This document shows positions 1 through 42,242 of a stretch of 42,242 nt of DNA, one piece after another. The stretch spans positions 1 to 42,242 of the IMG/VR virus record IMGVR_UViG_3300009285_004767; one strand, 5' to 3'. This DNA comes from a virus. The notes beneath the pieces were generated by a model that worked only from the letters and a program-made list of their open reading frames with translations, was not told where the DNA came from and made no database searches. Positions within the stretch are counted from its first letter, which is position 1, and each line of letters begins with the position of its first letter. Made by a program: the position numbers and the translations under genes.

Positions 1-102
1 ACCGTCTCTTGCGGAGCATCCCTCCCAGTTGGGACTCACCGCGTCAGGAGCGGCGCCGATCTGGGCGCCGCCGCGCACTTCACTCCGCAGCCTTCCTCTT
101 TT
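1..102. other. Window-edge leader region with GC-rich hairpins
   Basis: No gene is visible here. There is a hairpin with arms GCGGCGCC (50-57) and GGCGCCGC (64-71), plus a small TCCCA/TGGGA hairpin at about 24-34. If the molecule is circular, this stretch is the untranslated DNA between the small-gene cassette and the leader of the replication initiator at 42146. The first hairpin resembles the GC-rich hairpins of the leaders at 1.2-2.4 kb. Circularity is inference. Confidence 0.4.
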
Positions 103-315
103 TTATATGATTCGCTCGACCCAATCCCCGTGCCCGATGAAGACGGCAGGGGCTTCGATCTCGTCCAAGACTAACCCCGGAAATTCGGGGATTTGCTTAA
201 ACTTCCCTGGCACAATATAAAGAAGTTCCCCCCGCTCCGGCGGGAACAGTGGATGCTTATCCATCGGCTCGGCGCCTTCATAAAGATAGGCGCCATAGAT
301 TTGTGATTCGGGCAT
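103..315 (-). CDS. Small hypothetical protein, 70 aa
   Basis: This is the last gene of the leftward small-gene cassette. The start at 315 is chosen because AAGGAGG lies six bases upstream, and because the previous gene stops at 317, so the two are probably translationally coupled. The product is slightly acidic, with no Cys cluster and no membrane segment. It contains many Pro and aromatic residues (for example LFPPERGELLYIVPG). I do not recognise a family. Tight spacing and the strong SD are the main evidence that it is real. Confidence 0.65.
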   Translation of the reverse strand: MPESQIYGAYLYEGAEPMDKHPLFPPERGELLYIVPGKFKQIPEFPGLVLDEIEAPAVFIGHGDWVERII

Positions 316-316
316 T

Positions 317-664
317 TCATACCTCCTTAATTTCATAACAAAATGTGCAGAGAGGAATCGCATAGGCTGCGCATCTTAGCCCTTTGCGGTCTAGACGCTT
401 CCAGACGAGAAACGCCCGATCCCACGCCGCAAGCGTCTTCCGGCACCTGGCGATAACGCTCGGCTTGCAAAATACGACGAGGCGCGAACGCCTTGCCGCG
501 GTCGTCCAACGGTCACTCTTCGCGCCATCCGGCAACACCTTCGCAAGCGTCGCGGGCGAGGCGATCTTCACCTGATACCGCCGGGCGTCACTCCGCCCGG
601 CAATCCACGCCGCAAGTGCTTGCTTGCGCGTAAGCCCATCGTTTATAAGGATTGCTGCGATCAT
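317..664 (-). CDS. Hypothetical basic protein, 115 aa
   Basis: The start at 664 is set by a purine-rich site (AAAGGGGAAGGACG) just upstream. The protein is rich in Arg, Lys and Ala, and a Cys pair (CTFC) lies near the C-terminus. I recognise no family. About 42 bp in the middle (roughly 495-536) nearly matches non-coding DNA next to the leader repeat at 1270-1312, so part of this gene may descend from a leader-type sequence or the reverse. A tRNA-like element lies immediately upstream. Confidence 0.6.
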   Translation of the reverse strand: MIAAILINDGLTRKQALAAWIAGRSDARRYQVKIASPATLAKVLPDGAKSDRWTTAARRSRLVVFCKPSVIARCRKTLAAWDRAFLVWKRLDRKGLRCAAYAIPLCTFCYEIKEV

Positions 665-932
665 CGTCCTTCCCCTTTGGTTATCTGTGGAGAGTGAGGG
701 AGTCGAACCACGCCGAACTCCAAGCCTAGTCAATGCTTGGCGGTTTTGCGCTTGTCATTGCCCGTCCGCCCGTCTACGTCCAAGCCGAACGTTGCCGGGG
801 TTAAAGTCCTTCGCGCCGTCTGATCTCATCGCCCGGCGGAGTGCCTGCCGGGGGGCCGGGCTTGCAACCGGCCTGCGCGTTAACCCGGCCTAAGCCGGGC
901 TGCTCCGCTCTTTCCCCTCCCCCGCCTCAAGA
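665..932. other. Intergenic region: tRNA-like 3' half and hairpin
   Basis: No convincing gene is seen in these 268 bases. On the minus strand 740-686 reads like the 3' part of a tRNA: a six-pair stem CCAAGC/GCTTGG with a nine-base loop, then GGTTCGACTCCC and an acceptor-like end CTCTCCACA. The T-stem pairs badly and no 5' acceptor half is visible, so it is not an intact tRNA. A hairpin CCCGGC-CTAA-GCCGGG lies at 884-899. The phrase around 859-880 recurs at 1311-1332. Confidence 0.35.
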
Positions 933-1193
933 CTACCGCTTCGTCTGCGCTGCCGCAACCCCCTCATCGAACTCCTCGTAGATAGGCGTAGTGACAGCTC
1001 TCCACCACGCATTTATCGGCATCATTGCGGCTGTTACCCGCGAACCGAGGGCAAGAATATCCCCCCCTTTCAACGGGATTCCCGCAGCTTCATACGCTGC
1101 GTCGGCGCGGCGGTCAAACTCTTCCATCAGCGGATCGAGTTTCGCATCCCGCGCCTCACATAGTGCGCAGTATTGCGCAAAATAATCGTTCAT
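933..1193 (-). CDS. Hypothetical acidic helical protein, 86 aa
   Basis: The start at 1193 follows an AGGGAAG SD, at the end of the leader repeat at 1197-1278. A longer in-frame reading exists upstream, but it translates the leader repeat itself and is rejected. The protein starts with an aromatic/Cys segment (YFAQYCALCEARD) followed by charged, probably helical sequence and a central hydrophobic stretch. No family is recognised. It belongs to the group of small genes that each follow a twin-hairpin leader. Confidence 0.6.
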   Translation of the reverse strand: MNDYFAQYCALCEARDAKLDPLMEEFDRRADAAYEAAGIPLKGGDILALGSRVTAAMMPINAWWRAVTTPIYEEFDEGVAAAQTKR

Positions 1194-1375
1194 CTTCCCT
1201 TTCCTTCCTTTCAATTTGCCGGAACTTCCGGCTTCGCGCGCGGCGCTGATCCGATTCAAGCCGCTCCGCCGCGCCGCGGTTGTCCAACGGTCGCTCTTCG
1301 CGCCATCTTGCAACCGGCCTGCGCATTACCCCGCCCGGAAGCGGGGCGCTCTGCTGCTATAGGCCACGGTCAGCC
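1194..1375 (-). repeat. Leader repeat copy E (twin hairpin) plus extra hairpin
   Basis: Read on the minus strand, this is the leader of the gene at 1193. The distal hairpin has arms GCGCGGCG (1238-1245) and CGCCGCGC (1267-1274). The proximal hairpin is GCCGGAA-C-TTCCGGC (1218-1232). A purine SD tract follows, then the start. Upstream of the core, a further hairpin CCCCGC/GCGGGG lies at 1327-1344. The same arrangement occurs in copies D, C and B. Confidence 0.8.
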
Positions 1376-1687
1376 CTAGCAAAACCGAGAGAGTCTGTCT
1401 TTCCCCACATCTGCCGCCACCACTTCCGCCAACTCCTTTATGACGGTCTCACAAAGATATTGCGATACCAACCGTCTCACTTGCATTTTCTTCTCATACC
1501 CCGCCTCTCCAGACTCTAGCACAGCCATTACAGCTGTGCTTATCGGCTCGGCCTCATTCTTGCCGAGAATGATGGACAGGCGATTTTTGAGCGTTTTTTT
1601 GAGCTCCCCGGCTGCCTCATCTGGGCCCCAATAGTTGAGCCTGCCTAATAGCAAGAGGAGCCCATCAATTGCGTTGCTCGCGTTCAT
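1376..1687 (-). CDS. Hypothetical helical protein, 103 aa
   Basis: The start at 1687 lies just after GGGAAGAAA at the end of leader copy D; the longer upstream frame is leader sequence and is rejected. The N-terminal part carries a run of Leu (GLLLLLGRL), probably a buried helix rather than a membrane segment. The remainder alternates charged and hydrophobic residues and looks all-helical. No family is recognised. It is one of five leftward genes that follow the repeated leader. Confidence 0.6.
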   Translation of the reverse strand: MNASNAIDGLLLLLGRLNYWGPDEAAGELKKTLKNRLSIILGKNEAEPISTAVMAVLESGEAGYEKKMQVRRLVSQYLCETVIKELAEVVAADVGKDRLSRFC

Positions 1688-1690
1688 TTT

Positions 1691-1774
1691 CTTCCCTTTT
1701 CGGTTTTGCCGGGAACCTCTCCCGGCTTTGGGCGCGGCGGGCGTTCGACCGCCCAACGATCCGCTTGCCGCGCC
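1691..1774 (-). repeat. Leader repeat copy D (twin hairpin)
   Basis: The proximal hairpin pairs GCCGGGA (1708-1714) with TCCCGGC (1720-1726). The distal hairpin pairs GGCGCGG (1731-1737) with CCGCGCC (1768-1774) around a loop that differs in sequence from the other copies. The A-rich link and SD tract (CAAAACCGAAAAGGG on the minus strand) are conserved. The diverged loop with kept arms suggests selection on structure. Confidence 0.8.
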
Positions 1775-1780
1775 TGATAC

Positions 1781-2032
1781 TCAATCCGTCAGACATTGGC
1801 GTGACCATCTCACGCCGCAGGAGTCAAAAATCTCCCCCACCTCTTGAATCGTAAGATTCGGCGCCATCCGGCGCTCAAGCTCCGCCCATATTTTCGGCAA
1901 CCGGCGCGGGGAGCACCGAGTTGAGACCGCCGGGCGATTATACGCGTCCCGGAGATCATAGGCGATTATGTAATCGTCCACAAAATCCACCAATGTGTTC
2001 CCGTTCCGCAGTTGCGGAGAATTCTGCTTCAT
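1781..2032 (-). CDS. Small hypothetical protein, 83 aa
   Basis: The start at 2032 follows AAGGGAATGAG, directly after leader copy C. The N-terminal half is acidic and aromatic (VDFVDDYIIAYDLRD); the C-terminal half is basic and contains two Cys. No family is recognised. As with its neighbours, the support is the SD, the conserved leader and the lack of a competing frame. Confidence 0.55.
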   Translation of the reverse strand: MKQNSPQLRNGNTLVDFVDDYIIAYDLRDAYNRPAVSTRCSPRRLPKIWAELERRMAPNLTIQEVGEIFDSCGVRWSRQCLTD

Positions 2033-2038
2033 CTCATT

Positions 2039-2114
2039 CCCTTTTCGGTTTTGCCGGGAACCTTTCCCGGCTTCGGGCGCGGCGCTGATCCGATTCAAGC
2101 CGCTCCGCCGCGCC
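2039..2114 (-). repeat. Leader repeat copy C (twin hairpin)
   Basis: This is the best-formed copy. The proximal hairpin is GCCGGGAA (2053-2060) with TTCCCGGC (2064-2071). The distal hairpin is GGCGCGGCG (2076-2084) with CGCCGCGCC (2106-2114) around a 21-base loop. On the minus strand the order is distal hairpin, proximal hairpin, A-rich link, SD, start codon. Confidence 0.85.
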
Positions 2115-2120
2115 GCGTGC

Positions 2121-2303
2121 CTAGGCCGCCGCTTCCGCCGCTACCTTCCACGCCTCCGCCTCCCTTGCCGCCTTCGCCACCGCCGCCCTCCGCGCCGTCA
2201 AGGCTCTGTCCCAAGCCTCCCACGCCTTTGCCTCTGCCTCCTCCGTCCACGCCTCTGCCTCCTCCGCATACTCTGCCGCGGGCTCCCTTGTTGAGGTATT
2301 CAT
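2121..2303 (-). CDS. Ala/Glu-rich helical small protein, 60 aa
   Basis: The start at 2303 lies behind GGGAAGGAAG at the end of leader copy B. The protein is a simple-sequence helix made mostly of Ala, Glu, Trp and Lys, with repeating EAEAW/EAWK-type units. An overlapping Gly-rich reading of the same DNA in another frame is rejected because it begins inside the leader. Such Ala-rich proteins are common small phage products of unknown role. Low complexity lowers my confidence. Confidence 0.5.
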   Translation of the reverse strand: MNTSTREPAAEYAEEAEAWTEEAEAKAWEAWDRALTARRAAVAKAAREAEAWKVAAEAAA

Positions 2304-2310
2304 CTTCCTT

Positions 2311-2386
2311 CCCCTTTCGGTTTTGCCGGGAACCTTTCCCGGCTTCGGGCGCGGCGCCGATCTGAGTCTGGCCGCTCCGCCGCGCC
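2311..2386 (-). repeat. Leader repeat copy B (twin hairpin)
   Basis: The proximal hairpin is GCCGGGAA (2325-2332) with TTCCCGGC (2336-2343). The distal hairpin is GGCGCGGCG (2348-2356) with CGCCGCGCC (2378-2386). The distal loop differs from copy C at several bases while both stems are kept exactly. Confidence 0.85.
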
Positions 2387-2402
2387 AATCCATCATAGCG
2401 GG

Positions 2403-2744
2403 TTACCAGCCCCGCTCCTTTTTGATGTCTTCCTCAATCTGGTGTAGTTTTTGGAGAGACACGGGCGTAGGTGTGGTCAGCCCGTGCTCCCAACTTGAGA
2501 TGGTTCTGATCGTCACGCCCATTATCCGGGCGAATTCGGCTTGGGTCTGGTTTAGACCTTGCCGCAGTTGGCGGATTTGGAGGGAGACTTCCCTCTCCTC
2601 TTCCCACTCCAACTTCTGGCGGAGAAATGTGGCTTCTTCCGTCGACGCCGCCTCCGCCTGCGCCTCCGCCGCCTTTGCTGTTTTGAGAAGCGCCCACGCT
2701 GCCTCATCCGCCCGCGCCCTCGCTAACTTTGTTGCCTTCTTCAT
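2403..2744 (-). CDS. XRE-family helix-turn-helix regulator, 113 aa
   Basis: Residues from about 55 to 108 form a Cro/C1-type helix-turn-helix: LRQGLNQTQAEFARIMGV, then TIRTISSWEHG and a short C-terminal helix. The N-terminal half is a charged, Ala/Glu-rich helix that may mediate dimerisation. The start at 2744 follows AAGGGGAAGAAG; the longer frame runs into the leader. It is the first gene behind the leftward promoter at 2817-2846 and faces the rightward promoter at 2955-2983, the usual place for a switch regulator. Its actual target sites are not shown by the sequence. Confidence 0.85.
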   Translation of the reverse strand: MKKATKLARARADEAAWALLKTAKAAEAQAEAASTEEATFLRQKLEWEEEREVSLQIRQLRQGLNQTQAEFARIMGVTIRTISSWEHGLTTPTPVSLQKLHQIEEDIKKERGW

Positions 2745-2750
2745 CTTCTT

Positions 2751-2783
2751 CCCCTTTCGGTTTTGCCGGGAAGCCCCCGGCTC
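2751..2783 (-). repeat. Partial leader repeat copy A (single hairpin)
   Basis: Only the proximal half of the leader repeat is present before the XRE gene: hairpin GCCGGG (2765-2770) with CCCGGC (2776-2781), A-rich link and SD tract. The distal hairpin is missing. It lies between the promoter at 2817-2846 and the gene, so it is part of the mRNA leader. Confidence 0.7.
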
Positions 2784-2816
2784 GGCACGCCCATCATCCC
2801 GACGAGCGTCAACCCC

Positions 2817-2846
2817 AATATACTGCTCCCCCCCCGCACTTGTCAA
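2817..2846 (-). promoter_or_regulatory. Leftward sigma70-type promoter with C8 tract in the spacer
   Basis: On the minus strand TTGACA (2846-2841) and TATATT (2822-2817) are separated by 18 bases. Eight consecutive C/G bases (2828-2835) lie inside that spacer. It is positioned to transcribe the XRE gene and the small-gene cassette leftward. A change in tract length would change the promoter spacing. Confidence 0.75.
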
Positions 2847-2893
2847 GTATTTTCTCATCTTTTTTCAGAAATCTGTAAATAGTTTGTAAGCGG

Positions 2894-2909
2894 TTGTTAA
2901 GTCCAACAA
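2894..2909. promoter_or_regulatory. Possible operator dyad
   Basis: TTGTTAAGTCCAACAA is an imperfect inverted repeat (TTGTT/AACAA) in the AT-rich gap between the two divergent promoters. Its position fits an operator for the adjacent XRE protein, but only one clear copy is seen. Confidence 0.3.
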
Positions 2910-2954
2910 TTATAACTATTTTGACCCCCGCATACAAAAACACCCCAAAACCCC

Positions 2955-2983
2955 TTGACTCGGCGTAAATGGCTCCCTAGATT
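2955..2983 (+). promoter_or_regulatory. Rightward sigma70-type promoter
   Basis: TTGACT (2955-2960), a 17-base spacer and TAGATT (2978-2983) face right towards the duplicated module and the packaging/structural genes. It diverges from the promoter at 2817-2846. No other equally good rightward promoter was found upstream of terS. Confidence 0.65.
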
Positions 2984-3145
2984 GAGGGCGGTCAATAGAC
3001 AGCATAAGCCCTGCCTCAACCAAAAAGATTATGCGCAGCCGCAGGATTGCCTTGCCCTCCCGCCCGACCGGGGAGGCGCGTCACGAGGCTAACTGCTACT
3101 TCCATCCACACATACACCCGCAGACGGGCTGCCCGGCGGAGTAGG

Positions 3146-3265
3146 ATGGCGGGGAAAGACGGCGGGAGAGGGAGCAATCGGGATAAGGGCAAGGCGGGCA
3201 GCTGTCGTCGTATCGCGGGCGCCTCAGAGGTCCAGCAGGTCACCCGGCCCTGGCTGGCGGCGTAA
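3146..3265 (+). CDS. Possible 39-aa basic protein, copy A
   Basis: ATG at 3146 follows GGCGGAGTAGG and opens a 39-codon frame for a basic Gly/Arg/Lys-rich peptide. It lies in the part of the tandem module that is identical between units, so conservation cannot be used to test coding. It could equally be structured RNA. Confidence 0.25.
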   Translation: MAGKDGGRGSNRDKGKAGSCRRIAGASEVQQVTRPWLAA

Positions 3266-3271
3266 CCGGGG

Positions 3272-3295
3272 CTCATAGCCGGAGATGGCTATGAG
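3272..3295 (+). other. Perfect 9-bp hairpin, unit A
   Basis: CTCATAGCC (3272-3280), loop GGAGAT, GGCTATGAG (3287-3295). No T-run follows, so it is not a typical terminator. The same hairpin occurs in unit B at 4131-4154. Confidence 0.7.
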
Positions 3296-3423
3296 GGAGG
3301 AGAGCTATATCCGGGAGAGCCGGGAGCGCAGAGGGAATGGCCACGCGGGGGCGCGCAAGGGATAAGGATCGCGCGTGAGCGATTTGGCGCGGGCGGATCC
3401 CGCGCGGGCGGGAGCGTGATGAC

Positions 3424-3500
3424 GGCAAAAATTGCCTGCTGTAGATCAACGGAGAGGCGCGATCTCGGTGCGGGGCGATATAATATATGGCGGGATCCCG
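3424..3500 (+). promoter_or_regulatory. Conserved block with TATAAT and small hairpin, unit A
   Basis: A small hairpin GGCAA-AAA-TTGCC (3424-3436) is followed by about 60 bases that are nearly unchanged in unit B (4292-4368), including TATAAT at 3479-3484. No good -35 box is present at the usual distance, so promoter function is uncertain. High conservation while the flanks diverge suggests a function. Confidence 0.4.
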
Positions 3501-3595
3501 CAAGTGGCCGGGCGCGGAAGCCTCTCATATAGGGATCGCGTGCGCGTGAGCTGGGGGATTCCGGGCTTCGGGAGGGGCTCAGTAAGAGGGGGATT

Positions 3596-3778
3596 GTGGC
3601 TAACAAAAGGGCGGTCTTACTGCGCGGGATCATTGCCCGTGCCTGCGTCTGTTGTCACGCCGTGATAGGCGCTAGCGAGTGGTTCGTCTCGGCTTGCCCG
3701 CGGCGCGGCGTAATCTGCGGGCGGTGCGCTGAGCGGGAGGGGAAGGAGGCGCGAAGGCGAAACGGAGGTATAGATTGA
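3596..3778 (+). CDS. Small CxxC zinc-ribbon-like protein, 60 aa (copy A)
   Basis: The GTG start at 3596 follows AAGAGGGGGATT. The protein carries CVCC near residues 18-21 and CGRC near 41-44, a likely two-knuckle metal site, and has a basic tail. A diverged paralogue sits at 4552-4746 with all these Cys kept. The surrounding DNA has drifted while both frames stay open, which is good evidence that it is translated. No named family is recognised. Confidence 0.65.
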   Translation: MANKRAVLLRGIIARACVCCHAVIGASEWFVSACPRRGVICGRCAEREGKEARRRNGGID

Positions 3779-3821
3779 TACGGTTGCGCTGGTGATCGGG
3801 GCTTGGCGCCGTCTGCAAATC

Positions 3822-3836
3822 CTGCCATAATGGCAG
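3822..3836. promoter_or_regulatory. Near-palindromic dyad, unit A
   Basis: CTGCCATAATGGCAG is palindromic except at its centre. The matching site in unit B (4788-4802) differs at one base. It lies upstream of the terS-like start in both units and could be an operator, though no binding protein can be named. Confidence 0.4.
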
Positions 3837-3924
3837 TTGCGTCACAACTTGATTGCTAATGGCTATCAAAATGGCAGTAATTACCCCTTGTCGGAGCGAA
3901 TCCGGCGAGGGCGTTTTTTTTGGA

Positions 3925-3968
3925 GTGCCGATTTACACCTTGACAAAATACCTGCCCGAATACGACGA
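3925..3968 (+). pseudogene. Truncated terS start (duplicate)
   Basis: The first 14 codons of the terS gene at 4890 recur here with the same GTG start and T-run upstream. At 3969 the sequence changes abruptly into the start of unit B. The frame stays open into unrelated sequence until 4137. It is best explained as the edge of a tandem duplication; a short leader peptide cannot be excluded. Confidence 0.65.
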
Positions 3969-4004
3969 ACATACACCCGCAGACGGGCTGCCCGGCGGAG
4001 TAGG

Positions 4005-4124
4005 ATGGCGGGGAAAGACGGCGGGAGAGGGAGCAATCGGGATAAGGGCAAGGCGGGCAGCTGTCGTCGTATCGCGGGCGCCTCAGAGGTCCAGCAGGTC
4101 ACCCGGCCCTGGCTGGCGGCGTAA
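4005..4124 (+). CDS. Possible 39-aa basic protein, copy B
   Basis: Identical in sequence to the frame at 3146-3265, with the same upstream GGAGTAGG. Retention of identity over 210 bases may reflect recent recombination between the units rather than protein selection. Real translation is unproven. Confidence 0.25.
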   Translation: MAGKDGGRGSNRDKGKAGSCRRIAGASEVQQVTRPWLAA

Positions 4125-4130
4125 CCGGGG

Positions 4131-4154
4131 CTCATAGCCGGAGATGGCTATGAG
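4131..4154 (+). other. Perfect 9-bp hairpin, unit B
   Basis: Same stem and loop as 3272-3295, lying at the end of the identical block of unit B. Confidence 0.7.
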
Positions 4155-4291
4155 GGAGGAGAGCTATATCCGGGAGAGACGAGAGCGCCGAGGGAATGGC
4201 CACGCGGGGGCGCGCGAGGGATAAGGATCGCGCACGAGGGGTTTGCGTCGCTGGCCTTGTCGGGCGGGCGCGAGCGTGGCCGGGCAAAAGC

Positions 4292-4368
4292 GGCAAAAAT
4301 TGCCTGCTGCAAATCAACGGAGAGGCGCGATCTCGGTGCGGGGCGATATAATATATGGCGGGATTCCT
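4292..4368 (+). promoter_or_regulatory. Conserved block with TATAAT and small hairpin, unit B
   Basis: Counterpart of 3424-3500, with TATAAT at 4347-4352 and the same GGCAA-AAA-TTGCC hairpin at 4292-4304. The flanking sequence differs strongly from unit A. Confidence 0.4.
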
Positions 4369-4551
4369 CAAGTGGCTGGACGCGGAAGCCTCTCATAAGG
4401 ATCGCGTGCGCGCGTGAGCGGCGCGAGTGACTACACAAGAGGGCGGGGAATGAGGCAGTTAGTTGTCATCGGGGGCGCTTCGGGTCCCGGGGAGTCTCAG
4501 GTCGTGGGGTTGCTGGAGCTTTGGCGCGTCAAGCCGGTCGGTGAGGGTTAG

Positions 4552-4746
4552 ATGGGAGGGCGGGCTTCCAAGCGACGGGATATATTGACTAAGGCCATTA
4601 TTGCCCGTTCCTGCGTCTGTTGTCACGCCGTGATAGCTGGGGGGGATTGGTGCGTAAGGTTGGAGCGTGATCGGGGGGTTATCTGCGGGAGGTGCGCGGA
4701 GCGGGAGGGGAAGGAGGTGCAGCGGCGAAACGGAGGCATAGGTTGA
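4552..4746 (+). CDS. Small CxxC zinc-ribbon-like protein, 64 aa (copy B)
   Basis: ATG at 4552 follows GTGAGGGTTAG. This paralogue of the 3596-3778 product keeps both Cys pairs (CVCC and CGRC) and the block GVICGRCAEREGKE, while its N-terminus and the centre have diverged. A Trp-Cys pair in the middle adds a fifth Cys. A compact zinc-binding fold is inferred. Its position just upstream of terS suggests a packaging or regulatory accessory role, but this is context only. Confidence 0.7.
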   Translation: MGGRASKRRDILTKAIIARSCVCCHAVIAGGDWCVRLERDRGVICGRCAEREGKEVQRRNGGIG

Positions 4747-4787
4747 CGGACTCGCTAATGATCGCGGCTTGGCGCCGTCTGCAAAAC

Positions 4788-4802
4788 CTGTCATAATGGC
4801 AG
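4788..4802. promoter_or_regulatory. Near-palindromic dyad, unit B
   Basis: CTGTCATAATGGCAG matches the unit A dyad except at position 4 and lies about 90 bases before the terS start. Confidence 0.4.
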
Positions 4803-4889
4803 ACCTGTCGGAACTTGCTTGGATTGGGACGGATTTTGGTAGTAATTAACCCTTGTCGGAGCGTATCCGGCGAGGGATTTTTTTTTGGA

Positions 4890-5282
4890 GTGCCGATTTA
4901 CACCTTGACAAAATACCTGCCCGAATACGACGAGGCGGTCTATCTGCATATGTCTGGCGGTCTCTCGGCCACGTCGTTCGGCGGGGTCGTTCATGTGTCA
5001 AAACAGACCTTGCAGGAGTGGCGGAAAAAGTGGCCGGGGTTCGACCAGGCAATCTTTCGGGGTGAACCGGCGCGGCAGCTCTATTGGGAACAACGGCTTA
5101 AGGCTACGGGCCGAATGGATTGCGCTCCGGTGATGTTTGCGCTCAAAAACTGTAGTCGTAATTCGGGCGAGGATCAGTTCACGGACGTGCGAGAGATGAC
5201 TCTTGACGCGCCGGGGTTGGAGGCGGCAATACTAGGCAAGTGGGGCGCGCACCCCACGGATAAAACAGGAGAATCGAAATGA
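4890..5282 (+). CDS. terS: Terminase small subunit-like protein, 130 aa
   Basis: The N-terminal 60 residues form a helix-turn-helix of the kind seen in phage small terminases: a YLPEYDEAVYLHMSGG helix, then SKQTLQEWRKKWPGFDQAI. After this comes the FALKNCSRNSGEDQ segment, resembling the A-[LM]KN-R region of these proteins. The subunit recognises phage DNA for packaging by TerL. I choose the GTG at 4890 (SD GCGAGGGA, then T9); an upstream TTG at 4815 is possible. It overlaps the next gene as ATGA. TerL lies 2.6 kb downstream, separated by two secreted-type genes. A truncated copy of the start lies at 3925. Confidence 0.75.
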   Translation: MPIYTLTKYLPEYDEAVYLHMSGGLSATSFGGVVHVSKQTLQEWRKKWPGFDQAIFRGEPARQLYWEQRLKATGRMDCAPVMFALKNCSRNSGEDQFTDVREMTLDAPGLEAAILGKWGAHPTDKTGESK

Positions 5283-6139
5283 AGCGGTTATTTTTGCTTG
5301 GGTTGGCGCTGATGCTTCTGGCCGGAATGGGCTGGGCGCAATCGCCATTTGCCAACAGCGGGTTCAAAGTCGGTCACGTGGATGTTAGTTCGAGTGACCT
5401 TTACGGGATGTTCCCGGCCGAAGGGGTTTTGGTCAGGGTTACGAGCGTCACGTCTGCGACGGTTTTTAAAGTTGAGGGGCTTGCGGGCTTTGTAACCGGC
5501 AGTTATGGCACGGCGACGCAGGTGGACAGTCTATTCCCTGGCAACTATGTCCTGCGCGGGGTTTCTTGTTTCACGACCGCGAATGAGGGTGTGGCCCAAA
5601 CAATAACTGCGTATAACAAGGGCAGCGGGCAGTTCACAACGACAGCCTGGGGGACGGCGCTGATCAGAGGCGATATACTGGCGCTCGTGCCGGTCTCTTC
5701 GCTGATGGCGGCGGCTCAATACATCCGCGTTGACACCGGGGTGATTGTGTCCAATAATGACGGGGTGGGTTGGGATAGCACAATGTTCCACACTGTCCTC
5801 AACGTGACCGGGATCGTTCGCGTTCAAATAATGGCGGAGATTGTGACCGATCTGGCCGGGGCAACGGCTACCGTGGCGCTAGGGGTGGCGGGTATGGCAA
5901 CGGCATTCATAGCCGCGACAACGGCGACAGAGCTTGACGCTGGCGTGTGGTATAACACGATAAACGAGGCGACCGTTACCCTCAGTTTTGTAAATGCGGT
6001 GAAGGACTTGGTTAGCATAGGCGACGATGTTGGATTGACGGTAGGGACGGCTGATTTATCGGGTGGGCGGATAATTTTTCACTGCTGGGTGACGCCGTTA
6101 GCGACGGGCGCGGGAGCGGTCGCGGGCACAGGTCTATAA
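5279..6139 (+). CDS. Secreted-type beta-rich virion-region protein, 286 aa
   Basis: The start at 5279 follows AGGAGAATCGAA and overlaps the terS stop. Residues 1-20 are a clear Sec signal peptide: basic MKR, a Leu-rich core and an AQ cleavage-type site. The rest is Thr/Val/Ala-rich and probably beta-stranded. A central region (about 70-145) and the C-terminal end resemble the protein at 6156-7817, so the two are paralogues with shared outer domains. The role is unknown. A head fibre or adhesin-like decoration is possible from position, but a signal peptide is unexpected for a protein assembled in the cytoplasm. Confidence 0.7.
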   Translation: MKRLFLLGLALMLLAGMGWAQSPFANSGFKVGHVDVSSSDLYGMFPAEGVLVRVTSVTSATVFKVEGLAGFVTGSYGTATQVDSLFPGNYVLRGVSCFTTANEGVAQTITAYNKGSGQFTTTAWGTALIRGDILALVPVSSLMAAAQYIRVDTGVIVSNNDGVGWDSTMFHTVLNVTGIVRVQIMAEIVTDLAGATATVALGVAGMATAFIAATTATELDAGVWYNTINEATVTLSFVNAVKDLVSIGDDVGLTVGTADLSGGRIIFHCWVTPLATGAGAVAGTGL

Positions 6140-6155
6140 ATAAGGGCATAAACCG

Positions 6156-7817
6156 ATGAGAAAGTATATCATAGCGCTGTGTGCGCTTCTTCCGTTCGTT
6201 GTTGTCGGGCAGTATGTGACGGACGTGTTCCCGGACGACGGGTCGAAGGTATTGATTTACGGCGCGAACAGCGCAGGAAACGGCACTACGACGGTTGGGT
6301 TCAACGAGTTGATTTCGACGGGGGCATTGGGTTCGGCTCCGAACTATGTCGGTTACTGGTGTCGCGTCATTCACGACGCTGGGGGCGCTGGGACGGCTCC
6401 TCAGACGCAGATGCGCCAAGTTACAGGTTACAGCTCGACGACGGGGGTGTTGACGTTTGCGACGGGGTTTGCGAACGCGCTTGCGTCGGGCGACAAGGTT
6501 TATCTTTTTCCGGGTTCATCGTTGCAGGCGATCTGTGGGACGGAGGGCGTCCCGGCGGTAACCGCGACGAAGCTTGCGGCAGGGGAGAACCTTGCGGACG
6601 GGATGTTGTATATCAATAACACTGCCGACACGGTCAACAACAAACTTGAGTATGCAGAGGATATGGCAGAGAGCACTCGTGATTCTTTGTCATATATGCA
6701 CAAGTTGCTATGGGGGGCTGCCGGGCTGCCTGCGCTAACGGGGACTCGCTTGGCAGCTGGTGGTGGCGTATCGGCCGGGGAGGGGTTACTGTTCATCAGC
6801 GATGCCACGGACTCGGTCTATAAGTGGGTCGGCGGTGCGGATGGCGCGACGTGGGGGACGGCGGCGGAGCCTGCGGCGGGCGTGAATCTGCTTGAGGGCT
6901 TCGGGTATGCCCAGAACCAGCTTGACTCGGTTGTTGGTGCGTCGTATGGCGCGGTCGGGTCGCAATGGTCGCAGTCGGCTGCCTCGTATGTGGCGGGCGT
7001 GTCGCACGAGCAGGTTTTGATGGACTTGCAGGATCAGATGGATACTGTCAATGCCGTCAAGCTTGAGTATGCAGAGGATATGGGGGAGAGCACTCGTGAC
7101 TCCCTGTCGTATCTTCATAAGCTATTATGGGGAGCCGACGGATTGCCTGCGCTAACCGGCGCCCGTTTGGCAGCCGGCGGCGGCGTATCGGCTGGTGAAG
7201 GATTGCTGTTCCTCAGCGATGCGGTTGATACAATGAATGCCGTCAAGCTTGAGTATGCGGAGGATATGCAGGAGGGTATTCGTGATTCGCTTGAGGATGC
7301 GAATGACCATTTGCAGACGCTTCTCGGCGTTACGGCTGGGTTTGTGTCGGAAAATATCTGGACGACGGTTGAGGTAGTCGTCAACTTTGCTGCTGCCGGA
7401 GCGTGGGAGGATGCTGCAACGACTCACGAGTTATTTGATGTGACGGGTGACGTGGAGTTTGAAGTGACCGCGTTCTGTTCAACTGATGTTGCTGTAACGA
7501 GCGCTGACTCATTCTTTGTTGGCGCCGGCGATGGCGCTGGGGCCAATTTCCAAATCTGGCGGATACTGGGTTCGGATTTGGACGCGGGCGAGGGGTGCTT
7601 TCGTGGGTGTGGTTATTCGGCGGCTGCGGTTATTCCGACGGCTGCTCAACTCGGCGGGTCAGGCGGTGTATGGCGTGGGACGTCGATGAATGGGCAGGAC
7701 ATTGGGTTTGACATTGACGACAACGATTTTACTGCCGGAATCGTGGTGTTCTACTGCCGCTGGCGACCGGTAACGACGGGCGGGTCGGTAGCTGCGGGCG
7801 TTGGCGGGGCTCTATAA
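6156..7817 (+). CDS. Secreted-type repeat protein, 553 aa
   Basis: The ATG at 6156 follows a TAAGGG SD. Residues 1-18 form a signal peptide. Residues about 50-125 and 400-553 are similar to the upstream protein. Between them lie two ~55-residue repeats (163-217 and 302-356) beginning KLEYAEDM and ending in SDA, plus a shorter third copy from 364. The repeats join helical EDM..RDSL segments to a Gly/Ala-rich segment, as in elongated fibre shafts. Function is unknown; a surface fibre or secreted adhesin is my inference. Confidence 0.7.
   Translation: MRKYIIALCALLPFVVVGQYVTDVFPDDGSKVLIYGANSAGNGTTTVGFNELISTGALGSAPNYVGYWCRVIHDAGGAGTAPQTQMRQVTGYSSTTGVLTFATGFANALASGDKVYLFPGSSLQAICGTEGVPAVTATKLAAGENLADGMLYINNTADTVNNKLEYAEDMAESTRDSLSYMHKLLWGAAGLPALTGTRLAAGGGVSAGEGLLFISDATDSVYKWVGGADGATWGTAAEPAAGVNLLEGFGYAQNQLDSVVGASYGAVGSQWSQSAASYVAGVSHEQVLMDLQDQMDTVNAVKLEYAEDMGESTRDSLSYLHKLLWGADGLPALTGARLAAGGGVSAGEGLLFLSDAVDTMNAVKLEYAEDMQEGIRDSLEDANDHLQTLLGVTAGFVSENIWTTVEVVVNFAAAGAWEDAATTHELFDVTGDVEFEVTAFCSTDVAVTSADSFFVGAGDGAGANFQIWRILGSDLDAGEGCFRGCGYSAAAVIPTAAQLGGSGGVWRGTSMNGQDIGFDIDDNDFTAGIVVFYCRWRPVTTGGSVAAGVGGAL
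6642..6806 (+). repeat. Internal direct repeat, copy 1
   Basis: Encodes the first ~55-residue repeat of the 6156-7817 protein. It differs from copy 2 mainly at synonymous or conservative positions, so the repeat is kept at protein level. Confidence 0.75.
7059..7223 (+). repeat. Internal direct repeat, copy 2
   Basis: Second copy of the repeat at 6642-6806. A truncated third copy begins at about 7245. Confidence 0.75.
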
Positions 7818-7831
7818 CAGGAGGGAATAGG

Positions 7832-7881
7832 CGGGGCGGCTGCTGGTCAACTGTCTCCTGACCTATCGGCAGGCCGCCCCG
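7832..7881 (+). other. Hairpin between SD and terL start
   Basis: CGGGGCGGC (7832-7840) pairs perfectly with GCCGCCCCG (7873-7881); an inner GGTCA/TGACC pair can extend the fold. A strong SD (CAGGAGGGA, 7818-7826) lies before the hairpin, and the terL ATG lies 11 bases after it with no SD of its own. Confidence 0.65.
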
Positions 7882-7892
7882 TCGTTCAAAGT

Positions 7893-9674
7893 ATGTTGCG
7901 AGAGCTTGTAGATTGGCCGTTGTTGATAGGGAACCTTCGTTCGCCGAAGTTGTTTCCGTCTTACTGTGTTGATTTTCTGAAGATACAGACGAAGGAGGCG
8001 TTGTTTGTTCCCTTTGAGTTTAATTTTTCGCAGCGACTTGCTTGGGATTTGATTGCGCCTCACGTTCAGGCTGGTGGGCGGTGGATAGTGTTGAAGGCGC
8101 GGCAGGTTGGTATCAGCACATTGATAGAGGCGATAATAGATTGGCGGACGAGCCTCAACAGCGACGTAAGTTCTTTGATAATGGCGCACGATGCGGACAC
8201 TTCAAGTCGGTTATACAAGATGTTTAGGACTTACACAGAATACAAGCCTTCGTGGTTGCGTCCTCGGATGGCCAGTAGCGGGAATGAGAAGGGATTGAAT
8301 TTTAAGAGCATTCGGTCGAGTGTGCGGGTGATAACGGCGGGGTCTAGGGTTGCGACATCAGGCGATACTTTCCATTGCGCCCATTTGTCAGAATATGCGA
8401 AGTGGGATCATCCGGTAGAGGTTATGACGTCGCTCACGCCGACGTTGCCTAAGAATGCGCTTGTATTTATAGAATCAACGCCTTACGGATTGGGGAACGA
8501 CTTTTATTTGCGTTGGATAGCGGCAAAGGAAGGGCGGAGCGACTACATTCCGATATTTCTTCCTTGGTATAACGATCCGGGCTATACACTAGACAAGGTT
8601 AGAGTAGGGAATAATGAGGCTTATGACGCTGATCCGACCAAGGCTGAACGTTATTATGTTGACAGGTATAATCTCAATCAGGGGCAGATGAATTGGATGC
8701 GTTGGATGGTGGATACAGATTTCAATGGTTCGTTTGACGGGTTCATTCAGGAGTATCCGTTTGATGATGTAAGCTGCTTTCTTTCGAGCGGGAAGCCATA
8801 TTTTGATATGGGTGCGTTGCGCAATTTGGATTTAGAATTGCGGAAAGCGCGTCACGCGGTGTTGCGTGGTGAGTTCGATAGTGCGGGGCAATATTTTCCG
8901 GGCGGGGATGAGGATGTGACGATTTGGGATGTGCCGAATCCGGCGGAGCAAGTTGCCTATCGGTATGTGATATCGGCGGATTGTTGCGAGGGCGGGGGTG
9001 GGAATGTTGTAGATGACGGGCAGAAGCGGACGGGTGATACGGATTGGAATTACTGCATAGTCAGGGATAAGGTTCTTGATGTGCAGGTAGCAGAAATACG
9101 GAATAAAAAAGACCCCGACTTGTTTGCGGATCAGTTGTTCTGGATTTGGCGGCTGTATGGCAATGGGTTGTCGCCGGCTTACTGGCCGTTGATGATAGTG
9201 GAACGTAACAACCCTGGGCAGGCGGTTCTTCTGCGATTGCGGCAATTGCTGACCCAGTATAAGGTTCCTTACTCGCGTCTGTTCCATCAGGGTGATATGA
9301 ACAAGGACAATGAGCCGACGTTGAAGGATTTGGGATTTAGAACGCAGAAGGGGGGCGATGGCGATAGGTTAGCGATATTGGCGGACGTTCAACGGCGGAT
9401 ACGGCTTGGCAAATCCGGCGTTCTGTCGCAAGTAATCATAGATCAATGCCTGACGTTTATTAAGGATAAGAATCAGAAGCCGATAGCGCAGGAAGGGCGA
9501 TATGATGACGGGGTGATAGCGCTGGCCTTGAATTATGAGGGGGAGCGTCGGGATAATCCGGCTTGGGAGTTGCCGAAGCCAGTCAGGCGGTCGGCGTTTG
9601 ACGAGCGTATGATGCGCCAGAAGCAGGGGTTAGACAAGAATCGCTCAGGATACAGGAGAAACCGTTACGCCTGA
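7893..9674 (+). CDS. terL: Terminase large subunit, 593 aa
   Basis: The ATPase/nuclease that drives genome packaging. A Walker A-type motif KARQVGIST is at residues 68-76 and a Walker B-type strand ALVFIEST at about 189-196. The C-terminal RNase H-like nuclease shows acidic residues in SAD (363), VER (437) and YDDG (538-539). Length is normal for the family. ATG at 7893 is the first canonical start, although the frame is open back to 7818. The only good SD lies before a hairpin at 7832-7881. The gene ends eight bases into the portal reading frame. Confidence 0.93.
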   Translation: MLRELVDWPLLIGNLRSPKLFPSYCVDFLKIQTKEALFVPFEFNFSQRLAWDLIAPHVQAGGRWIVLKARQVGISTLIEAIIDWRTSLNSDVSSLIMAHDADTSSRLYKMFRTYTEYKPSWLRPRMASSGNEKGLNFKSIRSSVRVITAGSRVATSGDTFHCAHLSEYAKWDHPVEVMTSLTPTLPKNALVFIESTPYGLGNDFYLRWIAAKEGRSDYIPIFLPWYNDPGYTLDKVRVGNNEAYDADPTKAERYYVDRYNLNQGQMNWMRWMVDTDFNGSFDGFIQEYPFDDVSCFLSSGKPYFDMGALRNLDLELRKARHAVLRGEFDSAGQYFPGGDEDVTIWDVPNPAEQVAYRYVISADCCEGGGGNVVDDGQKRTGDTDWNYCIVRDKVLDVQVAEIRNKKDPDLFADQLFWIWRLYGNGLSPAYWPLMIVERNNPGQAVLLRLRQLLTQYKVPYSRLFHQGDMNKDNEPTLKDLGFRTQKGGDGDRLAILADVQRRIRLGKSGVLSQVIIDQCLTFIKDKNQKPIAQEGRYDDGVIALALNYEGERRDNPAWELPKPVRRSAFDERMMRQKQGLDKNRSGYRRNRYA

Positions 9675-11550
9675 ATTAAGCCAAGACATACTTGACCAGC
9701 TTACTCCAGAAGAGTTAGTTGATCTCGCCGCGGAGGATGCGAAGGCCAACGAGCAGCGCGCCCGGGATGCGTTTGAGGTCACAGAGACGTGCGCAATCCT
9801 GCTTGACCATTGGTATTCGCACTTCGAGCATTTTAACGAGAATATGTCGCTGGTCTATGGGGATCAGATTCCGAATGACGACCAGGCGGCGCTTCAGGAC
9901 GATGATCGGCCAATCGTCAATCGGAATATCGTTCTCCCCAAGGTTCTCCAGTATCTTGGCAGTTCTCTGAAGCGTCAACGTTCTATTGCGGCGTTCCCTG
10001 TGGATAGTAACGGAGACGATGCAATTGCGGCGAAGATAACCAAGCTTTTTAAGCATACCGAACAAGACAATGATATGGATTATATTGACTTGCAGGTAAG
10101 GGGGAGCGCCGCAATCAATAAAGTGGGATGGTATTACATTCCTCCGCCTGCGCCAGACGCAGAAGGCGACGACTTGCTTGTAAAGGTGTATTTTGAACCC
10201 CCTGAGAATGTGTTGCTTGACGCTGATGCGAGAGACTTGGATCAGAAGACTTGGCGGCGTGTTGGTCATCGGAGTTGGATGTCTGTGGAAGATATAATGG
10301 GCTTGTGGTCGGAATACGCGGATGAGATCAGAGATAAAGTAAAGGATGGGGATAAGAATTGGAACACTCTGACGGAGCGAATCAGACAAGGGGTTAGGCC
10401 AGCGTCAACGATAGAGCGCGGAGCCACGTCGAGCACCTTGATTTTGAAGAATGCCGACGTCTATGACAAGGTTAATCAACTCTTTCTTATTCTGTGTTTA
10501 TGGGAGCGGAATTATAGATGGGGGGCAAATGGGAAGCGCGAGGCCTATATGCTCTTGCGGATTGCAATTCCCTATCTCAATTTTGGGCTTGGCCGTTATG
10601 AACTTCCGTTGAAATACTATCCGTTTGTTCTTAATCAAAGTCTGAACTTTGGCTCAACGGTGATTGACACGGCGAGTTATGTTGATCAACTTAGGCCATT
10701 GCAGGAAGAGAAAAACCGCGTATCGGCAATGGCAGAGGATGCAATGAGCCGGGCGGTTGCGGAAACGCTCATCTTGGGCAAAGGCGAGGAGACGCTTAAA
10801 GAAGCGATCAAGAAGAATGGTTCTAAGCCGGGGATTTATACCGCTGCAACAGATAATCCTGTTGCTGACAGGATCAATTCGGCGGGGATCAGCGTTGGGG
10901 TGCAAGAATATATTGCCAAACTTGACGTTGATATTGAAAAAATAAGCGTCTTGCCTCCTGCGGTCGGTGGGGCGGCGGAGAACAAAAGCGAGTCAGGGAG
11001 CTATTTTGCGCAGAAGGTGGACCAGGGCGAGCAGTCTATTGAGATATTCAGCTTCATTGAAAACCGGAAGGTTAAGAAGCTGCTCTATCGAGTCATCCTT
11101 GAGCGCTATCAGGTTTATTATACAGCGCCTATGGCGCTGAGGATATTTGGCGAGCAACCCATCCAACCAGGCGTCCCAATTCAAAATCAGCCTAAATATG
11201 CGGATGTGGCAATAAACCAGATTGATTGGGCGACCGGGTCTATTCTTGACGACATAACAGTTGGTCGTTACGATGTAGTTATTGATGATGTGAATTACAG
11301 TAATTCAGTCAGGTCAGAGGAGTTACGTGTGTTGGTTGACGCGCTAAAAGTTGTTCCCCCGCAAGTTGCGGCGCTCCTCCTTCCTGAGTTCATAAAGAAT
11401 CTTCCGCTTGAGCGGCGTCTTGAATTTTCGGCAATGGCCGAGCAAGTGCTTGCTCCGTTCATAATGCAAGCAATGAATCCGATTCCTCCCGCAGAAGAGG
11501 GCGCTGTTGGGAATAGGAGAACAATACAATCGCCCCAACCGGCTATATAG
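9667..11550 (+). CDS. Portal protein, 627 aa, probable ACG start
   Basis: Resembles podovirus (P22-type) portals: an acidic helical N-terminus, RNIVLPKVLQYLGSSLKRQR near residues 85-104, a long middle domain and a C-terminal helical barrel region. The portal forms the ring through which DNA enters the head. Coding-like sequence (LTPEELVDLAAEDAKANEQ) extends well upstream of the first ATG at 9844. From the in-frame stop at 9631 to 9844 there is no ATG, GTG or TTG. An SD (AGGAG, 9654-9658) sits eight bases before ACG at 9667, which is taken as the start. A sequence error turning ATG into ACG is the main alternative. Confidence 0.85.
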   Translation, partial: TPELSQDILDQLTPEELVDLAAEDAKANEQRARDAFEVTETCAILLDHWYSHFEHFNENMSLVYGDQIPNDDQAALQDDDRPIVNRNIVLPKVLQYLGSSLKRQRSIAAFPVDSNGDDAIAAKITKLFKHTEQDNDMDYIDLQVRGSAAINKVGWYYIPPPAPDAEGDDLLVKVYFEPPENVLLDADARDLDQKTWRRVGHRSWMSVEDIMGLWSEYADEIRDKVKDGDKNWNTLTERIRQGVRPASTIERGATSSTLILKNADVYDKVNQLFLILCLWERNYRWGANGKREAYMLLRIAIPYLNFGLGRYELPLKYYPFVLNQSLNFGSTVIDTASYVDQLRPLQEEKNRVSAMAEDAMSRAVAETLILGKGEETLKEAIKKNGSKPGIYTAATDNPVADRINSAGISVGVQEYIAKLDVDIEKISVLPPAVGGAAENKSESGSYFAQKVDQGEQSIEIFSFIENRKVKKLLYRVILERYQVYYTAPMALRIFGEQPIQPGVPIQNQPKYADVAINQIDWATGSILDDITVGRYDVVIDDVNYSNSVRSEELRVLVDALKVVPPQVAALLLPEFIKNLPLERRLEFSAMAEQVLAPFIMQAMNPIPPAEEGAVGNRRTIQSPQPAI

Positions 11551-11551
11551 A

Positions 11552-11609
11552 GCCTCTCGTCTAATCGACCTTTATGTAGCGCAAGCTCGCGGCCTCTCGT
11601 TAAACCGAC
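11552..11609. repeat. Imperfect direct repeats before the scaffold gene
   Basis: GCCTCTCGTCTAATCGACC (from about 11552) and GCCTCTCGTTAAACCGACC (from about 11591) lie 39 bases apart in the short gap between portal and scaffold. Their role is unknown; they could be regulator or RNA-processing sites. Confidence 0.45.
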
Positions 11610-11632
11610 CCGCGAATGGAAGGACAAAACCA

Positions 11633-12484
11633 ATGGCGAACCTAAACTTCGCGCAACCCGATGACAATCCTGATCTTGATTATGTTCCAAATCAGGAAGA
11701 TTACATCCCTGCCCCGGATGTTGAACTGCCAGACCAGATCGTTGAGCCGTCAGAAGGCGAAGACCCGGGCGCCGACGAACTGGCATATCTGGAGAGTTTG
11801 AAGGGCAAGCCGTCTCTCTTGGAAAAAATTGGACTTATTCCGAAGGAGAAGTTCGACCGGGTGGCGAAAGCGGCCAACGATAACCGGACGGCGCTTCGCA
11901 CATTCGGCGAAAGAACCACTTCAGAGATGCGTGACCTTCGCGCGAAGATTGAACTGCTCCAACCCAGCAGACAGCAGCAGTCTCCAAAGTCTGAGGAACT
12001 GTATGCACAATACGAAGAGAGTGGCAAGTTCGAGGATTTGCGGGCGGCAAGGGCAGCGGAGCGCGCGGAGATGGAGTCCTCATTTGAGGCCAAGATGGAG
12101 GGGCGGCTGGCAAAGGCCCGCGCCGAGATCGAACAGCAGACTTACGGCGCCCAATCAGAGCGTGAATGGCTTGCTGAGCTTGCCAAAGCGGAGCACAAGG
12201 ATGTAGACCGCGAAGAGGTGGAGACCTTCTTTGACCGGCAAGAAAATCTAAGAGCCCGCCCCGAAGAGATCATCTTCTCATATCGGGCGAGGAAGTATCT
12301 CGCAGCGAATCCAGGCAAAAACTTTATGGACTTTGTCGCGACTTACGGAACCGCCGTGGCAAGGGCCGGGAGGGGAGCGCCGCTTCCTCCGCCGGGCGAA
12401 GGTTCGAGGCGGCCAAACCCGCAAACAACCGGGCGAAGGCTGTCAAAACAGGAACTCATTGCTGATTACGACAGCAAGGGGTAA
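11633..12484 (+). CDS. Scaffolding-type protein, 283 aa
   Basis: Lies between portal and coat, the usual position for a scaffold. The protein is strongly acidic at the N-terminus (residues 8-50) and then mainly charged coiled coil (about 60-200), with a basic C-terminal tail. The start at 11633 follows GGAAGGAC; a longer frame from 11507 overlaps the portal and is rejected. Scaffolds guide assembly of coat around the portal and leave the head before or during packaging. The assignment rests on position and composition rather than on a motif. Confidence 0.75.
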   Translation: MANLNFAQPDDNPDLDYVPNQEDYIPAPDVELPDQIVEPSEGEDPGADELAYLESLKGKPSLLEKIGLIPKEKFDRVAKAANDNRTALRTFGERTTSEMRDLRAKIELLQPSRQQQSPKSEELYAQYEESGKFEDLRAARAAERAEMESSFEAKMEGRLAKARAEIEQQTYGAQSEREWLAELAKAEHKDVDREEVETFFDRQENLRARPEEIIFSYRARKYLAANPGKNFMDFVATYGTAVARAGRGAPLPPPGEGSRRPNPQTTGRRLSKQELIADYDSKG

Positions 12485-12505
12485 GATTTCATTATGAGGT
12501 AAAAG

Positions 12506-13816
12506 ATGGCAGCCTACAAAACATTCACTCATCAAGGTGAACTAACACCCGATCAAATCCGGGATCAGGTGGGATATGTCCCGATTGCAAGGAGTCCTTA
12601 CGGGCCGATCGCCCAAGAGGTGAATATCGGGCGCGGCGACGTCGCCGCCGGGAATATGCTGGCTTCGGATGTCAATACGGTTATTGCCGACCTCGTTGAC
12701 GAATTCAACGAGACGGATACCGTCAAGATTCCTACGCTGGAGAATTCGGAAGACGCCCCGGTCTATGGGCAAGGATCGCTGGATGGCGCGGATGCTGAAG
12801 CGATTGAGTTCTCGCAGACAGAAGTGAACGTGGGACTATGGGGCAAGCGATTCCCTGTCCCGCGCGACATCATCACCAAGATTCGGAGTAAGAAGGTCGG
12901 TGATCTGATGCGTCTGACGCGCAAGAATGTGGTCAGATGGGCAATGCGTGTTCGCACTGAACAGATCACGCGGTCTTGGTATGAGGGGCGGCCGCTTCAT
13001 ATTTCGCGCGCGTCTTCGGACTATATCCCGACGGCTCTGGGAACCGGGACGCCGCTCGGCAAGGGTCGCCATCACTGCCCAAACATACACGTGGCAGGGC
13101 AGGGATTGGTGTCGCACTCGACGACTCATACAGTGTTCGATTCCAGTATCAACGATTACCTCGTCCTGCTCCAGGGTGATGGTTCAGCCGCTGCGCTTCC
13201 GAATCCTGACGCGCTCGACGCTGTTCTCAACGATATGAACTACAAGGACTTCGAGCCTGCGCTGGAGGAATATGGTGCGGGGATGTTTATCGGCTATGCG
13301 ACGCCGGAAGTGTTCCAGTTGCTGAAGGCCAATGACAAGATCAAGCAGATCGAGCAGAGTGCGTTTCGTGGCGCGATGATGAAAGACCCGATTCTGACCC
13401 CCGGGGACTTGATCTATAGGAATATCGTCATCAAGCAACATAAGGACATTGCGTGGGAGATTCACCATTCCTGCACCGATCCGAGCGGCGCCGCCGCGGG
13501 TGGGTGGTATGTTCGTTATGGGCCGATGAACTCGGATGAGAACCAAGAGCTTTCACTCTTCGGTCGTCAATCAACCGATTCGGCGGATAGGGACATTCAC
13601 GCGCTCCTTATCCTTGGCAAGCGTGGGATGCACATTGCCCGGGCTGGTCGTGCGAATGTGTTCGAGAAGATGTCGCAGGACGAGCGGACGGGCTACGTCT
13701 ATTGCGAGATGGCAACCGGTTGCGAGCGGAATGACATTTATCGCGGCACGTCTATCGCATCGCCCGAAAGCATTATCAACCGCTCGGTCTATGTCGTCGC
13801 GTTCCGCGTCGCGTAA
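12506..13816 (+). CDS. Major capsid protein, 436 aa
   Basis: The first gene after the scaffold, of normal coat size. It has an N-terminal arm, an insertion-rich middle and a C-terminal beta region ending VVAFRVA, consistent with an HK97-fold coat of the N4 gp56/P22-like group. The motif LGKRGMHIARAG near residue 372 and the paired W/R-rich segment VRWAMRVRTEQITRSWYEGR near 142-161 are coat-like. It is expected to be the most abundant virion protein. The ATG at 12506 follows a GAGG site at 12495-12498, seven bases before the start. Confidence 0.85.
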   Translation: MAAYKTFTHQGELTPDQIRDQVGYVPIARSPYGPIAQEVNIGRGDVAAGNMLASDVNTVIADLVDEFNETDTVKIPTLENSEDAPVYGQGSLDGADAEAIEFSQTEVNVGLWGKRFPVPRDIITKIRSKKVGDLMRLTRKNVVRWAMRVRTEQITRSWYEGRPLHISRASSDYIPTALGTGTPLGKGRHHCPNIHVAGQGLVSHSTTHTVFDSSINDYLVLLQGDGSAAALPNPDALDAVLNDMNYKDFEPALEEYGAGMFIGYATPEVFQLLKANDKIKQIEQSAFRGAMMKDPILTPGDLIYRNIVIKQHKDIAWEIHHSCTDPSGAAAGGWYVRYGPMNSDENQELSLFGRQSTDSADRDIHALLILGKRGMHIARAGRANVFEKMSQDERTGYVYCEMATGCERNDIYRGTSIASPESIINRSVYVVAFRVA

Positions 13817-13839
13817 CCACAAACTGAAGGGATACAACG

Positions 13840-14130
13840 ATGGCAATGGTATTGAACTCGGCTGCCAATGCCCCGACTCCGACGCCGTATGGGACTTTTC
13901 AAAGCCCTATGGTGTTCACCGGAACGTGTCGGCAGGCAGACTTCACCACAACCGGGGCAATCGCCAGGCTCGCGCTTCCTGTTGGGACGGTGTTCTTCTT
14001 CGCAGGGACGCGCAATCTTGCCGGAACAACGGCCGGGATCGGGATCATTCGCGTCCTGAGTTCCAACGACACGATTGCCGACTACTACTCGCTTGACGGC
14101 GTGGCGCTCTCAACTCTCGTAACGGATTAA
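13840..14130 (+). CDS. Possible head decoration protein, 96 aa
   Basis: A small Thr/Ala/Gly-rich protein of beta-type sequence directly after the coat gene, where decoration or head-stabilising proteins often lie. It has no signal peptide or Cys cluster. The ATG at 13840 follows GAAGGGATACAACG. Function is inferred from position only. Confidence 0.6.
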   Translation: MAMVLNSAANAPTPTPYGTFQSPMVFTGTCRQADFTTTGAIARLALPVGTVFFFAGTRNLAGTTAGIGIIRVLSSNDTIADYYSLDGVALSTLVTD

Positions 14131-14142
14131 GGTGACGCCTCA

Positions 14143-14397
14143 ATGATTCTCTGCAAATCACTTGCAGGTGGTGTGTTGCGGATTCGTCTGCGGGCTTGCG
14201 AGGGCAAGATAACCGTTAAGCCGGGCGAGTCGGTTCAACTTCCCGAAGAGATCGCCGACCGATATATGGCTCTGGGTCTCGTCGAAAAAGTTGGGGCGCA
14301 TTCTCAGCAGGAAACTCCTGAACAGCCTCGACCGCCTGTCGTTCGTCAATACCGGCGAAGGATGAAGAGGGCTCCGACTCCGCCCGCTGAAGCGTAA
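14143..14397 (+). CDS. Small basic head-region protein, 84 aa
   Basis: The N-terminal ~45 residues look like a small beta domain (VKPGESVQLPEEIADRYMAL); the tail is Pro/Arg-rich. The start at 14143 lies behind AAGGTGACGCC and the gene ends three bases before the adaptor gene. It may bind the coat or the connector. No family is named with confidence. Confidence 0.6.
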   Translation: MILCKSLAGGVLRIRLRACEGKITVKPGESVQLPEEIADRYMALGLVEKVGAHSQQETPEQPRPPVVRQYRRRMKRAPTPPAEA

Positions 14398-14400
14398 TTT

Positions 14401-15084
14401 ATGTCTGCAACCCGCCTGAGCCTTGAGACCGATCTGCGTTATGCTTGGAACGACGTGGATTCTGCGCGACCGGCGGTTCCATCCTCCCAATACTGGAGTT
14501 GGCTGAACCGAGCTTGTCGTGCGATCTGGCTTCGGGCGGGTGGCAAACAAAAGACGAACTCGATAACGGGGGATGGGGTTGTTTCCAGCTTTCAGCTTCG
14601 AGGCACTGACTCAGCAAGCATTCTCGCGACAGATGTGCTTGGCGTTAAGGGGTTCTACACAACGTCTGACGGGAATATCGCCGGGGATATTGGGATAGAC
14701 AAGATTCGCCAAGCGCAAGCTAATGGCGAGATCATTGTTGACAGCCCCACAGAATACGCCGTCTGGAGCGGGTATGTGTACTTCAATCGCATACCCACTT
14801 CTGCCCTCGTTGTTTATGGCGATTACTGGGGCGACCCGACCGATATGTCAACATCGTCTGGCGCGGTTGGCGACGCAACTGAGCCCGACTTCCCTCTCAA
14901 CCAGTGCGACGAATTGATACTCGCACAAGCCAAGCAAATCCGAGCAGGGGATGATGGCGACCTCGCCAAGTTCGATATCTTTCGGTCGCTTGTGGATAAG
15001 TGGTATGCCCCATTCATTGCCCTCCTCGAATCCGGCGGCAAGCACCAGAGTCGCAGCAACACAATTCGCCGGTCACGCCTGTAA
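14401..15084 (+). CDS. Head-tail adaptor protein, 227 aa
   Basis: The N-terminal helices (LRYAWNDVDSARP, then WSWLNRACRAIWLRAG) resemble adaptor proteins of the SU10/P22 gp4 type, which dock under the portal. A beta-rich insertion (about 50-150) and a C-terminal helical region containing ILAQAKQIRAGDDGDLAKFD follow. The adaptor forms a ring between portal and tail nozzle. Position after the coat genes agrees. Confidence 0.7.
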   Translation: MSATRLSLETDLRYAWNDVDSARPAVPSSQYWSWLNRACRAIWLRAGGKQKTNSITGDGVVSSFQLRGTDSASILATDVLGVKGFYTTSDGNIAGDIGIDKIRQAQANGEIIVDSPTEYAVWSGYVYFNRIPTSALVVYGDYWGDPTDMSTSSGAVGDATEPDFPLNQCDELILAQAKQIRAGDDGDLAKFDIFRSLVDKWYAPFIALLESGGKHQSRSNTIRRSRL

Positions 15085-15104
15085 CCCTTCCACGAGGGAA
15101 TCTA

Positions 15105-15827
15105 ATGCGTAAGACAGCTGTATGGTTTGCCATACTGGCCGCCTGGATAGCAATCCCTGCGGATATTGTTGTTGCATCTAAATACGGTGGCGTGTGGCTT
15201 CTGACCGGAAAGAAGGGTTATACGACGACGATGGAATCGGTTCCACACTCTAGGCCGATGCTGAACGTCGGCGGGACGGTTGTTCTGTCAGAGATATTCT
15301 CGACGATGGTTGACAGTATAGGAACGGGCGATAGCATTGTAACTGGAGGAGTCGGGACTTATTACAGTAAGGACTCAACGGGGCAGGACACAATCGCACT
15401 TGATCTGAATGGGTTTGTCGGTCAAACGGTTTTGGTCAATGCCTTTTTTGCTTACTCGGCCTCCGATACAGTTTTCATTACGGTTGAACAGGCGCTCAGT
15501 TTCCGACCGTCAGCCAGTGATTCATCCATAGCCCATTCACAAACCAAATGGTTCAATGATGGATTCTGGACTACCGATACGCTATTCGAGGATAGTCTTG
15601 AAGCGAGCCTTGATATGATGATCGTGGATGGCGTGAGCGATAGCGGGGGAGCCTCAAGATTCTACAGGGATGGTTTTGTGATAGTCGCCCCACTTGTTCG
15701 GTTGAATGTGAAGAACAAGGAAGGAACGACTCAGGATTGCCCAATCTTCTTAGAAATCTATATCAGGAACAAGGATGCGATATTGGGTGGCGCAAGCGCC
15801 CGCCAATTGGATCGGTGGATGCGGTGA
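15105..15827 (+). CDS. Secreted-type virion-region protein, 240 aa
   Basis: The start at 15105 follows GAGGGA; a longer frame from 15000 overlaps the adaptor gene and is rejected. Residues 1-24 form a signal peptide (KTAVWFAILAAWIAIP, then small residues). The rest is Ser/Thr/Asp/Val-rich and probably beta-sandwich. It overlaps the next gene by GTGA. The function is unknown. It is one of five genes in this arm with a signal peptide. Confidence 0.65.
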   Translation: MRKTAVWFAILAAWIAIPADIVVASKYGGVWLLTGKKGYTTTMESVPHSRPMLNVGGTVVLSEIFSTMVDSIGTGDSIVTGGVGTYYSKDSTGQDTIALDLNGFVGQTVLVNAFFAYSASDTVFITVEQALSFRPSASDSSIAHSQTKWFNDGFWTTDTLFEDSLEASLDMMIVDGVSDSGGASRFYRDGFVIVAPLVRLNVKNKEGTTQDCPIFLEIYIRNKDAILGGASARQLDRWMR

Positions 15828-16981
15828 GTCAGAAACTCAAGCCTTCAACCCGTAACTTTGGATACATTGACCGACGTGTGCTCTCGACGCATAAGCCGTT
15901 CGATGTGCTTGATATTGGAACGAATATCAAGATAGACCCGATGGGCAAGATTGCGCTTCGAGATGGTTATGACGCAAGGTTCGATACCAGACCGACGTGG
16001 GCGGAGCGAACGACTCCTTTGGCCACTAGGACTATCCGAGATGATCTTGCAACTTCGGCGGTGTTAGAATCGGCGTGGATACCTCTTCGGAGAAAGTGCG
16101 TTTGCGAGGGCGCGAGCGGCGGGACGAAATACGTATTTGCCCTTGAGTGTTGGGCAAAAGGAGCAGCGGTTGCACTGAAACTTCATAGGGCGGCGGTTGA
16201 CGCTAATGGCGATCCGGCGTGGGATGGAACCGTAGGATATGAGGTAGAGACTCACACGAGTGATGGTGGAGCGTTCACCTATACTGGAAACGACGCAGTT
16301 GCTGGTAATCAGCTTTGGATTGAGGGCTCAATGGTGATGAGTGCGGATAAATCAAAGCTCTATGTCGCGGTAGTCCTACGCGATGATGATGCGGCGACGG
16401 CAGGAAATAACTGGAGCCGGTTGCGCGTCTATCGGCTGGATGGGATTTACAACGCGGGGGCTTTCAGCGGGGCGGGCGCGCCAGATACTAAGACTCAGCT
16501 TCAACTTGAAAACGTGGGGGCTCCGGTGGAGTTGGTGGTTGATAGCGATGATTGCTGGACTCACGATGTGGATATTTCAATTCACGAGTCAGGGGCGCTT
16601 GCCGGAAGCCCAGTGGTAGTTGCGGGATATTATTCCGCCGCAACCCCTGGATACATTATTAAAATAAGACGTTGCAATGCAAGCGTGAGTGCGCTTTACA
16701 TTACGCCTGAGGCAGGCGATATAATTGCAAACAATATATATGGGATTACGCTTGAATTGAATACTGGCGGCGGTTCAAATCTGTTTTCGCTTTCTTATGT
16801 GAAGGATACAGGGGCGCTTGAATACATTCGTCTGCTTAATTTCAACACGGGTTTTCTAAGCGCGACCGTTCCAACCGATGGCGCCGCAGTAACAATTACG
16901 ACTCTTGAATCAGGATCAGGATTTGAGCCTGTCAACGATCTGGCTGGAGGCGCTTCACGAGATGATGCTTCCGCAAGTTGA
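15824..16981 (+). CDS. Tail-nozzle-like protein, N-terminal part, 385 aa
   Basis: The GTG at 15824 overlaps the previous stop (GTGA). The N-terminal segment (RRVLSTHKPFDVLDIGTN, then MGKIALRDGYDARFD) resembles the start of phage nozzle/stabilisation proteins, in which a loop ending in a G-Y/D motif begins a beta-propeller. The remainder is beta-rich. It ends in a low-complexity tail and overlaps the next gene by 20 bases in another frame. The two products might together correspond to one nozzle protein. Confidence 0.6.
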   Translation: MSQKLKPSTRNFGYIDRRVLSTHKPFDVLDIGTNIKIDPMGKIALRDGYDARFDTRPTWAERTTPLATRTIRDDLATSAVLESAWIPLRRKCVCEGASGGTKYVFALECWAKGAAVALKLHRAAVDANGDPAWDGTVGYEVETHTSDGGAFTYTGNDAVAGNQLWIEGSMVMSADKSKLYVAVVLRDDDAATAGNNWSRLRVYRLDGIYNAGAFSGAGAPDTKTQLQLENVGAPVELVVDSDDCWTHDVDISIHESGALAGSPVVVAGYYSAATPGYIIKIRRCNASVSALYITPEAGDIIANNIYGITLELNTGGGSNLFSLSYVKDTGALEYIRLLNFNTGFLSATVPTDGAAVTITTLESGSGFEPVNDLAGGASRDDASAS

Positions 16982-19337
16982 CGGCACTACGGTAAAGACG
17001 CTATTCGGGCAGTTCTCAGATAGTCGGTTCAGGAAGAGAACGTCCTCAAGCTGGCATTGGGAAGAGCTTGAGAATACGATGGATTTGAACAATTCTGCGG
17101 AAAGCTGGTGGCAACGGCTCACGCCTTCGCTAGTGAACGGGGGGCTTGCGCTTGCGTCAACCCCGAATCCCACGCCGAAGGCTAGGTTTTATGATAGAGA
17201 TGGCGTTTTGCGAGCGGGGCTTGGCGTTGGCGCCGGACTAACCCCAATCTGGTATGGGCTTATCAATCGGAAGTTCTTTGACAATTCGGGAACGGACAAT
17301 TACGCCGACCACTATCTGGATGTGAGCCCTCTCCAAAGCCCGAAGACAATGATGGTGGCGCCGACTACCGGCGATATTACGATCTTGGGCGTTTCACGTC
17401 GTAATGAAGTCACTACTCACAATCTTGCTAATCTCGTCGCCGGTGGCGTTGAGGCAACCTACAACGATCCCGAAGCAGCGAGTCCTTCCCCTTGGTTCTC
17501 CGGCGCTGACTATCGATACCGGCCTGCGTGTCATATTCGCAAGGGCAGTCGCTTTGACGAGGGGAATCTTGACGGCGTATGGGCTGTGCTCGACTTTGAC
17601 GCAGAGTTCTCGCCAACGCTTTCAGTGCAGGATGGCGATAGGCAGCTGAATGTAAAGCTTCGTGCTTTCTATGTTTCTGTCAGCTTCATTTATGACGGAT
17701 ATCAAGAGTCACAGCGGTTTAATTGGGGCGGAGTTATTCCTAACTTGGCTGGCGTAACTGGTGTTGATGCGGACGGTAACGACATATATCAAGCTCTAAT
17801 GAGGGATTTGAATGATCATTTACCGGTTGTTGGAGGATTAGGCGTGAGGACGATTCACTGCGCATTGATGGGCGCTTTTCAGCGAACGGCGAACAACATT
17901 CTGATTATGCCATATTTCGGCGTAAAGATCAAATTGCCAACTTGGAATTCGGTGGCGGTAGGACGGCTCAACCCACGTATTACGGCGGCGCGAGTTTGGC
18001 TTGGTGAGATTTACTCGGCTTCACAGACTATTGATCAAACATTCTTCAAGCCCGCCAAGACCGTTGTTGTGAGTCAGAAGGATGCTTTTAAGGACGAGTG
18101 GGAACGCGGCGAACGGGTTTGGGAGTCAATCAGCGGGAACTTTACCCACGGCGACGGCGCGGGCAATGAATGGCCGGTCGTCATAGACCTTGACGACATT
18201 CTGCGAATGGATGCAAGCGGTAATTATGAAGAGATTAACGGTCACGCAGATGATGTTTTCGATTCGACATTTGGCTTGCAACGTTCAGCGTTCCCTGAAG
18301 CCTATCACGATGTGATTGAAATAGGCGGTAAAACCATACTCGGCGGAGTTCGCATAGACGGCGCTGACAGGCCGAGCCGGACGCTCATAAGCGCGGTCAG
18401 GACGACGGGGATTTCTCGCGTTGACACACCAGACGTCTTTCCTGATCAATTGGCTATAGATCATCGGTTCAAGGTGAGGGCTCTTGCCAAATTGGATGAC
18501 CGAACCGTTATCATTGTCGGAGATACTGGAATAGGCGTTCTGGATGTGTTCTCTCGCGAGTTCAAAGCTCTTCAAGGCAACTTTGGAACGGATTCCGCGG
18601 ACAGCGTAACGGACATTTCGGTAGGGCGAGAAGGGATCGGATTCCTCTTTGACGGTCGCTTCCGGCTCTTTGAAGGGCTGACAGACCCAAAGACGATTAG
18701 CGAACAAGTGTCGGATGATAGTGCGGTTGGAGGTATAATAGGAATTGTCAGTACTAGCGATAAGACGGATTGCTGGGCATTCTACCTCGGCAAACATAAC
18801 CGGCTTGTGTTGATATTCAGAGTTTCGCCTTACGCCGCAACAGACATTCCGGTCTTCATTTATGATTTGTTGAAGGAGCCAAAAGGCTGGGCTCAGGCTT
18901 GGTTCCTTGACGCTTTCAAGTGCGGCTGTGTTGGGGTTGATGATAAGCTCATCTGGAGCGATGGTGCAAACATCTTTGATTATCCAGTAGGGACAACAGA
19001 CAACGGAGTGGCCTTCAATCCCGATGTGCGACTTCCCGATATTCCCGCGCCTGATGGACAACAGATCAGTATTGAGCGTTTCAGTATGAAGCACAAGATC
19101 GACACGCCGGGGGGCAGTTTTATCGCAACGGTCATTCGTGATAGAGACACGAGTTTGAACATCACCCATACGATGGATGATAGCAGTTCCATCACGACGG
19201 ACACTCGTAATCTGAATGCGGCAACGGGGCGGGCGGCGCGACGTGAGATGTCGCTTCGAATCCAGGCAACGCAACCGAGTAGCTTCGACATTGAGGAGGT
19301 GGCAATGGAGGGGCTTCTTGTGGAGAATAAATATTGA
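16962..19337 (+). CDS. Large beta-propeller-like tail protein, 791 aa
   Basis: ATG at 16962 has GGAGG eleven bases upstream; a frame from 16905 gives an implausible leader. The second half carries repeated propeller-blade-like strands (VIIVGDTGIGVLDV, GFLFDGRFRLFEG, KLIWSDGANIFDYP) as in podovirus tail stabilisation/nozzle proteins. The first half is mixed alpha/beta. It probably extends the tail below the adaptor. It may be the C-terminal part of the protein begun at 15824. Confidence 0.65.
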   Translation: MMLPQVDGTTVKTLFGQFSDSRFRKRTSSSWHWEELENTMDLNNSAESWWQRLTPSLVNGGLALASTPNPTPKARFYDRDGVLRAGLGVGAGLTPIWYGLINRKFFDNSGTDNYADHYLDVSPLQSPKTMMVAPTTGDITILGVSRRNEVTTHNLANLVAGGVEATYNDPEAASPSPWFSGADYRYRPACHIRKGSRFDEGNLDGVWAVLDFDAEFSPTLSVQDGDRQLNVKLRAFYVSVSFIYDGYQESQRFNWGGVIPNLAGVTGVDADGNDIYQALMRDLNDHLPVVGGLGVRTIHCALMGAFQRTANNILIMPYFGVKIKLPTWNSVAVGRLNPRITAARVWLGEIYSASQTIDQTFFKPAKTVVVSQKDAFKDEWERGERVWESISGNFTHGDGAGNEWPVVIDLDDILRMDASGNYEEINGHADDVFDSTFGLQRSAFPEAYHDVIEIGGKTILGGVRIDGADRPSRTLISAVRTTGISRVDTPDVFPDQLAIDHRFKVRALAKLDDRTVIIVGDTGIGVLDVFSREFKALQGNFGTDSADSVTDISVGREGIGFLFDGRFRLFEGLTDPKTISEQVSDDSAVGGIIGIVSTSDKTDCWAFYLGKHNRLVLIFRVSPYAATDIPVFIYDLLKEPKGWAQAWFLDAFKCGCVGVDDKLIWSDGANIFDYPVGTTDNGVAFNPDVRLPDIPAPDGQQISIERFSMKHKIDTPGGSFIATVIRDRDTSLNITHTMDDSSSITTDTRNLNAATGRAARREMSLRIQATQPSSFDIEEVAMEGLLVENKY

Positions 19338-19585
19338 AGATTCCTGACCATCTATTGACTTTCAGCGATTGGGACGGCGTTCGGAAGGCACTGAAACATA
19401 TCGCCCAAAAGGCAGTGACGGCAGAAGACGTTACAGTGCTAATTCAAGCGAGCGATGTGAATGCGATAACAGGCGGGGGCAGCAGCGGCGGAGGTAGGCC
19501 GGACGATCCAGTAGATCAAGGCGGCGCCGCACAAGCCGAAGCGATAAACCTTCGTCGCCCGCGGCGCCCGATATTTCCAGAATAG
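19334..19585 (+). CDS. Small tail/ejection-region protein, 83 aa
   Basis: The TTG start at 19334 overlaps the previous stop (TTGA). A helical N-terminal half is followed by a Gly/Ser linker and a basic Pro/Arg tail. Its role is unknown; it may link the tail protein with the ejection proteins encoded next. Confidence 0.55.
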   Translation: MKIPDHLLTFSDWDGVRKALKHIAQKAVTAEDVTVLIQASDVNAITGGGSSGGGRPDDPVDQGGAAQAEAINLRRPRRPIFPE

Positions 19586-19595
19586 GAGAGCGTAA

Positions 19596-20297
19596 ATGCC
19601 ATTTCCCTTTATACCACTTGCTATTGCGGGTGCGACAACCCTTATAAGTGAGTATCAGCGAAAGCAACGCGAGCGCCAGTTTGAGCGTTCGCGTCCTCCT
19701 AAAATTGACTTTGGCAAACGCCGATCGCAGATAATGGGTGGGATAGCATCGCAAGCCTTAGATGCGCAACGAGGCGCGGGCGAGATGATGGCGGCGAGGG
19801 GGATTGACGATCCCGGCTCAGCCTTCAGTCAGGGGCGGGCGTTGACAGGGGACGCAAACCGTCAAATGCAGGCGGCGAGCGCTGATATTTTGGCAGAGCA
19901 AGAGGCATACCAGCGGGCGTTGGCGGAATGGGAGCGGCAGAAGATGCAGCTTCCCGATTTCACAAACTCGCTTGGTTCTGGGATTCAGGCTGGTATAAGC
20001 GCCTATCAACTCCAAGGCCAGCCGATCCAAGGCCCGCAGAGTGATTTTGTGGATACGTCAAACTTGAATATGGAGCCCACGCCACTCGATCTTCAGATTC
20101 CGCAGATTCAGCCTGAAGTCGCTCCGTCTGACTATATCCAGACAAGCGGAAATGGCAGGGGCGGGCTGCCAATGCTATCCTATGGAAGGCCGAATCAATT
20201 GCAAAGGCGGGGGCAATATGTGCCTCAGCCACGTGTTCAGCAGCGTCGCCCTCAATTACAATTAAGACCGTGGTCGCCCACTGGTTGGGGGGATTAA
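19596..20297 (+). CDS. Ejection (internal virion)-type protein, 233 aa
   Basis: The ATG at 19596 follows AGGAG. A hydrophobic N-terminus (PFIPLAIAGATTLI) is followed by a long charged helix rich in Gln/Arg/Ala and a Pro/Gln-rich C-terminus. Small proteins of this build precede the larger ejection proteins in many podoviruses. The motif GGIASQALDAQRGAGEMMAA near 50-69 is typical Ala/Gly/Gln-rich helix. Function is inferred from order. Confidence 0.6.
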   Translation: MPFPFIPLAIAGATTLISEYQRKQRERQFERSRPPKIDFGKRRSQIMGGIASQALDAQRGAGEMMAARGIDDPGSAFSQGRALTGDANRQMQAASADILAEQEAYQRALAEWERQKMQLPDFTNSLGSGIQAGISAYQLQGQPIQGPQSDFVDTSNLNMEPTPLDLQIPQIQPEVAPSDYIQTSGNGRGGLPMLSYGRPNQLQRRGQYVPQPRVQQRRPQLQLRPWSPTGWGD

Positions 20298-20298
20298 G

Positions 20299-22242
20299 AT
20301 GCCTTATCCATACGTGACATTTGGCTCGCAAATCAATCAGGCGCTTGCCCCGCTCGTCGAGCGTCGTCTGCGGGCAGCAGAAGAGACGAACCGACGGGAC
20401 TATGAGGAACGTGCCGGGCTTAGACGAGAGCAAGCCTATCCTAAGCTTAAACCACTCCAGACCTTCGGAGTGGAAGAGCCGGAGGCGGGCGTTATCGGAA
20501 GCGCTGGCGAGGGCTTTCTGAAGGGATTCCTTTCGCCTATGGTGTCGGCGTATTCGGCGGTTGATCCAGAAAGTGGCTTGCGGGCGCAAGAGGCGCTTGA
20601 ACAAGCCCTGCCAGCTAAGGGTAAGGCAGGATTTGTAGGGACAGCGTTGGGCGGCATCGTTCCGTCTGGAGCCGCACTATTGACTCCAGGCGGGCAACTT
20701 GCAGTCTTGCCCTTTTATGGCGTCTCCGGCTTCGGCGCTGGACGGGAAACGGTTCGCAAGATTGAGAAGAAGACTAAGATAGATATATCGGGGTGGTTGG
20801 AGTTTCTGGGCGCAACAGGCTTTGGCGTGGCTGAGGTGGCTGGCGAAAAGATTGGACTTGACGCACTTGGCAACCTTGCTGTCAAAAGGTTTGGGGGCAA
20901 GATTGGAAAAGAGATACTTAAAAGCCTTAAGACTGGGGACGAACTCAAGGCGAAGGCGTTAGCCGCGGTGGGGGTTGCCTTGCGTTCTACTATTGGCGCT
21001 GGAATTGAATCGGGGGAAGAGACCGCAACGCAAGGCGTTCAATCGGCAATAGAATCGGCGCTCGATCCATACCGCGATTATCTGAGCAAGCAAACGCTTG
21101 ACGACATTAAGGCGGCGGCGCTTGGCGGGGCAATTGGCGGCAAGGCGCTCGGCTTAATGCAGGGCGTTCGTGCGGCGCGGCGAACACTTGGTGATCTAAG
21201 GGCATTAGAACAGCCTGTTCCGCCTCAATCGCCTTCTCCTGAGCCGGAAGGCACCCCTCCAGTAGTCGAGCCCTCTCCGCCTGTTTCTGAGCCTTCTGCG
21301 CCTATTCCAGAGGTGGGGCTTGGCGGCGGGCAAATCGGGATGACAGATGAACAGCACCAAATCATCAAAGGGTATGAACAAAAGTATGGGATCGCCAAAA
21401 GCGCGAAGGCCTTTGAGGACATAACAGGAGTCAAGCTCCCTGATAACAAATTGGGATTTACCGCTGAGTGGGCGGATCGCGTAATCGCCAATTTACGGGA
21501 GTTGGATGCGGAGATCGAACGTGGACGAGCGGAAGCTCCTGTATCTGAGACCGTGAATGCAACAAAGCAGGCAAGGAACAGAGTAGAACTTGCCCGCCAA
21601 CAATATGAAGATGAACTGCAGAAAGAGATTAAGAAACTTTGGGGACGCGGCGATCCATCGCTTCCGGGGGATGAGCATCTCATTGAGAGATTCAAAGAAC
21701 TGGTAGGAAGCGTCAGACCGTATAAGCCAAAATTTGGCTCCAAGAAACCGGTGGAGTATGAGGAATATATAACTAATGTTCCTCCTTGGGCGCGAACGAA
21801 AAATAAGTTTGCCTTAGCCATTGATCAAGCAGCTATGGAATTGGGCGTAGAATTGGAAGTGCTTTATGATGCTCTTCGTCAAACTAAAGGTGGGGGCAAG
21901 TATCGCAGTTATAGCTATAAGGATGTTAGCGACCTTGCTGAGCACAATTTAGAAGGGAGTCATTTCAAGCGGGTCTATGACCAAGCATTGGAAGACTTTG
22001 AGCGGCTTGGCGCTGAGGCCGATATTGACGAGGGGGAGGATTATATACCGCCGGAGGCGCTGGAATATATACGCAAATTGGAGGTTAAAGATGGTAGTGA
22101 AAACATCGCAGGGATATCAGGTCAGGTCGGAGAAGGGGCGCAACCTGTCCAAGCCCAACTTGAGCAAGGACGCGGCGGAGCGGCGGCTCAAACAGGTGGA
22201 GTGGTTCAAAAACCATCGAAACAAATTGGAAGAGTTCACTAA
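20299..22242 (+). CDS. Ejection (internal virion)-type protein, 647 aa
   Basis: Starts one base after the previous stop. Residues about 110-260 contain several Gly/Ala-rich hydrophobic segments (for example LGGIVPSGAALLTPGG) that could insert in or cross a membrane. They are followed by a Pro/Glu linker (about 305-345) and a helical C-terminal half. Such mixtures are typical of proteins stored in the head and ejected ahead of the DNA. The gene overlaps the next one by 152 bases. Confidence 0.65.
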   Translation: MPYPYVTFGSQINQALAPLVERRLRAAEETNRRDYEERAGLRREQAYPKLKPLQTFGVEEPEAGVIGSAGEGFLKGFLSPMVSAYSAVDPESGLRAQEALEQALPAKGKAGFVGTALGGIVPSGAALLTPGGQLAVLPFYGVSGFGAGRETVRKIEKKTKIDISGWLEFLGATGFGVAEVAGEKIGLDALGNLAVKRFGGKIGKEILKSLKTGDELKAKALAAVGVALRSTIGAGIESGEETATQGVQSAIESALDPYRDYLSKQTLDDIKAAALGGAIGGKALGLMQGVRAARRTLGDLRALEQPVPPQSPSPEPEGTPPVVEPSPPVSEPSAPIPEVGLGGGQIGMTDEQHQIIKGYEQKYGIAKSAKAFEDITGVKLPDNKLGFTAEWADRVIANLRELDAEIERGRAEAPVSETVNATKQARNRVELARQQYEDELQKEIKKLWGRGDPSLPGDEHLIERFKELVGSVRPYKPKFGSKKPVEYEEYITNVPPWARTKNKFALAIDQAAMELGVELEVLYDALRQTKGGGKYRSYSYKDVSDLAEHNLEGSHFKRVYDQALEDFERLGAEADIDEGEDYIPPEALEYIRKLEVKDGSENIAGISGQVGEGAQPVQAQLEQGRGGAAAQTGGVVQKPSKQIGRVH

Positions 22243-24850
22243 CCGGCTTGTCGCTATTGTCGGGGAGAACTCCCGGATTCACGCCCCTCGCATCTGGAAT
22301 ATCGTCAAGCCACCTGAAGACGAAGAGCCGGTCAGCATTAAAAACGCTGAAACCGAAAAGATACTTGTGAGACTTGGACTTGCAACCAGTAAGAATGTCC
22401 AGCATCATAGCATAGTCGTTGACCGTGTTGTAAGTGGCAATATGATCAAGGATGCGCCTGTCATTGCACAATCCATCATTGCCGATCCCCGCCCAATTTC
22501 CGATGATGAAGCGATGGCACTCACGCTTTATATGGCTGATCTTCAAGATTCATACAACGCCAAGGCTGGGGAAATAGCCAGACTTAAATCAGAAGGCAAA
22601 CCGACAAAGGTAGAGCAATCCCAGCTTGATGCTATTGATGCGCAACAGGGCGCTATCGCCCAAGCCGCAACGCTCGGTGGAACGGAAACGGCCCGGAGTC
22701 TTGAAATTCGCAAGGTGTATATCAAGATTACAGATTCGCGGTATGAGCTTGCCAATGTTTTGAACAGGCTCGCGGTCGCCAAATTGGATAAACAAGTTAC
22801 TGCCATTGATCGCGCAAAAGCCGAACAACTTGTCTCAGAATTGAAGCAGGTCAAAGCGCAGATTGCAGATTTTGGGGCGCAACAGGTTGCATCGCAGGAA
22901 TCCGTGACGGAAAAATTAGCGCAGGAAACGGCTCACGCCGCGCACCTTCGCGCTGATGCGATTTCACGCAAGCGGGAGATTATCGAACAGAAACAGCGTC
23001 GGAATGCCGAAATCGTGGAATTGCTCCGCGTCAAGTTCAAAACCGCGCGAGCAATCGCCCCAGTTCTGGACGAGAAAGACCTCCGTATGATAGGCGAATG
23101 GGCTATCAATGCGATTGAAATCAAGGCGATCAAGGCTTCCGTCGTCTTGGACGAAATTATCCGTGCGTTTCCGTTTGTTTCCCGCCACGATGCGGCAAAA
23201 GCCCTCGCTCTTTATCATCACAAGGAAGAGAAGCGGGCGCGTGAAGCTACCACGCATACAGTTTCCCGTCTGAAGAGAGCGGCAAACCTTGCCGATGATG
23301 CGGTCAAAGACCCAACGCCCGCCCGGATACAGAGACTTGATGTGGCGCTATCCGAAATAGAGAAGGACGAGAAGCGACTCGCCAAACTCCGAGAGCGAAT
23401 CAAAGCGGCGCGTGAACATCTGGACGCAGGAACACGCCCGCCAAGGAAACAACGCAAGCCAGACTCTAAGGCGGTGGAGGTCGCAAAGCGAGAATTGAGT
23501 GAAATCCGCCGAATGATGAATGCTGAAGACAAGATAAAGGACTTGCAAGAACAACTCAAAAGTGGCATATTCAAAGAGCATCATCCCCGGCCTGTGCAGG
23601 ATTCGCCCGAACTTTACGCGCTGAAGCGCCGCGCATATAACCTTCGAGGCCAGATAGACCGGATGATCCGCGACGCTCGCCCGTTGACAACTTGGCAAAA
23701 GACACGTGAAGTTCTAACATTGCCCCGCTCTCTTATCGCAAGCTCAGATATGAGCGCCTCTCTCCGCCAAGCCGCGTGGATCGCCGCAACCCATCCCATT
23801 ATCTGGACAAAAAGCTATGGGAAGGCGTTCTCATCCTTCTGGAGTGCCAATAAAGCAGAAAAGATTGATTACGATCTTCGGAATAGACTTGGGTTCGCGC
23901 AAGGTGAGAAAGCAGGCTTATGGCTAACAGATATTGACGGCGTGCTACATAGGCGTGAAGAAATCTTTATGAGTCGCTTGGCGGAGCGGATACCAATCAT
24001 CGGTCACATTGTGAAGGCGGGCAACAGGAATATGGTCACAATGCTTAATTCTGTTCGGGTTGGGGTCTTCGATGATTTTGTCCGCCGTCATCCAGAAGCA
24101 ACAGACGAGGCATTAAGGGCTTTCGCCAAATATGTCAACGCCGCGACCGGGCGCGGAACTCTTGGGAGTTTCGAGAGGGCAAGCGCTGATTTAAGTATCG
24201 TTCTGTTCGCCCCGCGCTTCGCCGTCAGCCGGTTCCAAGCTCCATACTTTCTGTTCAAAGGGATGGCAACGCCAGGCTTGCGGAAAGAAATGGCGCGCGA
24301 CCTTGTCGCATTACTTGGAACTGGTCTATCATTGCTCGGTTTGGCGTGGCTTGCCGGAGCAAGAGTTGGATTTGACCCTCGTTCGCCTGACTTCGGCAAG
24401 ATTCGTATAGGCAATACGCGGATTGATATTTGGGCGGGTGAGGTGCAGATATTTAGGTTCCTTTACAATTCAACCCTATCGCTTACGCCCAAAAAATGGC
24501 GAGCGAAACTCCCCGTTATGAAAGGGTGGAAGGGCGGAATGGAACTAGGCGATTTAGTCTCCCGCTTCATTTCATACAAACTGTCGCCAACAATTACAAT
24601 CCCTCTCGCACTTGTTCGTGGCAAGGACATTATGGGACAGCCCATCAACTACACCGAGTGGAATCCAAACAACGTTATCATCAGTTCGCTTGCGCCGTTG
24701 TTTATTCAAGATGCGTGGACAGTTGGAGAGAATCAAGGTCTTGTCCCCGGATTGCTGGCGGGCGCAGCTTCACACCAAGGCCTTTCTATTTCAAACTATA
24801 AAGACAAGAGGCGCTCCTATGAACCCCCGTCAAGCCAATCAAACCGTTAA
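22091..24850 (+). CDS. Large polyvalent ejection protein, 919 aa
   Basis: ATG at 22091 has GGAGG seven bases upstream, so a longer frame from 21977 is rejected. The first ~45 residues (GYQVRSEKGRNLSKPNLS, then RLKQVEWFK) match a short motif family often found at the N-terminus of phage head-carried proteins. A long coiled coil follows (about 120-560). The C-terminal domain (about 600-870), with SPDFGKIRIGNTRIDIWAGE, resembles an LPD38-type large polyvalent protein domain. Release into the host with the DNA is inferred from these families. No catalytic motif is seen. Confidence 0.7.
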   Translation: MVVKTSQGYQVRSEKGRNLSKPNLSKDAAERRLKQVEWFKNHRNKLEEFTNRLVAIVGENSRIHAPRIWNIVKPPEDEEPVSIKNAETEKILVRLGLATSKNVQHHSIVVDRVVSGNMIKDAPVIAQSIIADPRPISDDEAMALTLYMADLQDSYNAKAGEIARLKSEGKPTKVEQSQLDAIDAQQGAIAQAATLGGTETARSLEIRKVYIKITDSRYELANVLNRLAVAKLDKQVTAIDRAKAEQLVSELKQVKAQIADFGAQQVASQESVTEKLAQETAHAAHLRADAISRKREIIEQKQRRNAEIVELLRVKFKTARAIAPVLDEKDLRMIGEWAINAIEIKAIKASVVLDEIIRAFPFVSRHDAAKALALYHHKEEKRAREATTHTVSRLKRAANLADDAVKDPTPARIQRLDVALSEIEKDEKRLAKLRERIKAAREHLDAGTRPPRKQRKPDSKAVEVAKRELSEIRRMMNAEDKIKDLQEQLKSGIFKEHHPRPVQDSPELYALKRRAYNLRGQIDRMIRDARPLTTWQKTREVLTLPRSLIASSDMSASLRQAAWIAATHPIIWTKSYGKAFSSFWSANKAEKIDYDLRNRLGFAQGEKAGLWLTDIDGVLHRREEIFMSRLAERIPIIGHIVKAGNRNMVTMLNSVRVGVFDDFVRRHPEATDEALRAFAKYVNAATGRGTLGSFERASADLSIVLFAPRFAVSRFQAPYFLFKGMATPGLRKEMARDLVALLGTGLSLLGLAWLAGARVGFDPRSPDFGKIRIGNTRIDIWAGEVQIFRFLYNSTLSLTPKKWRAKLPVMKGWKGGMELGDLVSRFISYKLSPTITIPLALVRGKDIMGQPINYTEWNPNNVIISSLAPLFIQDAWTVGENQGLVPGLLAGAASHQGLSISNYKDKRRSYEPPSSQSNR

Positions 24851-24860
24851 AGGAAGGACA

Positions 24861-25451
24861 ATGAACAGAATCGCATTAGTCGGACTGGCCGTTCTGCTGG
24901 CGGTCGGTGCGTTCGCCGCTCCGACGCGGCAGGAATACGGGAGTCGCAACCTATCGAACGCTTCCTACCTGATCGGCGGGGAGCACGCGCCGCTCATCTA
25001 TTCCGGCAGCGACACAATCTCAAGCTCCGCCAACTTTGGCGCCTACACTACGAATTGGCTTCAGATCGGCTTCGCGCCTACTACACAAGATACCGGCAAT
25101 AAGCGCATCTTCGAGATCAACCCGGAAAAGTTCACACTTGTCGTTCTGAAGCGCCACGCTTACGCCGTTGCTGCGGATAGTTGTTATCTGTCTTCGGCCC
25201 GGTTTGAAATTGCAGACAGTTCGAGCGCAACCGTTCCGTTCTGGAATACGGATTCGTCAAATCTGTTTGTCGCAACTGGGAATTACAACCGGACAGACTA
25301 TGGAGCGTGGACGGCACTCCCAGATACTTTTACCGAACGGGCAATCATCTATCCATTGAAGGTTTATCAAGGTGCATATATCCGGTTTGTATTTGAAACC
25401 GTCGCGCAGGATTGCACCATCGTCATCTGGACGCTGAAGGGCGAGAACTAA
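24861..25451 (+). CDS. Secreted-type tail-region protein, 196 aa
   Basis: The ATG at 24861 follows AAAGGAAGGACA. Residues 1-19 form a signal peptide ending AFAA. The mature part is beta-rich with several Tyr/Asn/Thr stretches. It is co-transcribed with the tail spike and may be a fibre or adhesin component. No family is recognised. Confidence 0.65.
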   Translation: MNRIALVGLAVLLAVGAFAAPTRQEYGSRNLSNASYLIGGEHAPLIYSGSDTISSSANFGAYTTNWLQIGFAPTTQDTGNKRIFEINPEKFTLVVLKRHAYAVAADSCYLSSARFEIADSSSATVPFWNTDSSNLFVATGNYNRTDYGAWTALPDTFTERAIIYPLKVYQGAYIRFVFETVAQDCTIVIWTLKGEN

Positions 25452-25708
25452 TGCCGCACGAGTATTTCCTTCTGACCGAAGAGCAGCGCGACCAGCTTAT
25501 CTTCGAGGGTTGGGATATTGGGCTGGGGCGATGGAATCATTCGCGGACGCTCTTGCTGTGCGACCGGGCGGGCAACCTCCCGCTTCATCCGTGGCAAGCG
25601 GACGTGTTGCGTGACTTGCGCGTGCCGGTCTATGAAGCCGGGAGTCCAGCGTTGAACGAACTGCTGTTGTCAGATGATTGGAGGGCGGATGAAATCGTTA
25701 TTCCTTAG
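25451..25708 (+). CDS. Small acidic protein, 85 aa
   Basis: The ATG at 25451 shares its A with the previous stop (TAATG). The protein has a charged helical first half and a hydrophobic beta-like second half, with no motif I recognise. It ends 20 bases into the tail-spike gene. A chaperone or connector for the spike is possible but unsupported. Confidence 0.55.
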   Translation: MPHEYFLLTEEQRDQLIFEGWDIGLGRWNHSRTLLLCDRAGNLPLHPWQADVLRDLRVPVYEAGSPALNELLLSDDWRADEIVIP

Positions 25709-27308
25709 CCTTCTATTGGTGGTTCAGGCGACCGCTGCGACGATCTACGTTGACGCATCAAAGAGCTACATTCCGGCGGCGGCGGCGTGGGGGGCGGATG
25801 GTCTCCCGGTCACGCCGACCTATATGTGGTATTTTGCCGATGGCGCGACGTATGACAAGACGGGAGCAATTTACGACAACTTAGGGAGTGGGGGGCTCCT
25901 GACAGGGCTGTCAGATGGACAACCGCCGGGGCTTCAGGAGGGGATACTCCGATCTGGGCAATCGAGTGTAATGTTTGATGGGAGCAATGATTTCATCTAT
26001 GTAAATGACGCTGGAATAGATGGACGGATTACGGGGCAGAAAGCGTCTTGGGCTGTATGGTTTAGAACTACTACGGCTACTGGAACTTTGATGGAGAAGA
26101 CGGATCATCTGCTTTCACAACGAGAATGGAACCTTATTTTGTCGGGCGGCAAATTATTGGCTCAGTATTCAGATAATGGAACAACTGCCTCCCCGCATTT
26201 TTCCGGTCGTTCTACTACCGCAACATTTAACGATGGTAAGTGGCATTTAGCTATCTCTAGTTACTCTATGCCATCGGACTCATTAACGCTTTGGGTTGAT
26301 GGGGATAGTCAGGCGGTAACAGGACTCAACATAGGTAATTTAGCGCAATTCTACAATGGAACGGCGCCGATGCTTATTGGCGCTAATTGGGAGAACGGCG
26401 TATTCACCTCTTCAATGAACGCGAGCATCGCTTGGGCGGCCATCTGGGATAACTTGGAATTGACCGAAGCGCAGCGCGATGCGATTTGGGCTTACCGCCC
26501 CACTGGCACGAACGCCCTTGAATATCCTTCCCTACAATCCGCCTTCCATCAAGGAACGGCAGGAGACACCATTCTTGTTGACGCAGGAACCTATGTTGAG
26601 TCCTGTTCGACTGAAGCAGCCTTCGATTACATCGGCGCGACGGTTACGACAACGACTTGGCCAGTCTTCTATGGAACGGACTTGGCGGCTGGCAGCTATG
26701 GTCTGGCGCTCGGCGCGGCGGCGGAGACAGGATTTCTCACCTTTCGCGGATATTATGGCGCGGGCTCAATCGGTCTGCTGGCAACCGCGTTAAGCGACGG
26801 CTCCTTGCTTCATCACTTGGAGTTTGACTCTTGCTTGACGGCGATTAACCTGAATGGCGCCTGTTCCAATGACACGCTCGTTAACTGCACTATAGACGGC
26901 GCCTTGCTTGTTGGTGGAACCGGCGTTTTGAAGGATGGCGCGGCGGGGACGGTCGTTGTGCAGAACTGCGTTATCGTCAACTATGCGACCGGTATAAACG
27001 AGTCAACCGGGGTTATCAACGGCGGTTACAATGACTTCTTCGGCAATACCGCCAATTACGCCAATATGGCCGCTCCCTCAACCGATGTAACATTAAACCC
27101 GTTTCTCACGCGGGGGGAGAACAACTACCGCCCGCAGCCATTCAGCTTGGTTCTGAATCGCGGGCTGTTAACGCACAATGGCGCGGGGGCGTTCGCGCCT
27201 ATACAAGCGGCGGCAATAGGTGGATGGGACTTGGCGTTCGTTCCCCCCGGAATGCAAGACCGCACTTGGGCAAGAAGCGGATGGGGGAGGGGAGCGTGGG
27301 GAAGGTGA
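25689..27308 (+). CDS. Tail spike-like protein with LamG and beta-helix regions, 539 aa
   Basis: The ATG at 25689 follows GGAGGGCGG. Residues 1-17 form a signal peptide. Residues about 80-265 read as a concanavalin A/LamG-like jelly roll (SVMFDGSNDFIYVNDA, then DGKWHLAIS, then DSLTLWVDG). Residues about 280-480 look like a right-handed beta-helix (ALEYPSLQSAFHQGTAGDTI, then repeated N-x-CTI/NCVI strands). Such proteins bind or cut host surface glycans. No catalytic residues can be assigned. Confidence 0.75.
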   Translation: MKSLFLSLLLVVQATAATIYVDASKSYIPAAAAWGADGLPVTPTYMWYFADGATYDKTGAIYDNLGSGGLLTGLSDGQPPGLQEGILRSGQSSVMFDGSNDFIYVNDAGIDGRITGQKASWAVWFRTTTATGTLMEKTDHLLSQREWNLILSGGKLLAQYSDNGTTASPHFSGRSTTATFNDGKWHLAISSYSMPSDSLTLWVDGDSQAVTGLNIGNLAQFYNGTAPMLIGANWENGVFTSSMNASIAWAAIWDNLELTEAQRDAIWAYRPTGTNALEYPSLQSAFHQGTAGDTILVDAGTYVESCSTEAAFDYIGATVTTTTWPVFYGTDLAAGSYGLALGAAAETGFLTFRGYYGAGSIGLLATALSDGSLLHHLEFDSCLTAINLNGACSNDTLVNCTIDGALLVGGTGVLKDGAAGTVVVQNCVIVNYATGINESTGVINGGYNDFFGNTANYANMAAPSTDVTLNPFLTRGENNYRPQPFSLVLNRGLLTHNGAGAFAPIQAAAIGGWDLAFVPPGMQDRTWARSGWGRGAWGR

Positions 27309-27512
27309 GACTATTTCGACCTGACGCTTGGACAGGAACACACCTGTTTGGCTCGTTCTTCCTGTCCTGTCTTTGCCAGCACTTTATCCCGGGAAAAGTC
27401 TTATACAAGCACCTGTGTGATGCTATTCCAAAGTTAGTGTATCTTTCAGCACAAGTCAATAGGGGAGGCAAACTATTTTGATGGTTCGCAAAAATAACCG
27501 GAGGACATCCAA
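27309..27512. other. Gap before the lysis cassette: hairpin and antisense promoter copy
   Basis: No gene is convincing here. GGACAGGAA (27330-27338) and TTCCTGTCC (27359-27367) form a nine-pair stem followed by a short T-rich stretch, a weak terminator candidate. Downstream is a leftward promoter-like copy (27431-27459), then AGGGGAGG and GGAGGAC purine boxes before the TTG start at 27513. Confidence 0.45.
27431..27459 (-). promoter_or_regulatory. Leftward promoter-like copy, antisense to the tail spike
   Basis: On the minus strand TTGACT (27459-27454), a 17-base spacer and TAACTT (27436-27431). Over 23 bases it is identical to the promoter at 30348-30376 and ends with the same CTTTGG. If active it would transcribe into the tail-spike gene in antisense. 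Confidence 0.5.
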
Positions 27513-27767
27513 TTGACGCACGAAGAGAAAGAAGACCTCAAAGAGATATTCGACCTGAAGCTTAAACCGGTCTTGGATAGGCTTACCGAACACCACGATA
27601 CTCTCTATGGCAATGGCAAAGAAGGCTTGAGGGTTCAGGTTGACCGGCTTGAGCAGGATTCAAAACGTAACGAGAAATCAAAGGTCTTCCGTATGACCCT
27701 ATGGGGCGGCGCTGTTCTGGCGGGGATCGGCGGGATTATTAACCTCGTGATGGGAATGCTGAAATGA
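27513..27767 (+). CDS. Hemolysin/holin-accessory-like protein, 84 aa
   Basis: The TTG start at 27513 follows GGAGGACATCCAA. A charged coiled coil (about 1-55, with LTEHHDTLYGNG in its middle) is followed by one C-terminal membrane segment (about 60-82). This is the layout of XhlA-type lysis proteins, which sit in the cell membrane and help endolysin release. It is the first gene of the lysis cassette and overlaps the next by ATGA. Confidence 0.7.
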   Translation: MTHEEKEDLKEIFDLKLKPVLDRLTEHHDTLYGNGKEGLRVQVDRLEQDSKRNEKSKVFRMTLWGGAVLAGIGGIINLVMGMLK

Positions 27768-28060
27768 CCATCACACCAGACCGGCGGGAGCGTATCGCCG
27801 CGCAAATGATCGGGCAGGAACTCTCCAAGCCGGAGGGCGGGCGCGGCCTTGAACGAAAGGCCGTCGTCATTCAATGGGCGCTGGACACATTCGTTCCCCG
27901 CCCTAAGTTTGTTCCAGTTTGGGCGTGGCGGGTCGTAACAAAATGGACGGCAAATCAAATCGCACTCGCAATAGATGTGATTCATCGCAAGTGGATCAAG
28001 CGATGGGGAATGAAATGGATCGCCGCAAATAAAAACCTACTAATCTTGGAGGCAAGCTGA
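27764..28060 (+). CDS. Small basic lysis-region protein, 98 aa
   Basis: Basic, Trp-rich protein with two amphipathic helices and no signal peptide or true membrane segment (WAWRVVTKWTANQIALAID). It overlaps both neighbours by a few bases, so it belongs to the same operon. Function is unknown. Confidence 0.6.
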   Translation: MTITPDRRERIAAQMIGQELSKPEGGRGLERKAVVIQWALDTFVPRPKFVPVWAWRVVTKWTANQIALAIDVIHRKWIKRWGMKWIAANKNLLILEAS

Positions 28061-28257
28061 TGGAAGACAATTGGAAACATCGCTCCGTTGGAATGGTATG
28101 CTCGTCCTGTATATTCTCTGTTCTGAAGGAAAAGAATACCTCCGATGGACAAGTGATCGGGCGATGCCGTCGTCACGCTCCGGCAATGAACGGTTATCCC
28201 GTTGTGTTCCCTGATGATTGGTGTGGGGATCACAAACTCGATGAGAATAAAATCTAA
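28060..28257 (+). CDS. Small Cys-rich phage protein, 65 aa
   Basis: Starts on the last base of the previous stop (TGATG). Four Cys in the pattern CSSC, later GRCRRHAP and DWCGDH, match a small metal-binding protein type that recurs in phages. A zinc or iron site made by these Cys and the adjacent His is inferred. Its role beside lysis genes is unknown. Confidence 0.65.
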   Translation: MEDNWKHRSVGMVCSSCIFSVLKEKNTSDGQVIGRCRRHAPAMNGYPVVFPDDWCGDHKLDENKI

Positions 28258-28266
28258 GGAGGCGTG

Positions 28267-28518
28267 ATGGATTGGCATTCAATTGCAATCGGGGCGGGGA
28301 TCGCCGTTGGATTCCCCCTCGTAGGATTCCTTTGGCAGTCCTTCCTCAAGCGCGAGAAGACCTTCGCGTGGGGCAAGCGGGCGGGCAAGGCCATTAGCTT
28401 CTTTCTCGGCCAAAAGCTCGGCAAGGAGCGTGGTCACGAGTTAGAAGGGCGGTTCGAGACGACCGCGCAGGACTTTTTTGACGGAATGAAAGAAGGCCTT
28501 GCCGCGGACGACAAGTGA
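28267..28518 (+). CDS. Holin-like membrane protein, 83 aa
   Basis: A strong AAGGAGG lies at 28256-28262; ATG at 28267 fits it better than GTG at 28264. One membrane segment (about 5-25, IAIGAGIAVGFPLVGFLW) is followed by a basic then acidic cytoplasmic-type tail. It lies directly before the endolysin and overlaps it by GTGA. Holin function is inferred from size, membrane span and position. Confidence 0.6.
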   Translation: MDWHSIAIGAGIAVGFPLVGFLWQSFLKREKTFAWGKRAGKAISFFLGQKLGKERGHELEGRFETTAQDFFDGMKEGLAADDK

Positions 28519-29021
28519 TTCTACCTCCTTATCCCGTTGACCTAACTGCCCGGCTGACCGCCAACTTCACGGTCGCGGAGGTCTTCCATTCCGATACCGC
28601 AGATATGCGCGGGATATGCAACTTCCCCGAAGCGGAGGAGATATTTGACTTGAGGGTTGAGGCCGCAACAAATCTCGCGGTGAATGTTCTACAACGCATC
28701 CGCATTGAGCTTGCCCGCGCCGTTAACGTCTCAAGCTGGTATCGGTCTGATGATGTGAATCGGGCGGTGAAAGGCGCGTCTGGTAGCCAGCACCTTTACG
28801 CGGAGGCGGCTGATGTCTGGGTTGTTGGGCTCAGCGCGAAGGAGTTGTTTGATTGGATTCGCTCCGTAAGTGCGATTCAGTTCGATCAGGTGATTGTAGA
28901 GAAGCGGGTTGATGCGCGGGGCGGCAAGCACGAGTGGGTTCACGTGTCGCATTCAGATATAGCCCAACAGCGGCGGCTGGCGTTGACTAGCCCGACGAGC
29001 GGCGTGTTCATTCAAGTCTAA
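28515..29021 (+). CDS. Endolysin-like M15 peptidase, 168 aa
   Basis: Belongs to the M15 peptidase/DUF882-type group. Zinc ligands can be placed at His93 (SQH), Asp100 (AEAAD) and His143 (EWVHVSH), with the family's SSWYRSDDVNRAV segment before them. These enzymes cut peptide cross-links of peptidoglycan. The GTG at 28515 overlaps the holin-like stop. It is the last gene of the rightward arm. Confidence 0.85.
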   Translation: MILPPYPVDLTARLTANFTVAEVFHSDTADMRGICNFPEAEEIFDLRVEAATNLAVNVLQRIRIELARAVNVSSWYRSDDVNRAVKGASGSQHLYAEAADVWVVGLSAKELFDWIRSVSAIQFDQVIVEKRVDARGGKHEWVHVSHSDIAQQRRLALTSPTSGVFIQV

Positions 29022-29023
29022 GT

Positions 29024-29083
29024 AACTATTAGAAGATTTCTAATAGTTCAGAAGAGCGCCCCGCCGGACAACCAACGGGGCGC
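29024..29083. terminator. Paired hairpins separating the two arms
   Basis: The first hairpin is AACTATTAGAA-GAT-TTCTAATAGTT (29024-29048), a perfect 11-pair stem. The second is GCGCCCCG (29056-29063) with CGGGGCGC (29076-29083). The rightward arm ends three bases before and the leftward arm ends at 29108, so they can act on both transcripts. The AT-rich stem has a T-rich 3' side in both directions. Confidence 0.75.
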
Positions 29084-29107
29084 GGACTTCTGGTGTTCAG
29101 TTTGTCA

Positions 29108-29230
29108 TCAGCCTTTGCCATTGCCGTCGTCGGAGCCGCAGCCGTCCCCGGAGCCGAAGCCGTCGCCGTCACCGTCGCCATATCCGTCAGCGTCGACGGA
29201 GCCGGAGCGGGGGGGAGTTTCGCTTTCCAT
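29108..29230 (-). CDS. Gly/Asp-rich small protein, 40 aa
   Basis: ATG at 29230 has GGAG seven bases upstream. The first 13 residues are ordinary; the remainder is a Gly-Asp/Ser repeat (DGYGDGDGDGFGSGDG). A longer frame from a TTG at 29302 is possible. Such Gly-Asp tails are common in small phage proteins of unknown function; calcium binding is conceivable but not shown. It is the last gene of the leftward block. Confidence 0.45.
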   Translation of the reverse strand: MESETPPRSGSVDADGYGDGDGDGFGSGDGCGSDDGNGKG

Positions 29231-29277
29231 TCCTGTTCTCCATAATGAAGCAATCGCATCCGGGCTCATCAGAGTGA

Positions 29278-29628
29278 TCAAGTTTCCGTTTCTCTGAGCC
29301 AAGCGACTAGGTCATCCCAGCCCTTAGCATCTAACCCCACGCCACTACAACGCGGGCAGTCGGGCGCTACAAGCCCACGGAGACGATAAGCGTCAATACA
29401 GGTGCAAGGGATTAGATCAAGTTCTGTCAGTAATATCCGCGCCCTTGTTACCAGATTGGTCAAGCGGGCAATGGTGGAGTCTCTTTTATCTTGGAAGTTC
29501 TCAATCATACATTTCGTTTCCCACTCCAGTTCCTTTTCTGTGGCGAGGCACATGTATTCTAGGCAATAGCCTCCACAGTTCAAGCTACCGCAGATATTGC
29601 AACGTTCATCACTCAGCGGATCAGCCAT
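29278..29628 (-). CDS. Cys-rich small protein, 116 aa
   Basis: The start at 29628 follows AAAGGAAGGTAGATA. An N-terminal cluster CNICGSLNCGGYC and a C-terminal pair set (CTC, CPRC) frame a central helix. The second cluster resembles a DnaJ-type or rubredoxin-like knuckle (APDCPRCSGVG). Metal binding is likely. No function is known. Confidence 0.65.
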   Translation of the reverse strand: MADPLSDERCNICGSLNCGGYCLEYMCLATEKELEWETKCMIENFQDKRDSTIARLTNLVTRARILLTELDLIPCTCIDAYRLRGLVAPDCPRCSGVGLDAKGWDDLVAWLRETET

Positions 29629-29631
29629 TAT

Positions 29632-30009
29632 CTACCTTCCTTTCGGTTCCCACTTCAGAAACTCCAGGCAGATCGCTTCAGGAAGGGTCTCGCGTGTAGA
29701 GCCTTCCCCTTTGTTTCCGAACGATACGCGCCAAGCGTTTGTTCCATCCAACAAAACGCGCTCAATGCGAATCTCAGTGGGCGGCGGCGGCACGAGATCG
29801 CGGAAGCAATCTACTATAGATATGCTCCATCGCTTTGGATGTGCATATCGGAGAGTCCATTTATCGTTTGCGTAAAGCTTGGATGGTGGTGGAATCCATT
29901 TATTGCGGTCTAGCCGCTGACAGCATCGGTTACTTCGTTCGCTCCCAGGCGGGCTCCAACCGAGTGCGAGCGCAACACGTTCGTCTAAGATTCGTTCACG
30001 ATACATCAT
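29632..30009 (-). CDS. Phage ABA-sandwich-like protein, 125 aa
   Basis: Two adjacent ATGs (30009 and 30006) follow AAGGAGC; the longer frame upstream is untranslated leader. The order helix with LALGW, a Trp/Pro segment, then IERVLLDGTNAWRVSF and PEAICLEFLKW resembles the Phage_ABA_S (DUF2591-type) family, a small domain of unknown function common in early regions. It is the first gene after the promoter at 30348-30376. Confidence 0.6.
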   Translation of the reverse strand: MMYRERILDERVALALGWSPPGSERSNRCCQRLDRNKWIPPPSKLYANDKWTLRYAHPKRWSISIVDCFRDLVPPPPTEIRIERVLLDGTNAWRVSFGNKGEGSTRETLPEAICLEFLKWEPKGR

Positions 30010-30372
30010 CTTATATAGCTCCTTTGGATTAGGGGGGAACAACCAGAGCACGCTTGCATAAGGAACGACCTTGCTTGCGCAAGGGCGGGCAGAGCCCACC
30101 CCCCTATTTCCCCCCTCCCGTGTAGTAAAACACGGTTTGACGCTTCGGGTTTTGCCAAAACCCTCTCTTTCCTATCCGCGCTTCGACCACTATCCTCCGG
30201 TCTATTTTGGGCTCGCGGTGTTAGACGCATCGGAATGAACCGCCCCTTAATGCAGAAGCCCGGAGCAGGTCATATCTACTCCGGGCTTCGCTTCCACCAG
30301 ATAGTGGCGGAACGGGAATCTTGAAGCAAATATGACTTGCTGAACCAAAGATAAGGAATCTTTCAGCACAAG
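30010..30372 (-). other. Long structured leader, no gene seen
   Basis: About 330 bases separate the promoter start site (near 30341) from the gene at 30009. They hold a perfect 11-pair hairpin GAAGCCCGGAG (30255-30265) with CTCCGGGCTTC (30279-30289), a smaller one GGGTTTT-GCC-AAAACCC (30147-30163) and GC-rich inverted segments. No good frame with an SD is present. The first hairpin could be a terminator for upstream genes or an attenuator for downstream ones. Confidence 0.55.
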
Positions 30373-30376
30373 TCAA
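30348..30376 (-). promoter_or_regulatory. Leftward sigma70-type promoter
   Basis: TTGACT (30376-30371), 17-base spacer, TATCTT (30353-30348) on the minus strand. The -35 region CTATTGACTT is shared with 27431-27459 and 40348-40376. It overlaps the 3' end of the gene at 30373-30594 and would drive 30009 to 29108. Confidence 0.7.
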
Positions 30377-30594
30377 TAGGTCGGCGAAGATATTTGCGGC
30401 TCGGCGAAAGATTGTCGCTCCGCGGCGAGGGCGGTTAGATATTCATTCACCGCGCAGAGCGTCTCGAATACGATAACGCGATTGACATCACGATCACAAA
30501 GATATAGATCATACTTGCCTGAATGCCGCCGATATAATCGGTGCCCTAGCTTGAGGGCGCGGTCGCGGGTCTGTTCAAACGTTCTATGGCTCAT
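30373..30594 (-). CDS. Small basic hypothetical protein, 73 aa
   Basis: The start at 30594 is preceded by GGAGGACGAGA and lies inside the end of the previous gene. It has a basic helix, a short beta segment (YDLYLCDRDVNRVIVFETL) and a helical tail. No family is named. A longer frame from 30651 overlaps the upstream gene and is rejected. Confidence 0.6.
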   Translation of the reverse strand: MSHRTFEQTRDRALKLGHRLYRRHSGKYDLYLCDRDVNRVIVFETLCAVNEYLTALAAERQSFAEPQISSPTY

Positions 30595-30760
30595 TCTCGT
30601 CCTCCGGTCTATCTTCCAATTCGCACCATTCCGGTATGCTGTCCTCCGCATCGTGGTGGTCGAGTTCGATGGTGTTCAGCGGGTCGTATTTGCAGCAGAA
30701 GTAAGGCGCGGAGCGGAAGTATGGGCACTCCACGCAACGAGCGAAGATGATCTGCTTCAT
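30584..30760 (-). CDS. Small Cys-rich phage protein, 58 aa
   Basis: ATG at 30760 has AAGGAAGGATTGT upstream, better than the longer frame from 30811. The Cys pattern CVECPYF, CCKYDP and a final IPEWCELED matches a frequent phage protein type ending in IP-x-WC-x-L. A four-Cys metal site is inferred. Function is unknown. Confidence 0.65.
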   Translation of the reverse strand: MKQIIFARCVECPYFRSAPYFCCKYDPLNTIELDHHDAEDSIPEWCELEDRPEDENEP

Positions 30761-30807
30761 ACAATCCTTCCTTGTTTGAGGCGGTCTATAGAATGGCTCC
30801 GGCAGGC

Positions 30808-31800
30808 TCATAACCCTAACCCCGTTTGAATACAGTGCGGGCTAAAGAACAGCGCCTCGCGGAATCGGTTACGCTTGCCGCGTGAATCCCCGCCGTTGCG
30901 GGCTGTATTCCCATACCCGCCGCGGGTTTTCCATAGATGAACGCGCCATCCTTCATTCAACAGCGACTCGTGCTCTTCGTAATAGCCTGCAAGGACTATG
31001 CGATAAGACGGGCGTTCAGCGCGGGCGCGGCACCATTCCCGCACATCGGTTGCGATAGACTTGGAATCGTGAGAATAAACATCTTCACGGTCTTCAACGC
31101 TATAAGGCGGGTCAAAGAATATCCCCACTTCATCGCCCTTTACTTTATCCTGCCAATCCCCGCCGCATACTTGTGTCCAATCTCCGCAAACGACGCGGAC
31201 ATTGCGAAGCCGTTCAGACAACGCCCTGAACCAATCATAGATTAAGGTGTTGTAAGGATCAGTTACAGCACGCCGTTCAGTATCTTGCTGCGGCCTCGTT
31301 CCAATCTTATGAACGCCCACACCAGCATCCGCAAGGTGCGGTATCTTCCCAATCTTATGAACGCCCATACCAGCACACCCAAGGTGCGGTATTGCATTGA
31401 CCCTGGTTAAGCCCGCTCCGATCCAGCAGCTTGCCGCCCAAATCCAGTATCCGGCGAGCTTTGCGTTATAGTATTCGTCACTCGCTATCAACTGCTGAAG
31501 CAGGGCGTTCTGTTCCCTAAGTAGAACGATGCGGCGGGCGCATAGATCGGCGTGGTTAACAAGCCAATCACACCATTTTGCAACCTCATCCGGCGCGGTC
31601 TGAAGCGCACGCCAAACATTGCACAACAACCCGTCCTTGTCATTCACGGTCTCAACGTGCTGGGTCGGGTCATAGTAGGGGCGGGCGAGCAGAACAGCGC
31701 CTGAGCCAAAGAATGGTTCGATATAATGTTGAGTTTGCCCTAATGCGTTCCAGACGACAGAAGCGACGGGGGCTTTTCCACCAAAGTAAGATATTCTCAA
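30808..31800 (-). CDS. dam: D12-class DNA adenine methyltransferase, 330 aa
   Basis: The N-terminus RISYFGGK and the SAM-binding motif EPFFGSGA (residues 28-35) together with the catalytic DPPY (230-233) identify the Dam/D12 class. It methylates N6 of adenine, probably shielding phage DNA from host restriction. A 16-residue unit beginning IPHL and ending VHKIG(K/T) occurs twice in tandem near 137-168. A hairpin lies between the only strong SD (AAGGAG at 31840-31835) and the ATG. The recognition site cannot be read from sequence. Confidence 0.88.
   Translation of the reverse strand: MRISYFGGKAPVASVVWNALGQTQHYIEPFFGSGAVLLARPYYDPTQHVETVNDKDGLLCNVWRALQTAPDEVAKWCDWLVNHADLCARRIVLLREQNALLQQLIASDEYYNAKLAGYWIWAASCWIGAGLTRVNAIPHLGCAGMGVHKIGKIPHLADAGVGVHKIGTRPQQDTERRAVTDPYNTLIYDWFRALSERLRNVRVVCGDWTQVCGGDWQDKVKGDEVGIFFDPPYSVEDREDVYSHDSKSIATDVREWCRARAERPSYRIVLAGYYEEHESLLNEGWRVHLWKTRGGYGNTARNGGDSRGKRNRFREALFFSPHCIQTGLGL
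31301..31396 (-). repeat. 48-bp tandem duplication inside the methyltransferase gene
   Basis: Two head-to-tail copies of a 48-bp unit (starting at 31301 and 31349) differ at several bases and keep the frame, adding 16 residues. It lies before the target-recognition/catalytic DPPY region. Confidence 0.7.
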
Positions 31801-31828
31801 GGGAACGGAGCTTTATAGCTCCGTTCCC
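31801..31828 (-). other. Hairpin between SD and methyltransferase start
   Basis: GGGAACGGAGC (31801-31811), six-base loop, GCTCCGTTCCC (31818-31828): a perfect 11-pair stem whose lower edge touches the start codon at 31800. The SD AAGGAG lies outside it at 31835-31840. A T-run is lacking, so it is not a typical terminator. Confidence 0.7.
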
Positions 31829-31853
31829 TGTTATCTCCTTGCTGTTTCATTCA

Positions 31854-32300
31854 TCACCACTTACTCCCTGTTGACTTCTGGCCGGTCTGGTTCCGGAGCC
31901 GCGCCTTCTCGTGAAAGCCCGCGCACATCCGGCAATAACTGCCTCCCTCGCGGAGGTTGGAACAACCCCGCTCCGCGCATAAAAGCAGGCGAGCATTATC
32001 ATTGTCGGGCGGGAGATCGCCCCACTCCGTTGATTTACGAGCGGCAGTTTTTGCCGGTCGGGAAGGGGTCGACCGAATTGAACGGCGATAGCAAGATTCG
32101 CAGCGTTTGGCGCGGGCGCGGTTTATCGGCTGGCCGCAATCTATACAGATCGGCTCCATTGCCGTTCTTGGGCGCCCATAGTGTTTGCCGCTCGCCAACT
32201 TGGTCTGGAAGCCGCGACACCATCGGCAGAGGCCGTCAACATTGCCGCGTGAAAGCGGCTTACCGCAGGCGCAGATGTCGGGAGCAAGGGAGTCACTCAT
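31854..32300 (-). CDS. Multi-zinc-ribbon protein, 148 aa
   Basis: Three Cys clusters in order: CACG/CRWC (about 10-28), CIDC/CESC (about 52-71) and CAERGC/CRMC (about 107-126). Each can form one zinc knuckle pair. A basic Lys/Arg/Thr linker lies between the second and third. A nucleic-acid-binding role is inferred. It overlaps the upstream gene by ATGA. Confidence 0.65.
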   Translation of the reverse strand: MSDSLAPDICACGKPLSRGNVDGLCRWCRGFQTKLASGKHYGRPRTAMEPICIDCGQPINRARAKRCESCYRRSIRSTPSRPAKTAARKSTEWGDLPPDNDNARLLLCAERGCSNLREGGSYCRMCAGFHEKARLRNQTGQKSTGSKW

Positions 32301-32689
32301 TGGCGCAGTGCATCATTGACGACGCAAATCTTCACTGTTTTCCTGTTGAGCTTAATGATAGCTTTTGTAAGACTTTCAATGGCCTGTTCTTGCAAAACAT
32401 CAGAATGCTCATACTTCCTATTCAATATCTCCCAATCTTTTGTATGAACGTGGAGTAGCTCGTGGACAAGGCTACTTTCCATATCCATATCTTCTTTTCT
32501 GAGTTCTTCGGCCCTTAAAAGGCTGATACGCGCCACTTTTAAGTATTCATTGCTACTGACAGCAGCAATGACTCCATTAAGCTCGTGATGATGGACGAGT
32601 TCAATGATCACGTCCCAGTCTTGAAGGCGGAGGATTTCTTGCCAGTATCGGCAGTTCGCTTGGGCTTCTTCAACTGTGTTGAATATCAT
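32297..32689 (-). CDS. HExxH putative metallopeptidase, 130 aa
   Basis: Residues 76-80 read HELLH within SSLVHELLHVHTKDWE, a zinc-protease signature; a downstream Glu in LQEQAIE (about 99-105) could be the third ligand, as in SprT- or ImmA-like folds. It may cut a host regulator or process phage protein, but no substrate is indicated. The start at 32689 follows GGAAGAACGCA; the longer frame overlaps the upstream gene. Confidence 0.65.
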   Translation of the reverse strand: MIFNTVEEAQANCRYWQEILRLQDWDVIIELVHHHELNGVIAAVSSNEYLKVARISLLRAEELRKEDMDMESSLVHELLHVHTKDWEILNRKYEHSDVLQEQAIESLTKAIIKLNRKTVKICVVNDALRQ

Positions 32690-32858
32690 TGCGTTCTTCC
32701 TGTTTGGATTCTTTGAATGTGTAGAGGCCGCTGTTCTTGACGGTCGCTTGCCACTCGCCGCGCTGTTTGACGCGCTCACCCCCATAGACCTGCGCGTGAA
32801 AGTAGCGGCGCGGGGTCTGAACAGGCTCAGGCGCGGTCGTGCGACGCTTTAGCCCCAT
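32670..32858 (-). CDS. Small basic hypothetical protein, 62 aa
   Basis: The ATG at 32858 sits just inside the end of the methyltransferase-like gene and is likely translated by coupling. A GTG at 32912 in the same frame is an alternative start and would add a Cys-rich N-terminus (CECNGC). The protein is basic with a Tyr/Gly/Val middle. It overlaps the next gene by 20 bases. No family is known. Confidence 0.5.
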   Translation of the reverse strand: MGLKRRTTAPEPVQTPRRYFHAQVYGGERVKQRGEWQATVKNSGLYTFKESKQEERNDIQHS

Positions 32859-33439
32859 TGGGCAGCCATTGCATTCGCAATCCCTTGAAATGTGCGGGAA
32901 CGAATCTTCCACCTATCCGCGCTCGCGGGAAGCAGCATAAACCATTTTGCCCCGTTGCGTCTCCCGCTCCTCGTAATATACCGCTCTCCTTTTCTAACTA
33001 TCTTCCCCTTCTTGAGGGGGAGCACCCCTTTCACCCAAAGACAAGTCTTCTTGGTAAATTCCTCCCCAAACATCCAAGGTTCTACGATCTGTGTATAAGG
33101 CGGAAGGTTTGCATAACGATGTGGGATTGGGTTCTCAACTACGATTTTACAAATAGGAGCATAAAGCAATTTGATAAAGAAAGTGGCAGCGTCATACATT
33201 AGTGACCAACGTTCCGGGTGTTTATGCAGATGTTGAACACCAGAATTAGCCAAATATGTGCAAGGGGGATGTGCAATCATCATATCCCAACCATTATCAA
33301 GTATATTTAACACATCACCTTGAATGTGATTGCCGGGACGTTCGCTTGGAAGTAAGTCACAACTCCAAGCATCGTGCCCTTTGGCAAAGAATGCATCGCG
33401 GATGATCCCGCTGAACTCGCAAGCAATTAGGATTTTAAT
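32849..33439 (-). CDS. C5-methyltransferase-like protein, 196 aa, probable ATT start
   Basis: The N-terminus KILIACEFSGIIRDAF resembles the SAM-binding first motif of cytosine methyltransferase-like phage proteins. HPPCTYLANSG (57-67) recalls motif IV with its Cys, and ENP (102-104) recalls motif VI. It is shorter than standard C5 enzymes. The frame has an in-frame stop two codons before ATT at 33439, and the first canonical start (GTG at 33313) would remove the SAM motif. AAGGG lies about nine bases before the ATT. An 11-codon mini-frame ends on this start (CATTAA). Catalytic activity is unproven. Confidence 0.7.
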   Translation of the reverse strand: MKILIACEFSGIIRDAFFAKGHDAWSCDLLPSERPGNHIQGDVLNILDNGWDMMIAHPPCTYLANSGVQHLHKHPERWSLMYDAATFFIKLLYAPICKIVVENPIPHRYANLPPYTQIVEPWMFGEEFTKKTCLWVKGVLPLKKGKIVRKGERYITRSGRRNGAKWFMLLPASADRWKIRSRTFQGIANAMAAQWG

Positions 33440-33478
33440 GGCTTAATTCCCTTCTGCGCGTCGAATACATTTTGCAGT

Positions 33479-33667
33479 TCACGAAGTAGCATTGTCAGAC
33501 TCCTCTGGTTCTGGTTTAACTGCACTGAAAGCGCGAGGGAAGAGATACATTGCGCAAAATGGACACAGGAGGGCGAGACTCTCGTTGCGCACTATGGCTG
33601 TCGGGGAGACGGAAACAAGGTAAGTGCATCCGCACTGAATGCATACTCGTGGCTGTAGCTCAGTCAC
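33479..33667 (-). CDS. Zinc-ribbon protein, 62 aa
   Basis: CIQCGC (residues 9-14) and CPFC (35-38) form a likely zinc ribbon with a hydrophobic centre; the tail is acidic. It overlaps the previous gene by eight bases. It is one of many small ribbon proteins in this block. No specific partner can be inferred. Confidence 0.6.
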   Translation of the reverse strand: MTELQPRVCIQCGCTYLVSVSPTAIVRNESLALLCPFCAMYLFPRAFSAVKPEPEESDNATS

Positions 33668-33938
33668 CTTTCCTCCTGTCGTCTTTTCCAGAGCGGCGGC
33701 GGTCTGCGCCCTCAGCTGTCTGGAAATAGATGCGATCTGCCTCAGCCAAAGATAGCGCTCGCTCCCTTTCTAAAGGAGCGAGTGCTTCTGTCCGATCCTT
33801 TACCGCAGCATCAATTTTTTCCCGACACTGCTTGTGGATTGAATCAGACTTTTCATCGAAGGCTTTGGTTATCGCTTTAAGCGCAGCAATATGCGTTGTC
33901 ATTGCTTCTTCTTTAGGTATTTTCAATTCTTCAGTCAT
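33660..33938 (-). CDS. Coiled-coil small protein, 92 aa
   Basis: ATG at 33938 follows GGAGGGAGA. It is almost entirely charged helix (KAITKAFDEKSDSIHKQC, then a Glu/Arg/Ala heptad region) with a basic RRSGKDDRR tail. No family is recognised. Confidence 0.6.
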   Translation of the reverse strand: MTEELKIPKEEAMTTHIAALKAITKAFDEKSDSIHKQCREKIDAAVKDRTEALAPLERERALSLAEADRIYFQTAEGADRRRSGKDDRRKGD

Positions 33939-33959
33939 TCTCCCTCCGATCCATAGGGA

Positions 33960-34157
33960 TCATAGAATCCTCTCATAGTTGAGTTCTTTATACACATTCT
34001 CGTGCGCACGAGGAAGCGCATCTATTATCTCGATGCGCTTGCGCTCACGATCCAACCAGACCCTCGCAGCGGGCGCTGTGCCGCTGTCCTTTCCAGACCG
34101 CACGGTGAAGTCGTCTGGGAGTGATTGCAGCGCGTCTCGCAATTCTTTAACGGTCAC
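33960..34157 (-). CDS. Small phage protein of the MTVKELRDAL type, 65 aa
   Basis: The GTG start overlaps the upstream stop (GTGA). The opening TVKELRDALQSLPDDFTV is a widespread N-terminal pattern of short phage and bacterial proteins; a beta segment follows. Function is unknown. Confidence 0.6.
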   Translation of the reverse strand: MTVKELRDALQSLPDDFTVRSGKDSGTAPAARVWLDRERKRIEIIDALPRAHENVYKELNYERIL

Positions 34158-34552
34158 GTCTTCTCCTTATTAAGGTTTTCGAGCACCTCGCCATAGATGG
34201 CGAAGAGTTCCTCGGCGGTGAGGCAGGCTTGCCACGTGAGGAAGTAGTGCTCCCTCGCTAGTGCGGAGGATTCTCTATGTTCGACTTCGTCAAGCCAGTC
34301 TTCGAGCATATCCCGTCCCCTCTTTGTCTCGCATATCTTCCTTGCCACGCGAGCAAGACTGTTGAGATCATAAGGGTAATTGGGAAGGCGCCAATCGGCC
34401 TTATCCGGATTGTCTGGTGGACGACCGGCAGGTGGCGAATCTGACTTTTCATTCCAAAATGTAACGTACCCACAAGTTGCGGGCTTTACGTCTGTCCAAC
34501 CCTCGGCCTCCGCCATCAGGCGGGCATAGAGGGCATACTGCTCGTCAGTCAT
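34154..34552 (-). CDS. Phage ABA-sandwich-like protein, 132 aa
   Basis: The segment LPNYPYDLNSLARVARKI, a Trp-containing AEAEGW near the start and the helical end ACLTAEELFAIYG suggest the small Phage_ABA_S-type fold seen again at 29632-30009. It overlaps both neighbours (ATGA upstream, GTGA downstream). Its function is unknown. Confidence 0.55.
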   Translation of the reverse strand: MTDEQYALYARLMAEAEGWTDVKPATCGYVTFWNEKSDSPPAGRPPDNPDKADWRLPNYPYDLNSLARVARKICETKRGRDMLEDWLDEVEHRESSALAREHYFLTWQACLTAEELFAIYGEVLENLNKEKT

Positions 34553-35190
34553 TTCACCTTCCTTCGTTTAAGTTTAACCTCATCGTGGCTTGGGATATGC
34601 TCCAACCAGTATCCCGACGGGGTTTTCTGAAACAGGTAGCACTCGGTAAAATCATCTGCTACCGAGGCGAGCCATTTCAATTTCACCAGGCTCACGCCGA
34701 AGTGCCGGTTGAGAGACCGCCACCTGTCATCCTTGCCATAGAACCCGCCTTTCGCTTCGATATACTCGGTCACGCCGTCTGTTCTATGCACCTCTGCGTC
34801 GGGCCGGTAGGTGCAGCGGTAGCCGAGCGGGATCGGCAACGGTTGCAGAATATAGGACAGAATCTCCTTTCGCTTGGATCGCTCGTCCAGCCATTCGCGG
34901 AGTTGGCGTTCCGGTTCTGATGGCTGCTTGGATTTTCGCGTTCCGCTGTTCAATTTCTGACGGAGCGAGGTTTTCTCGGCAGGAACGGGATTTCCTGCAT
35001 TCTCGGAAGATCGAGCCTTAGCGGGGCTGTTTTGGGGCAAATACCAGCATACCTTACCGGTCGCCCTTTGAACACCCCGCCGAAAGCCCTTCGCAAGTAG
35101 CGCAGATTCCTCCGGCGTGGGGTTTATAGGGTCTTCGTCATAGTAAGCGAGGTCGTTGAACTGCCTAGCAATGTCAGGAAGCGTCTTCAT
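34549..35190 (-). CDS. PD-(D/E)XK nuclease-like protein (DUF1064 type), 213 aa
   Basis: The C-terminal half carries TYRPDAEV followed by EYIEAKGGF, matching the PD...ExK catalytic core (Asp, then Glu and Lys), as in DUF1064-type phage nucleases. The N-terminal half is basic, flexible and probably binds DNA. Such enzymes may cut branched recombination intermediates. The gene lies in the same transcription unit as RecT. The start at 35190 overlaps the preceding ribbon gene. Confidence 0.65.
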   Translation of the reverse strand: MKTLPDIARQFNDLAYYDEDPINPTPEESALLAKGFRRGVQRATGKVCWYLPQNSPAKARSSENAGNPVPAEKTSLRQKLNSGTRKSKQPSEPERQLREWLDERSKRKEILSYILQPLPIPLGYRCTYRPDAEVHRTDGVTEYIEAKGGFYGKDDRWRSLNRHFGVSLVKLKWLASVADDFTECYLFQKTPSGYWLEHIPSHDEVKLKRRKVK

Positions 35191-35371
35191 TCGTCCTTAT
35201 GTTCCACTTTTGGATTGACAATTTTCTTTTCGGTTGGAATGATCCCCGCGCATTACATATCTGACAGGAGGTAAAATATACCCAACCGCTTTCAAGATAG
35301 CCTCGTCTCATTTTGTCAGTGCGAGCCTCACCGCCGCAGAACGGGCAGGGCTTTAAGTCATTTAGATTCAT
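35174..35371 (-). CDS. Lar-like zinc-ribbon protein, 65 aa
   Basis: Starts MNLNDLKPCPFCGGEA with a second pair CQICNARG near residue 36; this is the Lar/restriction-alleviation type of ribbon. In Rac-type prophages Lar eases host restriction, so a similar anti-restriction role is possible. It overlaps the upstream gene by ATGA. Many relatives lack tested function. Confidence 0.65.
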   Translation of the reverse strand: MNLNDLKPCPFCGGEARTDKMRRGYLESGWVYFTSCQICNARGSFQPKRKLSIQKWNIRTNEDAS

Positions 35372-35715
35372 TCGGATATTCCAAGCGCGGCCAAGACTTG
35401 CTGCTGAAGGTTGTCGTTCTCGATTTCCAGATGCTCGACGCGGCGACGCAACTCGTCACGCTCAGCCATATATGGGTCGCCGGCAGGGACTTTCCGCGAA
35501 TCGGATTCGGTCTGAAGGATCCTATCCGACCACTTGAATCCACACATACAGGTGTAGTGCAGGTGTGCGAATGTCAATCTGCAATACCGGATGTTCTCGC
35601 CGAGTATTGACCATTCTCGGCAACGTGGGTCACCCGTTTTGCTTGCGTCAACATAACGAGGCCTGATCGGGTGATTTCCGCAGGCTGGGCAGCGTCGTTC
35701 AGATGGATTGTCCAT
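35368..35715 (-). CDS. Zinc-ribbon plus coiled-coil protein, 115 aa
   Basis: CPACG (9-13) and CMCGFKWS (about 56-63) form the ribbon. Residues 80-112 form a coiled coil (ERDELRRRVEHLEIENDNLQ). The SD is AAGGAGGAAATA. The coiled coil resembles that of the next gene upstream (35810-36052), so they may share ancestry. A tRNA-like element lies just before its SD. Confidence 0.65.
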   Translation of the reverse strand: MDNPSERRCPACGNHPIRPRYVDASKTGDPRCREWSILGENIRYCRLTFAHLHYTCMCGFKWSDRILQTESDSRKVPAGDPYMAERDELRRRVEHLEIENDNLQQQVLAALGISE

Positions 35716-35731
35716 TATTTCCTCCTTGGTT

Positions 35732-35800
35732 TAGTGGCGGAGTCCGGAATTGAACCGGCGGCGGAACCAGCAAACGGGTTCAGGATCATTTGAGTCCATT
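35732..35800 (-). other. tRNA-Leu-like 3' half in a gene leader
   Basis: On the minus strand 35800-35732 shows GGACTCAAA (anticodon-loop-like, CAA), a five-pair long variable arm GAACC/GGTTC (35764-35781), a T-arm CCGG-TTCAATT-CCGG (35744-35758) and an end CTCCGCCACTA. This resembles the last two thirds of a class II tRNA-Leu. The anticodon loop has two extra bases and the 5' acceptor and D arm are not recognisable. AACCAAGGAGG follows at once. A 22-codon frame (35731-35799) also fits here. Confidence 0.45.
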
Positions 35801-35809
35801 TAATCTTCG

Positions 35810-36052
35810 TCACTTACCCTCCTTTGCCCGCCCGTCCCAGTAGCTACGGCCACGTTCATCCGAATACAGGTCAGTGCGTTGTTCCGCGCTCGCTGCGCCG
35901 GATAAAACAAGCGCATTTGCAAGCTGCCGTTGGAGGTTGTCGCACTCCAGTTCGAGGCGGGCGACCGACCGCAACGCCTCATCGCGATCTGCAATTAGCC
36001 GCTTGATATACGGGTCGCCGACAGCGACTTCGGGAAAGCAGTCGTCACTCAT
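35810..36052 (-). CDS. Small coiled-coil protein, 80 aa
   Basis: The ATG at 36052 overlaps the previous gene's end. Residues about 15-50 form a coiled coil (RDEALRSVARLELECDNLQR), similar to that in the 35368-35715 product, and both contain the phrase VAVGDPY/VPAGDPY. The two are probably related. Function is unknown. Confidence 0.6.
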   Translation of the reverse strand: MSDDCFPEVAVGDPYIKRLIADRDEALRSVARLELECDNLQRQLANALVLSGAASAEQRTDLYSDERGRSYWDGRAKEGK

Positions 36053-36275
36053 TTTTCTTTCCTTTCAGCGCGTCAAGTTCGACGCGCAGTAAATGGTTCT
36101 CCGCTTCAAGCCGCGCCATATCTCTTGATAAGACCTGAGCCGAATCAACAAGGGCAAGATTTTGGCTCGCAAGCCAATCAAGCGTGATCACATACCGCCA
36201 ATGCGTCGCTATTACGCCGAGCGTGAATGAAAAGACGAGAGCAATAAAGATAGCGAGGCGAAGGACGACCTTCAT
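36045..36275 (-). CDS. Single-span membrane protein, 76 aa
   Basis: One N-terminal membrane segment (about 4-24, VVLRLAIFIALVFSFTLGVI) and a C-terminal coiled coil (about 48-70). The layout recalls Rz-like spanins, but it lies in the early block, far from lysis genes and without a partner, so I leave the role open. Overlaps both neighbours. Confidence 0.6.
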   Translation of the reverse strand: MKVVLRLAIFIALVFSFTLGVIATHWRYVITLDWLASQNLALVDSAQVLSRDMARLEAENHLLRVELDALKGKKNE

Positions 36276-36643
36276 TGCTGTTTGATAATGCGGTTGACGA
36301 AAGCCTCGATCTCCGCTGTCTGATTTGTCCAGCCCATCGTTGTGAGCATCCCGATGGCAGCCTTCCTCTCACCTCGGCAGCCTGCCGATGTATCCCAATC
36401 GGGCGTGAATACCACGCCGTTGCACCTCTGCATAAGTGCAATCATCCCCGCCCGCCAGAAGTCCTCCGGCATCGGATGACTGGCGTTCAGCGCAGGGCCG
36501 AGCAAGTGCGGCACGACAGCCATCACCTCGCCTTTGCCTGCTTGGTTGATCATCGCGCCAATCGCGGTGGTGCGGGCGATATTTGCCTCGATCTGGGCCG
36601 GATATTTTGCCCACAACGGCGCGGAGACGAAGATGAGTTTCAT
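36272..36643 (-). CDS. Nucleoside-deoxyribosyltransferase-like (DUF4406/7768-type) protein, 123 aa
   Basis: Opens with KLIFVSAPLWAKYPAQIEAN, continues with VMAVVPHLLGPALN, then GVVFTPDWDTSAGCRGERKA: the order of a Rossmann-like deoxyribosyltransferase relative in which the D-x-S-x-G segment binds nucleotide. A nucleotide-salvage or base-exchange role is plausible but unproven. It follows a hairpin leader with SD AAGGA. Confidence 0.6.
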   Translation of the reverse strand: MKLIFVSAPLWAKYPAQIEANIARTTAIGAMINQAGKGEVMAVVPHLLGPALNASHPMPEDFWRAGMIALMQRCNGVVFTPDWDTSAGCRGERKAAIGMLTTMGWTNQTAEIEAFVNRIIKQQ

Positions 36644-36664
36644 TTAGTTCCTTGAAAACCGCAA

Positions 36665-36703
36665 CCCGGCGTGGGGGGGAAGGCTCCGGGCGGCCACGCC
36701 GGG
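36665..36703 (-). other. Leader hairpin before the 36643 gene
   Basis: CCCGGCGTGG (36665-36674) pairs perfectly with CCACGCCGGG (36694-36703). It lies between the SSB-like gene and the SD of the next gene. No T-run follows, so an RNA-processing or stabilising leader is more likely than a terminator. Confidence 0.65.
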
Positions 36704-36719
36704 CAATAACCGCCCGAAG

Positions 36720-37046
36720 TTAAAACGGCAAATCACTTTCGGATACTGGTGCAGACGAAGGCGCGGCGTGAGTCTTAAACCCATACTCCGCCCCAAGCAA
36801 TTCGATATAGTGCCGACCTTGATACTCGCGGCTGGAGACATTGCAGACGGCAATGATTTCTGAGCCGACGAGCGCGGGGTCATTGAAGATCGCTGCCCGC
36901 TCCCTGAACCACTTGACGGGCAAGACGGTCTCTCCCTCACGCTTAGGAACGACGATGGTGATAGTTGTTGCCACGAGTTCGCCGGTCTGGTTGAAATATG
37001 GCTCAACCGAGCGAACGATGCCTTGAATGGTAGTCTGCGGGGTCAT
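36720..37046 (-). CDS. Single-stranded DNA-binding-like protein, 108 aa
   Basis: Predicted OB-type beta protein: TIQGIVRSVEPYF, TTITIVVPKRE, GSEIIAVCNVSSREYQ. It ends SESDLPF, an acidic tip like the DD-x-PF tail by which bacterial SSBs recruit partner proteins. It lies in the RecT/Gp157 operon, which fits a recombination or replication SSB. It is shorter than standard SSBs. Start overlaps the upstream stop (ATGA). Confidence 0.65.
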   Translation of the reverse strand: MTPQTTIQGIVRSVEPYFNQTGELVATTITIVVPKREGETVLPVKWFRERAAIFNDPALVGSEIIAVCNVSSREYQGRHYIELLGAEYGFKTHAAPSSAPVSESDLPF

Positions 37047-37618
37047 CGAGGCACTAGTGGTTGCACAGAGCGAATCATATTAGCGAGTTCTGCATATTTT
37101 CTCGTTCTCGCCGATTCCATTTTTGATTTTATCTCGTCCGTGCTCGCCTTTGCCGCCGCCGCATACGCCGCTGCATTCGCCGCCGCCCGCGCCGCCGCAT
37201 ACGCCGCCACATTCTCCGCCTCCCAATCCACCACATCCGCCGCTGCATTCGCCGCCGCATACACTGCCTTTGCCGCCGCCCGCGCCACTGCCTCTGGCCG
37301 CCCCTCCATAGCCATCATATCCATAATCGCCGCGTCCGCCGCGGTATTGGTAGCTTGTCGCACTCCTTCTCGTAGACTTTTGCTACCCGTGGAAAGATAC
37401 CGAACTACTACATCCGGCGCGTTCCACAGATGTAGAACGCTTTGCGCGCACATACGCACACACTTGTTGAGGTTCTCGCCGGGCAATACCTTTGCCCAGA
37501 ACCATATCATCCAGTCTGTGCGTGAGCAATTCAACCACGCTTCGTCAAGCGAGGAGAATTGTTCCGCCCAACGCAAGCCTTCAGCGCAAGCGTTAAGCTC
37601 GATTAACTTTCCTATCAT
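37043..37618 (-). CDS. Imm5-like Ala-rich helical protein, 191 aa
   Basis: The N-terminal part with ACAEGLRWAEQFSS, AWLNC and RTDWMIWFWAK follows a pattern of phage proteins related to the putative immunity (Imm-5) group. The C-terminal half (about 110-165) is an Ala-rich helix with tandem AANAAA/YAAA units. Function is unknown. It overlaps RecT by ATGA. The Ala repeat makes the opposite strand look like a Pro-rich frame, which is a shadow. Confidence 0.6.
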   Translation of the reverse strand: MIGKLIELNACAEGLRWAEQFSSLDEAWLNCSRTDWMIWFWAKVLPGENLNKCVRMCAQSVLHLWNAPDVVVRYLSTGSKSLREGVRQATNTAADAAIMDMMAMEGRPEAVARAAAKAVYAAANAAADVVDWEAENVAAYAAARAAANAAAYAAAAKASTDEIKSKMESARTRKYAELANMIRSVQPLVPR

Positions 37619-38760
37619 TTCGCCTCCAAAATGGCTCGCCGCGCTGTTGATAAGTGGATGAGTTCCTTCCTCTCAGCCGCCGTCATATCAACGAGCTTAA
37701 AAAGCTGTGTGACGGCGTTATATTCGGCCATCGTCCTCGCCGACCCGATTCGTTCGGTATATTCTTCGACGCTCACCTTTGCCGGTTGCGTGGCGACCTG
37801 CGCTTCAGCGGCGGCTAGGGCGTTACCGGCAAGCGCGTCGTCAATTTCGGCGTCGGATTCAAGCTCCGCCCGACGCTTGGCGAACGCGGCGTCGGCCTTT
37901 TGAACGAGGGCGGGATCGAGCGTTGACCTATCCATATTCCCCCATTTGGCAAATCGCTTGGCGAACTCTCCCGCGGTAAAGGACGGAATCAGCGCGATGG
38001 ATTGTTCAAGCGTCGCGAGTTTCACGCCGGCCGCGGCGGGCCTGACGGTTGCTTTCGGCGTGACGGTTGCTTTCGGCGTGACGGTTGGACGCGCCGGTGC
38101 GCCTGGATCGCGCTCTTCGGTGATTTCCCCTTCAACCGTATCAGTCCCACGCTCTTCGGTCAATCCGTCAACTTGACCCACAGCGATAGAAGATGATTGA
38201 TCAGCAGGTATATCAACGCCGAGTTCTTCGGGGGCGTAGAGGCTATTACCTGGATCAATAGCCCGCAGCCCACCTGTCGCGCACCGAGCGCGAAGCATAA
38301 ACCGCGGGTATTTACTCCAAGAGTCTTTTCCTAAAAGCCCGGCGCGCTTCGCGTCCTCAAGAGTGAAGGTCTCCTGGTGTTCATCGCCGCTTGGCGACCG
38401 CAACCAAAGAACAGCGCGAACCTCGGTGGACTCTTTCCAACTTATATGTCCGCCCCGCTTGACGAACATCCCTAGTTGGAGTTCAGCTGAGAGTGTTGGC
38501 TTCCCCTGTATCACAGAAATCAGCCGCAACGATTGCATTGGAGGTAAGCCAAGCTCTCGCCCGGTCAAAATGATGGCGGCGACTTGAGCTCCCGTCCGAA
38601 TAGCCGGGGGGAGAAAGCCGGTTCGGACGAGTTGCTCGCCAAAATGGACCAGCGAATTGAACATCTGGTCATTTGTAGCAATTGCGAACCCATCTTTAGA
38701 CGCGGACGCGAGCGCGGTCGCAATCTCGCCGGTCTGTTCGTCAACCTGCTCGTTGGTCAT
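37615..38760 (-). CDS. recT: RecT-family ssDNA-annealing protein, 381 aa
   Basis: Residues about 30-175 carry the RecT core: AIRTGAQVAAIILTGRELGL, then PTLSAELQLGMFVKRGG and the SKYPRFMLRARC segment. The C-terminal third is a Thr/Pro/Lys linker with short repeats (TVTPKA) and a helical end. It anneals homologous single strands during replication and recombination. The start at 38760 overlaps Gp157's stop (ATGA). No exonuclease partner of the RecE/lambda Exo type is evident nearby. Confidence 0.85.
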   Translation of the reverse strand: MTNEQVDEQTGEIATALASASKDGFAIATNDQMFNSLVHFGEQLVRTGFLPPAIRTGAQVAAIILTGRELGLPPMQSLRLISVIQGKPTLSAELQLGMFVKRGGHISWKESTEVRAVLWLRSPSGDEHQETFTLEDAKRAGLLGKDSWSKYPRFMLRARCATGGLRAIDPGNSLYAPEELGVDIPADQSSSIAVGQVDGLTEERGTDTVEGEITEERDPGAPARPTVTPKATVTPKATVRPAAAGVKLATLEQSIALIPSFTAGEFAKRFAKWGNMDRSTLDPALVQKADAAFAKRRAELESDAEIDDALAGNALAAAEAQVATQPAKVSVEEYTERIGSARTMAEYNAVTQLFKLVDMTAAERKELIHLSTARRAILEAK

Positions 38761-39251
38761 CTGATCCTCAATGTTTCCCCAGCCGCCACGATGACGCTCG
38801 CGGGGATAGGCTCGCCGCGCTTCCACGCCGCGACGAGTTCCGACTTGTTAATCGTGACCGCCACGCGGCGGAACTGTTCTGGCAATTTCAAGGGGTCGTC
38901 GGGGCATTGCCGAACACCCGGCGGGGTTGCAACGATACTTACCGTTCCGATTCCGAACCGGAACTTGTCTTCGCCGCGCATCTTCATTGAAGCGAGAAGA
39001 TACGCCTTTATGCGTTCCACGCGGTTGGCCCGCGTCTTCACGAGTTCGGCTAAGCGCCGGGCTTCAGTGCGCGCCTGTTCAACTTCCGCCTCGAACTCCA
39101 GAATCCATTTGGCGAGCGATTCGACGGCGGATTCGCGGTCAAGTTCAAGCGCGTCAAGCGCGGCGAGTTGTTCGGGCGTAATTTCGCCGGTTTCTTCATC
39201 GGTCTGCGAGAGGACAAACCGGATATGCTCATCAATACTGTAGAGAGTCAT
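38757..39251 (-). CDS. Siphovirus Gp157-like protein, 164 aa
   Basis: Starts MTLYSIDEHIRFVL, followed by TDEETGEITPEQLAALDAL and a coiled coil, then a C-terminal domain with GIGTVSIVATP. This is the order of the Gp157 family (phage Sfi11 type), commonly next to recombination genes. Its biochemical function is not known to me. It overlaps its neighbours on both sides. Confidence 0.8.
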   Translation of the reverse strand: MTLYSIDEHIRFVLSQTDEETGEITPEQLAALDALELDRESAVESLAKWILEFEAEVEQARTEARRLAELVKTRANRVERIKAYLLASMKMRGEDKFRFGIGTVSIVATPPGVRQCPDDPLKLPEQFRRVAVTINKSELVAAWKRGEPIPASVIVAAGETLRIR

Positions 39252-39471
39252 CTTTCTCCTCGTTGGGTTGCTCGACCGTTTCCGCTACCGCTTCGTCAGA
39301 CAGGCGGAGCTTCAGCGGCTTACGGGCTTCACTCCGCATTTCGTCGCGGTTGGATAGCTCGACCAGACGATCTATGTCGGCCTTCTCGCCGAGCCAAGAA
39401 CCGACTCGGCGACCATCCGCGTCGAACACCCACGACTCGCCGTGCCAAATCTTTTCGGTTCTCAACATCAT
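39232..39471 (-). CDS. Small acidic hypothetical protein, 79 aa
   Basis: Starts ATGATG at 39471, overlapping the previous stop. The first half has a beta pattern (EKIWHGESWVFDADGRRVGS), the second is charged with an acidic tail. No family is recognised. Confidence 0.6.
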   Translation of the reverse strand: MMLRTEKIWHGESWVFDADGRRVGSWLGEKADIDRLVELSNRDEMRSEARKPLKLRLSDEAVAETVEQPNEEKDDSLQY

Positions 39472-39584
39472 TTCACTCCTCGCAATGCCCGTTTCGCGGC
39501 GCGGGCGTGAGTTGAACGGCGGTTATCACGCTTGATCAGCCATAGCGCCAAGCCGATCAGCGCCAAGCCGATGATAGTGGTCAT
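39468..39584 (-). CDS. Tiny membrane protein, 38 aa
   Basis: ATG at 39584 follows GGGGACGAAACTG and overlaps the previous gene by TGATG-type coupling. It is one membrane segment (about 3-18, TIIGLALIGLALWLI) followed by a basic tail. It could be an exclusion or inhibitor peptide; the sequence shows only the topology. Confidence 0.5.
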   Translation of the reverse strand: MTTIIGLALIGLALWLIKRDNRRSTHARAAKRALRGVK

Positions 39585-39760
39585 CAGTTTCGTCCCCGGC
39601 AATCCGGCGGCGCAGGCCAAACGTGAATACGTTGGCAGGCCGGGCAGTAGTCGTCGTGGCAATAGAGCCGCCGCTCGAGATACAATTCTTCGCGCTCTCG
39701 CTGGAGCCGCCGCTCATCTTGGCGGCGGCGCCCGTCTCCGTTGTCCTCTTTACCTATCAT
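39584..39760 (-). CDS. Small zinc-binding-like protein, 58 aa
   Basis: ATG at 39760 opens a 58-codon frame tightly coupled to both neighbours. A basic/acidic helix (residues 10-32) precedes YCHDDYCPACQRIHVW, in which three Cys and two His can bind metal, and a last Cys lies near the end. Frames on the other strand and in other phases here lack such coupling and are rejected. Confidence 0.55.
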   Translation of the reverse strand: MIGKEDNGDGRRRQDERRLQREREELYLERRLYCHDDYCPACQRIHVWPAPPDCRGRN

Positions 39761-40016
39761 CGGCGGCGCTCCCCGGTGATGTGCCGGATTGTCTCGATGC
39801 CTCCGCCTGTTCGACTCGACACATAACCCGTAATGCTTGCTCTACTGCACGATTGGCAAGCATTTCAAATTCACCATCGCGCCTGGGTTCGCAGGGTAGG
39901 GCCACACCCGCTCCAGCCGTTTCAGATGAAAGCATTCCTTGCATCGCCGCGATCGCATAACGATCGAGACGTGACACCCTTTCGTTCTCCCAGCTACAAG
40001 CTTCACACTTACTCAT
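39750..40016 (-). CDS. Small phage protein with AAMQGML motif, 88 aa
   Basis: Start at 40016 overlaps the end of the previous gene. The CEAC pair at the N-terminus and the segment RYAIAAMQGMLS match a recurrent short phage protein type. The remaining sequence is an Ala/Glu/Arg-rich helix. Function is unknown. Confidence 0.6.
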   Translation of the reverse strand: MSKCEACSWENERVSRLDRYAIAAMQGMLSSETAGAGVALPCEPRRDGEFEMLANRAVEQALRVMCRVEQAEASRQSGTSPGSAADDR

Positions 40017-40233
40017 CGGCGGCTCCCCCGGCGGTCTGGTGAAGCGGCATTGGGGCATAAACGGGGTGCGCCCCAGTTGCCTGAGCGTCAATCTCGGGCA
40101 ACAGGTGTCTCAGGCTGTTCTGCGCTATCCATAACAATTCCGCGGCCTCAAGCCACGAGCCTGATTTGTAGAACGAGCGGGCGGTCGCAACCCGCTCAAT
40201 GACCCCAACAATTGATCTTTCAATCTCGTCCAT
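40009..40233 (-). CDS. Small helical hypothetical protein, 74 aa
   Basis: First gene downstream of the promoter at 40348-40376; start at 40233 follows AAAGGGGAAGAA. Two predicted helices (ERSIVGVIERVATARSF and WLEAAELLWIAQNSLRHLL) with a flexible end. The hairpin at 40256-40300 lies in its leader. No family is recognised. Confidence 0.6.
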   Translation of the reverse strand: MDEIERSIVGVIERVATARSFYKSGSWLEAAELLWIAQNSLRHLLPEIDAQATGAHPVYAPMPLHQTAGGAADE

Positions 40234-40255
40234 TTCTTCCCCTTTGAGAGTGCAA

Positions 40256-40300
40256 GCCCCGCGCCTTGAGTCTGGAGAGGACTTTGGGAAGGCGCGGGGC
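40256..40300 (-). other. 12-pair leader hairpin
   Basis: GCCCCGCGCCTT (40256-40267) pairs perfectly with AAGGCGCGGGGC (40289-40300). It lies between the promoter at 40348-40376 and the first gene at 40233 and is not followed by T-run, so it is a 5' leader hairpin. Confidence 0.7.
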
Positions 40301-40347
40301 GTTGCGACTCATCCTTTGCATTTTGCGCCTCTCCAGACGCGATTGTA

Positions 40348-40376
40348 AATATACGGAACTTTTTGGCAAAAGTCAA
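40348..40376 (-). promoter_or_regulatory. Leftward sigma70-type promoter for the recombination operon
   Basis: TTGACT (40376-40371), 17-base spacer, TATATT (40353-40348) on the minus strand, with the CTATTGACTT element shared with 30348-30376. It would transcribe 40233 down to about 30373, including recT and the methyltransferases. Confidence 0.75.
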
Positions 40377-40435
40377 TAGTCGGCGACCGCTTTGCGGGCA
40401 TCGCGTTCAAATTGCCGCATTCCCCGCCGCAAGCG

Positions 40436-40582
40436 TCATTGATATTCCACTTCCCTTCCTACCCAAGCCGAGTGATCGTTGACCGGCTGGTCCTCAACGC
40501 CTGCTTCTTCGAGCGTAAGGCAGGCAAGATTGCCGTAATCGTTGACGACGGCCTGAAGCTCGGTGATCTCGGTGATATTCAC
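40436..40582 (-). CDS. Small acidic protein, 48 aa
   Basis: GTG at 40582 follows AGGGGAAGAGAA and overlaps the helicase-loader stop. The product is acidic with an N-terminal ITEITELQAVV helix. It is the last gene of the replication group before the next promoter. No family is recognised. Confidence 0.5.
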   Translation of the reverse strand: MNITEITELQAVVNDYGNLACLTLEEAGVEDQPVNDHSAWVGREVEYQ

Positions 40583-41358
40583 TTCTCTTCCCCTTTTATT
40601 AGTATCCCCTTGTCTATCGTCAATCGGGCGCTTGACAGGCCGGTTGGAAAGATTATAAACTCCCCGCACTCGCATATCCGATCTATTGCCCAAGCGCCAT
40701 AACGACCTATCAATCCTTCGACCGACTCTATATTAGTCGTAACAATCAACTGACGTTCGTTCCGGTAGATATGATCTATCAAGGCTCCAACGAGCTCGCT
40801 AACCCGCTCATCTTGCGCGCCCTCCGCCTTGCCGCTTTCGCCTTGGCCAAGATCATCGAGCAGAAGAACTTGTTTGTGCTCAATAAACCTCTCCCAAATC
40901 TCGTCTCGATTGAATCCGGCGCGAACATAGTCAGGGATGAATCGGACAGCCGAGAGATATTGGCCGGGCTTGACGCCCATTTGATAAAGCTCTTTCAACG
41001 CAGATACCGCCAAATGGGTCTTGCCCAACCCCCGCCTGCCCATCAGGATTATCCATCGGTCTCCCGCGAGCGTCTCAACCCGTCTCTTGATCTGCCCGAT
41101 CTCAGGCGTTCGGTCGTCGAATGACTCAAAGGTCATATCCTCATATCTGGGCGGGATACGAAGACGCTCTACCATATTGATATTGAATTGTTTGGCTTCA
41201 CAATCCGCACATAAGTCTTCAATCTCATCACCAAACGATTTGGGATATGGAAACAAAACATCTCGCACCCCAGTTCTGCGCTCCCAAACTTTATCGCAGT
41301 GAGGGCATATTACATCAACCGTAATTATCGCCTTTTCATATATTTCGGTTTCGTTCAT
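40579..41358 (-). CDS. DnaC-like helicase loader (AAA+ ATPase), 259 aa
   Basis: Walker A GRRGLGKTH (107-115) and Walker B VLLLDD (164-169) with a later TTN sensor define the DnaC/IstB-type AAA+ fold. An N-terminal zinc knuckle is formed by Cys18/Cys21 and Cys50/Cys53. It loads the host replicative helicase at the phage origin. It overlaps the initiator gene by ATGA, as expected for a lambda O/P-like pair. Confidence 0.88.
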   Translation of the reverse strand: MNETEIYEKAIITVDVICPHCDKVWERRTGVRDVLFPYPKSFGDEIEDLCADCEAKQFNINMVERLRIPPRYEDMTFESFDDRTPEIGQIKRRVETLAGDRWIILMGRRGLGKTHLAVSALKELYQMGVKPGQYLSAVRFIPDYVRAGFNRDEIWERFIEHKQVLLLDDLGQGESGKAEGAQDERVSELVGALIDHIYRNERQLIVTTNIESVEGLIGRYGAWAIDRICECGEFIIFPTGLSSARLTIDKGILIKGEEK

Positions 41359-42146
41359 ATCTTTCCGAGCTCCTTAAGCTGTTGGACATACTCGTCGTCG
41401 TCTTTTGAGGGAATAGAGAATCGTCGCGGTTGATTTGATGGAACTCCCTTTCGCCATCTCTCATAGGTAGTCTTAAGCCAATTGCCGAAAAAGCGTTTGT
41501 GATCGTGGGGAGCTTTCTTGGGGTTGTTCAATATCCATAGATGGGCGAACTTCACCTCTTGGAGGTAATCAAAGCCCGCGGGATAGACGGCAACTATTTC
41601 CGCTTCCCATCTGACCGGATCGCGCACGTCTTTCCAAGTTTCAGAAACGAAGAGCGAGAACGGCGTGGTCGGGGCGAGCGGCGAAGCCGCCGTACTACTC
41701 CCCCCATCGGGGGGCTGTGTAACGTTACGTAACGGCTGTAACGTTACAGCCGTTACAGACGTTACCCCTCCTGTCTCTGTCTCTGTCTCTGTCTCTGTTA
41801 GTGTCTCTGTTTCTTTTGCTTCTTTTCTTTGGCGAAAAAGTCGAACACGCCCCGCTGATTCCCCTTGATACCGCGCCCAATTCTTAATAATCCAATCCCC
41901 ATCTTCTATCCGTAACGCTAAATCTATTACTGCAACATTGCATAGCATTTCAATATCCCCTTTGGGCACGCGCCATTTTGAGGCAGCAACTGTGAATGGG
42001 ATGGCTTTGGCTCGCCCCAAGATTCCATCTCTCTTGATGTAACAGAGCATTTCAATCCACGCAAGCCGAACGGCTGGCGGTTGGTCATAGAGCCACTCGG
42101 AGTCGCTCCAAGACGTGTTAAGCCGAATCCATCGTTCAGTTGACAT
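41355..42146 (-). CDS. Replication initiator (replisome organiser-like), 263 aa
   Basis: The start at 42146 follows GGGAGGACGA; a longer frame from 42224 is leader. The N-terminal ~100 residues (STERWIRLNTSW, LAWIEMLCYIKRDGILG, WIIKNWARYQ) form a winged-helix domain typical of phage replisome organisers. A low-complexity Thr/Glu linker follows, then a C-terminal domain ending in a YVQQLKELGK helix. The linker DNA contains the palindrome/iteron cluster at 41719-41765, so the protein may bind within its own gene. DnaC-like loader follows. Confidence 0.8.
   Translation of the reverse strand: MSTERWIRLNTSWSDSEWLYDQPPAVRLAWIEMLCYIKRDGILGRAKAIPFTVAASKWRVPKGDIEMLCNVAVIDLALRIEDGDWIIKNWARYQGESAGRVRLFRQRKEAKETETLTETETETETGGVTSVTAVTLQPLRNVTQPPDGGSSTAASPLAPTTPFSLFVSETWKDVRDPVRWEAEIVAVYPAGFDYLQEVKFAHLWILNNPKKAPHDHKRFFGNWLKTTYERWRKGVPSNQPRRFSIPSKDDDEYVQQLKELGKI
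41719..41765. other. Candidate replication origin: GTAACG iterons and 28-bp palindrome
   Basis: Within 47 bases the hexamer GTAACG or its complement CGTTAC occurs seven times. A perfect 28-base palindrome spans 41729-41756, centred on CTGTAACGTTACAG, and a 10-base one, GTAACGTTAC, lies at 41719-41728. A strongly strand-biased pyrimidine tract follows (about 41770-41830). In lambda-like phages the origin iterons lie inside the initiator gene in the same way. Origin function is inference. Confidence 0.6.
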
Positions 42147-42164
42147 TCGTCCTCCCGAACCAGA

Positions 42165-42241
42165 AACGCCTTTGTCTCCGGTCGAACAGGCAGTTCCTTT
42201 AGCTACGCGCATCAGGCTGCTCAACCAGAGACAAAGGCGTT
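42165..42241 (-). repeat. 14-bp inverted repeat at the window end
   Basis: AACGCCTTTGTCTC (42165-42178) and GAGACAAAGGCGTT (42228-42241) are perfect complements around 49 bases. They lie in the leader of the replication initiator on the minus strand and could form a long-loop hairpin or a protein-binding pair. The second arm stops one base before the window end. Confidence 0.6.
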
Positions 42242-42242
42242 G

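Follow-up and report, generated by a model that had tools for sequence, protein, structure and literature searches.

The complete virus record IMGVR_UViG_3300009285_004767, which belongs to a tailed phage and whose full 42,242 bases form the window analysed here, carries a blunt direct tandem duplication ahead of terS, the gene for the terminase small subunit. Unit A (3110-3968 (+), 859 nt) is followed by unit B (3969-4933 (+), 965 nt). The ends of the two units are identical and their cores have diverged, and inside this diverged core a predicted promoter and a predicted intrinsic terminator have been conserved. terS lies behind both terminators. We propose that the unit acts as a gate of the late operon, present in duplicate and operating in the manner of the Q-pR'-tR' modules of lambda and 21, a reading to which we give about an even chance.

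Tandem duplication with identical ends

Self-comparison of the window revealed a common order of elements in units A and B. The first 210 nt of both units are identical (3110-3319 (+) in copy A, 3969-4178 (+) in copy B), and so are the last 55 nt (3914-3968 (+) in unit A, equal to 4879-4933), which comprise a T tract and the first codons of terS. The full gapped alignment of the units contains 143 substitutions in 856 aligned columns. In gap-free blocks of the core 80 of 449 positions differ (18%), and the cores are further set apart by large indels and by parts that have lost any similarity. The preliminary description had reported the same ordered elements, about 210 identical first bases and a drifted remainder with indels, all of which is confirmed by the unit alignment. 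It had placed the duplication at 3110-4935; the start of this span stands, but its end does not, since unit B stops at 4933.

This pattern is not what a uniform spread of substitutions would produce, as none of 10,000 column shuffles reproduced an identity run of 210 nt. At the divergence of the core (80/449), 210 sites would all stay the same with a probability of about 1e-18, and a tail of about 57 nt with one of about 1e-5, which implies that the identical ends had a history different from that of the core. A shorter identical run of 52 nt is found within the diverged core itself (3445-3496 (+), copy B 4313-4364). It overlaps a stretch with the only similar DNA that we detected elsewhere in the 42,242-bp record: 44 nt of the core (3423-3466 and 4291-4334 (+)) recur at 32013-32056 (-) (87%), within the gene of a multi-CxxC protein (31854-32300) and in the same reading frame (AK.A..KSTE..DL).

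The junction between the units (3968/3969), where we looked for microhomology and found none, falls after codon 15 of terS, whose GTG lies at 4890; the earlier claim that the join cuts the start of this gene is hence correct. Because the right end of the unit is located 15 codons inside terS, unit A ends in a truncated terS start (VPIYTLTKYLPEYDE, 3925-3968 (+)) that reads on into a fusion ORF of 70 aa, and unit B continues into the intact gene (4890-5282 (+), 130 aa). The latter was assigned through its match to phrog_309 (E 1.4e-5), tblastn to annotated TerS proteins and an alignment with TerS relatives, as well as through its position before terL and the portal gene. The AlphaFold model of TerS, built from the single sequence, was of too poor quality to be used. 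The gene order is terS, TerL (7893-9674), a P22-like portal (9844-11550; PF16510, 2.8e-44) and the major head protein. The ORF between terS and terL (6156-7817) contains internal repeats at 6615-7291, with spacings of 417 and 186.

As the virus record derives from a metagenome, the duplication could in principle be a chimera of two strains that arose during assembly or amplification. We consider this very improbable. A k-mer assembler would find no overlap to exploit at the join, and the copies are set apart by 143 substitutions plus indels; with so many differing sites (more than 140) and a blunt join, neither the collapse of k-mers nor the repetition of an identical end is a likely cause. 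Neither DNA-level searches of phages, plasmids, IMG/VR and GTDB nor a scan for exact patterns in IMG/VR and the GTDB genomes turned up a relative of the module. Single-protein searches of IMG/VR (TerS, TerL and portal) and of GTDB genomes (portal) returned no close relative, and alignment-guided searches with TerL and TerS recovered distant relatives only, without the module.

Conserved promoter-like sites and terminators

Both cores contain an extended -10 promoter-like site (TTGGCG-17-CATAAT with TG), located at 3803-3831 (+) in copy A and at 4769-4797 (+) in copy B. The block that runs from the -35 to just past the -10 (3800-3836), 17-nt spacer included, is conserved at 35 of 37 positions (95%), compared with 67% and 49% in its flanks. 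The support is modest, with a best-window permutation p of 0.036 and hexamers that score only 9/12. Comparing A and B by eye, we saw no conserved -10-like pause element after the promoter, nor did we see by eye a repeated Q-type binding site in its conserved spacer. Another promoter-like site (TTGACT-17-TAGATT, 2955-2983 (+)) reads into unit A and diverges from that of an HTH_3 regulator gene (2403-2858 (-); PF01381, E 2.4e-9; phrog_8 and others), which is oriented away from the module.

Near its right end each unit has an intrinsic terminator, with the GC-rich stem and following T tract of rho-independent terminators. Copy A (3885-3921 (+)) has an 11-bp stem of -19.0 kcal/mol followed by T8, and copy B (4850-4886 (+)) has the same stem, one loop change and T9. 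The sole stem/loop substitution between the copies thus falls in the loop. With -19.0 kcal/mol they are the two best hairpin-plus-T-tract terminators of the genome, the next one with T7 or longer reaching -7.9, and terminator B ends 3 nt ahead of the terS GTG. Taken alone, the conservation of the terminator did not reach significance when windows were permuted (p = 0.11).

One could argue that this is an ordinary recent duplication, produced by illegitimate recombination between sister phages that infected the same cell and carried different alleles of the core, that the terminators merely end a leader operon and that the module has no special role. One such event would account for the identical ends, the diverged core and the blunt join, and mosaic phage genomes commonly show this kind of allele joining. 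We nevertheless judge it unlikely, given that terS, the first gene of its operon, stands directly behind a terminator, with no promoter-like site found between the two, and that promoter and terminator are conserved within a diverged core.

A small CxxC gene in the diverged core

The core of each unit also encodes a small ORF with a CxxC-x20-CxxC pattern, of 60 aa and with a GTG start in copy A (3596-3778 (+)), and of 64 aa and with an ATG start in copy B (4552-4746 (+)). Comparison of the two copies yielded a dN of 0.27 and a dS of 0.75 (dN/dS about 0.37). Third codon positions account for 22 of the differences, first positions for 11 and second positions for 15. Substitution patterns show, then, that this ORF evolves as a protein-coding gene. 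Codon statistics for the other mini-ORFs of the units were uninformative, and even the CxxC ORFs scored low.

No relative of the CxxC protein was found in Pfam, PHROGs, PDB, phages or IMG/VR, and no sequence match to antiterminator families; the protein does not fall into the Q families (PF03589, PF06530, PF06323). A low-confidence model of copy B has a strand-hairpin-helix order, and its structural matches were weak, non-significant and mostly to zinc fingers. The protein may, with low confidence, be zinc-finger-like.

Recombination as the likely cause of the identical ends

Two causes had been put forward for the uneven identity of the units, recombination over the identical block and selection on a structured RNA; our results favour the former and speak against the latter. 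If selection were at work, the 210-nt block would be a structured cis-acting RNA or DNA element (a packaging RNA, a put-like antitermination RNA or a binding site) held identical in both copies. It is true that 210 identical nt adjoin a diverged core, and that the block contains a perfect 9-bp hairpin (CTCATAGCC-GGAGAT-GGCTATGAG, 3272-3295 (+), copy B 4131-4154) that carries GGAG in its loop and precedes an ATG. However, folding of the block spoke against such an element, its energy being the same as that of shuffles (z = -0.01), and a search of the region against Rfam gave no match at E values up to 5. The stable, conserved secondary structure of a phi29-type pRNA or a put RNA was not found, and neither were iterated boxes or sites in the 210-nt block. 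Furthermore, full identity next to core spacers that cannot be aligned is stricter than what is seen in known RNAs, and the tail is equally frozen despite holding a dead gene start. Altogether we regard a structured element as quite unlikely.

Given the divergence of the CxxC gene (pS 0.47, dS 0.75), the probability that the synonymous sites of the dead terS start in the tail remained unchanged is about 0.004. Selection on TerS cannot hold the tail identical, because the tail carries a truncated, non-functional start of the gene; and a dead terS 5' end in the tail, together with a coding gene with a dS of about 0.75 in the core, makes selection on every base implausible. Selection is hence a poor explanation for the pattern: the block folds like shuffles, a dead gene start is frozen, and similarity has been partly lost in the core while the block has lost nothing.

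The identical ends are best explained, from the comparison of the copies, by recombination rather than by base-by-base selection. Two routes would lead to this outcome. In the first, RecT-type homogenization would keep recombining the long identical ends, and could not act on the indel-rich core. In the second, a single illegitimate event would have joined two sister-phage alleles that were alike outside the core. Either route is made plausible by a RecT-like single-stranded DNA annealing protein encoded by the phage (37615-38826 (-); phrog_4171, E 4.7e-20), and this annealase is a plausible engine of repeat homogenization. A likeness, of pattern only, can be found in animal mitochondria, where duplicated control regions are reported to evolve in concert (PMC4523187).

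A proposed doubled gate before the late operon

The rationale of the gate is as follows. The duplicated control region would separate the divergent HTH regulator from a late operon headed by terS, and a polymerase coming from 2955 or from the promoter of either unit would meet a strong terminator before terS. Expression of the late operon would then need read-through by a termination-resistant RNA polymerase. Antitermination might be supplied by the CxxC protein, a candidate antiterminator, or by a host or phage factor, and the duplication would set two gates in series. We infer here that the promoters are used, that antitermination takes place and that the CxxC protein has a role in it. A Q-like working is proposed because small regulator gene, promoter, terminator and late genes follow each other as they do in Q modules (PMC6606751, PMC7171158), in which the terminator is an intrinsic one and the Q binding elements lie within the promoter, spacer included (PMC6606751). 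In the phage this order is recognized by sequence signals only.

The likeness to the Q systems of lambda, 21 and 82 resides in the order of elements and in the conservation of the entire promoter, spacer included, in the phage units too. Lambda Q, moreover, carries a Zn-binding motif (PMC7171158). In contrast, the phage protein is only 60-64 aa long and lacks a Q-family match, no Q binding repeat or pause element is recognizable, the terminator abuts terS and the whole module is doubled. Another parallel is the Caulobacter GTA cluster, in which GafZ reads through three terminator repeats of 150 bp arranged in tandem (PMC11150451). As in the phage, these terminator-bearing tandem repeats (terGTA) lie near the start of a packaging and structural cluster, but they follow its first gene, whereas the phage units are of 0.9 kb and have a gene and a promoter each; GafZ also differs in having a sigma-factor-like HTH. 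Xp10 P7 resembles the CxxC candidate in being a small phage protein, and it enables the host RNA polymerase to read past intrinsic terminators located ahead of late genes (PMC6624301), with no sequence relation shown between the two proteins. AlpA is a further known parallel (PMC9371919).

The preliminary description had also considered a pac or cos function for the region. Since a promoter-plus-terminator gate and a gene with cysteine pairs survive in the diverged core, the conserved core elements point, on the sequence comparison, more towards control of the late genes than towards a pac or cos site. Packaging may still have given rise to the duplication. The unit would then correspond to the terminal redundancy of a phage with headful packaging, the two ends of a packaged molecule having been joined without homologous recombination, and the borders of the unit would be terminase cuts (pac near 3110, the headful end inside terS). 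The join is indeed blunt and inside terS, as end-joining of terminally redundant molecules would yield, the unit length, about 2% of the genome, is of the size one might expect of a terminal redundancy, and the portal is P22-like. Moreover, in an unrelated phage with a TerS relative (locus L105), a separate tandem duplication of independent origin (3519-3851 and 3852-4012) likewise has a join that interrupts the 5' end of terS, in the first codons near a KYKPEY motif. Yet such a repeat was seen at only 1 of 75 TerS loci, the 210-nt block has no iterated sites, and the conserved promoter and terminator of the core would be left unexplained, so that we hold this origin to be rather unlikely, if the least so of the alternatives to the gate. 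Direct terminal repeats of 12 nt or more were not found at the ends of the record.

The distant relatives give the gate no support: a terminator within 250 nt before terS was found in 3 of 59 distant TerS relatives and is hence rare. At the locus of one distant TerS relative (L116) we observed a hairpin plus T7 located 17 nt before terS.

If the gate holds, a protein of about 60 residues without known relatives would open two serial terminators before the packaging genes of an orphan phage, as a compact alternative to the Q, P7 and GafZ systems. With its two diverged copies, the genome also offers an internal comparison between parts kept by selection (promoter, terminator stem and Cys pairs) and parts kept by recombination. 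In an unlikely but more elaborate form the gate would be a two-step relay: the early transcript would yield only the first zinc-finger-like protein, which would open terminator A; the second protein would then be made, and together they would open terminator B, releasing terS and the late operon. Such a relay would represent a new family of very small antiterminators, with a gate duplicated in series and its shared ends kept alike by recombination.

Other elements in the record

In the left arm, two Twister-P5 ribozymes lie between small genes on the minus strand, at 856-908 (-) (51.3 bits, which exceeds the gathering score) and at 1303-1355 (-) (35.4 bits, which falls just short of it). The left arm also contains an intergenic repeat element on the minus strand (1195-1275, 1689-1769, 2034-2114, 2306-2386 and about 2736-2772), made of a GCCGGG..CCCGGC hairpin and a purine-rich stretch resembling a ribosome site, ahead of successive small genes. 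A 72-nt direct repeat (27407-27478 and 30324-30395, 72%; core TCTTTCAGCACAAGTCAATAGG) flanks the lysis gene region, and a 48-nt tandem repeat (31289-31384) is found within a DNA methyltransferase ORF (30808-31800 (-)).
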